Part shown: one piece after another, positions 1 through 64,000 of the stretch
Layout: the number at the start of each line of letters is the position of its first letter
How positions within the stretch are numbered: position 1 is the stretch's first letter
DNA from: Acidobacteriota bacterium
GTDB taxonomy: Bacteria > Acidobacteriota > Terriglobia > Bryobacterales > Bryobacteraceae
Direction of reading: 5' to 3'
Assembly (NCBI GenBank): GCA_026394055.1
Contig: JAPKYZ010000097.1
Span: 1 to 64,000, forward strand
Length of the DNA: 64,000 nt
The notes under the pieces: generated by a model
The model's input: the letters and a program-made list of their open reading frames with translations, nothing else
Told to the model about the DNA's origin: nothing
Database searches by the model: none
Position numbers and translations under genes: made by a program

Positions 1-145
1 TCGGGGTTCGTATTCGTTCGGTCAGGCCAATCGTTGAAGACAGTCTCGTGCGTCCACTTCTTCGCATCCCGAGTAGGAGGCTTGCCCCCAAACACTTTTT
101 AGCGCACAAAAGGCGAAAGTAGGACTTCGAGGGCCCTAATGGCTA

Positions 146-175
146 TTGCATCCCCGCCCGATTCCTCTCTAGAAT
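146..175 (+). promoter_or_regulatory. Candidate sigma-70 promoter of the dcw cluster
   Basis: A TTGCAT -35-like hexamer (146-151) and a TAGAAT -10-like hexamer (170-175) are separated by 18 bp and lie just upstream of mraZ. Bases 1-145 show no convincing gene. The call rests on consensus matching only. Confidence 0.45.
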
Positions 176-190
176 CAGTTGTGGCTCGTT

Positions 191-206
191 TTGGGTCAGG
201 TTTGGG
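191..206 (+). promoter_or_regulatory. Candidate MraZ operator: two TGGG boxes
   Basis: Two TGGG boxes (192-195 and 203-206), each preceded by T-rich sequence, sit between the putative promoter and the mraZ start. MraZ proteins are known to bind repeated TGGG-type boxes upstream of their own gene. The pitch here is 11 bp rather than the usual 10, and I see only two clear boxes. Autoregulation is inferred. Confidence 0.4.
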
Positions 207-212
207 ACTGAA

Positions 213-707
213 ATGCCCGAAGAGACGGTTCAACATCTCGAAACTGCTCGCGTCGCGGCGCCGAAGGGGATTTTCCCGGCTCGCGTGGACGAACGTGGCC
301 GCCTCAAACTGCCGGCAGCCTTCAAGGCGTACCTGGAGCAGTTGGGAGAGAAGGACCTTTTCGTGACCAGCTTTGACGGACGCATAGCTCGAATTTACAC
401 CCCCGGGGTGTGGGAGTCCAACGAAAAGCATTTAACCGCGCCCGGTGAGAACCGTGAGCGGCGGAAGCGGATCTATTTGAAATCGATGGCGTTTGGCGAA
501 AATTCGCGGTTGGACGACCAGGGCCGGGTCCTGGTGAACACCGATTTGCGCCGCGCCATGAATGTGGAAAACCAGCCCGTCCGGTTGATGAACTACGACG
601 GCGTGATTCAGTTCTGGAGCGAGGCGGTCCACGCCGAGATGATGGCCGATGCCGACCAGTTGAGCTCCACCGACCTGCAGAACGAAGAAGAGCTGGGGCT
701 GAAGTAA
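213..707 (+). CDS. mraZ: Transcriptional regulator MraZ
   Basis: This 164-residue protein of the SpoVT/AbrB-like MraZ family is the DNA-binding regulator usually found first in dcw clusters. The family core is visible as VDERGRLKLPAAFKAYL (about residues 25-42) and a second half-domain with SRLDDQGRVLVNTDLRR (about 94-110), matching the family's tandem DGRL-type repeats. It has about 20 extra N-terminal residues compared with enterobacterial MraZ. Its stop overlaps an ATG at 707, and rsmH starts at 711, so translation of the two is probably coupled. Two TGGG boxes just upstream suggest autoregulation. Confidence 0.95.
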   Translation: MPEETVQHLETARVAAPKGIFPARVDERGRLKLPAAFKAYLEQLGEKDLFVTSFDGRIARIYTPGVWESNEKHLTAPGENRERRKRIYLKSMAFGENSRLDDQGRVLVNTDLRRAMNVENQPVRLMNYDGVIQFWSEAVHAEMMADADQLSSTDLQNEEELGLK

Positions 708-710
708 TGC

Positions 711-1571
711 ATGCACTATTCCGTCATGCTGGCCGAATCCTTGGAGCATTTGAAGCTCCAGCCGGAGCGCGTCTATCTGGATGCGACCTGCGGATTGGGC
801 GGGCATACGGGGGTGATCGCGCGGCAGTTGACCTCGGGTCGGCTGTTTTCGAACGACCGGGATGCGGAGTCGATGGCGATGGCGCGGACCGCAACGGCCG
901 ATTGCGCCGAGCGGATCGTGTTCTCGCAGGGGCCGTTCTCGACGATTGCGGCGCGCTGGCGGGATTCGGGATTGCCGCGGGTGGCCGGACTGCTGGCGGA
1001 CCTGGGTGTCAGCCGGTATCAGTTGACGGACGCCGAGCGCGGCTTCAGTTTTCAGACCGATGGGCCGCTGGATATGCGGATGGATCGCTCCAGCGGCGAA
1101 CCGGCGTCGGATCTAGTGAATTTTACAGCAGAGAAAGAACTCGCCGACCTGATCTATCAGTTGGGCGAGGAAAGGAGTTCGCGGCAAATAGCCAGGGCAA
1201 TCGTTCGGGCACGGCCAATCCGTACCACTCTGCACCTTGCCGGGGTCATAGAGCGGGTCGTGCCTCGAACGGGAAAAATTCATCCGGCCACGCAGACCTT
1301 TATGGCGCTGCGGCTGGCGGTGAACGGGGAGCTCGACGAGCTGCAGGCGCTGTTGGCAGATTTGCCCGCCCTGCTGGAACCGGGTGCCCGGGTAGTCTTT
1401 CTGACGTTCATGTCCACCGAGGACCGCATCGTCAAGCAACATTTTCAGGCCTTGGCCCGCGAGGGCCGCGCCACCATTTTGACCAAACACGTAGTTCGGC
1501 CGTCCGAGGCCGAGATCAGCAACAATCCAGCGTCCCGCAGCGCCAAGCTGCGGGCGATTGAGTGGAAATAA
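711..1571 (+). CDS. rsmH: 16S rRNA (cytosine-1402-N4)-methyltransferase RsmH
   Basis: RsmH (MraW) methylates N4 of C1402 in the 16S rRNA decoding centre using S-adenosylmethionine. The 286 residues match the usual length. The protein begins HYSVMLAESL, typical of the family, and has the SAM-binding loop DATCGLGGHT at residues 24-33. Further family motifs are GLLADLGVSRYQL and, near residue 188, HPATQTFMALRLAVN. A second in-register ATG at 707 lies in another frame and is ignored. It sits between mraZ and the ftsL-like gene, its standard position. Confidence 0.97.
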   Translation: MHYSVMLAESLEHLKLQPERVYLDATCGLGGHTGVIARQLTSGRLFSNDRDAESMAMARTATADCAERIVFSQGPFSTIAARWRDSGLPRVAGLLADLGVSRYQLTDAERGFSFQTDGPLDMRMDRSSGEPASDLVNFTAEKELADLIYQLGEERSSRQIARAIVRARPIRTTLHLAGVIERVVPRTGKIHPATQTFMALRLAVNGELDELQALLADLPALLEPGARVVFLTFMSTEDRIVKQHFQALAREGRATILTKHVVRPSEAEISNNPASRSAKLRAIEWK

Positions 1572-1574
1572 GCC

Positions 1575-2123
1575 ATGGCGACGCTCGCACAGATTTTTAC
1601 ACCACGTTTTTCGCGAGATGACCGGGAAAGCCTTTCGAACGAGGGCCGCAGCCGGGCGCAGAAGGGACCAGCCGTTTCCGAGGCGGCTGGTCAAGTTGAT
1701 GTTGATGTTTACCAACTGCGCCCCCTGCCCTACGAGGACTTTCTCTACGTCAAGAACGATTTCAATAACCACCGCGTCGTCCGGCAGGCGGACCCCACGG
1801 CGGGCCGTTCCGCCTGGAAAGCGATCGGTTCGTCCTGCATCGCCGCCGCACTGCTGATTGCCCTGCTACTGCCGGGCGCGTATCGCCTGCTGGCCGGGTA
1901 TCAGATCTCACGCCTGAAGCTGGAGCGGGAGCAGTACTCCAATGTTCTCCGGACGCTCGATTCCCAGGAAGCCAGCCTGGTGAAGATGGAGCGTCTCTAC
2001 GAAGTGGCGCGGACCAAGGGCTATGCCCCACCCACTCGTGACCAGGTGCAGTATTCGCAGCCCAAGGACGCCGTCGCGCGCCTGGAAAAGAGCCTGGCCG
2101 GCACGCCGGGCGTGAGCAAGTAA
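1575..2123 (+). CDS. FtsL-like cell division protein
   Basis: This 182-residue bitopic membrane protein occupies the ftsL position between rsmH and ftsI. The N-terminal cytoplasmic part (about 1-83) is longer than in E. coli FtsL and low in recognisable motifs. One transmembrane helix follows at about 84-107, then a charged heptad-like stretch (about 110-150) that could form the coiled coil pairing FtsL with FtsB. FtsL sequences are poorly conserved, so the assignment rests on topology, size and synteny rather than motifs. It starts 3 bp after the rsmH stop codon, suggesting coupled translation. Confidence 0.8.
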   Translation: MATLAQIFTPRFSRDDRESLSNEGRSRAQKGPAVSEAAGQVDVDVYQLRPLPYEDFLYVKNDFNNHRVVRQADPTAGRSAWKAIGSSCIAAALLIALLLPGAYRLLAGYQISRLKLEREQYSNVLRTLDSQEASLVKMERLYEVARTKGYAPPTRDQVQYSQPKDAVARLEKSLAGTPGVSK

Positions 2124-2205
2124 CCCGCCTCCCCCGTGGTTTCAAAAGCAGTCGCCGGCTGTTTGAAGGCCCAACTGCGCTTGCGGTTCGAAGAGGAAGA
2201 AGCTG

Positions 2206-4227
2206 ATGGAAGTGTACGCTGATCTTGCGGCGCGCCACCGGGTCCGGTGGCTGGCCCGGTTCGCGCTGCTGTGGGCAGTGGGTATCGGCGCGCGCCTGGT
2301 CTTCCTGCAAGCTGTCAGCTACGAAGAGTTCCGTGATCTGGCCCGGCAGCAGCAAACCAAGCTGCGCCAGCTGGCCGCCCCCCGCGGCAGCATCTATGAC
2401 CGCGCGGGCCGCCTGCTGGCGCTCAGCGTTCCCGTCGAGACCGTGATCGTCAATCCCCTGCAATTGCCGGACCGGCAATTGGCCGCTCAACTGTTGGCCA
2501 AGATTCTCGAGATCGATGAAGTGCGGCTGTTTGAGCGCCTGGAAAGCTACGCCACTGCGCGCAAAGGCTACATGGTGGTGGACAAGGGCGTGTCGGTTGA
2601 AAAGGCGGAGCGCCTGCGGCAGTTGGGGGTGGAATGGATCGGGTTTGAATCCGGTGGCGTGCGCCGGTACCCCGATGGTCTGCTGGCGGCCCATGTGCTG
2701 GGCGGCGTGGATCACGAAGCCAAAGGCAACGCCGGCATCGAGCGCCAGTTTGAAGACGACCTGGGCGGCTACCCCGGCTACGAATGGGTGATCAGCGACG
2801 TCCAACGCCGCAGCTTTGATTCGTCTCTCCAGAAGGCGCCCCAGGCTGGCCGCGACGTCGTGCTGACGATCGACCGCCGCATCCAATACGCCGCCGACGA
2901 GGCCATCCGTGAAGCCGTCGCCAACAGCATGGCCGACAGCGGCACGGCGGTCGCAATGGACCCGCACACGGGCGAGATTCTGGCCCTGGCCAACTATCCC
3001 ACCTACGATCCTAACGACGTCCCCAAGTCGACGGCCGATTACACGGCTCGCAAGAACCTGGCCGCCACCGATCCGTTTGAGCCGGGCAGCATCTTTAAAG
3101 TGTTTGGGCTTGCCGCCGCGCTTGAGACCACCGACGTCCGCCCGGAGACGGTATTCCATTGCGGCAACGGCACCATCAACGTGGGTGGCCACGTGATTGG
3201 TGAAGCGCACGGCGGCTTTGGCTATCTGACGGTGGAAGAGATCATCGCCAAATCGTCCAACGTCGGCGCGGTGAAGATCGCGCTGAAGACCGGTGAGAAG
3301 AACCTGCACGACTATCTGTTGCGCTTCGGCTTTAACCAGACCACCGGCATCGAGATGCCTTCGGAAAGCCAGGGCTTGATCTTCCGCTTGAAGCGCTGGC
3401 AGCCGGGGTCGATCGGGTCGGTCGCCATCGGGCACGAGGTATTGACCACCTCTCTGCAGCTGGCTCGTGGCCTGGCCGCCATCGCCAACAACGGCTTCCT
3501 GGTCCGCCCCCGGATCACGCGGCCGCGGACGGTGGGTGAAGCCACATTCCGCAATGTGGCCTTCCAACAGGAAGACGATGCGCCCAAGCGGATCTTGCGG
3601 CCCGAGACCACGATGACGCTGCGCAAGGTGATGGAGACTGTGGTGCTGACGGGCACCGGCAAAGGCATTCGGCTTGATGGCTATAGCTGCGGCGGCAAGA
3701 CCGGTACGGCCAAGCTGTTCGACAAGACGATTGGCAAGTACGTCAGCCGCTACAACGCCTCCTTCATGGGCTTTGCTCCGGTGAACAATCCGGCGGTGAT
3801 CGTGGTGGTGACCCTGAACGGTACCCGCCAGTACGGCGCAACGGCCGCCGGTCCGGCGTTTAAGCAGATCACGCAAACCGCTCTGCGCGTGATGAATGTC
3901 CCGCAGGACCTCACTGAACCGGCCCCCGCCGTGGAAGCTGTGCCCGAGCGCACGGTCGCCGATGTGGCCGTCACCAGCGCGCCGCTGAAGACGCCCGAAC
4001 TGATGCAGCAAGAGATGGAGGCCGAGCAAGGGCCGCCGGTGGCGATTGCGGTGGGTCCCAAGCTGCCCAACTTCATCGGGAAGACGGCGCGCGAAGTGCT
4101 GGATGAGGCCATGCAGGCGGGCGTCCGCGTCGATATCGATGGGTCCGGCATTGCGCGCGCGCAAGATCCTCCGCCGGGTGCACGGCTGGTCTCTGGCCAG
4201 CATGTGAAAGTGCGGTTCCAGCCATGA
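2206..4227 (+). CDS. ftsI: Division-specific peptidoglycan transpeptidase (FtsI/PBP3 class) with PASTA domain
   Basis: A 673-residue class B penicillin-binding protein that cross-links septal peptidoglycan. A membrane anchor lies near residues 12-35. The N-terminal dimerisation domain starts at the RGSIYDRAGRLLA motif. All transpeptidase motifs are present: SIFK with nucleophile S295 and K298, SSN at 350-352 and KTG starting at K498. A single PASTA domain (about 610-673, starting LPNFIGKTAREVL) closes the protein, as in SpoVD or actinobacterial PBPs rather than E. coli FtsI. An AGGA ribosome site in GAGGAAGAAGCTG precedes the ATG. The gene overlaps murE by 4 bp. The 82 bp upstream show no clear signal. 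Confidence 0.95.
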   Translation: MEVYADLAARHRVRWLARFALLWAVGIGARLVFLQAVSYEEFRDLARQQQTKLRQLAAPRGSIYDRAGRLLALSVPVETVIVNPLQLPDRQLAAQLLAKILEIDEVRLFERLESYATARKGYMVVDKGVSVEKAERLRQLGVEWIGFESGGVRRYPDGLLAAHVLGGVDHEAKGNAGIERQFEDDLGGYPGYEWVISDVQRRSFDSSLQKAPQAGRDVVLTIDRRIQYAADEAIREAVANSMADSGTAVAMDPHTGEILALANYPTYDPNDVPKSTADYTARKNLAATDPFEPGSIFKVFGLAAALETTDVRPETVFHCGNGTINVGGHVIGEAHGGFGYLTVEEIIAKSSNVGAVKIALKTGEKNLHDYLLRFGFNQTTGIEMPSESQGLIFRLKRWQPGSIGSVAIGHEVLTTSLQLARGLAAIANNGFLVRPRITRPRTVGEATFRNVAFQQEDDAPKRILRPETTMTLRKVMETVVLTGTGKGIRLDGYSCGGKTGTAKLFDKTIGKYVSRYNASFMGFAPVNNPAVIVVVTLNGTRQYGATAAGPAFKQITQTALRVMNVPQDLTEPAPAVEAVPERTVADVAVTSAPLKTPELMQQEMEAEQGPPVAIAVGPKLPNFIGKTAREVLDEAMQAGVRVDIDGSGIARAQDPPPGARLVSGQHVKVRFQP

Positions 4228-5705
4228 CCCTGGGCGAACTGCTGAAGGGTTCCATTTCGTTGGGTGAGCTTCCGGCCGATGTGGCCGGAATGGCTGTCTC
4301 AGGCCTCGATTTCGATTCGCGGCGCATCGCGCCCGGCCAAGTCTTCTTTGCCTGGCGCGGCGCCAAGGCCGATGGCAACCAGTTCGCCGTCGAGGCCATC
4401 GCTCGGGGCGCTTGCGCCGTGGTGAGTGAGGACCTGCCCCCGGCCGAAGTGGCATCGGCTAGAAGCGTCCCCTGGCTCCAGATCGATCACGGCCGTCAGG
4501 CGTTGGCCCTTGCTGCGCGGGCCTTCTGCCCGCGCACGCAGGCGCTGCAGTTGACCGGGATTACCGGCACCAACGGCAAAACCACCACCAGCTATCTGGT
4601 GGACAGCGTCCTGCGCCGCGCTGGCTTCACCACGGGCCTGGTGGGCACTATCGAGTATCACGTCGCCGGCGAGGTCCGCCCGGCCATCAACACCACGCCC
4701 GAATCACTGGAGCTCTACCGGCTGTTTGATGACCTGGTGGCGCGCGGTGGATCAAAGGCCGTGATGGAGGTCTCCTCGCACGCGTTGGCCCAGGGCCGCG
4801 TGTACGGGATGCCGTTCCATTCGGCCATCTTCACCAACCTGACGCAGGATCACCTGGACTTTCATGGCGACATGGAAAGCTACTTCCGGGCCAAGCACCA
4901 GCTGTTCCGCGGTCAAGGTGTACCCGCGCCGGATCACGCCATTATCAACTACGACGATAGCCATGGCCGGATGATCGAGCTGGCGCCGCGCACTCGGGCC
5001 TGGTGGTATGGCCGCAGCCTGGGCGCTGCTATCCGGCCGGAGAACATTGAACAGTCCTTTGGCGGCCTGAACTTTGATGTCCGCCACGATGGCGGCACGT
5101 TGAAGATCACCTCAGCGTTGACGGGCGATTTCAACATCCTGAACATCCTCGCCGCTTGCGGCGCGGGGTTGGCCTATGGTCTTGAACCGGGCGTGATCGA
5201 GCAAGGCATCACGGACTGCCGCGCAATCCCCGGGCGCTTTGAACGCGTCGAATCAACGCAGCCGTTCCTGGTGATCGTCGATTACGCCCACTCGCCGGAT
5301 GCACTGCGCAATGTTATCCAAGTGGCGCGCTCGCTCAACCCGAAGCGAGTCGTCACGTTGTTTGGTTGCGGTGGCGATCGCGACCGGACCAAGCGTCCCT
5401 TGATGGGCGAAGCCGCCGCGGAGTTGAGTGATTACGTGGTGCTCACCTCCGACAATCCCCGCTCGGAAGATCCGCTGGCCATCATCAACGATGCGCTGGT
5501 GGGCCTCCGCCGCTTCGACACGCCGCATCACATTGAGCCGGATCGTGAGCTGGCCATCCGTCATGCGCTGGTGCGCGCGGAAGCAGGCGATATCGTCATC
5601 CTGGCGGGCAAGGGTCACGAGAACTATCAGGTGCTGGCCGGGCGCACCGTCCATTTTGATGACCGCGAAGTGGCTCGCCACATCCTGGAGGGCTTCGGCG
5701 CATGA
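4224..5705 (+). CDS. murE: UDP-MurNAc-tripeptide synthetase (meso-DAP adding) MurE
   Basis: MurE adds the third residue to the peptidoglycan stem peptide in the cytoplasm. The 493-residue protein has the Mur-ligase ATP loop TGTNGKTTT (K119) and the signature DNPRSEDP starting at D410. The DNPR form of this motif is associated with meso-diaminopimelate rather than lysine, so the wall is probably of DAP type (established family knowledge). It overlaps ftsI (ATGA) and murF (ATGA), which points to tight translational coupling. Confidence 0.97.
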   Translation: MTLGELLKGSISLGELPADVAGMAVSGLDFDSRRIAPGQVFFAWRGAKADGNQFAVEAIARGACAVVSEDLPPAEVASARSVPWLQIDHGRQALALAARAFCPRTQALQLTGITGTNGKTTTSYLVDSVLRRAGFTTGLVGTIEYHVAGEVRPAINTTPESLELYRLFDDLVARGGSKAVMEVSSHALAQGRVYGMPFHSAIFTNLTQDHLDFHGDMESYFRAKHQLFRGQGVPAPDHAIINYDDSHGRMIELAPRTRAWWYGRSLGAAIRPENIEQSFGGLNFDVRHDGGTLKITSALTGDFNILNILAACGAGLAYGLEPGVIEQGITDCRAIPGRFERVESTQPFLVIVDYAHSPDALRNVIQVARSLNPKRVVTLFGCGGDRDRTKRPLMGEAAAELSDYVVLTSDNPRSEDPLAIINDALVGLRRFDTPHHIEPDRELAIRHALVRAEAGDIVILAGKGHENYQVLAGRTVHFDDREVARHILEGFGA

Positions 5706-7075
5706 TCCTGCCGCTGTCCCAAGCTGCCCAGTGGCTGAATGTGCCGGCTCCTTCAGCCGAGGTGATGATCACCGGTTGGAGCATCGACACGCGCACGCTC
5801 GCCCCGGGCGACTTGTTTTTCGCGCTGCGTGGCCCCAACCACGACGGGCATGATCACGTGGCCGCGGCCCTGGCGGCGGGTGCGGCGGGTGCCGTTGTCG
5901 AGCGCCCCTTGCCCGGCCGCACGCTGCAGGTGGCCGACACGCAAAACGCTCTGGAAAGGCTGGCCACCGTGGCGCGGGAGCGCTGGATGGCGGCTGCTCC
6001 CAGCCGGACCGTGATTGGTGTCACGGGCAGTGCGGGCAAGACCTCCACCAAGGAAGTGATCAGCACGCTGCTGTCGGCCCACTTTGAGACGTCAAAGACC
6101 ACGGGCAATTTCAACAACCACATCGGCCTGCCGTTGTCGGTGCTGCGTATCTCCGACACGGCGCACGCGGCGGTGCTGGAAATGGGCATGAACCACGCGG
6201 GCGAGATCCGGCACTTGGCGCAGATCGCCGGTCCGAACATCGGTGTCGTCACCAACGTCGGCACGGCGCACATCGAGAACTTCTCCAATGGCATTGAAGG
6301 AATTGCCGCCGCCAAGCGGGAGCTGGTGGAGTCCCTAACAGTCACTGGCGTCGCTGTATTGAATGCGGACGACCCGCGCGTGGCCGGCTTCGGATCGGCT
6401 TTCGCGGGACGAGCCATCACGTTCGGCCTGTCAGAAGCCGCCGACGTCCGCGCCACCAACGTCGAGCTGAGCTTGGACGAGACGCGGTTCCAAGTGGGCT
6501 CCACGCAGTTCACCACCACTCTCACTGGGCGCCATAGTGTGCGGAATGTGCTCGCGGGCTTGGCTGTCGGCCAAACCTGGGGTTTTGCGCCGGGACGGAT
6601 GGTGGAGGCGGTTCGATCGCTCCGCCCGGCTGCCATGCGCGGGGAACGCTTCTGGCACCAAGGCGCTTTGATTTTTAACGATTGCTACAACTCCAACCCG
6701 GACGCGGCGCGAGCGATGCTCGATGTGCTCCGGGATTCGCCCGCAGAGCGCCGCATTGCGGTGTTGGGTGAAATGCTCGAACTCGGAAGTTGGACCGAGC
6801 CCTTGCATCGCGACGTAGGTACCTACGTCGCGGCGCAAGGGATTCCTGTGCTCATCGGGATTCGCGGTGCGGCCCGGCAGATGGTGGAAGCCGCCAAGCT
6901 CGCTGGTCTGTCAGACCGTACCGCATTCTTTTTCGAGACTCCCGAAGAGGCTGGGGACTTTGTCCGCTCCATGGTGAAACCTGGTGACGCCGTGCTATTC
7001 AAGGGCTCTCGCGGCACGCGCGTCGAACGTGCGTTGGAACGCGTCGTGGGCTCGGCCGCGGGAGGCGCGCACTAG
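5702..7075 (+). CDS. murF: UDP-MurNAc-tripeptide:D-Ala-D-Ala ligase MurF
   Basis: MurF attaches D-Ala-D-Ala to the UDP-MurNAc tripeptide, completing the cytoplasmic precursor. The 457-residue protein has the three-domain Mur ligase layout, with ATP loop [12 protein letters not shown] (K113) and the typical [13 protein letters not shown] segment that follows in MurF. The substrate-side NSNPDA motif is present in [13 protein letters not shown]. It starts in the ATGA overlap with murE and ends one base into the GTG start of mraY. Confidence 0.97.
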
Positions 7076-8208
7076 TGCTCTATTGGCTGCTGTATGAAAA
7101 GCTGCTGCCGTACTTTGGCCCGTTCCGCCTCTTTGGTGCGGTGACGTTCCGGACAGCGTTTGCGGCGCTCACGGCGTTGATGGTGTCCTTGATTCTAGGC
7201 CCGTGGATGATCCGCAAACTGCGTGAATGGTCGTTCGGCCAGTTCATCCGCGAAGAAGGCCCCAAGAGCCATCAATCCAAGGCCGGCACACCGACGATGG
7301 GCGGTCTGCTGATCATCATCTCGATCGTTGTCCCCACCTTGCTGTGGGCCAACCTCCGCAATGTCTATGTGTGGGTGGCGATGCTGGGGCTGCTCTCGTT
7401 TGCCGCCATCGGCTTTGAAGACGACTACACCAAGGTGAAGAAGCGCCGCAATCTGGGGCTCACGTCGCGGCAGAAGTTTGGCCTGCAGGTTCTGGCCACC
7501 ATGCTGATCGGCGCGGTTTTGCTGGTGCTACACGCGCGCGGCCAGTACGACACGCAGATCAATGTGCCGTTCTTCAAGCAGTTCCACCCGGACCTGCTGA
7601 TCAGCTCCTGGCTCACCAATCCGTGGACCTACGTCGCGGCGTTTGTGCCGTTCTACTTCTTCATGATCCTGGTCATTGTCGGCTCCTCGAACGCCGTCAA
7701 TCTCACCGACGGCCTCGATGGCTTGGCCACGGGATTGATGATCATTGCCGCCGGAGCGATGACGGTGTTGGCCTACACCTCCGGCCACCGTGAGTTCGCC
7801 CAATATCTCGACCTGGTCCGCCTGCCCGGCGCCAGTGAGCTGACCATCTTCTGCGCTGCGATGACCGGCGCGTCGCTCGGGTTCCTGTGGTTCAACGCAC
7901 ACCCGGCGGAAGTCTTTATGGGTGATGTCGGCGCGCTGGGTTTGGGTGGAGCGATGGGCACCGTGGCGGTGTTGATCAAGCAGGAAGTGTTGCTGCTGTT
8001 TATCGGTGGCGTCTATGTCATCGAGCTGATGAGCGTGGTGCTGCAAGTGGCCAGCTTCAAGCTGCGCGGCAAGCGTATCTTCCTGATGGCGCCCCTGCAT
8101 CACCACTTTGAGCAGTTGGGTTGGCGTGAATCGAAAGTGATTGTGCGGTTCTGGATTGCGGGCCTGGTGATGGCGCTGTTCTCGCTGGCCACGTTGAAGT
8201 TGAGATAG
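7075..8208 (+). CDS. mraY: Phospho-MurNAc-pentapeptide transferase MraY
   Basis: MraY transfers phospho-MurNAc-pentapeptide to undecaprenyl phosphate, forming lipid I in the inner membrane. The 377-residue polytopic protein has the conserved [16 protein letters not shown] segment, the GFEDDYTKV aspartate pair and the [12 protein letters not shown] motif. The C-terminal [12 protein letters not shown] is the diagnostic histidine-rich loop. The start is GTG at 7075, overlapping the murF TAG by one base. That overlap and the conserved N-terminus support the choice. Confidence 0.97.
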
Positions 8209-8212
8209 CGGC

Positions 8213-9451
8213 ATGAAGGTACTGGTGGTGGGCCTGGGCAAATCCGGACTGGCGGCGTGTGAGCTTCTGCTCTCACGCGGCGATACCGTGGTCGCCACCG
8301 ACTCTAAGCCCACGCCGGAATCTCTGGCCGCGCTTGACCGGCTGGGCGTTCCCTTCACGCCGGAGTTCGTTTCGAGCGACCTCACCGTCATTTCGCCCGG
8401 CGTCGCCGCGGACCTGCCGCAGCTGGCCGGGCGCGATGTGATCGGCGAACTGGAGCTCGCCTTTCCGTACCTGCAAGGGCCGATCCTGGGCATCACGGGG
8501 TCCAACGGCAAGACCACCACCACCGCCCTCTGCGGGCACATCCTCCAACATGCGGGCGTCGCCTGCCAGGTGGGGGGCAATATCGGCGTGGCTCCCGCGG
8601 CCATGGCGGCGACATCGAAGCCCGGCCAGTGGAACGTGCTGGAGCTCTCCAGCTTTCAACTGGAAACGACACGCGCCTTTCGGCCCGACATTGGTGTCTG
8701 CCTCAACGTCACACCCAATCACCTGGACCGGCACTACACCCTTGAAAACTATGCCGCCGCCAAAGGCCTTATGTTCGCACAGCAGACTGCGCAAGACGCC
8801 AAGGTGCTGAATTTTGGCGACGCCACTTGCCGCGGCTATGAGGCGTTGGGCCAAGCCGCGACCTACTGGTTCAACCAAACCGCCCGTCACTACGAAGCTC
8901 AGCTGCAGGGCGAGCACAACCAGGAGAACATCGACGCCGCCGTCACCGCCTGCCGCATCGCTGGCGCGGATGAGCAGGCGATGCTCGAAGCGGTGAAGAC
9001 CTTCCCGGGCGTGGAGCATCGCCTCGAGTTTGTGCGCGAACTCAACGGTGTCCGCTTCTACAACGACTCCAAGGCCACCAGCGTCGACGCCACCTTGAAG
9101 GCCATTGCCGCTCTCAACGGCCCGCTGTGGATCATTCTCGGCGGCAAGGACAAGGGCAGTGACTATCGGCCCTTGATCGCTCCGCTGGCCGGTCGCGCCC
9201 GCGGCGTGATGCTGATTGGCGCCGCCGCCGACAAGATCGAGAGCCACTTGGGTGACGCGCTGCCGTTGCACCGCTCCCGTACGCTCGACGTCGCCATCCG
9301 CGAGGCCTTCGCGGCCGCTCAACCGGGCGACACCATTTTGCTGGCCCCCGCTTGCGCCAGCTTTGATCAGTTCCGCAGCTTTGAGCATCGCGGCGATGTC
9401 TTCAAGCAGCTTGTACACCAATTGGAGGCGGGCCCATGGCGCAACGGCTAA
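8213..9451 (+). CDS. murD: UDP-MurNAc-L-Ala:D-Glu ligase MurD
   Basis: MurD adds D-glutamate to UDP-MurNAc-L-alanine. At 412 residues it is slightly short for the family. The N-terminal Rossmann-like loop is VVGLGKSG (residues 5-12), the ATP loop is GSNGKTTTT (K100), and the FYNDSKATSVDAT segment typical of MurD and MurC follows near residue 283. It starts 4 bp after mraY and overlaps ftsW by 16 bp. Confidence 0.96.
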   Translation: MKVLVVGLGKSGLAACELLLSRGDTVVATDSKPTPESLAALDRLGVPFTPEFVSSDLTVISPGVAADLPQLAGRDVIGELELAFPYLQGPILGITGSNGKTTTTALCGHILQHAGVACQVGGNIGVAPAAMAATSKPGQWNVLELSSFQLETTRAFRPDIGVCLNVTPNHLDRHYTLENYAAAKGLMFAQQTAQDAKVLNFGDATCRGYEALGQAATYWFNQTARHYEAQLQGEHNQENIDAAVTACRIAGADEQAMLEAVKTFPGVEHRLEFVRELNGVRFYNDSKATSVDATLKAIAALNGPLWIILGGKDKGSDYRPLIAPLAGRARGVMLIGAAADKIESHLGDALPLHRSRTLDVAIREAFAAAQPGDTILLAPACASFDQFRSFEHRGDVFKQLVHQLEAGPWRNG

Positions 9452-10575
9452 AGACTGACTGGTTTCTGTTCTGGACGGTGATTGCCCTGGCCTTCTTCGG
9501 CTTGGTGATCGTCTTTTCGGCCTCGCTGCCCAAGACGGAGCTGATGCACAAATCGAGCTTCTACTTCGTCGGCAAGCAGGCGGCGCTGATCGGCGCGGGC
9601 GTGGTTTGCCTGATGGGCCTCAAGCGGCTCGACTACCGCAAACTGAACCGGCCGGAGTGGGCCTTCGGACTGATGGGCGTCATCTTGACCCTGCTCGTAG
9701 CCGTCTATTTTCTCGACGGGCATCATCACCGGTGGATCCGCGTGCCGGGCGTCCAGGTGCAGCCTTCGGAATTGGCCAAGCCTGGTCTGGCGATCTTTCT
9801 GGCCTGGTTTGTCACCCGCCGGATTACGGCGATCAACAGCCGCTACACCATGGGGCCGGCCGCGTTGGTGATCGGTGTGTTGGCGGTGTTGGTGCTGGCC
9901 GGTGACATGGGCACGATGGCCGTGATGATGATCACGGTGGCGGCGGTGTTCTATGTGGCCGGCCTTTCGCCACGCTATGCGGCCATGGCGCTGGCGGCCT
10001 TGATGCTGATTGGTGTCGTGGGCATCGCCGCCAAGCCGTACCGGCTGCGCCGCGTGGTGCACTTCGTGGACCCCAGTTATGAGCTGCTGGCCAAGGTCGA
10101 CTCTTCCGGCCGCGTGAAGGCATGGCTGGAAAACTCAATGTCGACGCGGGACCCCAACTATCAGGCCCGCCAGTCCGTGATCGCGGTGGGCTCCGGCGGC
10201 CTGTTTGGCTTGGGGCTGATGCATGGCAAGCAGAAGATGCTCTATGTGCCGGAAGCGCATACGGACTTCATCTATTCAGTGATCGGCGAGGAACTGGGCT
10301 TCTTTGGTTGCGCGGGTGTGCTGGCGGCGTTCATGGTGATCCTGTGGCGCGGGCTGCGGCTGTTCTGGATGGCTCCGGATGACTTTGGCCGCTACCTGGC
10401 GCTGGCCGTCACGGTGTGCCTCACCGTGCAGGCGCTGATCAACATCAGTGTCGTGCTCGACTTGGGCCCCACCAAGGGCATTCCCCTGCCGCTGATCAGC
10501 TCCGGCGGCACCTCGATGCTGAGCAGCTTGATCTCGCTCGGCCTCCTGCTGAGTGTCAGCGAGCGGGCGGGATAG
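9436..10575 (+). CDS. ftsW: Lipid II glycosyltransferase (SEDS family) FtsW
   Basis: FtsW polymerises lipid II at the septum together with its partner transpeptidase, probably the FtsI encoded upstream. The 379-residue SEDS protein has about ten hydrophobic segments and the family motifs VQVQPSELAKPG, AHTDFIYSVIGEELGF and the C-terminal KGIPLPLISSGGTSML. The position between murD and murG supports FtsW rather than RodA. Its start lies 16 bp inside murD. Confidence 0.96.
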   Translation: MAQRLKTDWFLFWTVIALAFFGLVIVFSASLPKTELMHKSSFYFVGKQAALIGAGVVCLMGLKRLDYRKLNRPEWAFGLMGVILTLLVAVYFLDGHHHRWIRVPGVQVQPSELAKPGLAIFLAWFVTRRITAINSRYTMGPAALVIGVLAVLVLAGDMGTMAVMMITVAAVFYVAGLSPRYAAMALAALMLIGVVGIAAKPYRLRRVVHFVDPSYELLAKVDSSGRVKAWLENSMSTRDPNYQARQSVIAVGSGGLFGLGLMHGKQKMLYVPEAHTDFIYSVIGEELGFFGCAGVLAAFMVILWRGLRLFWMAPDDFGRYLALAVTVCLTVQALINISVVLDLGPTKGIPLPLISSGGTSMLSSLISLGLLLSVSERAG

Positions 10576-10580
10576 CCGCT

Positions 10581-11642
10581 GTGAACTTTGTGATGACCGG
10601 CGGCGGCACGGGAGGCCACGTCGTACCCGCTTTGGCCGTGGCGGATGAGCTGAGAAAGCGTGGCCATTCATGCAGTTTCGTCGGCACGCGCGAAGGCTTT
10701 GAGGCTCGTCTGGTGCCGCAGGCGGGTTTTGAGATCGACTTCATTTCCGTGGCGGGCCTGAATCGGGTGGGCCGCCTGGCGCAACTGCGAACGCTGGCCC
10801 AGCTACCGGTGAGTGTCGCGGCAAGCTGGGGAATCTTGAGCCGCCGCCGGCCGGCCGCCATTTTCAGTATGGGCGGCTACGTCGCCGGGCCGCCGATGCT
10901 GGCGGCCAAGCTCCGGGGCGTACCGCAAGTGTTGATGGAGCCGAACGCGATGCCGGGCTTAGTCAGCCGCTGGACTTCCGGTTGGGTGGCCAAGGCGCTG
11001 GTGAGTTTTGAAGAAGCGCGTTCCTACTTCCCGCCCGGCGTAGCAGAGGTGACCGGCGTGCCGGTGCGGGAACGATTTTTTGCCGTGCCGCCCAAAGCCG
11101 CTGGGGAGAAGTTGACCGTTCTGGTGACGGGCGGCAGCCGGGGTTCTCAGCGGCTGAACAATGCCGTGCGGGAAGCCTGGCCATTGTTCTTGAAGAGCGG
11201 CGCGCCCGTGCGGCTGATCCAGCAGACAGGCAGCGCGATGCAGGCCGAGATGGAGCGGGATTTTCGGCAGACCGGACTCGACGGGTTGGTGACGGCGTTT
11301 GTGGAAGACATGCCGGCCGCGTTCGCGGAGGCTGACCTGGTGATCTGCCGCTCCGGCGCCGGAGCGGTGGCGGAGCTGGCGGCGGCGGGCCGGCCGGCCA
11401 TCCTGGTGCCATTCCCGTTTGCCGCCGATGATCACCAAAGGCGCAACGCGGAAGCGCTGGAGCGGGCCGGAGCCGGCCGCCTGGTGCTCGATCGCGAATT
11501 GAACGGCCAACGATTGTTGGACGAAGTAAGGGCCATCAGCCCGCAGTTACTGCCCATGGCAGCCGCTGCCCGGGGCTTGGCGAAACCGGAGGCTGCCCGG
11601 CGCGCAGCCAGTGTTTTGGAACAGATAGCGAGAGTGCAATGA
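10581..11642 (+). CDS. murG: UDP-GlcNAc:lipid I N-acetylglucosaminyltransferase MurG
   Basis: MurG adds GlcNAc to lipid I to make lipid II on the inner face of the membrane. The start chosen is GTG 10581, giving 353 residues and placing MTGGGTGGHVVPALA right at the N-terminus as in the family. An ATG at 10593 is the alternative. The second glycine loop TGGSRGSQRLN and the UDP-GlcNAc-binding segment CRSGAGAVAELAAAGRPAIL are present. The reading frame is open further upstream inside ftsW, but that part matches nothing in MurG. The gene ends in an ATGA overlap with a small ORF. Confidence 0.96.
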   Translation: MNFVMTGGGTGGHVVPALAVADELRKRGHSCSFVGTREGFEARLVPQAGFEIDFISVAGLNRVGRLAQLRTLAQLPVSVAASWGILSRRRPAAIFSMGGYVAGPPMLAAKLRGVPQVLMEPNAMPGLVSRWTSGWVAKALVSFEEARSYFPPGVAEVTGVPVRERFFAVPPKAAGEKLTVLVTGGSRGSQRLNNAVREAWPLFLKSGAPVRLIQQTGSAMQAEMERDFRQTGLDGLVTAFVEDMPAAFAEADLVICRSGAGAVAELAAAGRPAILVPFPFAADDHQRRNAEALERAGAGRLVLDRELNGQRLLDEVRAISPQLLPMAAAARGLAKPEAARRAASVLEQIARVQ

Positions 11643-11833
11643 CTACCATGATTGAGAACCAAACCAACATCCGTCCTCTGGGGCCAACGCGGCTGACGCG
11701 GGTTGATGGGCAGACGATGGCCCGCATTTTGGGCATGAGCTGGGAAGACGTTCAGGCGGGCGCCGGAATTTTCTCGACGGCCGGACAGACGCCGATTGAC
11801 ATCGGCTCCCAAAGCCGAAACAATAACAGCTAA
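11639..11833 (+). CDS. Small unknown protein between murG and murC
   Basis: A 64-codon ORF starts in an ATGA overlap with murG and stops 2 bp before the murC ATG, so it fills the whole gap in register with both neighbours. The predicted peptide is soluble with no membrane segment. It has a segment [23 protein letters not shown] that could form a short helix-turn-helix-like unit, and a polar tail. I recognise no family. Position and coupling suggest a real translated gene, but it could also serve only as a coupling leader for murC. Confidence 0.6.
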
Positions 11834-11835
11834 AA

Positions 11836-13215
11836 ATGTTTTTTAAGAAGCAACGCTTCCACTTCGTCGGCGCGGGCGGGATCGGCATGAGCGGTATTGC
11901 CGAAGTGTTGCTGAACTTAGGCTACGAAATCACCGGTTCGGATTCGAAACTGTCGGCCACCACGGAGCGCTTGGTGGCCCACGGCGCGCGCATTTCCGAA
12001 GGCCACCGGGCGGAAAATGTCACCGGCGCCAAGGCCGTGGTCGTGTCGTCCGCCATCGATCCGCGCAATCCGGAGCTGCTTGAGGCACGCCGCCTGCAGA
12101 TTCCCGTGATCCCCCGGGGCGAGCTGCTGGCGGAGTTGATGCGGTTGAAGTTCGGCATCGCCATCGCGGGCAGCCACGGCAAGACCACCACCACTTCGAT
12201 GACCGCCACCATCTTGAGCCACGCCGGCCTTGATCCGACGGTGGTGGTGGGCGGTCGCGTGGGCACCATGGGCGGCTCAAACGCGCGCGTGGGGCAAAGC
12301 GATTTTCTGGTGGTGGAATCGGACGAAAGCGATGGCAGCTTCCTGAAGCTGGCGCCGATTCTCGCCGTGGTGACCAACATCGATCGCGAGCACCTGGACC
12401 ACTACGCCAATATCGAAGTGATCCGCGCCGCCTTTACCGACTTCGTCAACAAGGTGCCCTTCTATGGCGCTGCGATTCTCTGTATCGATGACGAGAACGT
12501 GCAGCAGATCCTGCCCGGCATCAAGCGCCGCACCATCAGCTACGGCCACAGCACGCAGGCCGACCTGCGGATTCTTTCGGTGGCCGTCAATCCTTTCGTG
12601 AGCGAGTTCACGCTTGAGTTCCGGGGCCGGGAACTGGGACGGTTCGAGCTGCATGTCCCGGGCGCCCACAATGTCTTGAACGCCACGGCGTCGGTGGCGG
12701 TGGCCTTGGAGCTGGAAGTGCCGGTGGAGAAGATCCGCGAAGGGCTCGCCCTATTTTCGGGCGTCGACCGCCGATTCCAAAAGCGTGGCGAGGCGGCGGG
12801 CGTCGTGGTGATTGACGACTACGGGCATCACCCCACCGAAGTGCGCGCCACTCTTGAAGCCGCGCGGACGTGCGGTTTCCGCAAAGTGCACGTGTTGTTC
12901 CAGCCGCACCGTTATTCTCGTACGGCCCATTTGATGGACGACTTTGCGCGGAGCTTCAACGCCGTGGATACAGTGCTGGTGACCGATATCTATGCCGCCA
13001 GCGAAGCTCCCATTGAGGGTGTGACCGGCGAAGCGCTGGCGCAGCGCATCACTGGCTTTGGCCATCGCGGCGCGGCGTATGCGGGTTCGATCGCCGATGG
13101 CGTGGCTGAATTGGCTAAGCTGGCGCAACCGGGCGATGCAGTGATCACGTTGGGTGCGGGTAGCATCTGGCAGGCAGGCGACGCTCTGCTGGCGGCATTG
13201 CGGGGTGCGGCATGA
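11836..13215 (+). CDS. murC: UDP-MurNAc:L-alanine ligase MurC
   Basis: MurC starts the stem peptide by adding L-alanine to UDP-MurNAc. The 459-residue protein shows the N-terminal [17 protein letters not shown] loop, the ATP loop [10 protein letters not shown] (111-120), the [11 protein letters not shown] segment and the [14 protein letters not shown] motif characteristic of MurC. murB, often fused or next to murC, is absent and ftsQ follows directly through an ATGA overlap. Confidence 0.97.
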
Positions 13216-13991
13216 GATGGCGCTACGGGTTGTGGACTGCGGCGGCCGTTCTGGCCGTGGCGGGCAGCTTGCTCGCCTGGCAGCAGCTGGACCATTTTCT
13301 GATTCGTGATCCGCGCTTTGCGCTGGCGGCTCCGATTGAAGACGAAGGCGGCAGCCTGATGTTGGCCGGGGCGCGACATGCGTCGCTTGAGAACATCTAC
13401 CGCGTCTTCACGCCCGACGCCGGGCGGAGCGTCTATCTGTTGCCGCTGGCGGAACGCCGCCGTCAATTGCTGGCCGTCGAGTGGGTGCACGATGCGACCA
13501 TCACTCGCATCTGGCCCAACCGCTTGGCGGTCCGCGTGGAAGAGCGCAAGCCGGTGGCCTTTGTGCAGTTGGCTGGTGGCGAGACTGGGCTGGTGGACGC
13601 CGATGGGGTCCTGCTGCCGCCCGTGTCCACGGGGCAGTTCAAGCTACCGGTGGTGACCGGACTGCGCCGCGAAATGAGCGAAGGCACGCGGCGGGAACGC
13701 GTGCGGCGCATGCTGAAGCTGCAATCAGAATTTGGTGGCGAGATGTCCCGCGTGTCCGAGATCGACTTGTCGGACATGGAGAACCTGAAGGTGGTGTTCC
13801 CGCGCGGCAACCATGCCTTGACGCTCCATTTGGGGCAGGCCCGGTTCGGCATCCGGCTGCGGCTGTTCCTCGAAAATCTTGCGGAAGTGGAACAGAAGCT
13901 GCCCAACGCCCGTGTGCTCGATTTGCGCCTGGAAGACCGGATCGTCTCCGTCCAGGCAGATGCCAAGGAAGGATTGCCGAGTGCCGAATAA
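13212..13991 (+). CDS. ftsQ: Division protein FtsQ
   Basis: FtsQ is a bitopic protein that bridges early and late divisome parts through FtsL and FtsB. The 259-residue protein has a short cytoplasmic N-terminus, one transmembrane helix near residues 5-24 and a periplasmic region. A POTRA-like segment includes [26 protein letters not shown], with the typical pattern of a strand followed by a proline-bearing turn and the conserved ERKPVAF. The sequence is divergent, so the name leans on topology and the murC-ftsQ-ftsA order. Confidence 0.88.
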
Positions 13992-15180
13992 GCCCATCAT
14001 CGCCGCGGGCATTGATTGTGGTGCGGCCCACACTCGGGTGGTGTTTCTGCGTCTGGAGGGCGGCCGGGTCTATTATGCGGGCCATGCTTCGGGTGAGGCT
14101 CGCGGCTGGCAACGCGGCCGGATGGCGGACCATCGCGCCGTGGCGGCGGGCATCCGGCAAACGGTCGAAGCGGCGGAGCAGCGCTCCGGCCTCAGTGCCG
14201 AAGGCGCGGTGGCGGGCCTGGGTGGCGGCGGTATTGATGGCGCCTCGACGCGCGGCCTGTACGAGTTCGGGCGGCGGCGCACGATCACGCGTGATGACTT
14301 GGTGTACGCCATTGAACGCGCCAGCAATCTGCGCCTGGATAATGACCGGCTGATCCTGATGGTGATGCCGCAGGACTTCACGGTGGACGGCCGCGCCGGG
14401 CTCATCAACCCCAGCGGCGCCCAGGCCTCACGCGTCGAGGCGAACGTCCAGGTGATCACGGCCAGCCTACAGGAGCACGAGATTTTGGTGGCGGCCATCC
14501 ACGAATCGCACCTGGCGGTGGAAGAAACCGTGTTTGAAGCCGTGGCCGCCTCCTATGCCGCCATCCTGCCCGAAGAGCGGGAGCGTGGTGTGGTGCTGGT
14601 GGATATCGGCGCGCAGACCACCGAGATTGCTGTTTATTCGAGCGATGCCCTGATGGCCAGCGTGAGTCTGCCGCTGGGTGGCGAGCACTTCACTCGCGAT
14701 CTGGCCTACTGCCTCAAGATCTCCTTTGAGGACGCGCAGACGATGAAAGAAGAATACGGCTGCGCCCGCATGGGCTACGTGGATGACGACAATCTGGTGG
14801 AAGTGCCATCGCATGAAGGCCGGCCTCCGCGTGAGGTGACGCGCGGCCAGTTGAACGAGATCCTGGAAGCTCGTGCGGAAGAGCTGTTCCACTATGTCCG
14901 CCAGGAAGTGGAGAACGCGGGCATGACCCGTGAACTGCTGGAAGGGGCCATTCTCACCGGCGGCGGCGCGATGCTGGCGGGCATGCTGGATGTCGCGGAG
15001 CGCGTGCTGGAATGCCCGGCGCGCAACGGCCTGCCGGTGGGCATTGTCGACCTGCCGGACGAGGTGATGACAACGGCCTGGACCACGGCCACGGGCCTGG
15101 CGATGTATTCGGCCCGGTTGAAAGCCTACCGCGATGGGCGATCCCGTCCGCCAGGCTTCTTGAACATGATTTTGCGGTAG
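13981..15180 (+). CDS. ftsA: Division protein FtsA
   Basis: FtsA is an actin-like ATPase that tethers FtsZ to the membrane. Starting at GTG 13981, which overlaps the end of ftsQ by 11 bp, gives 399 residues with [18 protein letters not shown] at the N-terminus, the phosphate-1 motif of the actin fold. [17 protein letters not shown] is the phosphate-2 motif and [12 protein letters not shown] the adenosine motif. The frame is open further upstream inside ftsQ but that extension does not fit the family. I do not see a strong C-terminal amphipathic targeting helix beyond the last 15 residues ([15 protein letters not shown]). Confidence 0.95.
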
Positions 15181-15202
15181 TTGGGCGCTAAGGAGTAACA
15201 CG

Positions 15203-16390
15203 ATGCTGGACCATCTCAAGTTTGAAATTCAGGACGATGGCTCACCCACGACGCGGATCAAAGTGGTGGGTGTCGGCGGCGGCGGTGCGAACGCCGTAGC
15301 CCGCATGATCAAGAGCGGCTTGACGGGCGTGGAGTTCTACGTCTTGAATACCGACCAGCAGGCGCTGAATGCTTCGCCCGTCCCCAATAAACTCACCATC
15401 GGCGCCAAGATGACGCGTGGCCTGGGCGCGGGTGCTGACCCCGAGATCGGTCGCGAAGCGGCGCTCGAAGACACGACCCGCATTTGCGAAATTCTGGAAG
15501 GTGCGGACATGGTGTTCGTCACCGCCGGCATGGGCGGGGGGACGGGCACCGGTGCGGCTCCCGTGGTGGCGTCGCTCGCCAAAGAGATGGGTGCGCTGAC
15601 GGTGGCCGTGGTCACCAAGCCGTTCGAGTTTGAAGGGCCGCGCCGCAAGCGGCAAGCAGAAAAAGGCCTGGCCGAACTGGCCGCTGCGGTGGACACGGTG
15701 ATCCCCCTGCCCAATGACCGCTTGCTGTCGCTTGTGCCCCCCGGCACCAGCTTCATCGAAGCGTTCCGCTATGCCGACGATGTGCTGCGGCAGGCGGTGC
15801 AAGGCATCTCCGACATCATCACGACGCCCGGCCTGATCAACCGCGACTTCTCCGATATCCGCGCCATCATGCTGGGCATGGGCTTTGCCATGATGGGCAC
15901 GGCCAGCGCCCATGGTGAGCGCGCCGCCGTGCAGGCCGCCCAAGCCGCTATCGAATCGCCGTTGCTCGAAGAAGGTGGCGTGCAAGGCGCCAAGGGCATC
16001 CTGATCAACATCATCGGCTCCAGCCAGTTGAGCCTGCATGATGTCAACGAAGCCTGCCTGTTGATCCGCCGAGCCGCCAACAACGAAGACGCGCAGATCA
16101 ACTTCGGTGTCGTGCTGGACGAATCCTTGGGCGACGAAGTGAAGCTGACCGTGATCGCCACGGGCTTTGAGCGCGCCTCACTCCCCACCATTGAGCGTCC
16201 CGCCGCGGCCGGATCGACCGCAGACCGGGGCCAGAACTTCCCGTTCGACGAACCGGCAAAGGTATCTCCACCCGCGCCCGCCGCCGTCCCGGTAGCCGCC
16301 GCGCCTCCCGCTCCGCCAGCACCTCCGGAACCCGAGCCCAGCGACATCGAAGTGCCAGCCTTCTTGCGGCGGCGCCGCGCGTTTAACTAG
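15203..16390 (+). CDS. ftsZ: Tubulin-like division GTPase FtsZ
   Basis: FtsZ polymerises into the division ring. The 395-residue protein has the GGGGAN nucleotide loop (25-30), the tubulin signature GGGTGTG (111-117) and the T7-loop region with [12 protein letters not shown] proline/alanine-rich linker (about 345-380) leads to a C-terminal peptide [11 protein letters not shown], the expected docking site for FtsA and other partners. A strong AAGGAG site lies at 15190-15195, the best ribosome site in the cluster, fitting the higher FtsZ demand. The gene ends the dcw run. Confidence 0.98.
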
Positions 16391-16428
16391 AGGCCGCCGC
16401 GCAGGCCAGCCCTCGCTAAGCTAGCAGA

Positions 16429-16851
16429 ATGGACGTCCGCCCGTACGAACCTCGTGATCTTGATGCCTTGAGAGTGATTTTTGCCTCGAATGTCCCCACG
16501 TTCTTTGGCGCTGTCGAAGAACCTTCGTTTGAAGCGTTCATGGCGGCGCTTCCGGGGCCGTATTTTGTGGTGGAGCATGAAGGCCAAGTGATCGGCTCAG
16601 GCGGCTATGCCGAGGCGCGGCTGACGTGGCTGATGTTCCATCGCCAGTGGCACGGGCAGGGCCTGGGCCGCTTCCTGTTGTTCTACTTGATGAAGCAGAT
16701 TGGGGCCCAATCGATCACCTTGGGCACGACGCCCAACGTGGTGGCGTTCTACGAAAAATTCGGCTTCCGGGTGGTGAGCCGGACGGCCGATGGGTTCGCG
16801 CCGGGGTACGACCGGATCGAGATGATCAAGAAGATGGAAGTGTGTTCCTAA
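16429..16851 (+). CDS. GNAT-family N-acetyltransferase
   Basis: A 140-residue protein with the GCN5-related acetyltransferase fold. The acetyl-CoA pyrophosphate-binding motif is visible as WHGQGLGRFLLFYL (about 67-80), and the C-terminal part has NVVAFYEKFGFRVV, the common end strand and helix of the fold. The substrate cannot be told from sequence. It follows ftsZ by 38 bp on the same strand and may be read through from the dcw operon. Confidence 0.9.
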   Translation: MDVRPYEPRDLDALRVIFASNVPTFFGAVEEPSFEAFMAALPGPYFVVEHEGQVIGSGGYAEARLTWLMFHRQWHGQGLGRFLLFYLMKQIGAQSITLGTTPNVVAFYEKFGFRVVSRTADGFAPGYDRIEMIKKMEVCS

Positions 16852-16874
16852 CAAGGTGCGCGTAAACTGAAAGA

Positions 16875-19343
16875 GTGATCCGTCGCGCATTCGCTCTCTC
16901 TCTCCTTGCCACCGCCCTGTTCGCCCAAAAGAATCTCTCGGGCACCGCGGAAATTTCAAAATCTCTCGACAAGCTGAACACGCTGGGTAGCGTGTTGATG
17001 ATCGCCGCCCACCCGGACGACGAGAATACCTCGCTGATCACCTATTTCGCCCGCGGCCGCAATCTGCGGACCGGCTACCTGGCGCTGACCCGCGGTGAAG
17101 GCGGGCAGAACCTGATCGGTAGCGAGCAGGGCGACAAGATCGGCATCATCCGCACGCAGGAGCTGCTGGCCGCCCGTCGCGTAGATGGTGGCGAGCAGTT
17201 CTTCAGCCGCATGATCGACTTTGGCTTTTCAAAGAGCGCCCCGGAAACCATCAGCAATTGGGGCCGCGATGAAGTGCTCCGCGACATTGTCTGGACCATC
17301 CGCAAGTTTCAGCCCGACGTCATCGTGCTCCGCTTTTCCGGCACGCCGCGCGATGGCCACGGCCATCACCAGACCTCCGCGTTGCTGGGCAAGGAAGCGT
17401 TTGCTCTGGCGGCGGACCCCACCAAGTATGCCGACCAGCTAAAGTTCGTCCAGCCCTGGCAGGCCAAACGGCTCTACTTCAACCTCTTCAACTTCATGCC
17501 CGGCATGGATGCCGAAAACGAAAAGGTGCCGGATACGATCGTCGTCGATACGGGCGACTTTGACCCGGTGCTCGGCTATAGCTACAACGAAATCGCGGGC
17601 ATGTCGCGCAGCCAGCATCGCAGCCAGGGCATGGGCTCCCCGGAGCGCAAGGGCAGCTCGCGCAACCATCTGCTGCTGATCGCGGGTGACAAGGCGTCAA
17701 AGGACATGTTTGAGGGTTTGGACATGACCTGGTCCCGTGTGCCGGGTGGCGCGGCCATCGGCCGTTTGCTCGAGCGCGCGCGCCGTGAGTTCAAGGCGGA
17801 GGATCCGTCGGCCATCGTGCCGGTGCTGCTGGAAGCACGTGATCTGCTGGCGGCGAAGACCGAAGCGTGGTCAAAGCTCAAGCTGCGTGAACTGGACGAG
17901 ACGATCGCTCTGGCGGCGGGCCTGTGGATCGATGCCTCGGCGGAAAAGCCTGAAGTCGTTCCGGGCACGACGGTGAAGGTGACGGTGAGCGCGATTGTCC
18001 GCTCGAAGGTGCCGGTCACGCTGACCTCTTCAAAGTTCCCGGCGGCGAAGCTCGAAAGCAACAAGGTTTCGAATCTGATCTACGATTGGGCCATCCCGCA
18101 GGATCAGCCGCTGTCGCAACCCTACTGGCTGCGTGAAGCCAAGGATTGGCCGCGTTACCGCATCCCCAAACCGGAACTGCTGGGCCAGCCCGAGAACGCG
18201 GCCGATCAGATGGTGGAGATTGATGCCGAGGTGGCGGGCAAGGCGATCCATCTGACGCGCCCGGTCCACAATCGCTACGTCGATCGCGCGGATGGCGAAC
18301 TGGTGCGGCCGGTGGTGGTGGTCCCCGCCGTCGCGGTGGAGCTCAGCCAGCGCGTGCTGCTCTTCCCGACCGCCGCGCCCCGCACGATCGAAGTGACGCT
18401 GACGGGCAAGATCGCCAAGGCTTCGGGCGATGTGGTGCTGCGGACTCCCGCCGGCTGGAAGGCCGAACCGGCCAGTGTGCCCTTCACGCTGGGTGATGCG
18501 AATGAGCAGTTGACGGTGAAGTTCACCTTGACTCCGGCGGCCGGTGCGCAACGCGGCGAATTGAAGGCGATTGCTCGTGTGGGTGGCCGTGAACTGGCCA
18601 ACGGCATCGACGTGATCCGTTACCCGCACATCCCGCCACAGACGCTGTTTCCGCCCTCGACCGCTGAGGTAACCCCGCTCGACGTCAAGATCCTATCGAA
18701 GAAGGTGGGCTATGTGATGGGTGCGGGTGACGAGGTGCCGGATTCGTTGCGCCAGCTGGGCTGCGAAGTGACGATGCTCTCCACCGACGATATCGCGCGC
18801 GGCGATCTCACCAAGTACGACGCCATCGTCACCGGTGTGCGCGCCTACAACACCCGGCCTGAGCTCCGGGCCAACCAACAGCGCCTGATGCAGTTTGTCG
18901 AACAAGGCGGCACCATGATCGTGCAGTACAACGTCGCCGACAACCGCTTCTGGGCGGGCAATCAGACGTTGGGCAGCAAGCTGGGACCGTACTCCATCGA
19001 GACTGGCGGCGGCCGTGTGACGGACGAAAACGCGGCGGTGGAGCCGATTGTCGACTCACCGCTGTTGAAAGCACCGAATGCGATCACCAGCGACGACTGG
19101 AAGGGCTGGGTGCAGGAACGTGGCCTCTACTTCGCCTCCAAGTGGGACCCCAAGTATCAAGCACTGTTCCGCATGAAGGACCCCGGCGAAGCTCCGCAGG
19201 ATGGCTCGACGTTGGTGGCCAACTACGGCAAAGGCACCTACATCTTCTCGACCCTCTCCTGGTTCCGCCAGTTGCCCGCGGGGGTGCCGGGGGCGTACCG
19301 GATCTTTGCGAACTTCCTGAGCGCCTCGAAGGTGGCGAAGTAG
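16875..19343 (+). CDS. Exported PIG-L (LmbE) family deacetylase, large multidomain form
   Basis: An 822-residue protein starting at GTG with a signal peptide (about 1-18). The PIG-L/LmbE domain carries the metal motif AAHPDDE (44-50) and a GHGHHQTS histidine segment near residue 160. This family hydrolyses N-acetyl groups of GlcNAc-type sugars with zinc. Classical LmbE proteins are about 230 residues. Here the deacetylase is followed by about 500 residues that include a beta-rich segment resembling a NEW3-like domain (about 490-590) and a Rossmann-like region near 610-700 that recalls class I glutamine amidotransferase folds. Both C-terminal calls are tentative. The substrate is unknown. Confidence 0.85.
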   Translation: MIRRAFALSLLATALFAQKNLSGTAEISKSLDKLNTLGSVLMIAAHPDDENTSLITYFARGRNLRTGYLALTRGEGGQNLIGSEQGDKIGIIRTQELLAARRVDGGEQFFSRMIDFGFSKSAPETISNWGRDEVLRDIVWTIRKFQPDVIVLRFSGTPRDGHGHHQTSALLGKEAFALAADPTKYADQLKFVQPWQAKRLYFNLFNFMPGMDAENEKVPDTIVVDTGDFDPVLGYSYNEIAGMSRSQHRSQGMGSPERKGSSRNHLLLIAGDKASKDMFEGLDMTWSRVPGGAAIGRLLERARREFKAEDPSAIVPVLLEARDLLAAKTEAWSKLKLRELDETIALAAGLWIDASAEKPEVVPGTTVKVTVSAIVRSKVPVTLTSSKFPAAKLESNKVSNLIYDWAIPQDQPLSQPYWLREAKDWPRYRIPKPELLGQPENAADQMVEIDAEVAGKAIHLTRPVHNRYVDRADGELVRPVVVVPAVAVELSQRVLLFPTAAPRTIEVTLTGKIAKASGDVVLRTPAGWKAEPASVPFTLGDANEQLTVKFTLTPAAGAQRGELKAIARVGGRELANGIDVIRYPHIPPQTLFPPSTAEVTPLDVKILSKKVGYVMGAGDEVPDSLRQLGCEVTMLSTDDIARGDLTKYDAIVTGVRAYNTRPELRANQQRLMQFVEQGGTMIVQYNVADNRFWAGNQTLGSKLGPYSIETGGGRVTDENAAVEPIVDSPLLKAPNAITSDDWKGWVQERGLYFASKWDPKYQALFRMKDPGEAPQDGSTLVANYGKGTYIFSTLSWFRQLPAGVPGAYRIFANFLSASKVAK

Positions 19344-19374
19344 GCGACTAGCGGCCCGGGGCGACCAGGGGTGG

Positions 19375-19854
19375 CTACCCCTTTGTTCTTTCTTGGTGGC
19401 GGCTCAGTAGGAGTTGGTAGAGCGGGGCTGCCACAAAGAATCCAGACGCCCGGAGCGCGTTCAGTGTGGCGGGGAAGTCATCGATCCAACCGGCCCGGTC
19501 CGCCTGTTCAAGAACGCCCAACGTACCCAAGACCGGCAGCCCAAGGCCGAGCGCGAACTGCCGCCCGGCGCGGTCGTCGATGAGTGCAAAGTCCGGGCTC
19601 AGCTCGAGCGCCAACAGGATGGTCTCGCGTTCGCCCCGATGGAGCTCTCGCGGAAACTGGATGTCGCCGCGGGCCTCCTGAATCGTTAGCCATTCCGGCA
19701 AATGAGTAGCCCAAGCTAGAACCACTTGAGGCGTCCCGGAACCCTGGAGTTCGTCATGGACGGCCAGCGGTATCGCTACCCGGCCAAACAGCCGCGGCAA
19801 CAGATCTTGTTGGCCAATGGCCACCAGATAGCGGAGCGGCGTCGTGTCCGACAC
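19375..19854 (-). CDS. DUF3368-type PIN-like toxin
   Basis: A 159-residue protein when started at GTG 19854. This puts VSDTTPLRYLVAIGQ at the N-terminus, as expected for the DUF3368 PIN-like family. Family marks are HRGERETILLALEL in the middle, ALIDDRAGRQFA with the acidic pair, and GTLGVLEQAD. These acidic positions would bind the metal of an RNase. It lies 19 bp downstream of the UPF0175 antitoxin on the same strand. The frame is open into the antitoxin gene, but that part has no family match. Confidence 0.8.
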   Translation of the reverse strand: MSDTTPLRYLVAIGQQDLLPRLFGRVAIPLAVHDELQGSGTPQVVLAWATHLPEWLTIQEARGDIQFPRELHRGERETILLALELSPDFALIDDRAGRQFALGLGLPVLGTLGVLEQADRAGWIDDFPATLNALRASGFFVAAPLYQLLLSRHQERTKG

Positions 19855-19873
19855 GGCAAACAAAGCCAGAACC

Positions 19874-20146
19874 CTACTTGGCGGCGCCGGGCCGGTCGAA
19901 GAGCCTAGCTTCCCGGTTGAGCTCTTCGTGATCGTAGTCAGCCAGGGCGGCACCGTGGCGGCCAAGGAAGTCTTCCGTCTCCGCTCGGGAGATCCCCAGC
20001 AAGCTAGATACCTGAGCGGAGGAGAACATCCCTTCCCGATAAGCTTCCACGGCCAGGGCTTCGATGACCCGGCGCGGCAGATCCACCGTCGACGACGGCG
20101 GAAAAGCCAACGCCAGTTCGTCCGGTATCTGAAGGGTAAGGTTCAT
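19874..20146 (-). CDS. UPF0175-family antitoxin
   Basis: A 90-residue protein with the UPF0175 layout. A short N-terminal strand (LTLQIPDELA) is followed by ALAVEAYREGMFSSAQVSSLLGIS, a helix-turn-helix-like stretch, then SRAETEDFLGRHGAALADYDHEEL. UPF0175 genes are regularly paired with DUF3368 toxins, exactly as here. It lies 31 bp downstream of the S9 peptidase stop on the same strand, so it may be co-transcribed or have a promoter inside that gene. Confidence 0.82.
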   Translation of the reverse strand: MNLTLQIPDELALAFPPSSTVDLPRRVIEALAVEAYREGMFSSAQVSSLLGISRAETEDFLGRHGAALADYDHEELNREARLFDRPGAAK

Positions 20147-20177
20147 TTCGTCGCCTTACCCTAGTTTCGCATGCACC

Positions 20178-22211
20178 TTACTGCCCGCTGCTCGCCCCCT
20201 CCGGTTTCTTCACGCGCCACTTCTCAAACCACGCCTGCAGATAGAGCTGCTGTGCCAACTGGTGAGAAGGCCGCCGCCAGCCGTGGAACTCTTCCGGCAT
20301 CCGCACCAGCAGCGTGTCTTTCTTGAGCAGCTTGAGCGCCCGGTAGAACTCCTCGCTTTGGCCGATGGGCGTGCGCAGGTCGGCTTCGCCGGTCATCACC
20401 ATGGTGGGCGTGGTCACGTTGGCCACATAGTGCAAGGGTGAACGGACGGCGTACTCCATCGGGTCCTCCCAGGGCCGCTTCTGGAATTGGTCGTACCAGG
20501 AAGGGCCGTCGGTGTTGCCGACAAACGAGTGCCAGTTGATCACCGGCCGCATCGACACGGCCGCGCGGAAGCGGTTGGTGTGGCCGACGATCCAGGCCGT
20601 CAGCACGCCGCCACCGGAGCCGCCGCAGACGAACAGGTTCTGGTCGTCAATGTAGCCCTTGGCCAGCGCGGCATCGACGCCCGCCATCAGGTCTTCGTAG
20701 TCCTTGCCGGGGTACGAATACTGGATGCCGTTGACGAACTCCTGCCCGTAGCCGGTGGAGCCGCGGGGGTTGATGTAGAGCACGGCGTAGCCTTGGGCCG
20801 CGAAGTTCTGCCACGCCCAGTTGAAGGCGACGTTGTACATGCTCCAGGGGCCGCCGTGGATGAACAGCAGCATCGGGTACTTCCTCTTCGAATCAAAGTT
20901 CACCGGCTTCACCAGCCAGCCCTGCACCTTCAAGCCGTCCTTGGAGGCGAACGACAGCTCCTCGACATCGCCCAGTTTGCGGCCTTGCAAGATGTCGGTA
21001 TTAACGTCCACCAGCTTGGCGAGCGACGCCCCAGGGCGCTTTACATCAAAGGTCACCAGCACCGTGGGCTCATGGTAGGTCGAGCGGATGGCAGCCGTCT
21101 GGCCGTTGGAGGCCATCGAGAAGGAGCGGAGCATGTGTACGCCATCGGTCACCTGGCGCGGCTTGCCGTCGAGCGCGACGAAGTACAGGTTCTCGGTTCC
21201 GCGCTCCTCCATCGAATAGTAGACGCCAGAATTGTCGGGCGCCCAGCTGACGTCGGCGGGGCGGCTGGGGAGGCCGGTGGCCCACACCTTTTTGCTGTTG
21301 CCGGCGGTGTCCATCACATAGAGGCTGCCGACGTGGTTGGTGAACTTCTGGTCGTCGTAGCCGGTGTAGGCGATCCAGCGGCCGTTGGGGGAAGGCTGCG
21401 GGTCGGTGTCGGGACCTTTGCGATCGGTCAACGCCTTGATGGCGCCACTGGCCAGGTCGACCGCGTAAATCTCACTATCGTTGCGCAGGTACTCGGCGTC
21501 GGGCTTGCGGATGCCAGAGAGGTAGATGGTCTTGCCATCGGGTGCCCATTCGAACTGGCTGTGGTTGAACTTGCCATTGGTCAGCTGGCGGGGCGTGCCG
21601 CCGGTGATGGCGTCGATCAGGAAGACATGCGTGAAGCCGCGCTCCGTCGGGCCGACGCCGTCGCTGCGCCAGCTCAAGCGGTCGACAAGCACCGCCGGCT
21701 TGGCCCACTGTGCGCCTTCAGGGCGCTTGGGCAGCTTGATCGGCAGGATCGGGTCCTCATCCGGCACGCGGACCGTGTAGGCCAGTTGCTTCCCATCAGG
21801 GGACCACTTGACGTTGCCCGGAGCCCGCTCCAGATGCGTCAACTGCGCCACCTCGCGCGTGTCGATCCACATCACGTGCAACTGCGTGGTGCCGTCGCGA
21901 TCAGAAAGGAAGGCGATGCGCTTGCCATCGGGTGACCAGACCGGGGCCGAGTCCCGCCAGTTGCCCGGCGTCAAGTGCCGCAGCCGCTGGCCGGATTTGT
22001 CCACCAGCCACAGGTTGCTGCGCTGCTGATCCTTCATCTTGTCGGCCCAACTGCGCGAGAAGACGATCAAGGCGCCGTCGGGTGAGATGGCGGGGCTGGC
22101 AACGCTCTCCATCTCGAAAAATGTGTCGTGATCCAAGCCCTTGGGCGTGTTGCCGGCGGGCTGGGCGGCGGCGAGCAGGGCCGATAGGGCAGAACAAATG
22201 AGGATGCGCAT
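20178..22211 (-). CDS. Exported S9-family prolyl oligopeptidase-like peptidase
   Basis: A 677-residue serine peptidase of the S9 family, likely acting outside the cytoplasm on short peptides. An AAGGAG site 7 bp before ATG 22211 and a clean signal peptide (RILICSALSALLAAAQ) fix the start; an ATG eight codons upstream is rejected. The N-terminal half is a WD40-like/TolB-type propeller with repeated SPDG and WSPDGK motifs. The C-terminal alpha/beta hydrolase has the nucleophile in CGGSGGG (S532), an acid in TGEADLRTP and the histidine in EEFHGW. It is divergent from the transporter gene at 22325. Confidence 0.93.
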   Translation of the reverse strand: MRILICSALSALLAAAQPAGNTPKGLDHDTFFEMESVASPAISPDGALIVFSRSWADKMKDQQRSNLWLVDKSGQRLRHLTPGNWRDSAPVWSPDGKRIAFLSDRDGTTQLHVMWIDTREVAQLTHLERAPGNVKWSPDGKQLAYTVRVPDEDPILPIKLPKRPEGAQWAKPAVLVDRLSWRSDGVGPTERGFTHVFLIDAITGGTPRQLTNGKFNHSQFEWAPDGKTIYLSGIRKPDAEYLRNDSEIYAVDLASGAIKALTDRKGPDTDPQPSPNGRWIAYTGYDDQKFTNHVGSLYVMDTAGNSKKVWATGLPSRPADVSWAPDNSGVYYSMEERGTENLYFVALDGKPRQVTDGVHMLRSFSMASNGQTAAIRSTYHEPTVLVTFDVKRPGASLAKLVDVNTDILQGRKLGDVEELSFASKDGLKVQGWLVKPVNFDSKRKYPMLLFIHGGPWSMYNVAFNWAWQNFAAQGYAVLYINPRGSTGYGQEFVNGIQYSYPGKDYEDLMAGVDAALAKGYIDDQNLFVCGGSGGGVLTAWIVGHTNRFRAAVSMRPVINWHSFVGNTDGPSWYDQFQKRPWEDPMEYAVRSPLHYVANVTTPTMVMTGEADLRTPIGQSEEFYRALKLLKKDTLLVRMPEEFHGWRRPSHQLAQQLYLQAWFEKWRVKKPEGASSGQ

Positions 22212-22324
22212 GAAGGTCTCCTTGATGAGGTTCATGATAGAGGATCACGCGGGGCGCATTGGCAGACCACTTTCCAGGGGCTCGATTTGCCAGCCACGCC
22301 AGCGCTTCGCATAGACTAAGGCGG

Positions 22325-23602
22325 ATGGCTGCAACTTCCCAGATCCCCTCCGCGGCGACTGCCCCGGTCAACCGAGTCCCGTATGCGGCGGCGGCCGTAT
22401 TCATGCAGGTCCTGCTCGGCATCATCTATGCCTGGAGCGTCTTTCGCGGCCCGCTGGCTACACTACACGGATGGTCCAAGGCGCAGACCATTGCTCCGTA
22501 TCGGTATTCATTGCTGGCCTTTGCGGCGGGCATGATTGTGGCGGGCTTCTGGCAGGACCGGCGGGGGCCTCGCGTCGTGGCCTCAGTCGGCGGCCTGCTG
22601 CTGGCCGCCGGTTGTGCGCTGGCGGGGCTGATCGGCCAAACGCTGGAGGGCCTGATTGTGGCCTATGGCGTCGTGGCGGGCGTCGGTGTGGGGTTTGCTT
22701 ATGTGACGCCCATTGCCACGTGCGTCAAGTGGTTCCCCGACAAGCGCGGCTTCATTGTCGGCCTGGCGGTGATGGGCTTTGGTGTGGGGCCCTTGCTCTT
22801 TGGGCCGCTGCTCGAAGCGCTGATCGGCAAGGACCCGGCGCAGTTGGGCGAGACGATTCCGCGGACGTTCTTCATCCTGGCGGGTATTTTTCTGATCGGC
22901 GTCGTGGGTGCCGCGCAGTTCTTCCGCGTACCCCCGGCGGGCTATCGGCCATCGGGTTGGACCCCGAAGGCGGCGGCCGCGGGCGACGCTGCGTTTACCA
23001 CCGGCCAGATGCTGCGGCAGTGGCAGTTCTACGCGCTGTGGGTGATCTACTTTCTGGGGACCTCAGTCGGCCTCACCGCCATTGGCGAGGCCTCGCCGTT
23101 GTTGCAGGAAATGGCCAAGACCACTGCCATCATGTCGGCCGGGGTCGCGCTGGGTGTGATGAGCATCTTCAACGGACTGGGGCGTCTGGTGTGGGGTAGC
23201 GTTTCTGACCGGCTGGGCCGCCAGCCCGCTGTGCTCGGCATGGCTGCCGTGTCGGCGCTGGCGTGCCTGGGCTTTCTGCGGCAGGCGGACGGCTTTGTGA
23301 TGCTGCTGACCGGGCTCTGCCTGGGCGCCTTTGCCTATGGTGGCTACCTGGCGCTGATGCCGTCGTTCACGGCCGACTTCTTTGGAGCCAAGTATGTCGG
23401 CGCCAACTACGGCCTGCTGTTCTCTGCCTGGGGGCTGTGCGGCTTTCTGGTGCCGGGCTATTTTGCCGGGGTGATGGATAAGGCGCGGGCGGCGGGCAAT
23501 CTGGCGGGCGGCTATCAGGAGGTCTACACGACGCTGGCGGTTCTGGCTGGCGTGGGCGCTGCGGTGGCGGCCGTGCTGCGGGCTCCGGCGAAGCGGGCTT
23601 AG
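22325..23602 (+). CDS. MFS transporter, OFA (oxalate/formate antiporter-like) family
   Basis: A 425-residue transporter with about 12 hydrophobic segments. The segment LLGIIYAWSVFRGPL near the N-terminus is typical of the OFA subfamily, which moves small monocarboxylates or dicarboxylates. The MFS loop motif appears as WQDRRGPRVV and again as SDRLGRQPAVLG. The start is ATG 22325 with an AAGGCGG stretch directly upstream; a frame-open ATG at 22259 adds a non-hydrophobic tail that I reject. The substrate cannot be assigned. Confidence 0.85.
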   Translation: MAATSQIPSAATAPVNRVPYAAAAVFMQVLLGIIYAWSVFRGPLATLHGWSKAQTIAPYRYSLLAFAAGMIVAGFWQDRRGPRVVASVGGLLLAAGCALAGLIGQTLEGLIVAYGVVAGVGVGFAYVTPIATCVKWFPDKRGFIVGLAVMGFGVGPLLFGPLLEALIGKDPAQLGETIPRTFFILAGIFLIGVVGAAQFFRVPPAGYRPSGWTPKAAAAGDAAFTTGQMLRQWQFYALWVIYFLGTSVGLTAIGEASPLLQEMAKTTAIMSAGVALGVMSIFNGLGRLVWGSVSDRLGRQPAVLGMAAVSALACLGFLRQADGFVMLLTGLCLGAFAYGGYLALMPSFTADFFGAKYVGANYGLLFSAWGLCGFLVPGYFAGVMDKARAAGNLAGGYQEVYTTLAVLAGVGAAVAAVLRAPAKRA

Positions 23603-23653
23603 CACGATCGCCGGGAACTGCGCCATCTGGTCCAGGTGAGGCCGATGCCGCCC

Positions 23654-23763
23654 AGCCCCATGCGTCAGTTTGGGGCTTTCTGCTGGTCCCGAAAGAAGCC
23701 CCAGGTTGACGCATGGGGCTGGGGGCTGGTCCCGAAAGAAGCACCAGGCTGGCGCATGGGGCT
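23654..23763. repeat. Palindromic repeat array, locus A (three 24-nt units)
   Basis: Three 24-nt units start at 23654, 23697 and 23740, so the period is exactly 43 bp, with two 19-nt spacers (TTCTGCTGGTCCCGAAAGA and GGGGGCTGGTCCCGAAAGA). Unit 1 reads AGCCCCATGCGTCAG followed by TTTGGGGCT. Units 2 and 3 are inverted relative to it. Each unit is itself a small palindrome, with AGCCCCA/TGGGGCT ends in unit 1. The array lies between the 3' ends of the convergent transporter and lytic transglycosylase genes, 5 bp from the latter's stop codon. The same unit recurs at 27348 and 33726. Confidence 0.9.
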
Positions 23764-23768
23764 GGGGG

Positions 23769-24422
23769 CTATTGCGGCGCTTGCGTCTCGAGGGACGCTT
23801 TGCGGTACTGGCGCAACACCCGGTCGACGTAGGTCTGGGTTTCCGTATAGGGTGGGACCCCGTTGTATTTTTTGACGGCCCCGGGACCGGCGTTGTAGGC
23901 GGCCAGGGCGCGACGTACCTGGTCCGGTTGATCCTGGTATTGGATCAGCAGATCACGCAGCAGTTTGGCGCCGGCTTCCGCATTCTCGCGGGCATCGTGC
24001 GGGTTGGCGCCCAAGGCTTTCGCGGTGGAGGGCATCAGCTGCATCAAGCCGATGGCACCCTTGGGGGACACGGCACGCGGGTCAAAGGCGGATTCGGCGC
24101 GAGCGACCGATTCGACAAACGCGGCCGGAAGCCCGTGCAGCTCCGCCGCGGCTCGCACCAGTTCGCGGGGGGACTTGGGTGCTTCCACGGGCGGGGTGGC
24201 GGCAGCAGGCGCGGGTTTCGGCGCCGGGATGGCTGGGTCGTCGGGTAGTTGCTCAAACGACGTCACCGCGGACTTCGGCAGCACCGTTTGGCCGCTGGCG
24301 GCATGGAGAATCACTTCTTCGCCGCGCACCTCATGCCGGTCGATCCGCAGCGTAAAGCCGTTCGACAACACCGCCATCTCGGCGGCCACCATGGTGGCGA
24401 ATTGGACAAAAGTCAACAGCAC
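23769..24422 (-). CDS. Lytic transglycosylase, SLT domain (family 1)
   Basis: A 217-residue protein that would cleave peptidoglycan glycan strands with formation of anhydro-MurNAc. The SLT domain (about 85-205) has the catalytic glutamate in ARAESAFDPRAVSPKGAIGLMQLMP split here as E110 and the following GLMQLMP loop, plus AYNAGPGAV. The N-terminal 60 residues include a weak hydrophobic stretch and a small beta-rich unit, then a Pro/Ala-rich linker (about 63-82). The start is GTG 24422 with GAGGG 4 bp upstream. Confidence 0.9.
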   Translation of the reverse strand: MLLTFVQFATMVAAEMAVLSNGFTLRIDRHEVRGEEVILHAASGQTVLPKSAVTSFEQLPDDPAIPAPKPAPAAATPPVEAPKSPRELVRAAAELHGLPAAFVESVARAESAFDPRAVSPKGAIGLMQLMPSTAKALGANPHDARENAEAGAKLLRDLLIQYQDQPDQVRRALAAYNAGPGAVKKYNGVPPYTETQTYVDRVLRQYRKASLETQAPQ

Positions 24423-24704
24423 CTAACCCTCAAACATTTGACGCCGTCCGGCCCGGAAACGTGCACCCGCATGTTGGCCTCGCTGATGGACTCTCTCGGC
24501 CAAACGTCCATTTCACCACGATCGACGGTTCTGGTGATTTCGGCTCTAGAATAATCAGGACGAATCGTGCCGCAGTGGCCGGACTCAAAGATTTTCATTC
24601 CTGCTCACTTTTCACCCTAAGTTCGATACACTCAGGGGCACGCCCCACGTCCGCGGCGAGCCCTCGGTGGACTTTGTAAGTCCCGTGCCAGGAATCACTT
24701 CCCC
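24423..24704. other. Divergent intergenic region, no gene assigned
   Basis: This 282-bp stretch separates the divergent lytic transglycosylase and cNMP/CBS protein genes, so promoters for both should lie here. I see no hexamer pair good enough to name. A 61-codon minus-strand frame (24413-24598) spans much of it but has no recognisable family or ribosome site. Confidence 0.5.
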
Positions 24705-26552
24705 ATGCAAACTTCCGCGATCCGTTATCGCGTTGCCGATTTTCTGAAACAACACCCGCCCTTTGATGCGGTGGACATGGCCGATCTGCTGCAGCTCGCG
24801 GAACGGGGCCGCGTGAAGTTCCACGAATCGGATGAGTTCGTGTTCTGGCAAGGCAGCGCCCACCGGGAGCATCTCTACGTCGTGCAACAGGGCACGGTCT
24901 GCCTGGTAGAGCAGGGCGACGGTGCCGAGCGGCGGCGTGACATTCTGGGCGCGGGCGAGATTCTCGGGCTGGAGCGATTTCTCGACGCACCGGTGTATCG
25001 CTATTCAGCCAAAACCGCCAGTGATGTCGTGCTCTACGCCCTTCCGGCGGCCGATTTCGCGCCGCTGCTGGAACGCTACCCCCGGCTGCGGCAACATCTG
25101 GCCACGTATGCCGCAGTGTTAGCCGATCCAGCCCATTCCTCCGATCTGGCCCCGGTCGTAAACCAACCGCTCCGGGAGCGCCTAGGCCCGCAGGAGCCCT
25201 ACGTGATCGGCGCCCAGGCCACGCCCGCGCAGGCGGCGGCGGAGCTGCTCCGGCTGAATGCGGAGGCGTTGGGGGTCATCGATGCCGGGCAGTTGGTAGG
25301 AACCTTGACCCGCGCACAACTGCTCGGTTGGCTTTCTGCAGCAAGTGACGCAGCGGCACCGTCCGCCGCAACAGTGGACCAGTTGATGAGCGCGGACGTG
25401 CCCACGGTCTCTGCGGAGGCGCCAGTCCATGCCGCGTTGCTGAGGCTGGCGGACCGCGATTCGACGTTGCTCGTCACCCGTGACGGCACGCGGACGGGCG
25501 AGTTGAAGGGCGTGCTGTCGGCTGGACACGCTGCGCTGGCGTTGGCGGACGATCCGCTGGATATTCTGCGGGCCATCGACATGTGTCCCGGCGTACCTGA
25601 ATTGGCCCAGTTGCGCGCGCAAGCGGAAGCGTTTGTGGCGGGGCAGTTGCTGAATGCCCAGTCCGTGGCTTGGCTGGCGCAACTCGGCCACCGGGTCCAC
25701 CAACGGATTCTCCGCCGCCTGCTGCAGGTTCTCCCGGCGACGCCGTGTGAGCTGTGCTGGTGTTTTTTGGGAGCGGCCGGCCGAGGCGAGTTGGTGACGC
25801 CGATGGCCCCGGTGCTGGCGGTGGTGACCGCAGACCGGGCGGGTCTGGCTTCGGCCACGCGCGCGCTGGAGTTGGTGACGGCCTCACTCGAAGCGTGCGG
25901 CTACCGGCAGCCGGAAGATGCGCTGGACCCGGTGCTTTGTTGCGCCACGCTGGATGATTGGACGGGACGGTTTGAGACCTGGATCAGCGATCCGGTGCTG
26001 TCGGGCATTTCGCTGGCGCGGCCGTTCTTTGACCTGGCTCCGCTCGACGCCCAGCACCCGCTGTGGACGGAGCTTCACGCCCGCGTCTCCGCCCAAGTCC
26101 GAGCCCAGCCGGCGTTCTCGATGCTGCTGGCCAATGACTGCCTGGAGCATCTGCCGCCGATGACCTTCGTCGAGGACCGCGTGGTGGAAGATTCGGGCCA
26201 GCCTTCGAACGTCTTCCACTTGCAGCGCACGGCCATCGGACCGTTGACCGATGCAGGCCGAGTGCTGGGGATCGCCGCCGGGATGGTGCTGGGCGCCCCC
26301 ACGCTTGACCGTCTGCGCGCCGCGCGACAGATGCTGCCGTCTCACCAGAATCTCCTGCGCGATGCCGAGCAGACACTGCTGGTGGTGCTCTATCATCAGG
26401 CCCGCACGGGCATTCGCGAAGGGAGCGATGGCGCCACCATTCCGCCTTCGGCCTTGAGCCGCCCGGAACGCCAAGTGCTGAAGACGGCCTTCCGCTCGCT
26501 CACCCAGTTGCTGGAGGTGACGGCGGAATGGGGCTGGCAGAAGCCGTCATGA
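24705..26552 (+). CDS. cNMP-binding, CBS and DUF294 nucleotidyltransferase-like protein with degenerate active site
   Basis: A 615-residue cytoplasmic protein. The order is a cyclic-nucleotide-binding-like domain (about 10-130), a pair of CBS modules (about 160-285), a DUF294 nucleotidyltransferase domain (about 310-440) and the DUF294 C-terminal helical domain (about 470-605). The family resembles GlnD-type uridylyltransferases and normally has a GSxGRxE motif followed by an acidic DxD pair. Here GAAGRGE (356-362) is kept, but the metal-binding aspartates appear replaced by A368 and V370. This suggests a non-catalytic, ligand-sensing protein. It overlaps the exonuclease gene downstream by 25 bp, a pairing seen in other bacteria. 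Confidence 0.85.
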   Translation: MQTSAIRYRVADFLKQHPPFDAVDMADLLQLAERGRVKFHESDEFVFWQGSAHREHLYVVQQGTVCLVEQGDGAERRRDILGAGEILGLERFLDAPVYRYSAKTASDVVLYALPAADFAPLLERYPRLRQHLATYAAVLADPAHSSDLAPVVNQPLRERLGPQEPYVIGAQATPAQAAAELLRLNAEALGVIDAGQLVGTLTRAQLLGWLSAASDAAAPSAATVDQLMSADVPTVSAEAPVHAALLRLADRDSTLLVTRDGTRTGELKGVLSAGHAALALADDPLDILRAIDMCPGVPELAQLRAQAEAFVAGQLLNAQSVAWLAQLGHRVHQRILRRLLQVLPATPCELCWCFLGAAGRGELVTPMAPVLAVVTADRAGLASATRALELVTASLEACGYRQPEDALDPVLCCATLDDWTGRFETWISDPVLSGISLARPFFDLAPLDAQHPLWTELHARVSAQVRAQPAFSMLLANDCLEHLPPMTFVEDRVVEDSGQPSNVFHLQRTAIGPLTDAGRVLGIAAGMVLGAPTLDRLRAARQMLPSHQNLLRDAEQTLLVVLYHQARTGIREGSDGATIPPSALSRPERQVLKTAFRSLTQLLEVTAEWGWQKPS

Positions 26553-27208
26553 GCGTGCCTGACTTTCTTGCGGCCTATCAGCAACGCTTTGCGGAAAGCT
26601 GGCCGGGCGATGTGCCCGCGGCGCTGGTGCGGTTTGTCGTGCTCGACTCCGAGACTACTGGTCTTGACCCGCGCAAGGACCGGTTGATCACCATCGGCGC
26701 CGTGGCCGTAGAGGGCGGCGAGATTCTGCTCGAAGATAGCTTCGAGGCCCTGCTGAAGGTGAGCCACAATACCAGTTCTGTCACCGTCCACGGCATTACG
26801 CGGGAGCAGAGCCGCCAAGGCCTGGATGAGGCGGAAGCACTGCGGCAGTTCCTCCCCTATCTGCGTGATGGCGTCATCGTGGGCCACCACATCGGCCACG
26901 ACGTGCACATGCTGAACGCGGGTTATCAGCGCCACTTTGGCTTTAGCCTGCAGAACCTCTCGCTCGACACCATGGACCTCACCTTGCACCTGGAGCAGGA
27001 TGGCGCCTTTGCCGGCCGCGAAAGGATTCGCAGCTTTACGCTCGATGCTTTGTGTGAGCTGTTCCATATCACGCCGCATGACCGCCACACGGCGCCCGGC
27101 GATGCATTCTTGACCGCGCAAGTGTTCCTGCGGCTGTTGCGGTTGGCGCAGAAGCAAGGCCGCCAGACGCTGGCGCAGATGGCACAGCCGTTTGTGCCGC
27201 CGCAGTAG
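26528..27208 (+). CDS. DnaQ-like 3'-5' exonuclease (DEDDh)
   Basis: A 226-residue protein of the DnaQ/PolC-epsilon exonuclease class. Exo I is VVLDSETTGLD with the D and E metal ligands, Exo II is in the VGHHIGHDVHML segment, and Exo III is HDRHTAPGDAFLTAQVF with the histidine and aspartate of the DEDDh type. It is probably a stand-alone nuclease rather than the replicative proofreading subunit. A perfect GGAGGTGA site (26513-26520) lies 7 bp before ATG 26528, which decides this start over an ATGA-overlap ATG at 26549. Confidence 0.92.
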   Translation: MGLAEAVMSVPDFLAAYQQRFAESWPGDVPAALVRFVVLDSETTGLDPRKDRLITIGAVAVEGGEILLEDSFEALLKVSHNTSSVTVHGITREQSRQGLDEAEALRQFLPYLRDGVIVGHHIGHDVHMLNAGYQRHFGFSLQNLSLDTMDLTLHLEQDGAFAGRERIRSFTLDALCELFHITPHDRHTAPGDAFLTAQVFLRLLRLAQKQGRQTLAQMAQPFVPPQ

Positions 27209-27230
27209 GCGCCGGGGAATTGGGACACCG

Positions 27231-27341
27231 CTCCGTTGGAGACGCTCTCCAAGCTATTGATTCTATTGAGAGAGCAGAAACGTCTTCATCACTGTTGCGG
27301 CCCGCTGGGCCATGCTTACTCCCTTGCGGTCGCGGCTCAGA
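27231..27341. repeat. Direct repeat R2, copy 1
   Basis: It begins CTCCGTTGGAGACGCTCTCC and runs to the GGTCGCGGCTCAG-like end. It shares most positions with the copy at 27481-27594, with scattered substitutions and a few one-base indels. It contains a CTCTC...GAGAG inverted pair and a GGCCCGCTGGGCC palindrome. Confidence 0.8.
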
Positions 27342-27347
27342 ACGTAA

Positions 27348-27412
27348 CCCCATGCGTCAGCTTGGGGCTTGTCCGGTAACCGCACAATAGCCCCAAGCTG
27401 ACGCATGGGGCT
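27348..27412. repeat. Perfect 22-bp inverted repeat, locus B of the palindromic family
   Basis: The left arm (27348-27369) begins CCCCATGCGTCAG. The right arm (27389-27410) is its exact reverse complement and the loop is the 19-nt TGTCCGGTAACCGCACAAT. Arms and loop length match loci A and C. As RNA it would form a very stable stem, so a role as terminator or mRNA 3' stabiliser is plausible. Confidence 0.92.
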
Positions 27413-27480
27413 GATCGAAGTTGACCATCAATCGAGATCCTCCGCTACCCATGGCCGAGGTGGGTTGCGAAAGCAGACCA

Positions 27481-27594
27481 CTCCGTTGAAGGCGCTCTCC
27501 AAGCTATTGATGCTATTGAGAGCGCAGAAAACGTCTTCATCGCCTATTGCGGCCCGCTAGGCCATGCTTACACCCTTTCGGTCGCGGCTCGGAA
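27481..27594. repeat. Direct repeat R2, copy 2
   Basis: The second copy of the repeat at 27231-27341. Here the inner inverted pair is perfect (GCGCTCTC...GAGAGCGC, about 27492-27525), and the GGCCCGCTAGGCC palindrome is also kept. The better pairing suggests this copy is closer to the ancestral form. Confidence 0.8.
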
Positions 27595-27620
27595 ATGCTC
27601 GGATGCTGCCGAGCGCGACC
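27580..27620 (-). terminator. Candidate hairpin terminator of the M3 peptidase operon
   Basis: GGTCGCGGCTCGG (27580-27592) and CCGAGCGCGACC (27609-27620) form an almost perfect GC-rich stem with a 16-nt loop, 45 bp beyond the M3 peptidase stop on its transcript. No U-run follows, so this is a weak terminator call. Confidence 0.35.
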
Positions 27621-27664
27621 TCGAGGGAGCGGTCCTCCCATGGTCGGCTTTCGCTCTCTTGCGG

Positions 27665-29656
27665 CTAGGCCAGCCCCTGCCGCGCGAGCAGAGCGCCCAG
27701 GTCCGGATCTCGACCCATGAAGCTGCGGTAGAGCTCCGCCGGGTCTTCGCTGTCGCCGCGGGAGAGGATCTTGGCCACATACTCGTGGCCCACCGTCTCA
27801 TTGAAGATGCCTTCCGCCTTGAAGCGCGAAAACGCGTCGGCGTCCAGCACTTCAGCCCACTTGTAGCTGTAGTAGCCCGCGCCGTAGCCCACCGCGTCGC
27901 CGAACAGATGCGTGAACGCCGCGGCCATGGCATGCTCCGGCGGCAGCGTGGCCACGGAGAAGCTATTCAGGATGGCGCGGGAGTAGGCGATCACGTCGCC
28001 GTCGCGGGCCGGGTCGTAGGCCATGTGCAGCTTCAGATCCATGATGCCGAAGCTCAACTGGCGCATCTGGGCCATGGCGGCCTGGAAGGTTTTGGCCCGC
28101 TTCATCTTGTCGAACAGCTCTTGCGGGATGGCCTCGCCGGTCTCAAAGTGGCGCGCGAACCGGTCCAGCGCCTCGCGCTCCCAGCACCAGTTCTCCATGA
28201 TCTGGCTGGGCAGCTCCACAAAGTCCCACGGCACGTGCGTCCCAGCCAGCGACCGTACCTCGACGGTCGACATCAGCTGGTGCATCAAATGGCCGAACTC
28301 ATGGAAGATCGTTTCGACATCCCGATGAGTCAGCAGCGCCGGCTGGCCATCAATCGGCGGCGTCAGGTTGCCGCCAATAAAGCCCAGGTGCGGATCAAAG
28401 CCGCCATCGGCGCGCGGGCCGCCGCCGATCAGCGCATCCATCCATGCTCCGGGCCGCTTGTTCTCGCGTGGATACCAGTCCGTGTAGAAGCGCCCGCAGA
28501 CGCGTCCGCCATCGGCGACGGCTTCAAAGCACTGCACCGCCGCGTCCCAGATCGAGACATCGTTGACGCGGCGGAACTCGACACCGAACAGTTTGCCGAA
28601 GATGGAGAACATGCCGTCCACCACACGATCCAGCGGGAAGTAAGGCCGCAGTGCCTCTTCGTCAAAGTCGTAGAGCTTCACGCGCAGCTTCTCGGCCCAG
28701 TAGGCGACATCCCAGGGCTCCAGCTTCTGCCCCGCGAATGCTTCCAGTTCGGCGCGCTCTTCGGCGAACCGCTTTTCGGTCTTGGTGTGAAGGTTCTCCA
28801 GAAACTCCAGCGCGCGGGTGCCGGACTTGGCCATGCGCTCCTGCAGCACCAGGTCGGCAAAATCAGCAAAGCCCAGCAGGCGAGCCTTTTCGGCCCGCAG
28901 CGCCAGGATGCGCGGGATCAACGGCCGGTTGTCGCGGCCTTCTTCGGTGGCCCGCGTACAGCTGGCGCGATACATCGCTTCGCGCAGCGTGCGGTCATCG
29001 AGATAGGTCAGCACCGCGTTGTAGCTAGGTGCCTGCAGCGTGAAGCGCCAGCCCTCCTTGCCCTTCGATTGCGCGCTCATCCGGGCGGCACCGCGGGCCG
29101 ATTCCGGCAGTCCGGCCAACTGCGCCTCATCCGTCACTAACCACTCGCGGGCGGACGTTGAATCGAGCACGTGGTCAGAAAACGTCTTGGTGATCGTGGC
29201 CAGCTCCACGTCAATCTCGCTGAGCCGCTTCTTTTGATCAGCCGGCAGATCGGCACCGGAGCGCTTGAACGCGTCCACCGTCTTGCGCCAGTAGCGGGTG
29301 TAGACACCGGCCGGGGCGCCGGGCACGGCCTTCACCGCAGCCCACAGCTTTTCGTCCAGCCAGATGGAGGAGTGGAATTCGGCCACTTGTGCCTGCACGT
29401 CGTTGTACGCTTCGCGGAGTTCGGGCGTCGTGGCCACCATCTCCAGGTGGCCGGCCACGGACATGGCGCGGCCCAGGCGCTCAGCGGCGCGGTCAAAGAC
29501 GGCCAGAACGCTGTCGTAGCTGGGTTCGGCTACCGCGCTGATCTCGGCGATCTCCTGGCGCGCTTCGGCCAGCAGCTCCGCGATGGCGGGCTTCACATGC
29601 TCACCGCGAACTTGGTCAAAGGCGGGCTCCTGCCCAATGTTGAGTAGTGGGTTCAT
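27665..29656 (-). CDS. M3-family oligopeptidase (oligopeptidase A-like zinc peptidase)
   Basis: A 663-residue cytoplasmic metallopeptidase of the thimet/oligopeptidase A family (M3), which trims short peptides including signal peptide remnants. The zinc motif HEFGH is at 452-456 and the long helical N-terminal half is typical. Nothing suggests export. It is the last gene of a likely minus-strand run with ltaE and hemW upstream; its ATG lies 8 bp after the ltaE stop. Confidence 0.93.
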   Translation of the reverse strand: MNPLLNIGQEPAFDQVRGEHVKPAIAELLAEARQEIAEISAVAEPSYDSVLAVFDRAAERLGRAMSVAGHLEMVATTPELREAYNDVQAQVAEFHSSIWLDEKLWAAVKAVPGAPAGVYTRYWRKTVDAFKRSGADLPADQKKRLSEIDVELATITKTFSDHVLDSTSAREWLVTDEAQLAGLPESARGAARMSAQSKGKEGWRFTLQAPSYNAVLTYLDDRTLREAMYRASCTRATEEGRDNRPLIPRILALRAEKARLLGFADFADLVLQERMAKSGTRALEFLENLHTKTEKRFAEERAELEAFAGQKLEPWDVAYWAEKLRVKLYDFDEEALRPYFPLDRVVDGMFSIFGKLFGVEFRRVNDVSIWDAAVQCFEAVADGGRVCGRFYTDWYPRENKRPGAWMDALIGGGPRADGGFDPHLGFIGGNLTPPIDGQPALLTHRDVETIFHEFGHLMHQLMSTVEVRSLAGTHVPWDFVELPSQIMENWCWEREALDRFARHFETGEAIPQELFDKMKRAKTFQAAMAQMRQLSFGIMDLKLHMAYDPARDGDVIAYSRAILNSFSVATLPPEHAMAAAFTHLFGDAVGYGAGYYSYKWAEVLDADAFSRFKAEGIFNETVGHEYVAKILSRGDSEDPAELYRSFMGRDPDLGALLARQGLA

Positions 29657-29664
29657 GACAGTAC

Positions 29665-30684
29665 TTAAGACAGTGCTTCCTGGGTTGCGGCCAGCGCGAA
29701 CTCACAATCGGCGCGGCTGACGTCGTGGTGGGTGACAAAGCGGACACGGGTTCCTCCGGCTCCTCCGGCCAGTACGCCGCGCGTTTTCAAACGCTCCAAC
29801 AGCTGGGGGACGGGCATCCGGTTGCCCAAATCAAAAATCACGATATTGGTTTGGACCCGGCCGCAATCGTATCCCAGGGCCGCCATCCCCTGCGCCAGAT
29901 ACGCCGCGTTGGCGTGATCTTCAACAAGCCGCGTCGGCATGTCATTCAACGCCAGCAAGCCCGCGGCTGCCAGGATACCCACCTGTCGCATGCCGCCGCC
30001 CAACTGCTTGCGATAGCGCCGGGCGCGGTCGATATTGGCTTTCGTGCTCACCACCATGCTGCCGACCGGCGCGCAGAGGCCTTTCGACAAGCAGAACATC
30101 ACGGAGTCGACATCGCGCACCAGACGAGCCACCGGCAGGTTCTGCGCGGCTGCGGCATTGAAGACGCGGGCGCCATCCATGTGGACCTTGATGCCCAACT
30201 GATGGGCGCGCGCCGTCACGTCATCGATCACGTCGACGGGGTAGGGAATTCCGCCCGCCATGTTGTGGGTGTTCTCGATCTCGATGCAGGCCGTGGGTGA
30301 ATTGTGCGGCGAGATGTTCCGGATGTAGGGCGACAACCGGTCCCAGGTGAGGATGCCGTCGGGCGTGGGCACGGTGCGCACTAGGCAGCCCGAAAACCAA
30401 GCCGTCATCGAAAGTTCCCAATCGATCAAGTGGCCGCGTGCGTCGCAGATCACCTCGTCGCCATGCTGGGTGTTCAGCTTGATGCCGATGGTGTTGCCCA
30501 TGCAGCCGGTGGGCACGAAGATGGCCGCTTCCTTGCCGAGTAACTTGGCGGCTTGGGCTTCGAGGTCGTTGGTGGTGGGGTCCTCCCCGTAGATGTCGTC
30601 GCCCACTTCGGCGGTAGACATGGCCGCGCGCATGGCGGGCGTGGGCTTGGTGACGGTGTCGCTGCGTAGATCGATGTAGGTCAT
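29665..30684 (-). CDS. ltaE: Low-specificity L-threonine aldolase
   Basis: A 339-residue PLP enzyme of fold type I that cleaves L-threonine or L-allo-threonine to glycine and acetaldehyde. The N-terminus IDLRSDTVTKPTPAMRAAM is diagnostic, as is GEDPTTNDLE. The PLP lysine is K201 in FCLSKGLCAPVGS. The start overlaps the hemW stop as ATGA, so the two are translationally coupled. Confidence 0.94.
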   Translation of the reverse strand: MTYIDLRSDTVTKPTPAMRAAMSTAEVGDDIYGEDPTTNDLEAQAAKLLGKEAAIFVPTGCMGNTIGIKLNTQHGDEVICDARGHLIDWELSMTAWFSGCLVRTVPTPDGILTWDRLSPYIRNISPHNSPTACIEIENTHNMAGGIPYPVDVIDDVTARAHQLGIKVHMDGARVFNAAAAQNLPVARLVRDVDSVMFCLSKGLCAPVGSMVVSTKANIDRARRYRKQLGGGMRQVGILAAAGLLALNDMPTRLVEDHANAAYLAQGMAALGYDCGRVQTNIVIFDLGNRMPVPQLLERLKTRGVLAGGAGGTRVRFVTHHDVSRADCEFALAATQEALS

Positions 30685-31742
30685 GCGAGAAATTCCTGGA
30701 ACACTTCGTTTGAGACTAGTACACCGCGCCGGGTGAGCCGCAGGCGGCCGTCCACGCGCTCGAGCAAGCCGGAGTCCTCCATCGGGTGATGCGGCACAGG
30801 AGCTGCGTCAACGCCCTCTGATAGGCGCAGCCCGAGAAAGAAATGCTCTTCTTGCGCGATGGCCGTACTGCGCTCCACCACAGGGTCGTCGAGCGTGACA
30901 AAGTCCGCGGGCGAATCCGTGTTGGCCCAACGCTCCACTCCATCAAACGAGTGCGCATCCACACCAAACCCAATGTAGGGCTCGCGGCGCCAGTACTTCA
31001 GATTGTGGCGGGATTCATGGCCCGGGTGCGCGAAATTCGAGATCTCATAGCGGGTCAATCCGGCGGCGGCCAGCACGTCCACCGCGGTCTCATAGAACTC
31101 GACAATCGCGTCGTCGGAGGGCACCACCGCCGCACCATACCGGACGCCGCCCAACGTCAACTCCCGGCCGAGACGCGAATCTTCATCGACTTCGAGCATG
31201 TAGACCGAAGCATGATCCGGCTCCAACGCCAGCAACGCGTCCAGCGATTCCTGCCAGGAACTGCGCGTCTGCCCGGCCAAGCCGGCAATCAGGTCCAGAT
31301 TGATCTTCGTAATGCCCGCTGCACGCAGCATGGCCACGTCCTGCTCGACGATCAACCGCGTATGCTTGCGGCCGGTCTGCCGGATCTCAGGCTCCACAAA
31401 GCTCTGGACGCCCAGACTGACCCGGTCAATCCCCGCCTGCCGCCACGCCCGCGCGCGTTCGGGCGTGATCGTGCCTGGAGAAGCCTCCAGCGTCGCCTCC
31501 GCCCAAGGAGCTCCGGGAAGCGCCTGCATCACAGCGCTGAACGCATCCAAGTCCATCAAGCTGGGCGTGCCGCCGCCCCAGTAGACGGTCTCTGGTGTCC
31601 AGTCAAAGTTATGCCGCCCGATCTGGCGGAGCAGTGCTTCGTGATAGCGCGGCTCCAGGTCACGCGGAAACACGCCCGAGGCGAAGTTGCAGTAGGTGCA
31701 CTTCTGCGCGCAAAACGGATACGAGATGTAGACGCCGGGCAC
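30681..31742 (-). CDS. hemW: Radical SAM protein HemW (HemN-like)
   Basis: A 353-residue radical SAM protein. The iron-sulfur motif is CAQKCTYC with C11, C15 and C18 close to the N-terminus, and the SAM-binding WGGGTPS segment is present. The length and short N-terminus fit HemW, a heme chaperone-like protein often mis-annotated as oxygen-independent coproporphyrinogen oxidase, better than HemN, which is longer. The start is GTG. It lies downstream of cyaY, an iron-handling protein, which fits a joint role in iron or heme metabolism (inference). Confidence 0.88.
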   Translation of the reverse strand: MPGVYISYPFCAQKCTYCNFASGVFPRDLEPRYHEALLRQIGRHNFDWTPETVYWGGGTPSLMDLDAFSAVMQALPGAPWAEATLEASPGTITPERARAWRQAGIDRVSLGVQSFVEPEIRQTGRKHTRLIVEQDVAMLRAAGITKINLDLIAGLAGQTRSSWQESLDALLALEPDHASVYMLEVDEDSRLGRELTLGGVRYGAAVVPSDDAIVEFYETAVDVLAAAGLTRYEISNFAHPGHESRHNLKYWRREPYIGFGVDAHSFDGVERWANTDSPADFVTLDDPVVERSTAIAQEEHFFLGLRLSEGVDAAPVPHHPMEDSGLLERVDGRLRLTRRGVLVSNEVFQEFLA

Positions 31743-31779
31743 GGCTGCTGTTTCGAGACCCTTCTCTGCTGATGGCCGC

Positions 31780-32109
31780 CTAGAGCGTCACCGTTTCGCC
31801 CAGATGCTCTGAGACATGCTGCGCCATTACTTCGAGCAGCGTCTGCTTGGTTCCCGGCAGCACGAACGCTTCGGACTCCGGGTCCCAGTCCAGCTTGAAG
31901 CTGCGCGAGTGGGCCGAGATCCAGATCTGCCGCACGGGAGCATTCGGGCTGACCACAAACTTGGCCGGAGGCGTTTCGAACTCCACCGTTAAGGCGCCGT
32001 TATTCAGGTCCGTGTCGAATTCGAACTCCTCCCCGGCGCGCATCAGCGCTCGGGACAGAAAATCCATCTCTCGGTCACAGTACAGTTTGAACTGTTGTTC
32101 GTCCAACAT
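31780..32109 (-). CDS. cyaY: Frataxin-like iron protein CyaY
   Basis: This 109-residue protein has the size and layout of bacterial frataxin. It has an acidic N-terminal helix (LDEQQFKLYCDREMDFL), then strands with GALTVEFE, the segment PVRQIWISAHSRSFKLDWD matching the conserved RQIWLA...FxxDW core, and a C-terminal helix. Frataxin binds iron and tunes Fe-S cluster assembly. It is upstream of hemW on the same strand with a 37-bp gap, and divergent from bshC. Confidence 0.85.
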   Translation of the reverse strand: MLDEQQFKLYCDREMDFLSRALMRAGEEFEFDTDLNNGALTVEFETPPAKFVVSPNAPVRQIWISAHSRSFKLDWDPESEAFVLPGTKQTLLEVMAQHVSEHLGETVTL

Positions 32110-32233
32110 GGTCTTGAAACGTCCCTTTTGTTTTGCCAGGCCCGGTGGGGCCCTTTTTCCAAGCTAACACCAGAAAGGCCGAAACCTCGGTCGAATTCCT
32201 TCATCTGATACCCTGAGGAAACCTCTGTCTCGT

Positions 32234-33727
32234 ATGGAATCTGCTTGCGTCCGACATACCGACATGCCTGGAACGTCGAAGCTGTATTCCGACTTTCTCT
32301 ATCATCCTGAACGGGTTACAGCGTTTTACCCGTCGCTGCCGGCGCGTCTGGCGGACGGCCTGACAGTGGACTTTCCTGACGCTCGCCGCCAAGCGATGGC
32401 TGCGGCACTGGCGGAAATAAACCCCGGTTCAGCGCTACTCGATCAATTTGCCCAACCCGGAACCGCCGTAGTGGTCACCGGGCAGCAGGTGGGCTTGTTC
32501 GGCGGACCGCTCTACACCGTGTTCAAAGCGCTCACCGCCGTGCAGCTGGCCCGCCAGTTGACGGCGCAAGGAACGCCCGCGGTCCCGGTGTTCTGGGTGG
32601 CCACTGAAGATCACGACTTTGAAGAGATCAACCACACCTGGACGCTGGACGGCGATCGCAAACCGCTGAAGCTGACCGCCCAGGGTGACCATCAGCCGCA
32701 ACAGCCCGTCGGTCCGGTGCACATCACGGAGCTGCCCGAGATCTCTGACGAGATGGTGCGCCGCCACTATCGGGTGGGCGCCACCTTTGGTGAAGCGTTC
32801 ATCGGCCTGGTGCGGGAGCTGCTGGGCGATCACGAAGTACTCTTCCTTGACCCGCTGCGCCCTTCCATTCGCCAGATCGCCGCGCCGTTTCTTGCTGCCG
32901 CCGCCGCCCGCTCGAATGAGCTGAATGAGCTGGTGATCGCGCGCGGTAAGGAATTGACCGCGGCGGGCTATCACGCCCAGGTGCTGTTTGATGGCAAAGG
33001 CTCCTCGTTGTTTTTCGCGCTGGAGGGCGGGCGCCGCAAGCAACTAAAGGCGGCGGATGTGACATCGTTCGCCGGTGCCCCGGAGCAGCTTTCGCCCAAT
33101 GCTCTGTTGCGTCCGGTGATGCAGGACTACCTGCTGCCCACGGTGGCCATGATCGGTGGCCCGGCCGAGATCGCGTATCTGGCGCAGTCCTCGGTGCTCT
33201 ATGAGGCCTTGCTGGGGCGGCAGCCGGTGGCCGTGCCTCGCGCCGGGTTCACGCTGCTCGATTCCCGCGCGGCCAAGCTGATGGATCGCTACCAGTTGCG
33301 CTTGCCGGACCTGATGCAGCCGGAGGCGACGGTGCGGGAGCAGATCGCCGCTCACTTAGCGCCGCCCGCGCTCCAGCAGACCTTCACCGATGCCGCGGCC
33401 CAATTGCAGACGACGCTCGACCGCGTGGAGCACGCGCTTGGCGGGTTCGACCGGACGCTCGTGGACGCCTTTGCGACCAGCCGCCGCAAGATCGCGCACC
33501 AGCTGGCCAAATCCCAGGCCAAGGCCGCCCGCGAGCTGATGCGCCGCAGTGAGCGCGAACAAGCCGATTCCAGCTACCTGATCAACGAGATCTTCCCTCA
33601 CCGGCATCTGCAGGAGCGCTTCTATTCCATCCTGCCGTTCCTGGCTGCCCATGGGCCGGACCTGGTGGGCCGGGCCTACGACAACATCCACGTCGACTGC
33701 TTCGACCACCACGTCCTGGCGCTTTAG
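32234..33727 (+). CDS. bshC: Bacillithiol biosynthesis cysteine-adding enzyme BshC
   Basis: BshC adds cysteine to GlcN-malate in the last step of bacillithiol synthesis. The 497-residue protein has the family segments VVTGQQVGLFGGPLYTVFKA (about 80-99) and FWVATEDHDFEEI, a Rossmann-like core, and a charged helical C-terminal part that forms the dimer coiled coil. The ATG start gives the N-terminus expected for acidobacterial BshC (ESACVRHTDMPGTSKLYSDF). bshA and bshB are not in this window. The stop codon overlaps the start of palindromic locus C. Confidence 0.92.
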   Translation: MESACVRHTDMPGTSKLYSDFLYHPERVTAFYPSLPARLADGLTVDFPDARRQAMAAALAEINPGSALLDQFAQPGTAVVVTGQQVGLFGGPLYTVFKALTAVQLARQLTAQGTPAVPVFWVATEDHDFEEINHTWTLDGDRKPLKLTAQGDHQPQQPVGPVHITELPEISDEMVRRHYRVGATFGEAFIGLVRELLGDHEVLFLDPLRPSIRQIAAPFLAAAAARSNELNELVIARGKELTAAGYHAQVLFDGKGSSLFFALEGGRRKQLKAADVTSFAGAPEQLSPNALLRPVMQDYLLPTVAMIGGPAEIAYLAQSSVLYEALLGRQPVAVPRAGFTLLDSRAAKLMDRYQLRLPDLMQPEATVREQIAAHLAPPALQQTFTDAAAQLQTTLDRVEHALGGFDRTLVDAFATSRRKIAHQLAKSQAKAARELMRRSEREQADSSYLINEIFPHRHLQERFYSILPFLAAHGPDLVGRAYDNIHVDCFDHHVLAL

Positions 33728-33834
33728 CCCCATGCGTCAGCTTGGGGCTTGTTCGGGGTCCGTGAAATAGCCCCAAGCTCACGCATGGGACATACCGGGG
33801 TCCGTGCAATAGCCCCAAGCTCACGCATGGGGCT
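33726..33834. repeat. Palindromic repeat array, locus C (three 24-nt units)
   Basis: Unit 1 (33726-33749) starts AGCCCCATGCGTCAG and begins inside the bshC stop codon. Inverted units follow at 33769 and 33811, spaced by TGTTCGGGGTCCGTGAAAT (19 nt) and TACCGGGGTCCGTGCAAT (18 nt). Unit 3 differs from the reverse complement of unit 1 at one position. The spacers are related to each other and to those at loci A and B. The array lies between convergent bshC and an alpha/beta hydrolase gene. Confidence 0.92.
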
Positions 33835-33848
33835 GGACCGAGGGCTAA

Positions 33849-34910
33849 CTACTTCGCCGCAATCGTGCGGTCGCCTGGCGATGGGCGAACGCCTTTTTCC
33901 ACCCATTCGCGCAACTCATCAAAACCCTTCGCCGTCTCAGCGGGTGAGATGCTGCAGTGGCCATCGCGCTTGACGTACTGCTGCACGAACTTGCCCGCCG
34001 TGCCCGCTTGCTCCACCGTCATCTGATACATGTTGGGCATCCAGACGGCCACCAGCGGGTCATAGTCGGTGTGGATCGCGAGCATTGGCTGGGCGATCTT
34101 GCCGGTGGGAGTGTAGTAGGTGCGGAGGTAGGCCGCAGCCTTGGGGTCCGCTTCGTAGCGCTTGACGCCCGCATTCAGCGCGCGGTCGTCATCGGAGCCG
34201 GAATAGATGGTGTTGCGGTTATCGAACGGGTTGCCGCCGGTGCGCTTGGTGAGCTCCGCCAAGATCCCGTATGCAAAGGCGATCACGCCCGCCGCGTCGC
34301 GGTTGGTCTTGAAGCCATTCATGCGCCGCACCACGGCTGACTTGGCCGGGTCCGCCTCCAGGGCCTTCATGATCGCGGGCGTCACCTGCGAACTGGCCAG
34401 CTCCGCCGTGACGACGCCCGGGAACAGGTACTCGAACACCACCTTGCCGTCAAAGGCTCCACGACCCATAAACCAGCTCGGCGCGGCTAGCGGTGCGCAG
34501 AGCGGCAGGCCGCCCTTGTAGACCGTGGGGTAGGTCTCCATCAACATCATCGTCAGGAAGCCGCCCATCGAATGGCCCGTGATCCAGGTGTCCACCGGAG
34601 CCTTGTACTTGGTGGTGAAGTACCGGCGCAGCGACTCCGTGTCGACCGCCGCTTCCGCAATCGCCCAGCCGCCCGCGGCATAGCCCGATTGCGCCAGGGC
34701 GAAGCCCCGGTCCAGAAACACCTTCATCAGCGGGTTCGGCGGCGTCTCCTTGAATGTGCTGGGCACGGGGCTGTAGCCGTGGCAGTAAATCACCAGCGAG
34801 CCGTTCCAGTTCTCTGGAACATCAATGCGAAACTGAGCACCATTGATGGAGCCGACTTCAATGCCGGCAAAAGAGGCGACGCAGCAGAGCAGAGCGAGGA
34901 CAAGACGCAT
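33849..34910 (-). CDS. Exported alpha/beta hydrolase
   Basis: A 353-residue protein with a signal peptide (about 1-16). The nucleophile elbow GHSMGG (S114) and an oxyanion-side HGY segment are clear. An acid in HTDYDPLV and a histidine in DGHCSISPAE complete a plausible triad. The family is broad, so esterase, depolymerase or peptidase activity cannot be distinguished. It is last in a minus-strand run after the Nudix gene (47-bp gap). Confidence 0.8.
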   Translation of the reverse strand: MRLVLALLCCVASFAGIEVGSINGAQFRIDVPENWNGSLVIYCHGYSPVPSTFKETPPNPLMKVFLDRGFALAQSGYAAGGWAIAEAAVDTESLRRYFTTKYKAPVDTWITGHSMGGFLTMMLMETYPTVYKGGLPLCAPLAAPSWFMGRGAFDGKVVFEYLFPGVVTAELASSQVTPAIMKALEADPAKSAVVRRMNGFKTNRDAAGVIAFAYGILAELTKRTGGNPFDNRNTIYSGSDDDRALNAGVKRYEADPKAAAYLRTYYTPTGKIAQPMLAIHTDYDPLVAVWMPNMYQMTVEQAGTAGKFVQQYVKRDGHCSISPAETAKGFDELREWVEKGVRPSPGDRTIAAK

Positions 34911-34957
34911 ACCAGTCAGTCTAGTCGGTCCTTGACTGGTCCGAATTGCCGGGTGGT

Positions 34958-35371
34958 CTACCGGAACTCGCCCGACGCCAGCCGCCGCACAAAATCGCGG
35001 TCGCCATCAAGGAAGTCCATTTGCGGCATCTGCGCCGCCGTCACCCAGCGGATCTGCTCAAACGCGTGCGATTGCGGCTCGCCCGTGTAAGGGCCGACGC
35101 GGATGAAGATCAGTTCAATCGGGGGCTTGCCGCGATAGGAATACTCATAGCGGATCACTTCGGGGCCGATTTCGGCGTCGATCCCTAACTCTTCCTGGAG
35201 CTCGCGCCGCAGCGCCTCGCGCGGGGATTCGCCCACCTCGATCTTGCCGCCGGGGAACTCCCATTTATAGGGGTGCGTATCGTTCCGTTTACGTTGCCCA
35301 GCGAGAAAGTATCCCTCACGTTCCAAAAGACCCGCGACCACGCGGATCACGCCCGCACCCCATCCAGACAA
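34958..35371 (-). CDS. Nudix hydrolase, MutT-like
   Basis: A 137-residue Nudix protein with a complete box GGKIEVGESPREALRRELQ followed by EELGI (about 40-63), so all catalytic glutamates are present. Length and the WEFPGGKIE context match MutT-type 8-oxo-dGTP pyrophosphatases. Related members with other nucleotide substrates exist. It overlaps the thioredoxin-like gene upstream by 25 bp, implying coupling. Confidence 0.88.
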   Translation of the reverse strand: MSGWGAGVIRVVAGLLEREGYFLAGQRKRNDTHPYKWEFPGGKIEVGESPREALRRELQEELGIDAEIGPEVIRYEYSYRGKPPIELIFIRVGPYTGEPQSHAFEQIRWVTAAQMPQMDFLDGDRDFVRRLASGEFR

Positions 35372-36351
35372 CCGATAAAGGTGAACGCGAAGAATTCCAT
35401 GCCCGTGGTGCGGCAGGTGAGCTCCAGCAGGCCTTGCCGGAAATCACCGCCGCTGAACAGGTTGTACATGCGCGGAGCATCCACTGTCAAGGCCTTCAAC
35501 GGCTGCCCATCCAGCGTGACGTTCACTGTCCCTGGCTTCTCCGGATGGATGACAACATTCACCTCCGCCGCTGAAAAGCGCAGCCGCAGCCGGGAGCCGC
35601 GCGTGTCGTGGATCGATGCCGCCACCACCACCGATTCCGGCGTCGTGGCCCACCAGCCATCGAGCTCGATCAAGTCTTCGGGAGGGAGCTCAGCGCCATA
35701 GTGGAACTCGAGCATCTTGTCCGGCTCAAACGCCGGCTCCGGATTTGCGATGCGTCCGCGGCCGGTGCCGCAGTAAAGCTCTGGCGTAGGCCGGCGGCAA
35801 AACTGCAATGCGCCGGGCTCATCCAGCGCGCGGATGGGCTTCATCAAGGGCGGCATCTTCGATCCCGGCCGCGCATCGAGCAGCAGTTCCTGGATGGCCT
35901 CCTCCACGTCCTGGTAGTGGCCTTCGCCCAGCGTGAAGAAGCGGATGTAGCCATCCTTGTCGATCACATACTTTGCCGGCCAGGCCTTGTTGGCGAACGC
36001 CTGCCAGATGGTGTAGTCGTTGTCGAGCACCACCGGGTACTCCAGGCCATGCTCCGCGATCGCTCTTTCGATGTGGACGCGGTTTTTCGAGAAGCTGAAC
36101 TCGGGCGCGTGGACGCCGATGATCTGCAAGCCTTGCGCCGAATAGCGCCGGTGCCACTCCTTCAGGTAGGGCAGCGTGCGGAGGCAGTTGACGCAGGTGT
36201 AATCCCAGAAATCGATCAGCACCACGCTGCCGCGCAGTTGCTTCAGCGAAAGCGGCGGCGAGTTCAGCCAGACCTGCCCGATCTCAGGCGCATGGACGGT
36301 TTTCGGAATCAGCTCCAAGCTAATGAGAATAGCAGTGGTCGACAATGGCAT
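35347..36351 (-). CDS. Thioredoxin-like (TlpA/redoxin) protein with C-terminal beta domain
   Basis: A 334-residue protein from ATG 36351. The thioredoxin domain (about 25-170) has the redox pair YTCVNC (C53, C56) after VVLIDFWDY, and a PAKYVIDKDGYI cis-proline segment. A further 160 residues form a beta-rich module, as in DipZ-like redoxins. There is no clear signal peptide with this start. A TTG at 36318 is an alternative start. The IscU-like gene begins divergently about 17 bp away, so the two promoters must overlap the coding starts. Confidence 0.8.
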   Translation of the reverse strand: MPLSTTAILISLELIPKTVHAPEIGQVWLNSPPLSLKQLRGSVVLIDFWDYTCVNCLRTLPYLKEWHRRYSAQGLQIIGVHAPEFSFSKNRVHIERAIAEHGLEYPVVLDNDYTIWQAFANKAWPAKYVIDKDGYIRFFTLGEGHYQDVEEAIQELLLDARPGSKMPPLMKPIRALDEPGALQFCRRPTPELYCGTGRGRIANPEPAFEPDKMLEFHYGAELPPEDLIELDGWWATTPESVVVAASIHDTRGSRLRLRFSAAEVNVVIHPEKPGTVNVTLDGQPLKALTVDAPRMYNLFSGGDFRQGLLELTCRTTGMEFFAFTFIGCLDGVRA

Positions 36352-36368
36352 TAGGCGAGAACCGCAAT

Positions 36369-36740
36369 ATGCACACACCCCAACTGCTGGATCATTTTGC
36401 GAACCCCCGCCACGCGGGGGAGTTAGACCCGCCCGCAGTGAAGGTGGACGTGATGAATCCGGTGTGTGGCGACATGCTGCGGCTCTCGGCGGAGTGCGAG
36501 GCGGGCATCATCACGCGGGCCGCGTTCAAGGCCAAGGGCTGCACGGCTTGCCTTGCCATGGGCTCGGCGTTGGCGGAGATGCTCACCGGGCGCGCGCGGA
36601 ATCAATTGCGGCAGTTCCGCGCGGCGGAGATTGATGAGGTGCTGGGCGGGCTGATCAACGAATCGAAGCACGTGGCGCAGCTGGCTCTCGATGCGGTGAA
36701 AGCTCTTGACGCAAGGCTTGGGCCATCGGGTCCGGCTTAA
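36369..36740 (+). CDS. IscU/NifU-like Fe-S scaffold lacking the third cysteine
   Basis: A 123-residue protein from ATG 36369 with AGGCGAG upstream; an ATG at 36345 is rejected because it would overlap the divergent gene. The N-terminus HTPQLLDHFANPRHAGEL and C33-G-D are classic IscU. C58 in KGCTACLAMGSALAEM is the second ligand. The position of the third cysteine of IscU is V102 (SKHVAQL), so the ligand set is incomplete unless C61 substitutes. It is probably a variant scaffold or carrier. Its stop overlaps the deiodinase-like remnant on the other strand. Confidence 0.82.
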   Translation: MHTPQLLDHFANPRHAGELDPPAVKVDVMNPVCGDMLRLSAECEAGIITRAAFKAKGCTACLAMGSALAEMLTGRARNQLRQFRAAEIDEVLGGLINESKHVAQLALDAVKALDARLGPSGPA

Positions 36741-36861
36741 AAGCCGAACGGTCCGGGCTTGGACTTAAACTTCACGCGGCCATCGATGCCGATCACATAC
36801 AGCCGGTCCGGCCAGCCCGTGTAGGCGCGTTCGGTGGCGTTGTTGATTTCACCCTTCGGCC
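36737..36861 (-). pseudogene. Remnant of a deiodinase-like redoxin gene (C-terminal 41 codons)
   Basis: Read on the minus strand, 41 codons ending in TAA (36737-36739) encode INNATERAYTGWPDRLYVIG and, just after, GRVKFKSKPGPFGF. Both segments resemble the C-terminal end of bacterial proteins of the iodothyronine deiodinase-like/redoxin fold (RLYVI...GPGPFGF). There is no start codon of its own and no redox motif; the frame ends at the RNase R stop codon. I read it as a leftover of a gene whose 5' part was lost. Confidence 0.65.
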
Positions 36862-39051
36862 CTATCGCCGATGCTTCTTGCGCTTGCCCTTCTGTTTGCC
36901 GCCGCCACCTTTGCCGAACTTGCCACCGGAGCGTTGGTCCGCTTCAACGGTATCGCCGCTGGCGGCACGCTTGGCAGGAGGCACGCCGCGCTTCAAGGTC
37001 TCATCCAGCAGCATAAAGTAGAGCCGCCGCTCCACGGCATCCACACGCACCAGTACGACCTGCACTTTGTCGCCAATTTTGAATTGCCGCTTGGTCCGTT
37101 GGCCCATCAGCGTGCGGGTGTTCTCCTGATAGGTGAACCGGTCACCCGGGATCATGTCGGCCAGCACCAGGCCTTCGATGAACAGCGAATCGAGCTCGAC
37201 GAAGAAGCCGGATTTCACGACTGAGATGATGACGCCGGGGAAGTCTTCGCCGACGCGGTCGATCATGAACTGGGCTTTCTTCCACTCCACTAGCTCGCGT
37301 TCCGCCTCGGCGGCGCGGCGTTCGGTGAAGCTGCAATCGTCGCCCAACTGGCGCAACTCTTCCTCAGCAGGCCGGTCGCGACCGGTCAAGATGCGGTGGA
37401 CAATCAGATCCGGGTAGCGCCGGATGGGCGAGGTGAAGTGCAGATAACTGGGCGCGGCCAGAGCAAAGTGGCCCTCGTTGTCGGCGGCGTAGCGGGCTTG
37501 CTTCAGCGACCGCAGCATCAAGTAGCTGAGCACGCGTTCCTCGGCCTTGCCCGCAATCTTGGCGATCAGTTTCTGGTAGTGCTTCGAGGTCACCAGCGGG
37601 CGCGAGTTATCGGCCAGGATCACATCCTTGCGGATCTTGCGGCCATCGCGCGTGCGCTGCACCATGTAGTTGCGGCGCACCGCGATGGGGCCCATGCCCA
37701 GGGTTGCTCCGAAGCGGGCGGCGGTATCTTCAAACTCCATCACGCGCTTCGGGTCCGGCACTTCGTGGATGCGGTAGAGCGTGGGGATGCCTTTCGATTC
37801 CAGATGCGTCGCCACGGCCTCGTTTGCGGCCAGCATGAACTCCTCAATCAGCCGGTGCGCGATGTTGCGGGGCGCGCGCGACACACCCACCATGCTGCCC
37901 TGGTCGTCAAACTCAATAAACGCTTCCGGCAGGTCGAAATCAATCGACCCGCGGCGGTCGCGCTTCTTTTGCAGGATCAAGGCCAAGTCGCGCATCGGGG
38001 CAAACTGTTCGTAGTCCGGGCCTGCGGGCTCGCCTTCCAAAATCTCGTGCACCCGCGTGTAGGTCATGCGGGCGGAGGAGCGGATTACGCTGGGCGTGAA
38101 ACTCGCCGCCACGGTCTCGCCCTGGTGGTCGATTTCGAGCAGCGCCGATACGGTCAGCCGGTCCACGTTGGGCCGCAGCGAGCAGATGTCGGTCGATAGC
38201 TCCACCGGCAGCATGGGAATCGCCCGATCCGGAAAGTAGACGCTGGTGCCGCGGTGCTGCGCTTCGACGTCGATCACCGAACCCGGCGTGACGTAGTGGC
38301 TGACGTCGGCGATATGCACGTGGAGCTGCCAGTTGCCATTTTCTGCGCGGCCCACCCAGACGGCGTCGTCAAAGTCCCGCGCCGTTTCGCCATCGATGGT
38401 GACGCAGGGCTGCTCGCGAAAATCTTCGCGGCCGGTCAAGTCAATGTCGAGCGTGATCTGGCGCGCCGCATCCAGCACCTCCGGCGGAAAGTGGTGCGGC
38501 AGATGATGCTTGCGAATGGTGATCTCCACATCGACGCCAAAATCACCAGGAGCGCCCAAAATCTCGACCACGCGGCCCACGGCGTTGTCCGATTCGCGGC
38601 TGGGGAATTCGAGGATCTGGACGTTGACGATCAGGCCTTCCAGCTGCTCCACCGAATCGTAGACCTTGGGCGTGACGCCGACGCGGTCCGCTTGCGCATC
38701 GGGCGGAGGAAACTCCATGCCTTCGGGAATCTCGATCCATTGCTTCAAGCGGCTGTCGTGCGGCTTGACGAAGCACTGCTTGCGGCGGACCAGCATTTCG
38801 CCCACCACGGTCTCATTGCCGCGCTCCACCACTTTGACGATCTCGCCATCGGCCTTGTGGCCGTAGCGATTAACGCGCACCAGCACCCGGTCGCCATGCA
38901 TCGCCTTGGCGGCCTCCGGCGGGGGAATGAAGATGTCGCCTTCAATGCCGGTGAGCTCCACCTCTGGTTTGACGAAGCCATAACCATCGCGATGCATGCG
39001 CAGTTCGCCGCGGGCGTATTTGTTCGAGTCGCGTTTTTCTTTAGGTCGCAT
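36862..39051 (-). CDS. rnr: Ribonuclease R (VacB family)
   Basis: A 729-residue 3'-5' exoribonuclease of the RNB family. Cold-shock-like domains occupy the first part and the RNB catalytic centre has D220, D226, D228 and D229 in [16 protein letters not shown]. An S1 RNA-binding domain follows (about 600-685), and a Lys/Gly-rich basic tail ends the protein. The tail likely helps bind structured RNA. It is divergent from the DUF355 gene, 52 bp away. Confidence 0.94.
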
Positions 39052-39103
39052 CGGGGGAGTCTTTTCGTCGTGCCGTTGGGCACTGTATCTTCAAAGGACG
39101 GAC

Positions 39104-39586
39104 ATGGAACTGAAAGCAGTGAGATTGGAAATCCCCGAAGGCGTCAATCTGATCCTGGGGCAGAGCCACTTTATTAAGACGGTGGAAGACATCTACGAAG
39201 CCATTGTGAACACAAACCCGGCCGCGAAGTTTGGGGTCGCCTTTAATGAAGCCTCCGGCGCCTGCCTGACGCGCGTCGAAGGCAACGACGAAGCACTGAA
39301 AGATCTGGCGGCGTACAACGCCGGTCAAGTGGCCGCCGGGCACACGTTTGTGGTGGTGCTGCGCAACGGCTTCCCCATCAATGTGCTGGGCCGCATCAAA
39401 GACGTACCAGAGGTGGTGAACATCTTCTGCGCCACGGCCAATCCGGTGGAAGTGATCGTGGCTGAAACGGAACAAGGCCGCGGTGTGCTGGGGGTCATTG
39501 ATGGTTCTTCACCGAAGGGCGTCGAGGGTCCGGAGGGCGTCGAGTGGCGCCATAGCTTCCTGCGCAAGATCGGCTACAAGCGATGA
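39104..39586 (+). CDS. DUF355 protein (adenosine-specific kinase family)
   Basis: A 160-residue protein from ATG 39104, preceded by AAAGGACGG. The full-length pattern [13 protein letters not shown], then [33 protein letters not shown] and a C-terminal [15 protein letters not shown] is that of DUF355, a family with archaeal members structurally linked to adenosine binding. The in vivo reaction is not settled. The ATG overlaps nothing upstream, and the stop overlaps the next gene (ATGA). Confidence 0.85.
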
Positions 39587-40557
39587 TCCGCAACCTGGCA
39601 GAGATGGAAGAAGAGCTGTCGCGGCCAACGGACCTTGACCGCGAGGCGATGGCGAAGCTCGATGGCGACTTGCTGATCCTGGGCGCGGGCGGCAAGATGG
39701 GTCCAACGCTGGCCATGCTGGCCAAACGCGCGGCGCCGGATAAGCGCGTCATCGCGGTATCGCGATTCTCGAACCCCACTGCGGCCGAGGCGCTGCAAGC
39801 AACGGGTGTCGAAGTGGTCGCCTCCGACCTGATGGATGAGCGTGACATCCGCGAACTTCCCGGTGCGGAGAACATCATCTTCATGGCCGGACAAAAGTTC
39901 GGCACCGCGGGCAATCCGGGAGCCACCTGGGCGCGCAATGTCCTGCTGCCCGCCCGCTGCTGTGAGCGTTACCCCGGGGCGAAGTGGGTGGTGTTCTCCA
40001 GCGGCAACATTTATCCGTTGACGCGTTTTGGGGCGACGGAAGAGACCGAGACCGTGCCCGTGGGCGAGTATGCGCAAACGGTGCTGGGCCGCGAGCGCGT
40101 GTTTGAGTTTTACGAAGCTGCGGCGGTCTACTTCCGTTTGAACTACGCCGTCGAGTACCGCTACGGTGTCCTGCTCGATATCGGGTTGGCCGTGTTTGAG
40201 CGGCGGCCGGTGGATCTCTCCATGGGACGCTTGAACTGCATCTGGCAGCGCGACGCCAACTCGATCGCACTGCGTAGCCTGGGCATGACGGGCAAGCTGA
40301 ACGTCACGGGTCCTGAGACGCTGGCCGTGCGCTCCGTAGCGGAGCAGTTCGGGCGCATCTGGGGAGTGGCGCCGCAGTTTGTGGGCACCGAAGGCGAGCT
40401 GGCATTGCTGAATGATGCCTCAAAATGCACGCGTCTGTTCGGTTACCCGCAGGTGACCGCACCCGAGGCGATTGAGCGGATTGCCCAATGGATCGGCATG
40501 GGCGGCGCAACGTTGGGCAAGCCGACACACTTTGAGGTGACCGATGGCCGCTATTGA
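39583..40557 (+). CDS. NAD-dependent epimerase/dehydratase-like protein, atypical active site
   Basis: A 324-residue extended short-chain dehydrogenase. The dinucleotide loop LGAGGKMG is at 33-40. The usual catalytic YxxxK appears as Y163-A-Q-T-V167, with valine in place of lysine. This is either a divergent subgroup or a protein with another mechanism. It is coupled to DUF355 (ATGA) and overlaps the aldolase-like gene by 14 bp, so the three probably form an operon working on one substrate, perhaps a sugar derivative (inference). Confidence 0.8.
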
Positions 40558-41458
40558 GACGTTGACTCCGATCCAGCGTTTGCAGCAGGGCGGAGCCATA
40601 CCCGCGCATCCGCTCGCGCTGACGGCGGAACGCAAACTGGACGAGCGGCGGCAGCGGGCCTTGACGCGCTACTACATCGCCACCGGAGCCTTAGGCGTGG
40701 CCGTGGGCGTGCACACCACCCAGTTCGCCATCCGCGAGCGCGGCCTGCTGCAACCCGTGCTGGAGTTGGCGATGGACGAGATCCCCGAGGATCGCGTGGC
40801 CGTGGCTGGTGTTCTCACACTCGAGGACGCGGAGCTGGCCAAGGGCCTGGGCTACGACGTCGCGCTGGTGCGCTCCACCAGTCTTGATTTCGTGCGCGAA
40901 GTGGCGGCCATTCTGCCGGTGATGGGGTTCTATCTGCAGCCAGCTGTGGGCGGCGCCGTGTTGCCCTATGAGTGGTGGGCGCAGTTGGCGGAGATCGACA
41001 ATGTTGTCGCCATCAAGATCGCGCCCTTCAACCGCTACCAGACGCTCGACGTCATCCGGGCGGCGCACGGGCGGGGGATCGCGCTTTATACAGGCAATGA
41101 CGACGCCATTGTGTGGGACCTGCGGAGCGATTGGTGCGTCGGCGGCTTGCTGGGCCACTTTGCTTGCTGGACAAAGCGGGCGGTGGAGATGGTGGCCGCG
41201 CCTGAAAAGTTTGACCCCTGGGCCGTCACCGATTCCAATGCGGCGTTCTTTGATGCCGCCCACCATTTCCGGGGCTGCATTGCCGGCATCCATGAGGTGC
41301 TGCGGCGGCAGGGCTTGCTGGCGGGGACCTGGTGCCTGGATGAAGAGGAGCAGCTGTCGCCCGGCCAGTCCGCCGAGATCGACCGCGTCTATGCGGCCTA
41401 CCCCGAATTGCACGACGATGCCTTTGTCGCCGAGCATCTGGACGCCTGGATGCGATAG
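40544..41458 (+). CDS. DapA-like (dihydrodipicolinate synthase family) aldolase
   Basis: A 304-residue TIM-barrel protein of the class I aldolase DapA superfamily. The Schiff-base lysine is K158 in VVAIKIAP, and the usual tyrosine lies in the LPYEWW region upstream. It lacks the close sequence match expected of true DapA in lysine synthesis and is instead paired with an epimerase, so its substrate is more likely a keto-sugar acid (inference). Confidence 0.78.
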   Translation: MAAIETLTPIQRLQQGGAIPAHPLALTAERKLDERRQRALTRYYIATGALGVAVGVHTTQFAIRERGLLQPVLELAMDEIPEDRVAVAGVLTLEDAELAKGLGYDVALVRSTSLDFVREVAAILPVMGFYLQPAVGGAVLPYEWWAQLAEIDNVVAIKIAPFNRYQTLDVIRAAHGRGIALYTGNDDAIVWDLRSDWCVGGLLGHFACWTKRAVEMVAAPEKFDPWAVTDSNAAFFDAAHHFRGCIAGIHEVLRRQGLLAGTWCLDEEEQLSPGQSAEIDRVYAAYPELHDDAFVAEHLDAWMR

Positions 41459-41463
41459 ATTGA

Positions 41464-42753
<1,290 letters not shown>

Positions 42754-42764
42754 GACTGTAAGTG

Positions 42765-42797
42765 GTGGCGCAGGCTGATGGTGTCAGTCTGCGCCAC
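42765..42797. terminator. Bidirectional hairpin between metY and the PQQ dehydrogenase gene
   Basis: Left arm GTGGCGCAGGCTGA (42765-42778), loop TGGTG and right arm TCAGTCTGCGCCAC pair over 14 positions with one G.U pair on the plus transcript. It lies between two convergent stop codons. There is no U-run, so it may act with Rho or as an RNA 3' stabiliser. Confidence 0.6.
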
Positions 42798-42847
42798 CGG
42801 CTTGCTGGTCAGAATCGCTCGCCCAGCCGCTTCGCTCGACCCGAGCG

Positions 42848-45028
42848 CTACTTGCTCCCGGCAGGCAGTGCAAACGCCACATAGGCGCCGGCGATCTTTG
42901 CTTGCGTAGCGGGCGTCAGGCCCACCTGGGCCGCGGCGCAAAAGACCACGTACTGGCGGCCATTGATCTGGTAGATCGCCGGAATGCCTTCAAGCGCGGC
43001 GTCCACTTCCGCCTCCCACAGCGCTTTGCCCGTATCGGCATCAAGCGCCCGCACCTTCTTGTCGCGCGTGCCGGTGAAGATCAGGCCTCCGGCCGTCACC
43101 ACCGGGCCCACCTTGGGATAGTGTGAGCCTGTGTCCTTGATGCCTTGCGCGGCCAGCTCCGGCACGTCACCCAGCGGGATGCGCCAGATGATGGTGCCTT
43201 CGTTCAAGTCATACGCCGTCAAGCTGGACCACGGCGGCTTGATCGGAGACAGGCCGTTGCTGGCGATCATGAAGCCGAAGCCCGTATAAAAGCGCTCCGT
43301 TTCATCGAGCGCGGTGGGACCAATTGGCGTGGGCGGATTGCCGCCCGCCGGTGTCGCAAAGTGCGCGCGGGTGGGGTTGTAGAGATAGGCCACCACGGCC
43401 TCCAACTCTTCACCCGATAGCTTCGCGAAAGCCGGCATCTTGCCGCGGCCTTGCCGGATGGTGCCCGCGGCTTCCGCGCGTGGCAGGCGGCCGCCCAGGT
43501 CAGCCAGAGCGGGGATCTCGGGCGGCTTGCCTTCGCGGCTCGACCGGTGACAGCCCTGGCAGTTGGACTGGAACACGGCCAGGCCACGCTGCTCAATTGG
43601 ATCTTCGGGACCCGCCTTCACCTGCCCGCCGCGCTCCAGGCGCAGCATGGCCGGCAGGTCTTTGGAGACCACGTAGAGCCGGGCGCGCGTCGGGTCGACC
43701 GCGGCTCCGCCCCAGTTGGCTCCGCCGTTGTTGCCGGGCATCTGGACCGTGTTGCGCGTGGTGGGCGGCGTAAACAGGCCTTCGTTGCGAGCGCTCAGCA
43801 GATCGTCGCGGAACTTGGCGCGATCTTCGGGCGACAGATAGGGGCTCAGGTCGTCGACGGTAAACGTTTGTCGAGAGAACGGCGGCGGCTTGGTGGGGAA
43901 GGGTTGCGTGGGCGCCAGCTTCTCGCCGGGCATGCCGTTCTGCGGCACGGGCCGTTCTTCAATCGGCCATACCGGTTCGCCGGTTACGCGGTTGAACACC
44001 CAGACAAAGCCCTGCTTGCTCACCTGCGCGACGGCATCAATCGTCTTGCCACCGGTACGGAGCGTCACCAGCTTGGGCGCCGTGGCGTCGTCGTAGTCCC
44101 AGATGTCGTGATGCACCATCTGGAAATGCCAGAGGCGCTTGCCGGTGCGGGCATCGAGCGCGAGGATGGAATCGCTGAACAGGTTGTCGCCCGTGCGGTC
44201 CACACCATAGAAGTTGTATTTGGCGCTGGCGGTTGGCGCGTAGAGGATGCCGCGCTTTTCGTCGATCGACATCTCACCCCAGACATTGGCGCCGCCCACG
44301 GTCTTCCAGGCATCCTTGGGCCAGCTCTCATAGCCAAACTCACCCGGGTGCGGGATCGTGTGGAAGCTCCAGACCTGCTTGCCGGTGCGCACATCAAACG
44401 CGCGAATGTCACCCGGAGCGGAGCCGTAGCCCTGATTCGTCGCCGAGCCCAGGATGATCAGATCCTCAAACACGCGGCCGGGCGTGATCGATTGCACCAG
44501 AGCGATCTTTTTCGGATCACGGTCCAGGCCCTCTTTCAAGTCCACACTGCCTTGCCGGCCGAAGCCGGGGATCGGCTTGCCGGTGCGGGCGTCGAGGGCG
44601 CGCAGCGTATGGTTGGCGCAGTAGAGCAGGCGGCGGTCACTGCGGTCCTTGCTCTCCCAATAGTTGATGCCGCGATTGGTGATCACCTTCAGGTTGGGCT
44701 CCGGCGTCGACGCCCAGAGCTCTTTGCCCGTGGCCGCATCGAGGGCCACAATGGAGCTATTCTTGGCCATCACATAGAGCAGCCCATCCACCATGATCGG
44801 GTTAAAGAAGTACTTGTTCGCGTCGCCCGTAGGGTAGAGCCACGCCCGTTCCAGTTGTGCGACGTTCCCCCGGTTGATCTGCTTCAGCGACGAATACTGC
44901 GCGGCATCGGCAGCGCCGCCGTAATCGCGCCACGTGGCGTGATCCTGGGCCGGCAGCAGCAGGGCGCAGGTCACCAGCAGTCCGGCGAAGCGGTAGAGCG
45001 GTTTGATGGGCATGGGGCGAGGCAGCAC
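42848..45028 (-). CDS. Exported PQQ-dependent dehydrogenase with cytochrome c domain
   Basis: A 726-residue periplasmic quinoprotein from GTG 45028, chosen because AAGGAG lies 4 nt upstream; an ATG at 45013 is the alternative. A signal peptide (about 6-27) is followed by an eight-bladed PQQ propeller with repeated WAFDARTGK-like segments. A CQGCH heme motif (C490-H494) sits in an inserted cytochrome c domain, and the propeller resumes after it. The family oxidises sugars or alcohols and passes electrons to the heme. The substrate is not clear. Divergent from the ECF sigma operon. Confidence 0.9.
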   Translation of the reverse strand: MLPRPMPIKPLYRFAGLLVTCALLLPAQDHATWRDYGGAADAAQYSSLKQINRGNVAQLERAWLYPTGDANKYFFNPIMVDGLLYVMAKNSSIVALDAATGKELWASTPEPNLKVITNRGINYWESKDRSDRRLLYCANHTLRALDARTGKPIPGFGRQGSVDLKEGLDRDPKKIALVQSITPGRVFEDLIILGSATNQGYGSAPGDIRAFDVRTGKQVWSFHTIPHPGEFGYESWPKDAWKTVGGANVWGEMSIDEKRGILYAPTASAKYNFYGVDRTGDNLFSDSILALDARTGKRLWHFQMVHHDIWDYDDATAPKLVTLRTGGKTIDAVAQVSKQGFVWVFNRVTGEPVWPIEERPVPQNGMPGEKLAPTQPFPTKPPPFSRQTFTVDDLSPYLSPEDRAKFRDDLLSARNEGLFTPPTTRNTVQMPGNNGGANWGGAAVDPTRARLYVVSKDLPAMLRLERGGQVKAGPEDPIEQRGLAVFQSNCQGCHRSSREGKPPEIPALADLGGRLPRAEAAGTIRQGRGKMPAFAKLSGEELEAVVAYLYNPTRAHFATPAGGNPPTPIGPTALDETERFYTGFGFMIASNGLSPIKPPWSSLTAYDLNEGTIIWRIPLGDVPELAAQGIKDTGSHYPKVGPVVTAGGLIFTGTRDKKVRALDADTGKALWEAEVDAALEGIPAIYQINGRQYVVFCAAAQVGLTPATQAKIAGAYVAFALPAGSK

Positions 45029-45157
45029 GAATCTCCTTATCAGGCCCAGACGGCGGCGATGGGCCTGCTTCAAGATGGTATCGATGCGGGGACGGTGCTG
45101 TCGAATGGCCGCCGCTTCAGCCAACGTGTCAAAATTTGGCCAGGGAGCGCCATTCGT
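45029..45157. promoter_or_regulatory. Shared divergent promoter region of the PQQ dehydrogenase and sigma factor
   Basis: 129 bp separate two divergent start codons, so both promoters must be here. I see no convincing hexamer pairs. A shared regulator, possibly the sigma factor itself, is a guess. Confidence 0.4.
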
Positions 45158-45730
45158 GTGAGTGAGCAGGCCGGCAGTGACATCACGCAACTTCTCATCC
45201 AAGCCACCCGCGGCAATCGCGAGGCGGTGGATGCCCTATTGCCCTTGGTTTATGGCGAACTGCGGCGCGTCGCCGGCGGCTACCTGTCGCGCGAGCGCAA
45301 GGAGCACACGCTGCAGCCGACGGCGCTGGTGCACGAGGTCTACCTCCGCGTGATCGACCAAAGCCGCGTCGAATGGCAGAACCGCGCCCACTTTATGGGC
45401 GTCGCCGCCACCTTGATGCGGCGCATTCTCGTCGACCACGCCCGCAGCCATGGCACCGAAAAGCGGGGCCGAGACGTGGACCGGGTGCCGATTGACGAGG
45501 GCTTGGTCGCCTCCTCCGCTCGATCCTCAGAGGTGCTGGCCGTGGACGAAGCGCTGAAGGCGCTGGCCGAGTTGGACCCGGTGAAGAGCCGGGTGGTCGA
45601 GCTCCGCTTTTTCGGCGGGCTCTCGATTGAAGAGACGGCCACCGTCATGGGGTCCAGCGTGGCCACCGTGAACCGTCAATGGCGCACCGCCAGGGCGTGG
45701 CTCTATGGCCAGATTCGGGGTGAAGCATGA
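45158..45730 (+). CDS. ECF-type RNA polymerase sigma factor
   Basis: A 190-residue sigma-70 family protein from GTG 45158, with GGGAG about 10 bp upstream. Region 2 includes LLPLVYGELRRVAGGYLSRE and LVHEVYLRVID. Region 4 is ELRFFGGLSIEETATVMG with a following helix-turn-helix (SVATVNRQW). The sequence matches the ECF-like group common in Acidobacteria and Planctomycetes next to Ser/Thr kinases. The frame remains open on the plus strand far upstream into the dehydrogenase gene, which is only a shadow. It overlaps the kinase gene by 4 bp. Confidence 0.92.
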   Translation: MSEQAGSDITQLLIQATRGNREAVDALLPLVYGELRRVAGGYLSRERKEHTLQPTALVHEVYLRVIDQSRVEWQNRAHFMGVAATLMRRILVDHARSHGTEKRGRDVDRVPIDEGLVASSARSSEVLAVDEALKALAELDPVKSRVVELRFFGGLSIEETATVMGSSVATVNRQWRTARAWLYGQIRGEA

Positions 45731-48192
45731 GCTCTGGCCTGACACCGCAACGCTGGCAACAAGTGGAAGCCATCTTTGAAGCGGCGCTCGAACTGCCGGC
45801 GCCCGCCCGGGCTGAGTTTCTTGAGACGCAGTGCGGCGGGGACCCGGTGTTGCGCCAGCAAGTCGAGGCGTTGTTGGCGCAAGACGCCGCCGCCGGAACG
45901 TTTCTAGAAAATCCCGCGATGCTCTATGCGGAAACGCTGGGTGAACCGCCCCCGTCTCGCCAGCGAGAGGTTCACACCGGTGAGGCCGCGGGCGAGGATC
46001 AAGGGCTCCAGGTGGGCCAGCGGCTGGGAGCTTATCGCCTGGACGAAGAGATCGGGCGCGGCGGCATGGGCACGGTCTATCGCGCGGTGCGTGATGACGG
46101 CGCGTTTGCGCAACAGGTGGCCATCAAGGTGATCCGCGGAGGGCTGGCTACCAGCGATGTCCAGCAGCGGTTCCGGCGGGAGCGGCAGATTCTGGCGCTG
46201 CTCGATCACCCCAACATCGCGCGGATTCTCGATGGCGGCGCGACGGCACAAGGCCTGCCCTATCTCGTCATGGAGCTGGTGGCGGGGGAGCCGATCCATC
46301 AATACTGCGCCAAGCAGGAGTTGAGCCTGCGGCAGCGGCTGAAGCTCTTTTTGAGCATCTGCGCCGCCGTCGCGCACGCCCACCAAAACCTGATCGTCCA
46401 TCGTGACCTGAAGCCCGCCAACATTCTGGTGGCCGCCGATGGACAGGTGAAGCTGCTCGACTTCGGCATCGCCAAGGTGCTACAGCCGGACTTAAGCGAC
46501 CTGACGCAGACCCACGTCGGCGGCGCCGTCCCCTTAACGCCCGACTACGCCAGCCCGGAGCAAGTCCGCGGCGAGGCCATCACCACCGCCACCGATGTCT
46601 ACGCGTTGGGGCTGATCCTTTATGAGCTGCTCACCGGCCTGCGCGCGCAGAAGGTCACCAGCCCGTCCCTTAAAGAGGTGGAGCGCGTCGTCTGCAAGAC
46701 CCACGTCAAGCGGCCCAGCGAAGCGCCGACGCCAGTCAGCGGCCTGCCCATGCGCAAGCTGCGTGGTGACCTGGACAACATCGTGCTGAAGGCGTTGCGC
46801 AAGGAACCCGAGCAACGCTACCGGACGGTGACCCAGTTCGCTGAAGATGTCGAGCGGTACCTGGACGGCCGGCCCGTCATCGCGCAACGGGCCTCGGTGG
46901 CCTATCGCACGGCCAAGTTCATCGGGCGCAATAAACTCGCGGTGACCGCGGCGGTGTTGGTGGTGGCCTCGCTGGTGGGAGGCATCGCGGTCGCGCTGTG
47001 GCAGGCGCGGATTGCGCGCGAGCATTTTGATTCCGTCCGGGCCATCGCCAAGTCTCTGCTGACTGAAATCAACCCGGCCATTGCCAGCGTGCCGGGCACG
47101 ACGAAGGCGCGGCACCTGATCGTGCAGCGGAGCCTCGAGTATCTCGACAAGCTGGAGCGGACTTCGGGCGACAACGTCCAACTGCTGACCGAGCGCGCCG
47201 AGGCCTACGAGGCGATCGCCACCATCCAGGGCAATCGCAACAAACAGAACCTGGGCGACTACGCCGGAGCGATGCAGAGCTTCCGCAAGGCGTTGGCCAT
47301 CCGGCAGCACATTGATGACTTGACCAAGAGTCCGCAGAACCGGCAGTGGATCGTGCTGATCCGGGCGGAGGCGGCTCGGGTGTATCCAGGGTCGGATGAA
47401 TCGCTGCAGTTGGCTCGCAGCGCAGTGGAGATGGCGGAGCGGATGGTGAAGGACTATCCGGGCAAGTATCGGCCTCCTCTGGGCAATGCCTATTTCGGCC
47501 TGGGCTACATCCATGTGCAGCGTGAAGAGGTGGATGAAGCGATCGACTGCATGCGGCGGGCCCGCGCGATCTTTGTCGAAACCAAACGCACCAAGAACAA
47601 CTGGAGCGTCTGCGACCGCTACATCGCCCAATGCCAGATGCTGCGGGGTGATTATCAAGGGGCCGACGAGAGCGTCCGGCGTGCGCTCGAACTCGATGAG
47701 GTGCGGCTGAAGGAAGACCCTGGTCCGCGCGCGCGGATGGACCTCAGTTACGACTATGACCGCGTGGCCCACGTTCGGGCGGTGCAGAATCGTCTGCCGG
47801 AGGCTTTGGCCAGCGCGCGGCGGGCGGAGGCAATGCGGGAAGAGATGGCGGCCGGCGACCCCAACGATGCGCGCCCCCGCAACGCTTTGGCGGATTCGCA
47901 TGAAACCTTGGGCACCATCCTGGGCCAGATGGGGCAACAGCGGGAGAGCCTTGCCTACTTTGAGAAAGCACTGCGCGCGCGTGAGGCGTTTGTAGCGGCG
48001 GCGCCGGAAAGCTCAGAGGACCGGTATGAGTTGGGCCGGGCTTATGCCTCCGTCGCGGCCACATACCGGCGCTTGGGCCTTTGCCCGCAAGCCGATGAGT
48101 TCGCCCAAAAGGCCAGTGAGATCTTCCGCTCTCGCGATTGGAAGATCTCACTGGCCGGGCTCAGCCGGTTGCCCGCGTGCGCGGTCCGCTAG
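45727..48192 (+). CDS. Membrane Ser/Thr protein kinase with TPR sensor region
   Basis: An 821-residue Hanks-type kinase. It has the glycine loop GRGGMG (110-115), K144, catalytic HRDLKPAN (235-242) and DFG (255-257), so all active-site residues are present. A transmembrane helix lies at about 405-425, and about 350 residues of TPR-like helices follow outside. The first 95 residues form a helical extension. It is coupled to the ECF sigma gene (ATGA), so phosphorylation of, or signalling with, that sigma factor is likely (inference). It has no PASTA repeats. Confidence 0.93.
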   Translation: MSSGLTPQRWQQVEAIFEAALELPAPARAEFLETQCGGDPVLRQQVEALLAQDAAAGTFLENPAMLYAETLGEPPPSRQREVHTGEAAGEDQGLQVGQRLGAYRLDEEIGRGGMGTVYRAVRDDGAFAQQVAIKVIRGGLATSDVQQRFRRERQILALLDHPNIARILDGGATAQGLPYLVMELVAGEPIHQYCAKQELSLRQRLKLFLSICAAVAHAHQNLIVHRDLKPANILVAADGQVKLLDFGIAKVLQPDLSDLTQTHVGGAVPLTPDYASPEQVRGEAITTATDVYALGLILYELLTGLRAQKVTSPSLKEVERVVCKTHVKRPSEAPTPVSGLPMRKLRGDLDNIVLKALRKEPEQRYRTVTQFAEDVERYLDGRPVIAQRASVAYRTAKFIGRNKLAVTAAVLVVASLVGGIAVALWQARIAREHFDSVRAIAKSLLTEINPAIASVPGTTKARHLIVQRSLEYLDKLERTSGDNVQLLTERAEAYEAIATIQGNRNKQNLGDYAGAMQSFRKALAIRQHIDDLTKSPQNRQWIVLIRAEAARVYPGSDESLQLARSAVEMAERMVKDYPGKYRPPLGNAYFGLGYIHVQREEVDEAIDCMRRARAIFVETKRTKNNWSVCDRYIAQCQMLRGDYQGADESVRRALELDEVRLKEDPGPRARMDLSYDYDRVAHVRAVQNRLPEALASARRAEAMREEMAAGDPNDARPRNALADSHETLGTILGQMGQQRESLAYFEKALRAREAFVAAAPESSEDRYELGRAYASVAATYRRLGLCPQADEFAQKASEIFRSRDWKISLAGLSRLPACAVR

Positions 48193-48199
48193 CGAAGGG

Positions 48200-49363
48200 C
48201 TAGACGCGCGCCCGGCGGCGCACCGCGCCCAGCAGCACCAGGGCCAGCCCCGCCAGGGCGAAGGTCGCGGGTTCCGGAACGTCGCCGGTGGGCCGGTCAA
48301 ACTGGATCTTGAGACCGGAGGCCTTGTAGGCATCGGCCAGTTCCACTTGGCTGGCCAGCGTGCCGAAGTAGTCGTTCCAGGACTTGCCGCGGTGGCCGGA
48401 GCCCAGTTGCGCCCCGCCGCTCACACTGCTGAGCACATCCAGGTCCAGCTCAATCACCAGCGTCTCACCCACCAGCGCCTGAAACGGGATCTTGTCCAAG
48501 CCGAAGATCCCGGTGCGGCTGTCGATGTGGACGCGGCGGGAGATGTCGACGTCCTCACCCAAGTAATCTTGGTCGTAGTCGAGCAACGCGCTGTCCTCGA
48601 AGCCCAGATTGCTGTAACCGCTCCAGATCTGGCGGCCAGAGAAGTTGGCGGTGGCATCCGAACTGCCGCCCGGGATGGAGTTCCGCAGCATGGCATCCAA
48701 TCGGAAGTCGACCGCCGCCAACTGGTCGTCGCCTTCGCCGCTTGAATACTGGCGGCGGATCGCGGAGCGGCTGGTGACACTGGCCGAGGCGGACGTGGGC
48801 TCAGGATAGGTCCGGCCCGACAGGATGGTGGTGCCCTCCAGGTGGTACAGCCAGTCCAAGGCCACCGGCGTCCCATCGGCCAAGCCGGAGCTGCCGGCGT
48901 CTACCTTAAACGTGGCGGTGACAGTGGAGCGTGATTGCGCCAGCGCTCCCGCGGCCACGCCACTGGTTTCCGCATTCGCAAAGCCGCCCACCTTCAGTGT
49001 CTCCGCATTGGCGTAGCCGCTGGCGCGGGCGCTGGAATGGCCCGTCACGCCCACACTGGCGCAGTTCACCGAACAGGCATCGAGCACCTTCGGCTTGTTG
49101 ACGGCCGTGGCGCTCCGGTACAGCGCATCCTGGGTCTCTTTCAGGTCCTGGTGACCATCGTGCTCAAAGAACGGCGTCGTGGTCTTGCTCATGTAGACGC
49201 GAGTCGGATCGGCCACCGGGTAGTAGCCGGAGTTGCCGGATACGGCACCCAAGGTATCGCCGCGCACCGACTCGGTGTAGACCCGCAGCATCGCATCACC
49301 ACGCATCAACGGCCCGGTCAGCAGCGCCAAAGGAAGTAGGGGAAGAAGAGTTCGTAAGGACAT
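48200..49363 (-). CDS. PEP-CTERM surface protein
   Basis: A 387-residue protein with a signal peptide (about 1-23) and the C-terminal sorting tail VPEPATFALAGLALVLLGA followed by RRRARV, the classic PEP-CTERM tripartite signal cut by an exosortase. The body is beta-rich and Ser/Gly/Thr-rich. It holds a short internal repeat, GYANAET and GFANAET, about 12 residues apart. Its role at the surface or in biofilm is not known. No exosortase is in this window. Confidence 0.9.
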   Translation of the reverse strand: MSLRTLLPLLPLALLTGPLMRGDAMLRVYTESVRGDTLGAVSGNSGYYPVADPTRVYMSKTTTPFFEHDGHQDLKETQDALYRSATAVNKPKVLDACSVNCASVGVTGHSSARASGYANAETLKVGGFANAETSGVAAGALAQSRSTVTATFKVDAGSSGLADGTPVALDWLYHLEGTTILSGRTYPEPTSASASVTSRSAIRRQYSSGEGDDQLAAVDFRLDAMLRNSIPGGSSDATANFSGRQIWSGYSNLGFEDSALLDYDQDYLGEDVDISRRVHIDSRTGIFGLDKIPFQALVGETLVIELDLDVLSSVSGGAQLGSGHRGKSWNDYFGTLASQVELADAYKASGLKIQFDRPTGDVPEPATFALAGLALVLLGAVRRRARV

Positions 49364-49475
49364 ATGTTTTGTTCCGCCCTACTACGCGAGGTCGATCGAG
49401 TATTCGTATCAGCGCTCCATCAAGTTTTTTTTACCCGGCGGATGGACAGTTTGCGAGAACGGCCGCTGCCGCGGA
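49364..49475. other. Intergenic region between two PEP-CTERM genes
   Basis: 112 bp holding the promoter side of the upper gene and the 3' side of the lower one (minus strand). It has an eight-T run at about 49429-49436 (plus), which on the minus strand is a run of A. No clear terminator is seen. Confidence 0.3.
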
Positions 49476-50747
49476 TCAGGAGCGTCGACGGCGATGGCCG
49501 ATCAGCAGTAGCGCGGCTCCCAATGCACACAGAACGCCGGTGGCCGGTTCCGGAATGTCCGCGGGCTTTTCCGGAGCAAAGGGTTGATCCGGAGATTCAG
49601 GCGGCCCCGGAGACCACGGCGGAGATTGAGGCCGCTGCGGCGTGTCACGCTCTTTGGGTTCGACGGGGGGCACGCGCGGACTGGGCGGAGTGGTGGGCGG
49701 ATCGGGCCACGGCGGCGACGGGATGGGCGATGTGGGCCAGGGCGAGGGAGGCGGCGACGTGGGTGGCGGCTTGACCGGTGGGCCATACGGCGGCGGCTCG
49801 GGCGACGCGGGGGCACTGGGAGTTGGGCCCGGTGACGGCGAAGGGTTCGGGTTGTCTGGGCCGGGCGAGTTCGGGGTAGGAGAGTCGGACACCGGGATGT
49901 CAGGCTCTGGCTCCGGAGCGGTTGCCGGAGGCAGGATCGGTGCCGGGGCGGGAATGCCAGTGCCGGGAATGCCAGTGCCGGGTTGCGGGTACGGCGAGCG
50001 GCCATCGGCGGCGGCGGCCGGCTCCCAGGGCAGGGTGATGCCGTTGTTGCCGCCGAGGCTGGCGCTCGGGAACCCGCCCCAGTGGTTGCCCGGCGAATTT
50101 GCCGTTGTCGTGCTGCTCGATTGGGAGGACCCTCCACCGCTGGCGGGAACCACCGGCGCGCCCTGGTTCCAGGAGAACAGTGGCTCCACGAGATCTTTCA
50201 ATTGACGGCCCGCGCGGCCGCTGGGGGCGCCCACCAAGGGCCAATGACCGTCCAGCTCCGCGATCTGGTCAAACTCCTCGTCCGCCGGTGACTCATCCGC
50301 CGACTGCACTTCGTCTTGCGGCTCATCCTCCACCCGGTTGCCACAGCGGGCCCGCACCGTATGCTGGCCGTCGGTGAGCACCAGTTCGCCGGTCTTGATC
50401 AGCTGCGGTGTCCGCGTCCAGTAGATCTTGTCGCCCACGCGGTAGGAGACGTAGGCCCGCCGGTCCTGTGTGAGCTGGACGGGCTTCAGCCGGTCAGGCT
50501 TTACTTGGCGATAGTGGGCGGCGGCGGGTGCGTCCTGCGCCAACCGCTGCTTCACCTCCGCCGCGGACTGCACACCTCCCGCCAGCACGGAATGCCGGTA
50601 GACCGGGCGTCGCGGTGCCTCCGCCGCCGAAGGCCCGCCGGGCGGAGGCGGTGGCGCGGGTCCGCGCAGAGACTGGCAGGCTGCGGCAAGCAGCGCCAGG
50701 CCCGCCAAGATCCACCGCTTCTGTGCGACAAACGTGACCATCGGCAT
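49476..50747 (-). CDS. Proline-rich PEP-CTERM protein with possible lipoprotein signal
   Basis: A 423-residue protein from ATG 50747. The N-terminus (WILAGLALLAAACQS, C24) could be a lipoprotein signal, though the position before the AAC triad is Ala not Leu, so the lipobox is weak. The middle (about 290-400) is a proline-rich repetitive stretch with tandem GTGIP and many PPxP segments. The C-terminus is IPEPATGVLCALGAALLLIG then a basic tail, a PEP-CTERM signal. Having both anchors is unusual. An ATG two codons later is possible, and the frame is open upstream to 50933 without coding character. Confidence 0.75.
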   Translation of the reverse strand: MPMVTFVAQKRWILAGLALLAAACQSLRGPAPPPPPGGPSAAEAPRRPVYRHSVLAGGVQSAAEVKQRLAQDAPAAAHYRQVKPDRLKPVQLTQDRRAYVSYRVGDKIYWTRTPQLIKTGELVLTDGQHTVRARCGNRVEDEPQDEVQSADESPADEEFDQIAELDGHWPLVGAPSGRAGRQLKDLVEPLFSWNQGAPVVPASGGGSSQSSSTTTANSPGNHWGGFPSASLGGNNGITLPWEPAAAADGRSPYPQPGTGIPGTGIPAPAPILPPATAPEPEPDIPVSDSPTPNSPGPDNPNPSPSPGPTPSAPASPEPPPYGPPVKPPPTSPPPSPWPTSPIPSPPWPDPPTTPPSPRVPPVEPKERDTPQRPQSPPWSPGPPESPDQPFAPEKPADIPEPATGVLCALGAALLLIGHRRRRS

Positions 50748-50931
50748 GGGGCGCACAGCAAGTGCACCATCCAAACACTCATCGGCGAGAGCCAGGCACG
50801 GTTGAAATGCATTGCGCAGACAGCGCGGCGCGCACAAGCGTCTTGCAGTCAGGTGAGGCTCGGCTGCGGAGCGAGGGAGATGGGCCGCTGGAAAGCTGGG
50901 AAGATAGAGATGGCGCCGGGCGGCGTCCACC

Positions 50932-51330
50932 ATGAGTTACCTGGACAGTCTCGAAAACAATTTGAAAGCCCTGGAGCGGCTGGAGGAGAAAGACCCGGAG
51001 CAGCTGCGCCGCGATGCCGAGGCTCGCGATTCAGAACGGGCGCGCGCCCTGCGGATCGCCCCGCATGCCGACGCCCTGCGTAACGGCGAGTTCACCAGCC
51101 AGTTCCTGACCGCTTGCCGCACCGTGGGCCATGGGATGCGGATGCTGGTCCGGTTCACGTGGCTGGAACAGACGCTGCGCCTGGAGGCCAAGGACAAGAA
51201 GCTGGAGCTCCAGCCGCTGCCGGAAGGCATTCAGGCCGTCTTCTTCGTCAATGGTGAAACCGTGGCCACCGAGATGCTGGACTTAAGCGGCGACCCGGTG
51301 GCGTTTGCGCATCGGTGGCTGGAAAGCTAG
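50932..51330 (+). CDS. Small conserved-looking protein of unknown function
   Basis: 132 residues. The N-terminal 50 residues are highly charged and helical (SLENNLKALERLEEKDPEQL), possibly coiled coil. The rest mixes strand and helix, including FFVNGETVATEMLDL. I recognise no family and see no signal peptide. It starts divergently from the proline-rich PEP-CTERM gene and is followed 73 bp later by a radical SAM gene, so it may be co-transcribed with it. Confidence 0.75.
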   Translation: MSYLDSLENNLKALERLEEKDPEQLRRDAEARDSERARALRIAPHADALRNGEFTSQFLTACRTVGHGMRMLVRFTWLEQTLRLEAKDKKLELQPLPEGIQAVFFVNGETVATEMLDLSGDPVAFAHRWLES

Positions 51331-51403
51331 GCCCGGCGCGCGGTGCAGCGGCAACAGAGGCTGATAAACTCGGCTCCATGGCCAGAGCGTGGGCGCACCC
51401 CCG

Positions 51404-52552
51404 ATGAGTAGTGGCAGCAGCTTGTTTCCGATGGCCGGGCAGGTTCCGCTGATGGGTGGGCCCACCTGGTTGGGCGCGACGCCGCGCATCAGCTCCCTGC
51501 TGATCAAACCAGCGTCGGCGGTCTGCAATCTCGATTGCTCCTACTGCTTCTATCTCGACCGCGACGCGGACCCGTACAAGGACCTGCCCGCCCGCCGCAT
51601 GACCGACGAGACGCTGGAACGGCTGGTCGACACCTACCTGTTCTACAGCTACCCGCAATCCACCTTTGCGTTTCAGGGTGGCGAGCCGACACTGGCCGGG
51701 TTGCCGTTCTTTGAGAAGCTGATCCGCCTGCAGCAGCAGTACGGCCGCAACGGCCATTCCGTCTCGAACGCTCTGCAGACCAATGCCGTGCTGCTCGACG
51801 ACAACTGGGCGCAGTTCTTCCGGCAGTACAACTGGCTGCTGGGCGTCTCGCTGGATGGCCCGGAAGGGATCAACGACCTGCACCGCTACAACCGCGCCGG
51901 GCACGGCACCTGGAAGCGCGTCATGCAGTCGATCGAGTGCTTGAAGAAGAATGGCGTGGAGTTCAACATCCTCTGCGTGCTGAACGCCGCCAACGTCGAA
52001 CATCCGCGCGAGATCTACAAGTTCTATAAATCGATCGGCATCGATAACATCCAGTACATCCCGCTGGCGGAGTTCAACCCCGACGGCAGCCGCATGCCGT
52101 TCACGATCACGCCGGAGCAGTACGGCCGCTTCCTGTGCGAGACGTTTGACCTGTGGTGGCCGGACCGCAAGAAGATCCGCATCCGCTTTTTCGACAACAT
52201 CGCCGAAGCCCTGGCGGGACAGAAGCCCGGTAGTTGCACCATGCATGAGACCTGCGACAGCTACTGCGTGGTGGAGTACAACGGCGACGTCTACCCGTGC
52301 GACTTCTTCGTCGAAGGCGGCTGGAAGCTGGGCAACATCGAGATCGATAGCTGGACCGACATCGCCCGCCGTAGCCGCCGCTATGGCTTCGCGCACAAGA
52401 AAACGCTGGCCCACCCGGACTGCCAGGTCTGCGACTACCAGTCCTACAAGATGATCTATGCCAAGGCCACCGGTCCACTGCGCCAGGAGCTGAAGAAGAT
52501 CCTGGGCCGCGAAGTGGAAGCGCCCACGATGCATTCGATCAGCCCCTACTAA
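51404..52552 (+). CDS. Radical SAM protein, anaerobic sulfatase maturase-like (SPASM)
   Basis: A 382-residue radical SAM enzyme from ATG 51404 (GTG 51389 is an alternative). The cluster motif is CNLDCSYC with C41, C45 and C48. The SAM-binding GGEP follows in FAFQGGEPTLAGLPF. The C-terminal third is SPASM-like, with further cysteines in SCTMHETC, YCVVEYNGDVYPC and CQVCDY. This is the arrangement of sulfatase-maturing enzymes, which oxidise a cysteine or serine to formylglycine. No sulfatase is nearby, so the client is unknown. Confidence 0.86.
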   Translation: MSSGSSLFPMAGQVPLMGGPTWLGATPRISSLLIKPASAVCNLDCSYCFYLDRDADPYKDLPARRMTDETLERLVDTYLFYSYPQSTFAFQGGEPTLAGLPFFEKLIRLQQQYGRNGHSVSNALQTNAVLLDDNWAQFFRQYNWLLGVSLDGPEGINDLHRYNRAGHGTWKRVMQSIECLKKNGVEFNILCVLNAANVEHPREIYKFYKSIGIDNIQYIPLAEFNPDGSRMPFTITPEQYGRFLCETFDLWWPDRKKIRIRFFDNIAEALAGQKPGSCTMHETCDSYCVVEYNGDVYPCDFFVEGGWKLGNIEIDSWTDIARRSRRYGFAHKKTLAHPDCQVCDYQSYKMIYAKATGPLRQELKKILGREVEAPTMHSISPY

Positions 52553-52565
52553 AGAGAGCTCTGCG

Positions 52566-53498
52566 ATGCCTGCCAAACCGGTCTTCCAGCGGGGTGTGAA
52601 CTTCACGGCGGAACGGCCGGACGTGTATGGAACACCCGGCGCGATCAAGCAACTGGAGCGCCTGCCCGGCTACGGCATCAACGCCATTTCGCTGGTGCCC
52701 TATGGCTTCACGCGCGCGGGTACTCCGATGGTCCGGCTGCCCGGCGCGGGCAGTTGGGAACGGGACGAAGGCTTGATCGAACTGGCTCAGCGGGCGCATC
52801 AGCTGGGCATGTTCGTCTTGCTGAAGCCGCAGATCTGGGTGGGCGGTGGAGCTGGAGCATTTCCCGGGTCGCTCGACTTTCCGGAAGCGGCAGATCGCGA
52901 GGCCTGGTTTGGGAGCTACGCAATGTTCGTCGACCACTACGCCGCGCTCGCCACATGGATGAAGGCGGACCTGTTCTGCGTCGGCACGGAGTTCGTGAAA
53001 CTCTCCGCGCACGAGAAGCAGTGGCGCAGCTTGATCGCCCGGGCCCGGCAAAAGACCACCTCGCCGCTCACCTACGCGGCCACGCAGGGTCCGGAGTTTG
53101 AGACGTTGGCCTTCTGGGATGCGCTCGACTACATCGGCCTCAACAACTACTACCCGTTGCCGGACACGCTCGACGCCACCGGCATTGTGGCCAAGGTGGC
53201 GGTGGTTCAGAAGAAGTACCGCAAGCCAGTAGTGTTGACCGAAGCGGGCTACGCCAGCCTGGAGGCTCCCCACAAGGCGCCCTGGGACGAGACGCCGCGC
53301 AAGATCTCGCTCGATGATCAGGCTCGCTGCTACGAAGCCATCTTCCAGGGCTTCTACTGGCAGCCCTGGTTTATGGGGATGTACTGGTGGAAGGTTGGCT
53401 CAAACGGCTATGGCGGCCCCACCGATGGCAGCCACACGCCCTGGGGCAAACCCGCCATGGAAGTGGTGAAAAAGTGGTACCGCTCCGGCGGGCGGTAG
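52566..53498 (+). CDS. TIM-barrel glycosidase, GH113-like
   Basis: A 310-residue cytoplasmic-looking TIM barrel. Segments FVLLKPQIWV, FCVGTEFVKLS with E142 and PVVLTEAGYAS with E226 give the paired glutamates of a retaining glycosidase. The layout recalls the mannanase-type GH113 family. There is no signal peptide. It starts 13 bp after the radical SAM gene, so both are likely one transcript. The 159 bp downstream, to the next gene's stop, hold nothing I can name. Confidence 0.75.
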   Translation: MPAKPVFQRGVNFTAERPDVYGTPGAIKQLERLPGYGINAISLVPYGFTRAGTPMVRLPGAGSWERDEGLIELAQRAHQLGMFVLLKPQIWVGGGAGAFPGSLDFPEAADREAWFGSYAMFVDHYAALATWMKADLFCVGTEFVKLSAHEKQWRSLIARARQKTTSPLTYAATQGPEFETLAFWDALDYIGLNNYYPLPDTLDATGIVAKVAVVQKKYRKPVVLTEAGYASLEAPHKAPWDETPRKISLDDQARCYEAIFQGFYWQPWFMGMYWWKVGSNGYGGPTDGSHTPWGKPAMEVVKKWYRSGGR

Positions 53499-53657
53499 TG
53501 TCCGATTGAGTGCTGGTCGCAAGCGTAGGGAGCAAGCGGATCGCCGGTCCCGCTTTCTGTTGAGCGACGCGGAGTTCGTCCCGGCTCTGCAGATTGAGCC
53601 AGAACTCTCCCCGGTTAGTCCGCAACTCACTCAGTTCCCGTATGAGGCCCGGCGCGG

Positions 53658-54749
53658 CTACTTCTCGCTGAGCGCCGCGGCCGTGCACGCGGCTGGCTTC
53701 CGCACTGGGTTGCAACGGGCGTTGCCTTTGCCGAAGCTGACGGAATAGCCGGAGGGGGCGGCTTTGTAGTCGAAGGGGTAGTCCGTGCTCAGCAGTTGCG
53801 CACCGCTATTGAGAGCCGCATCGCGGCGGGTGGTGTTGCCTTCGCGGACGGCGCGAGCTCCACCATCGGTCATGGTGCGGACCAGGTAGCCTTTGCGGAC
53901 CACTTCCGCAATCTTGGGGTCAGTGGGGTTGTTCATCTTCACAAATGCCGCGTCGGGCGTGCCCGGGGTCGAATTGGTGAACATGGCGCGGCCCTCCAGC
54001 GACGGATGCCCGGCCGTGTAGAGCGGCGTGGCCCGTTCCTGATCGAGCAGGAAGATCACCTTGCCGCGCGCCGCTTCAAGCGTCGGCCAGCCGGTGGTCA
54101 ACACCGCTTCTTCCAGCGTCTTGTACGTCCCGCGAACGTTGTCCGGTGTGATCAGCTTCCCGGCCGGAAACACGCTGCGGATCTCGGCATCGAGCGCTTC
54201 CATGGTGGCGGTGGTCAGCATGCCGGGACCAGGCTCGGCGCCGGGGGCGGGGCTGCGGTCTTTGTTCTCGACCAGAATGAAGATCGGCAGATGCCCGGGA
54301 TGCGCATCGGACCATTGGCGCACGACCGACAGACAGTTGGTGAAGGGCTGGCAGCTGCTGCGGTAGTCGATGTCCTGGACGTGGACCACCTTAAAGCCGG
54401 GCTTGCCCATGATGCCCGCCGGGTCAAACGGAGGGTCTGGCGGCAGGTTGGCCTTGGCCACTAGGCCCGGCCCCTTGGGGTCCGCAAAACGCCCGCCTTC
54501 GGGATCTTGGTAGACGTCAAACTCGAACTGGCGCACGCCCTGGTTCAGTTGGACCTCCACCGCCGGGTGCCGGTAATCGAGCGCCTCGGCCGCCTGCGGG
54601 CTGGCCTGCTTCAGGCGGGCGGCTTCACTGGGCGCCAAGCCCAGGTGGTAGCTGTTGTGTGTGCCGATCAGCTGGATATCGGTGAGCCGCAGCGGCTGCT
54701 GAGCCAGCGCGGGGAGGGCGAAAAGTACAAGTCCAAAGCGGAGCATCAT
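53658..54749 (-). CDS. Exported PI-PLC-like phosphodiesterase
   Basis: A 363-residue protein from ATG 54749 with a signal peptide (about 1-17). The active-site start is LIGTHNSYHLG, with an acidic QFEFDVYQDPEG pair and a VVHVQDIDYRSSC segment typical of the calcium-dependent phosphoinositide phospholipase C-like family. The real substrate may be another phosphodiester lipid. Directly downstream of the unknown gene at 54842 on the minus strand. Confidence 0.82.
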   Translation of the reverse strand: MMLRFGLVLFALPALAQQPLRLTDIQLIGTHNSYHLGLAPSEAARLKQASPQAAEALDYRHPAVEVQLNQGVRQFEFDVYQDPEGGRFADPKGPGLVAKANLPPDPPFDPAGIMGKPGFKVVHVQDIDYRSSCQPFTNCLSVVRQWSDAHPGHLPIFILVENKDRSPAPGAEPGPGMLTTATMEALDAEIRSVFPAGKLITPDNVRGTYKTLEEAVLTTGWPTLEAARGKVIFLLDQERATPLYTAGHPSLEGRAMFTNSTPGTPDAAFVKMNNPTDPKIAEVVRKGYLVRTMTDGGARAVREGNTTRRDAALNSGAQLLSTDYPFDYKAAPSGYSVSFGKGNARCNPVRKPAACTAAALSEK

Positions 54750-54841
54750 TATGAGCGTAGAGGATCGATGTTGGAACTTGATGAATTCCACGCCGTCCGG
54801 TTCCGCCCGCCCCTCAAGCTCGGCGCAGGTCTCGGGGGCCG

Positions 54842-55558
54842 TTAGAACGGCATCACGGTGGAGGGTCCTTCATAGACCCGAGGGCGCGTCTCCTTGAACC
54901 ACAGCCCCTGACCACCGCGCAGTGGCTCCACCATGCTGTAGGTGCCGCGGTGTTCCACCGGGACGTCTTCCGTGTTGAGCACCACCTCGTCGGGCATCAC
55001 ATGATAGAGCGCCATCTCCTCTTTGTTGGCGTAGGAGGTGTTGTACATGACATCCCAATACCGGCCCTGGTAGCGGACCACTTTGTGGTTTGCCCAAAGG
55101 TAGAGATCCTGCCCGGCGACGTTGGGGAGCAGACGGACGACGCCGGCACGCGGATGGTTGCTGACGAATCCTTTGCGGTGGTTGCCGGTGTAGCTGACGA
55201 ACTCGAAATCCGTTTTGGGCAACCCCAGCCCATAGGGCGCCGGGGCCCAACACAGGATCTGGAAAGCCGCCGCGAACATGGCACATTCGCCGGTGGTCAG
55301 GTCGTTGTCCAGCATCGGACTCCCCGTGCCGCCTCGGCCGGACCCATCCCAGGTCAGCCCGTTGGCGGGCGTGCGGATATAGGCCACGAAGTTGTCAAAC
55401 AACTGCTGGAAGTTCATCGGCCGGGTGGCCATGATCTTGCTGCCCGCCAGATTGCGGAGTCCATCGGCCCCGCCCACCGCTCCAATCGCGGTGCCCATTT
55501 GGCCGGCAAAAGCTGCGGATGGATAGTAGTCTTTGATCACGCCGTAGGGTTTGGGCAT
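54842..55558 (-). CDS. Unknown protein with transglutaminase-like residue pattern
   Basis: A 238-residue protein with no signal peptide and no family I recognise. TTGECAMFAAAFQILC (C92 at a helix start), then ANHKVVRYQGRYWDVMYN with H158 and W168-D169, resembles the Cys-His-Asp layout of transglutaminase-like or papain-fold cysteine enzymes. This is my inference from spacing only. It is followed on the same strand by the PI-PLC-like gene, 92 bp away. The Arg-rich and aromatic C-terminus is not informative. Confidence 0.7.
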   Translation of the reverse strand: MPKPYGVIKDYYPSAAFAGQMGTAIGAVGGADGLRNLAGSKIMATRPMNFQQLFDNFVAYIRTPANGLTWDGSGRGGTGSPMLDNDLTTGECAMFAAAFQILCWAPAPYGLGLPKTDFEFVSYTGNHRKGFVSNHPRAGVVRLLPNVAGQDLYLWANHKVVRYQGRYWDVMYNTSYANKEEMALYHVMPDEVVLNTEDVPVEHRGTYSMVEPLRGGQGLWFKETRPRVYEGPSTVMPF

Positions 55559-55636
55559 ATATGAGCCGTAGAGTGGTTAAGCCGATGATATCGAACTCCC
55601 TGCCGCCCTTTGCCGCGGGTTTGAGTCCGCCGCGAG

Positions 55637-56983
55637 CTAGACCGCGCCCAAGCCACGCCCACTCAGTTGTGTTGTCCGAATCTGGCCGTCGGTGATTTTG
55701 AAGATGCCCGGGAACTTCGATTCCCACGGGCGGTTGGCCACTGGGACGTACTGCCGGGCGTTGGCCTCGATGCCGGTGACGCCGGGGACATGCGCGGCCA
55801 GGCCCACCGAATGGATCAGCGCGGCGCCGGGGCAGGTGAGGTCTTGCACACAAGTGAACATCTTGTACTTGTTCGCCGCCGCCGCCATCAGCATGGCTTG
55901 GGTCTGGCCTTTGCAGGCCTTCAGGGCGACGCCGGAGTAGCCCATCTCTCGCGCCAGCAGCAGTGTTTCCAGATCCACCAGCGATTCATCGATCACCACC
56001 GGGCGCAGCTTTGCCGCTTCATGCATCACGTTGGTGCGGTCGGCCTTCAAGTCGCGGCGCGTGGGCTGCTCGACGTATTGAACTTTGTCGAACAGCTTCG
56101 GTGCACGCTCCTTGATCTGGCGCAGGAAGTCCAGGAAGTAGGCGATGTTGGGGCAGTTCTCATTGAAGTCCAGGCAATAGGTTTTGTCACCCGCCACGCG
56201 GTCAATGCGGACCACCCGCTCCACGTCGGCGGCCAGATTGCCTCCGTTCAGCTTGATCTTCAAGTGCGTCAGGCCGTTGTAGGCAATCCAATCGGGCAGC
56301 GTTTCAGGCAGGCCGTCGTTGAGGCGAGCCTTGAGATCGGAGGCTTCAATGGCGTCGCCCGCGCCGACGGAATGGTAGAGCGACACCTGCGGCTTGGGCT
56401 TCAGCAGAATGGCTTCATGCAGCCGCGCTCCTTTGAAGTCCGGCCCCAAATAGGCCGAGAGGTCGCGCGGCAGGCAGTCCGGGCCGTAGCACTGGTAGAT
56501 GCTGCGCCCCAGCAGTTTGCCGTAGGCGTCATGGACGGCGGCGTCAAATGGGCTCAGGGTCACCAGCACAGCCAACTTCGGCATGGCGGGCGCGGCTTTC
56601 AAGCAGGCCGGTTCGATCTGCACGCCCAGATCAATGGGATGGCCGTACTCGCGATGGCCTTCGTAGATGGTCTTGATGGAGGAAGCCAGCGTGCGCATCT
56701 CGCCCAGCGTGACGTCGTAGGGCTTGCCCGGGTAGGCCCAGACGTTGCCCATCGACATGGACCCGAAACCCTTCTGCCGCTTGCCGTCACGCGTGCGGAC
56801 CGTCACTTCGACGTTCAGCATGGTGACGCGATCGACGGTCTTGCCGCCGAACTGGTAAGGGGCGCGGTAGAGGAAGTCTTCGAACGTCAGCTCGACCGCG
56901 TCAATGGCGATCTCCACCGGCTTGGGCGCGGCGTGGATGAAGGGCGCGGCGAGTGGCGCGGCCAGCAGGGTTCGGCGAGTCAT
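55637..56983 (-). CDS. Tat-exported enolase-superfamily enzyme (mandelate racemase/muconate lactonizing type)
   Basis: A 448-residue protein. A twin-arginine signal ([17 protein letters not shown]) opens it, so it is probably folded before export. The barrel has K242/K244 in HLKIKLN as acid/base candidates and metal ligands at D272 (LDFNEN), E305 (YVEQP) and D332 (IDES). The set is intact. Epimerase, dehydratase and racemase activities all occur in this superfamily, so I leave it open. Confidence 0.87.
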
Positions 56984-56996
56984 GTCCCTTTCGAGC

Positions 56997-61146
<4,150 letters not shown>

Positions 61147-61153
61147 CGACATT

Positions 61154-61187
61154 TGTGATCACAGATTCTTGAAATCTGTCATACAAT
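61154..61187 (+). promoter_or_regulatory. Candidate operator and -10 box upstream of the dienelactone hydrolase gene
   Basis: The palindrome TGTGATCACA (61154-61163) overlaps a 7-bp inverted repeat ACAGATT-CTTGA-AATCTGT (61161-61179). A TACAAT -10-like box follows at 61182-61187, just before the ATG at 61194. No good -35 is visible at 17 bp, which fits an activator-dependent or leaderless promoter (inference). Confidence 0.4.
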
Positions 61188-61193
61188 CTCGTC

Positions 61194-62126
61194 ATGCATG
61201 AGGACTTTGGCACACCACACACCCAAGATGAAAAAGTAGAGAGCCTGCTCCATCTCTACATTGATGGCGGCCTTCCACGCCGCGAAATGTTCCGGCGCCT
61301 GACGCGCCTGGTGGGCGGGACGGCGGCGGCGATGGCCACGCTGGAAACTGCCGGTCTGGCGCAGGTGAATCCGGGGGCCTGTCCCGCGGGCATCAAGGTG
61401 GCAGAGAATGACCCGGCCGTCCAGTGGCAGGACGTTACCTTCCCGGGGGATGCGGGTGCCGTGCGCGGGCTGCTGGCGCGGCCGGCCAATCAAACGGTCG
61501 CGCAACCGGGCATCATCGTGATCCACGAGAATCGCGGTTTGGTGGAACACATCCGCGACGTGACACGCCGTTTTGCCAAGGCCGGGTTTGTGGCCTTGGG
61601 GATCGATTTGCTGTCTCGCCAAGGTGGGACGGCGGCTTTCGCCGACGACACGGCTCGGGTGGCGGCCTACGGGCGGACGTTGGCGCCGGATCGCTATAAC
61701 GACATCTACTCCGCCATCGACTATCTGAAGGTGCAGCCGATGGTGGTGTGGGACCGGATTGGCGCGATTGGCTTCTGCGCCGGAGGCGGCAATGTCTACT
61801 ACGGCGCCTTCTGGAAGATGCCGCTCCAGGCGGCGGTCTCTTTCTACGGCCCTTTGCCGACGCCGCTGCCGCCTGCTGAGAATCTGTCGTTCCCCTTGCT
61901 GAATATCTTTTCCGAGACCGACCGCGGCCAAGCCAACCGCATTCCAGAACTGGCCACCGCGTTGGTCAACTCACGCATCAACTTCGGCCTGCACCTTTAC
62001 AAGGGCACCGGGCACGGCTTCCACAACGACACCAGCCCCATCTACGATCCGGTGGCCGCCTGCGATGCGTGGGCCAAGTCGCTTGAGTTCTTGAATACTC
62101 ACTTGCGGGCGCCCCGTACGGCGTAG
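61194..62126 (+). CDS. Dienelactone hydrolase family protein
   Basis: A 310-residue alpha/beta hydrolase of the DLH type. The nucleophile is C195 in IGFCAGGGN and E112 of HENRG is the usual partner; a histidine follows in GTGHGFHND. An N-terminal extension (about 1-56) with MFRRLTRLVGGTAAA resembles a Tat-type or other export signal. Such proteins act on aromatic lactones but often have other ester substrates. Confidence 0.86.
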   Translation: MHEDFGTPHTQDEKVESLLHLYIDGGLPRREMFRRLTRLVGGTAAAMATLETAGLAQVNPGACPAGIKVAENDPAVQWQDVTFPGDAGAVRGLLARPANQTVAQPGIIVIHENRGLVEHIRDVTRRFAKAGFVALGIDLLSRQGGTAAFADDTARVAAYGRTLAPDRYNDIYSAIDYLKVQPMVVWDRIGAIGFCAGGGNVYYGAFWKMPLQAAVSFYGPLPTPLPPAENLSFPLLNIFSETDRGQANRIPELATALVNSRINFGLHLYKGTGHGFHNDTSPIYDPVAACDAWAKSLEFLNTHLRAPRTA

Positions 62127-62141
62127 GCGGCCCATCGGGCG

Positions 62142-63299
62142 CTAGAAGTACGCGATCCACCCGCCCCGGCGGGTCGCCTTCAATCGCCCGAACCAGACGC
62201 ACAGCGGATACATTGCCGCGACCACCGCGATCCAGACGGCGTAAACCGTCCAGAGTGGGTAGCCGTAATCGGCCGGGTAACCACTGGGGCGTCCCTGCAG
62301 CAGGAAGGTCACCTGGCCATACCGGAACCACGCGAAGGGGAACGTCAGCAGCTGCACCAGTAGCATGTGTCCCAGAAAGTAGAACAGCGGCACCCGGCCA
62401 ATCGTGGCCAGCACCGCGCCGCGTCCAGAGTGGCGGTAGAACCACGCCAGCAGCAACAACGCCGGGCCCAGGGTCATCAGCAGGAAGTCGAGCGACGGCG
62501 GGTATTTGGTGCAGCGCAGGAACGACAGCACCGTCCAGACGGCCGACGGCTGTGGTGACCAGGGCTGAGGGTCACCATACAGGTTGAGGGCCCGCAGGCC
62601 GGCAAACATCAAAATCAAGCCAGCCCCCAGGCGGATCAGCACTTTGTCGCGCCGCGGCGGGTCCAGCTGCAGCACCGGGCCTAAGCAAAAGCCCGCCGCC
62701 ATCACCGCAATCCACGGAATCAGGGGGTAGCCAGCCACCACCACCACGCCCCCGATCACGAACGCCCCCTGCTGGTGGACCACTTTCCACAGGGGGTGGG
62801 GCAGAGAAACAGCATCCGCCAAGTGATGCAGCGCGATCAGGCTGAGGCTAACAGCGGCCAATAGCCGCGGGGGCAGCCGGGAGCCCACGCTGAGCGCCAC
62901 CATCGACCAGCCCAGCGCCCACAACACCGTCAGCAACACCGGGCCGCTGAAGATGTTGATGTTCAGCGCAAACCGGAGTGCCGTCAATTCCAGCAGGACC
63001 AGCCACAGCCCGCGCTTCAACAAGTAGGACGAAAGCTGGGCCGGCGAGCGTCCATTCTGGCGCCACAGGTACGCCCCGGCGCCCGCCGCAAACATAAACA
63101 CCGGCGCGCAGAAGTGCGTCATCCATCTCGTGAAGAACAGCGCCACGGTGGTTTGCCGGAGATCGTCGGGTTGAAAGCTGAAGGCGGCGTCGTGAAAGAA
63201 GTCCCGCACATGGTCCAGCGCCATGATCACCATCGCCAGGCCGCGCAGGGCATCGAGCGCGGTGATCCGGGAGGGAGTGGGGGAGGACTTGGGGTCCAC
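62142..63299 (-). CDS. DUF1624 membrane acyltransferase-like protein
   Basis: A 385-residue polytopic protein. RITALDALRGLAMVIMALDH and the following RDFFH segment form the signature of DUF1624, related to heparan-alpha-glucosaminide N-acetyltransferase. About ten hydrophobic segments follow. Start is GTG 63299, overlapping the stop of the upstream gene by one base (TAGTG). Confidence 0.85.
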   Translation of the reverse strand: MDPKSSPTPSRITALDALRGLAMVIMALDHVRDFFHDAAFSFQPDDLRQTTVALFFTRWMTHFCAPVFMFAAGAGAYLWRQNGRSPAQLSSYLLKRGLWLVLLELTALRFALNINIFSGPVLLTVLWALGWSMVALSVGSRLPPRLLAAVSLSLIALHHLADAVSLPHPLWKVVHQQGAFVIGGVVVVAGYPLIPWIAVMAAGFCLGPVLQLDPPRRDKVLIRLGAGLILMFAGLRALNLYGDPQPWSPQPSAVWTVLSFLRCTKYPPSLDFLLMTLGPALLLLAWFYRHSGRGAVLATIGRVPLFYFLGHMLLVQLLTFPFAWFRYGQVTFLLQGRPSGYPADYGYPLWTVYAVWIAVVAAMYPLCVWFGRLKATRRGGWIAYF

Positions 63300-63955
63300 T
63301 ACTGATGAGATCCCGGAGTGGCGGCGCCCGAGTGGTGTTCCCCCACGTTTCCGGGAGAATCAAACTCGAACGTTTCGCCCGCCACGCGCACGGTCAGTGT
63401 GCCCGGTCCCAGTGGCTTGCCGTCGTTGGAGTAAAAGATTGCGCCGTCGGTCGACTTGCCGGGGGCCAGTTTGGTCCGCACAAAGATCACAGCGGAGGCG
63501 GCTGCGGCGGCCTTCAACCGGGGAGAGGTCAGCTCCGTCAGCGCCTGCTGGCGCCGCTGTTCATAGCCGGTGGACGCTTTCAGGCGGTTCATTCCATAAA
63601 TTCCCGCTTCATAGTTCGTCACCAGACGAATGGCATCGTTGCGGCCCGCCCGGTCCAGCAACCCTTCAACCACACGTCCGGGGGCCGTGGCTTCAGCCGC
63701 TGGACCCTCCTTGCGGCGGTAGAGAAAATCCTCGGGCTTCACGGTCCAGCTCAACGATGAGCCGTTGGAGATCACCACCTGCAGCACGGAGTATTCGCGC
63801 ACCGCCCCGGGCAGATGGGTGAACATCACGGTGACGCCGCCGCGCGTCAGGGTCTGGAACTTCAGGCCATTGGACTCAAACTCAATGGCTTGGCCGTAGA
63901 CCCGCGCGGGCACACTCAGTGCGGCCAGCGCACAAAGAGCCCACGCATTCGACAT
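63299..63955 (-). CDS. Exported protein of unknown function
   Basis: A 218-residue protein with a signal peptide (about 1-22). The mature part is beta-rich with a FTHLPGAVREYSVLQVVISN segment and a GAIFYSNDGKPLGPGTLTVRV segment. I recognise no family. Its stop overlaps the start of the DUF1624 gene by one base, so they are probably an operon. Bases 63956-64000 hold nothing I can name. Confidence 0.7.
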   Translation of the reverse strand: MSNAWALCALAALSVPARVYGQAIEFESNGLKFQTLTRGGVTVMFTHLPGAVREYSVLQVVISNGSSLSWTVKPEDFLYRRKEGPAAEATAPGRVVEGLLDRAGRNDAIRLVTNYEAGIYGMNRLKASTGYEQRRQQALTELTSPRLKAAAAASAVIFVRTKLAPGKSTDGAIFYSNDGKPLGPGTLTVRVAGETFEFDSPGNVGEHHSGAATPGSHQ

Positions 63956-64000
63956 ACCCTCATCATATGCCCAGCGGGGCGAGGATGCCCAAATGGGGTG

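Follow-up and report, generated by a model that had tools for sequence, protein, structure and literature searches.

Among the short palindromic repeats of bacteria, REPs, REPINs and the atypical repeats of class 3 Y1 transposases are already known. Class 3 TnpA-Y1 genes have atypical REP-like hairpins, about 600 of them in Solibacter usitatus, for which a foot CnGA was reported (Quentin et al., 2018, PMC6006769). In Pseudomonas fluorescens, REPINs are doublets of REPs, and tandem REP arrays were also described (Bertels and Rainey, 2011, PMC3116915). Di Nocera et al. (2013, PMC3733652) deal with two REP superfamilies, GTAG and CGTC, and with a group of acidobacterial Y1 transposases, TIRYT, whose genes are flanked by repeats. 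Also, inverted pairs of the Neisseria uptake signal (DUS) act as rho-independent terminators (PMC2397512). Of the known kinds, the one nearest to the repeat described here, named F1, is that of the atypical repeats around class 3 Y1 (HuH) transposases.

Structure of the array at locus A

The window is a stretch of 64,000 nucleotides and forms part of a 5.38-Mb assembly of 107 contigs, 91% complete, from an uncultured genus of Acidobacteria. The source genome is designated G000, its two congeners G001 and G002, and G051 represents another genus (g8). Locus A contains three imperfect palindromes of 24 nt in the order +, -, -, the starts of which lie exactly 43 nt apart: unit 1 at 23654-23677 (+ strand), unit 2 at 23697-23720 (- strand) and unit 3 at 23740-23763 (- strand), with 1, 2 and 3 mismatches, respectively, to the consensus AGCCCCATGCGTCAGCTTGGGGCT. 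They are separated by two 19-nt spacers (23678-23696 and 23721-23739). The flanking genes, whose products were named from their translations, are convergent: an MFS-type transporter gene on the + strand (22403-23602) ends 51 nt ahead of the array, and a lytic-transglycosylase-like gene on the - strand (23769-24422) ends 5 nt past it. These coordinates and matches bear out the sequence-only reading as to the three units, the two spacers and the 43-nt period between convergent genes. The unit order and the hairpin fold agree with its description of the first unit as inverted relative to the next two, each being a small palindrome. Each F1 unit forms a hairpin in which stems of 7 and 2 bp flank a T.T mismatch and a GTVA tetraloop closes the end; the RNA form of the consensus has -16.3 kcal/mol. 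The array as a whole folds much better than shuffles do (z-scores of -6.6 as RNA and -5.2 as DNA). At up to 3 mismatches, the 24-mer was found 8 times in the window and 0 times in 100 shuffles.

Unit 2 is the inverted partner of unit 1. Unit 3 derives from a 43-bp tandem duplication (23685-23770, two copies identical at 40/43 positions), which also produced spacer 2 out of spacer 1. At locus A, a REPIN, i.e., an inverted REP pair, has been enlarged by a 43-bp tandem duplication of the spacer and the second unit. The exact 43-bp period thus has two sources, as the spacing of units 1 and 2 is the one that inverted F1 pairs usually show and the spacing of units 2 and 3 results from the duplication. 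Spacer 1 starts with TTTCT right behind the hairpin of unit 1, which makes a terminator-like tail, and spacer 2 read on the - strand gives TTCTTT behind unit 3. In our opinion, locus A is very likely a duplicated REPIN of the F1 family, tied to class-3-type repeats and predicted to be a bidirectional terminator.

Two other loci of the window carry F1 and, like locus A, lie between convergent genes. Locus B (27346-27412) is a single REPIN with a + unit at 27346-27369 and a - unit at 27389-27412. Locus C (33726-33834) is a REPIN with a third unit (+ at 33726, - at 33769, - at 33811) and shows a tandem duplication similar to that of locus A, with a period of 42 and 36/42 identical positions. The spacers had been regarded as related across the three loci. 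This holds for the short inner arms, T-rich beside one unit and A-rich beside the other, but not for the whole length: the spacers of different loci are alike mainly in the inner arms, as the positions beyond them carry little information. Locus B is itself nested in a larger repeat (27227-27594) consisting of two copies of an element of ~120 bp, 250 bp apart and ~90% identical. The ends of this element resemble an interrupted copy of F3, a sister repeat of F1 (ACCGCTCC...TTGCGGTCGCGGCTC), and relatives of it were observed elsewhere in the genome, on contigs C48, C105 and C54.

The F1 family among known repeats

A search of the whole genome for the unit had been proposed with the sequence-only reading, and it showed that F1 is not limited to three loci. 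With up to 3 mismatches allowed, the 20-nt core has 217 copies in the genome (1 for a reversed-pattern control), and 92 and 109 copies in the congeners G001 and G002 (control, 0). The family comprises more than 100 clusters in the genome. A survey of 1.64 Mb, partly chosen for holding the repeat, yielded 73 clusters, namely 43 +- pairs, 15 single units, 12 triples (+-- or ++-) and 3 other groups. Adjacent + and - units were spaced by 43 nt in 35 cases and otherwise mostly by 41-45 nt; the -+ order was encountered only once, between two pairs and at a distance of 114 nt. In REPINs, singlets would be expected to have diverged further than doublets; mean mismatches were 2.2 in singles and 1.05 in doublets, a difference short of significance (p = 0.09).

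The consensus was built from 86 units in simple pairs. In these units the core is GCGT-V-AGC, with C, G or A and never T at position 13, and nYCA forms the foot beyond the stem. The inner arm is rich in T (0.99, 0.83, 0.50, 0.70 and 0.63 at positions 24-28). Position 13 (e.g., 23666 in the window) is the third loop base, so the loops are GTCA, GTGA or GTAA closed by C-G, in part GNRA-like; the sister families keep the same restriction against T at this base.

REPs are extragenic palindromes of 20-40 bp in high copy number. As a palindrome of 24 nt in high copy number and extragenic position (41/41 clusters on eight contigs), F1 has the properties of a REP, and its clusters are mainly inverted doublets with conserved spacing (43/73, mode 43 nt), as in REPINs. 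F1 is almost certainly a REPIN-type repeat. The high copy number, the extragenic position and the inverted pairs also speak for the BIME/REP-like element that the sequence-only reading had envisaged. Its statement that no described element has this layout was, on the other hand, too strong, as REPINs and tandem REP arrays (PMC3116915) and class 3 atypical hairpins (PMC6006769) have been described. Within a limited literature search, with supplementary alignments outside it, we found no description of the F1 sequence, of the doublet form in this group, of the foot, of the terminator-like tails or of the contrast with sister repeats.

The class 3 system (PMC6006769) resembles the present one in its acidobacterial host, in a short HuH-Y protein whose motifs match closely and in hairpins of high copy number without GT[AG]G; here, related 24-nt hairpins bracket such genes. 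Unlike the class 3 repeats, F1 has the foot nYCA instead of CnGA, forms inverted doublets with terminator-like tails, and brackets no gene found in its own genus. The sister repeat F2 often has CTGA or CAGA ahead of GCC. With the REPINs of P. fluorescens, F1 shares two inverted REPs around a loop, a fixed geometry, a dispersed and intergenic distribution and occasional tandem arrays, whereas the REPs of that species are GTAG REPs associated with class 2 RAYTs, and their unit, apex and foot are unrelated to those of F1. Short palindromes, dimers and a preference for gaps that are convergent or unidirectional are common to F1 and the GTAG and CGTC REPs (PMC3733652). However, the unpaired GTAG at one foot of the former superfamily is replaced by nYCA in F1, and the latter carries a terminal unpaired CGTC followed by a stem of 8-9 bp starting with AT, whereas the CGTV of F1 is inside the loop.

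Position at gene ends and terminator features

Our own simple hexamer gene caller assigned 87% of the sequence to coding regions, at 0.83 genes per kb. The positions of F1 were tested on the window and seven large contigs, read nearly whole; one was included on account of its Y1 gene, and the others were known to carry one copy or more. On these eight contigs all 41 F1 clusters were intergenic, intergenic DNA representing 12%. The sequence-only reading had also called for the copies to be mapped against gene orientation, and F1 does respect gene ends: 28 of the 41 clusters lie in convergent gaps, 12 in tandem gaps and 1 in a divergent gap, against a convergent expectation of 17% of gaps (p = 7e-13) or 20% of intergenic bases (p = 4e-11). 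The median distance between F1 and the stop codon was 31 nt, and 51/68 distances were within 50 nt.

A unit was considered terminator-like when its hairpin was accompanied by 4 or more T within 7 nt. This applied to 95 of 148 F1 units, compared with 1/33 for F2 and 1/22 for F3 (2/55 together). On the same contigs, the F2 and F3 clusters were convergent in 7 cases out of 26, versus 28/41 for F1 (p = 0.001). F1 units present a GC-rich hairpin and a U tract on both strands, as in a predicted intrinsic bidirectional terminator. A consensus terminator scan of locus A returned 1 site versus 0.8 expected in shuffles, which counts against the terminator reading. Other terminator-like hairpins are not depleted from the convergent gaps holding F1 (12/28, versus 60/126 without F1), and the idea that F1 substitutes for other terminators was thus found unsupported. 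The specialised bidirectional terminator suggested from the window alone is plausible: the convergent enrichment and the U-rich tails, absent in the sister repeats, are in its favor, and it stands as a prediction from sequence. We lean slightly towards terminator activity of F1 in vivo, and the data suggest that F1 may have been co-opted as bidirectional terminators.

Y1 transposase, mobility and competing explanations

A search for a RAYT/TnpA-REP transposase gene, likewise proposed earlier, was successful in part: a single Y1_Tnp gene is present in the genome (contig C59, 130679-131170, 164 aa), and it is bracketed by sister repeats, not by F1. The protein scores above the Pfam cut-off and below the NCBIfam RAYT cut-off. 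Its motifs NHVH, WA and YVVEQQ differ by one residue, in the last motif, from the class 3 set (NHVH, W[TA], YV[VI][AENY]EQ), and the Y1 proteins of G001 and G051 have YVVEEQ but THVH; the putative class 3 assignment relies on these published motifs. Two direct 28-nt copies of F2, GAGCCGCGCGCGTMAGCAAGCGGT, bracket the gene in a REPtron-like arrangement (locus L031, 1292-2034, about 130.6-131.4 kb of the contig). F1-like units, AACCCCATGCGTAAGCGTGGGGAT, lie on both sides of the Y1 gene of G051. Around the class-3-type gene in G001 (locus L112, 180-1110, contig C100) there are copies of another related repeat, GAGCCGCGACAGCATGGAGCGGAGTGCC. No Y1 gene bracketed by F1 itself was found in the genus of F1, and no Y1 gene was detectable in G002, which is 98% complete and carries about 109 F1 copies. 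A link to class 2 RAYTs was considered and rejected, since in G055 (locus L118) a class-2-type gene has one F1-like unit nearby, on one side only.

Relatives of a three-protein alignment of the class-3 type were detected in 80 of 237 genomes of the family. Hairpins were scanned with a C-G[TC]VA-G apex and a 4-bp outer stem, a pattern made after some of the repeats were seen; 36 lay within 350 nt of 30 Y1 genes (20 kb) versus 6 in the remaining 63 kb of the same loci. Related hairpins are thus 19 times denser beside class-3-type Y1 genes than elsewhere in these loci. Across the aligned families the stem showed 13 cells with two-sided changes, versus 3.9 in shuffles, and a covariation score of 0.44 (no higher than 0.09 after sliding). 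Pair 9-16, an inner one that the scan leaves free, was CG in 7 cases, GC in 6 and UA in 1. Judging from sequence, F1 belongs by shape and apex to a set of several 24-nt REP families of the same bacterial family, other members of which bracket Y1 genes, the C-GTVA-G apex and a covarying stem being common to the set.

Comparison with the congeners gave information on turnover. The site of locus A is in both congeners a stretch of 55-62 bp with no trace of the repeat. The site of locus B is empty of F1 in G001 and G002 and has an F2/F3-like inverted pair instead, and the pair of locus C is present in G001 and degenerate in G002. Flanking matches between G000 and the congeners have a nucleotide identity of roughly 75-92%. 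Of 15 comparisons between G000 sites and congener DNA that had been obtained irrespective of the repeat, F1 was missing in 10 and present in 5. Turnover of F1 sites is substantial, gain and loss not being separable in every case, and the presence and absence at orthologous sites (10/15 empty) are as in mobile REPINs. A second sample, biased as its loci were fetched for holding F1 and therefore not used for rates, included many orthologous junctions with an F1 pair in two species and unalignable adjacent bases, which hints at conservation or conversion. At one locus of G002 (L305 on contig C3, orthologous to contig C48 of G000 at 27470), an F1 pair of G000 and G001 is replaced by ~250 bp of other palindrome-rich sequence, which contains CAGGCTGTCAGCCTG... 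and GCGGGACTTTCAGTCCCGC.

We propose that a class-3-type Y1 (HuH) transposase would have placed copies of the single-stranded hairpin doublet at new sites, either formerly or acting in trans, and F1 was probably spread by such an enzyme. Extra units would arise locally through slippage. Copies may persist in convergent gaps because each unit, read from the gene running into it, would present a GC-rich hairpin with U-rich sequence behind it, and the pair could act as a bidirectional intrinsic terminator. The main competitor of this scenario is a purely selfish REPIN, for which the convergent bias only reflects insertion at the least harmful places and the T-rich inner arms serve as a recognition sequence of the transposase rather than as a terminator tail. 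REPs elsewhere likewise favor unidirectional and convergent gaps near stop codons (PMC3733652), and other terminator-like hairpins are equally frequent in F1 gaps (12/28) and others (60/126). If insertion tolerance were the whole cause, however, the sister elements should show the same convergent bias, so that tolerance alone is disfavored: F2 and F3, which have no T tail, are convergent in 7/26 clusters and F1 in 28/41. A purely selfish REPIN appears to us quite possible, if short of probable. It is doubtful that the transposase-linked family has turned into genus-wide bidirectional terminators, persisting in G002 without a detectable Y1 gene and maintained by selection or gene conversion instead of transposition.

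Another alternative, in which F1 is a vertically inherited bidirectional terminator cassette that was never mobile and was kept alike by selection and gene conversion, would account for the shared pairs with unalignable adjacent bases in the repeat-selected sample and for G002 having no Y1 gene. It is improbable given that 10 of the 15 unselected comparisons differ in presence or absence and that a transposase gene of G051 is flanked by F1-like units. Inverted pairs that carry features of terminators and lie close to the ends of genes also resemble the inverted DUS pairs of Neisseria (PMC2397512), dispersed inverted repeats whose terminator role is a precedent for what is only predicted for F1; but that uptake signal has 10-12 nt, occurs as single copies too and has no link to a transposase. 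All 41 F1 clusters on eight contigs are intergenic, unlike uptake sequences, which are common inside genes too. This position, together with the length of 24 nt and the Y1 gene link of the repeat set, both of which fit REPs, makes an uptake-signal-like repeat very improbable. The probability of a CRISPR array, a known structured RNA or an assembly artefact is practically negligible. A regular repeat-spacer period at one locus does recall a CRISPR, but the unit orientation changes, the spacers are duplicated and the copies are dispersed; the sequence-only reading had also set this possibility aside. Rfam matches were sub-threshold, of microRNA type and attributable to chance only, and the same element is present in independent assemblies of the congeners.

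The preferred reading, a duplicated REPIN tied to class-3-type repeats, adds a REPIN-organized family to the poorly known group of class 3 HuH transposases, and a shared recognition apex, C-GTVA-G, is suggested. An internal comparison such as the present one is rarely available for REPs: related hairpin families coexist in one genome, and only the family whose tails are terminator-like accumulates in convergent gaps. The old question of selfish or functional REPs becomes testable by comparing F1 with its sister families.

MAGs containing the exact F1 unit are labelled Bryobacteraceae and Acidobacteria. Also, an exact F1 REPIN (locus L180, 6816-6880) was observed outside the lake genomes, in palsa_290, a MAG labelled Acidobacteriaceae.
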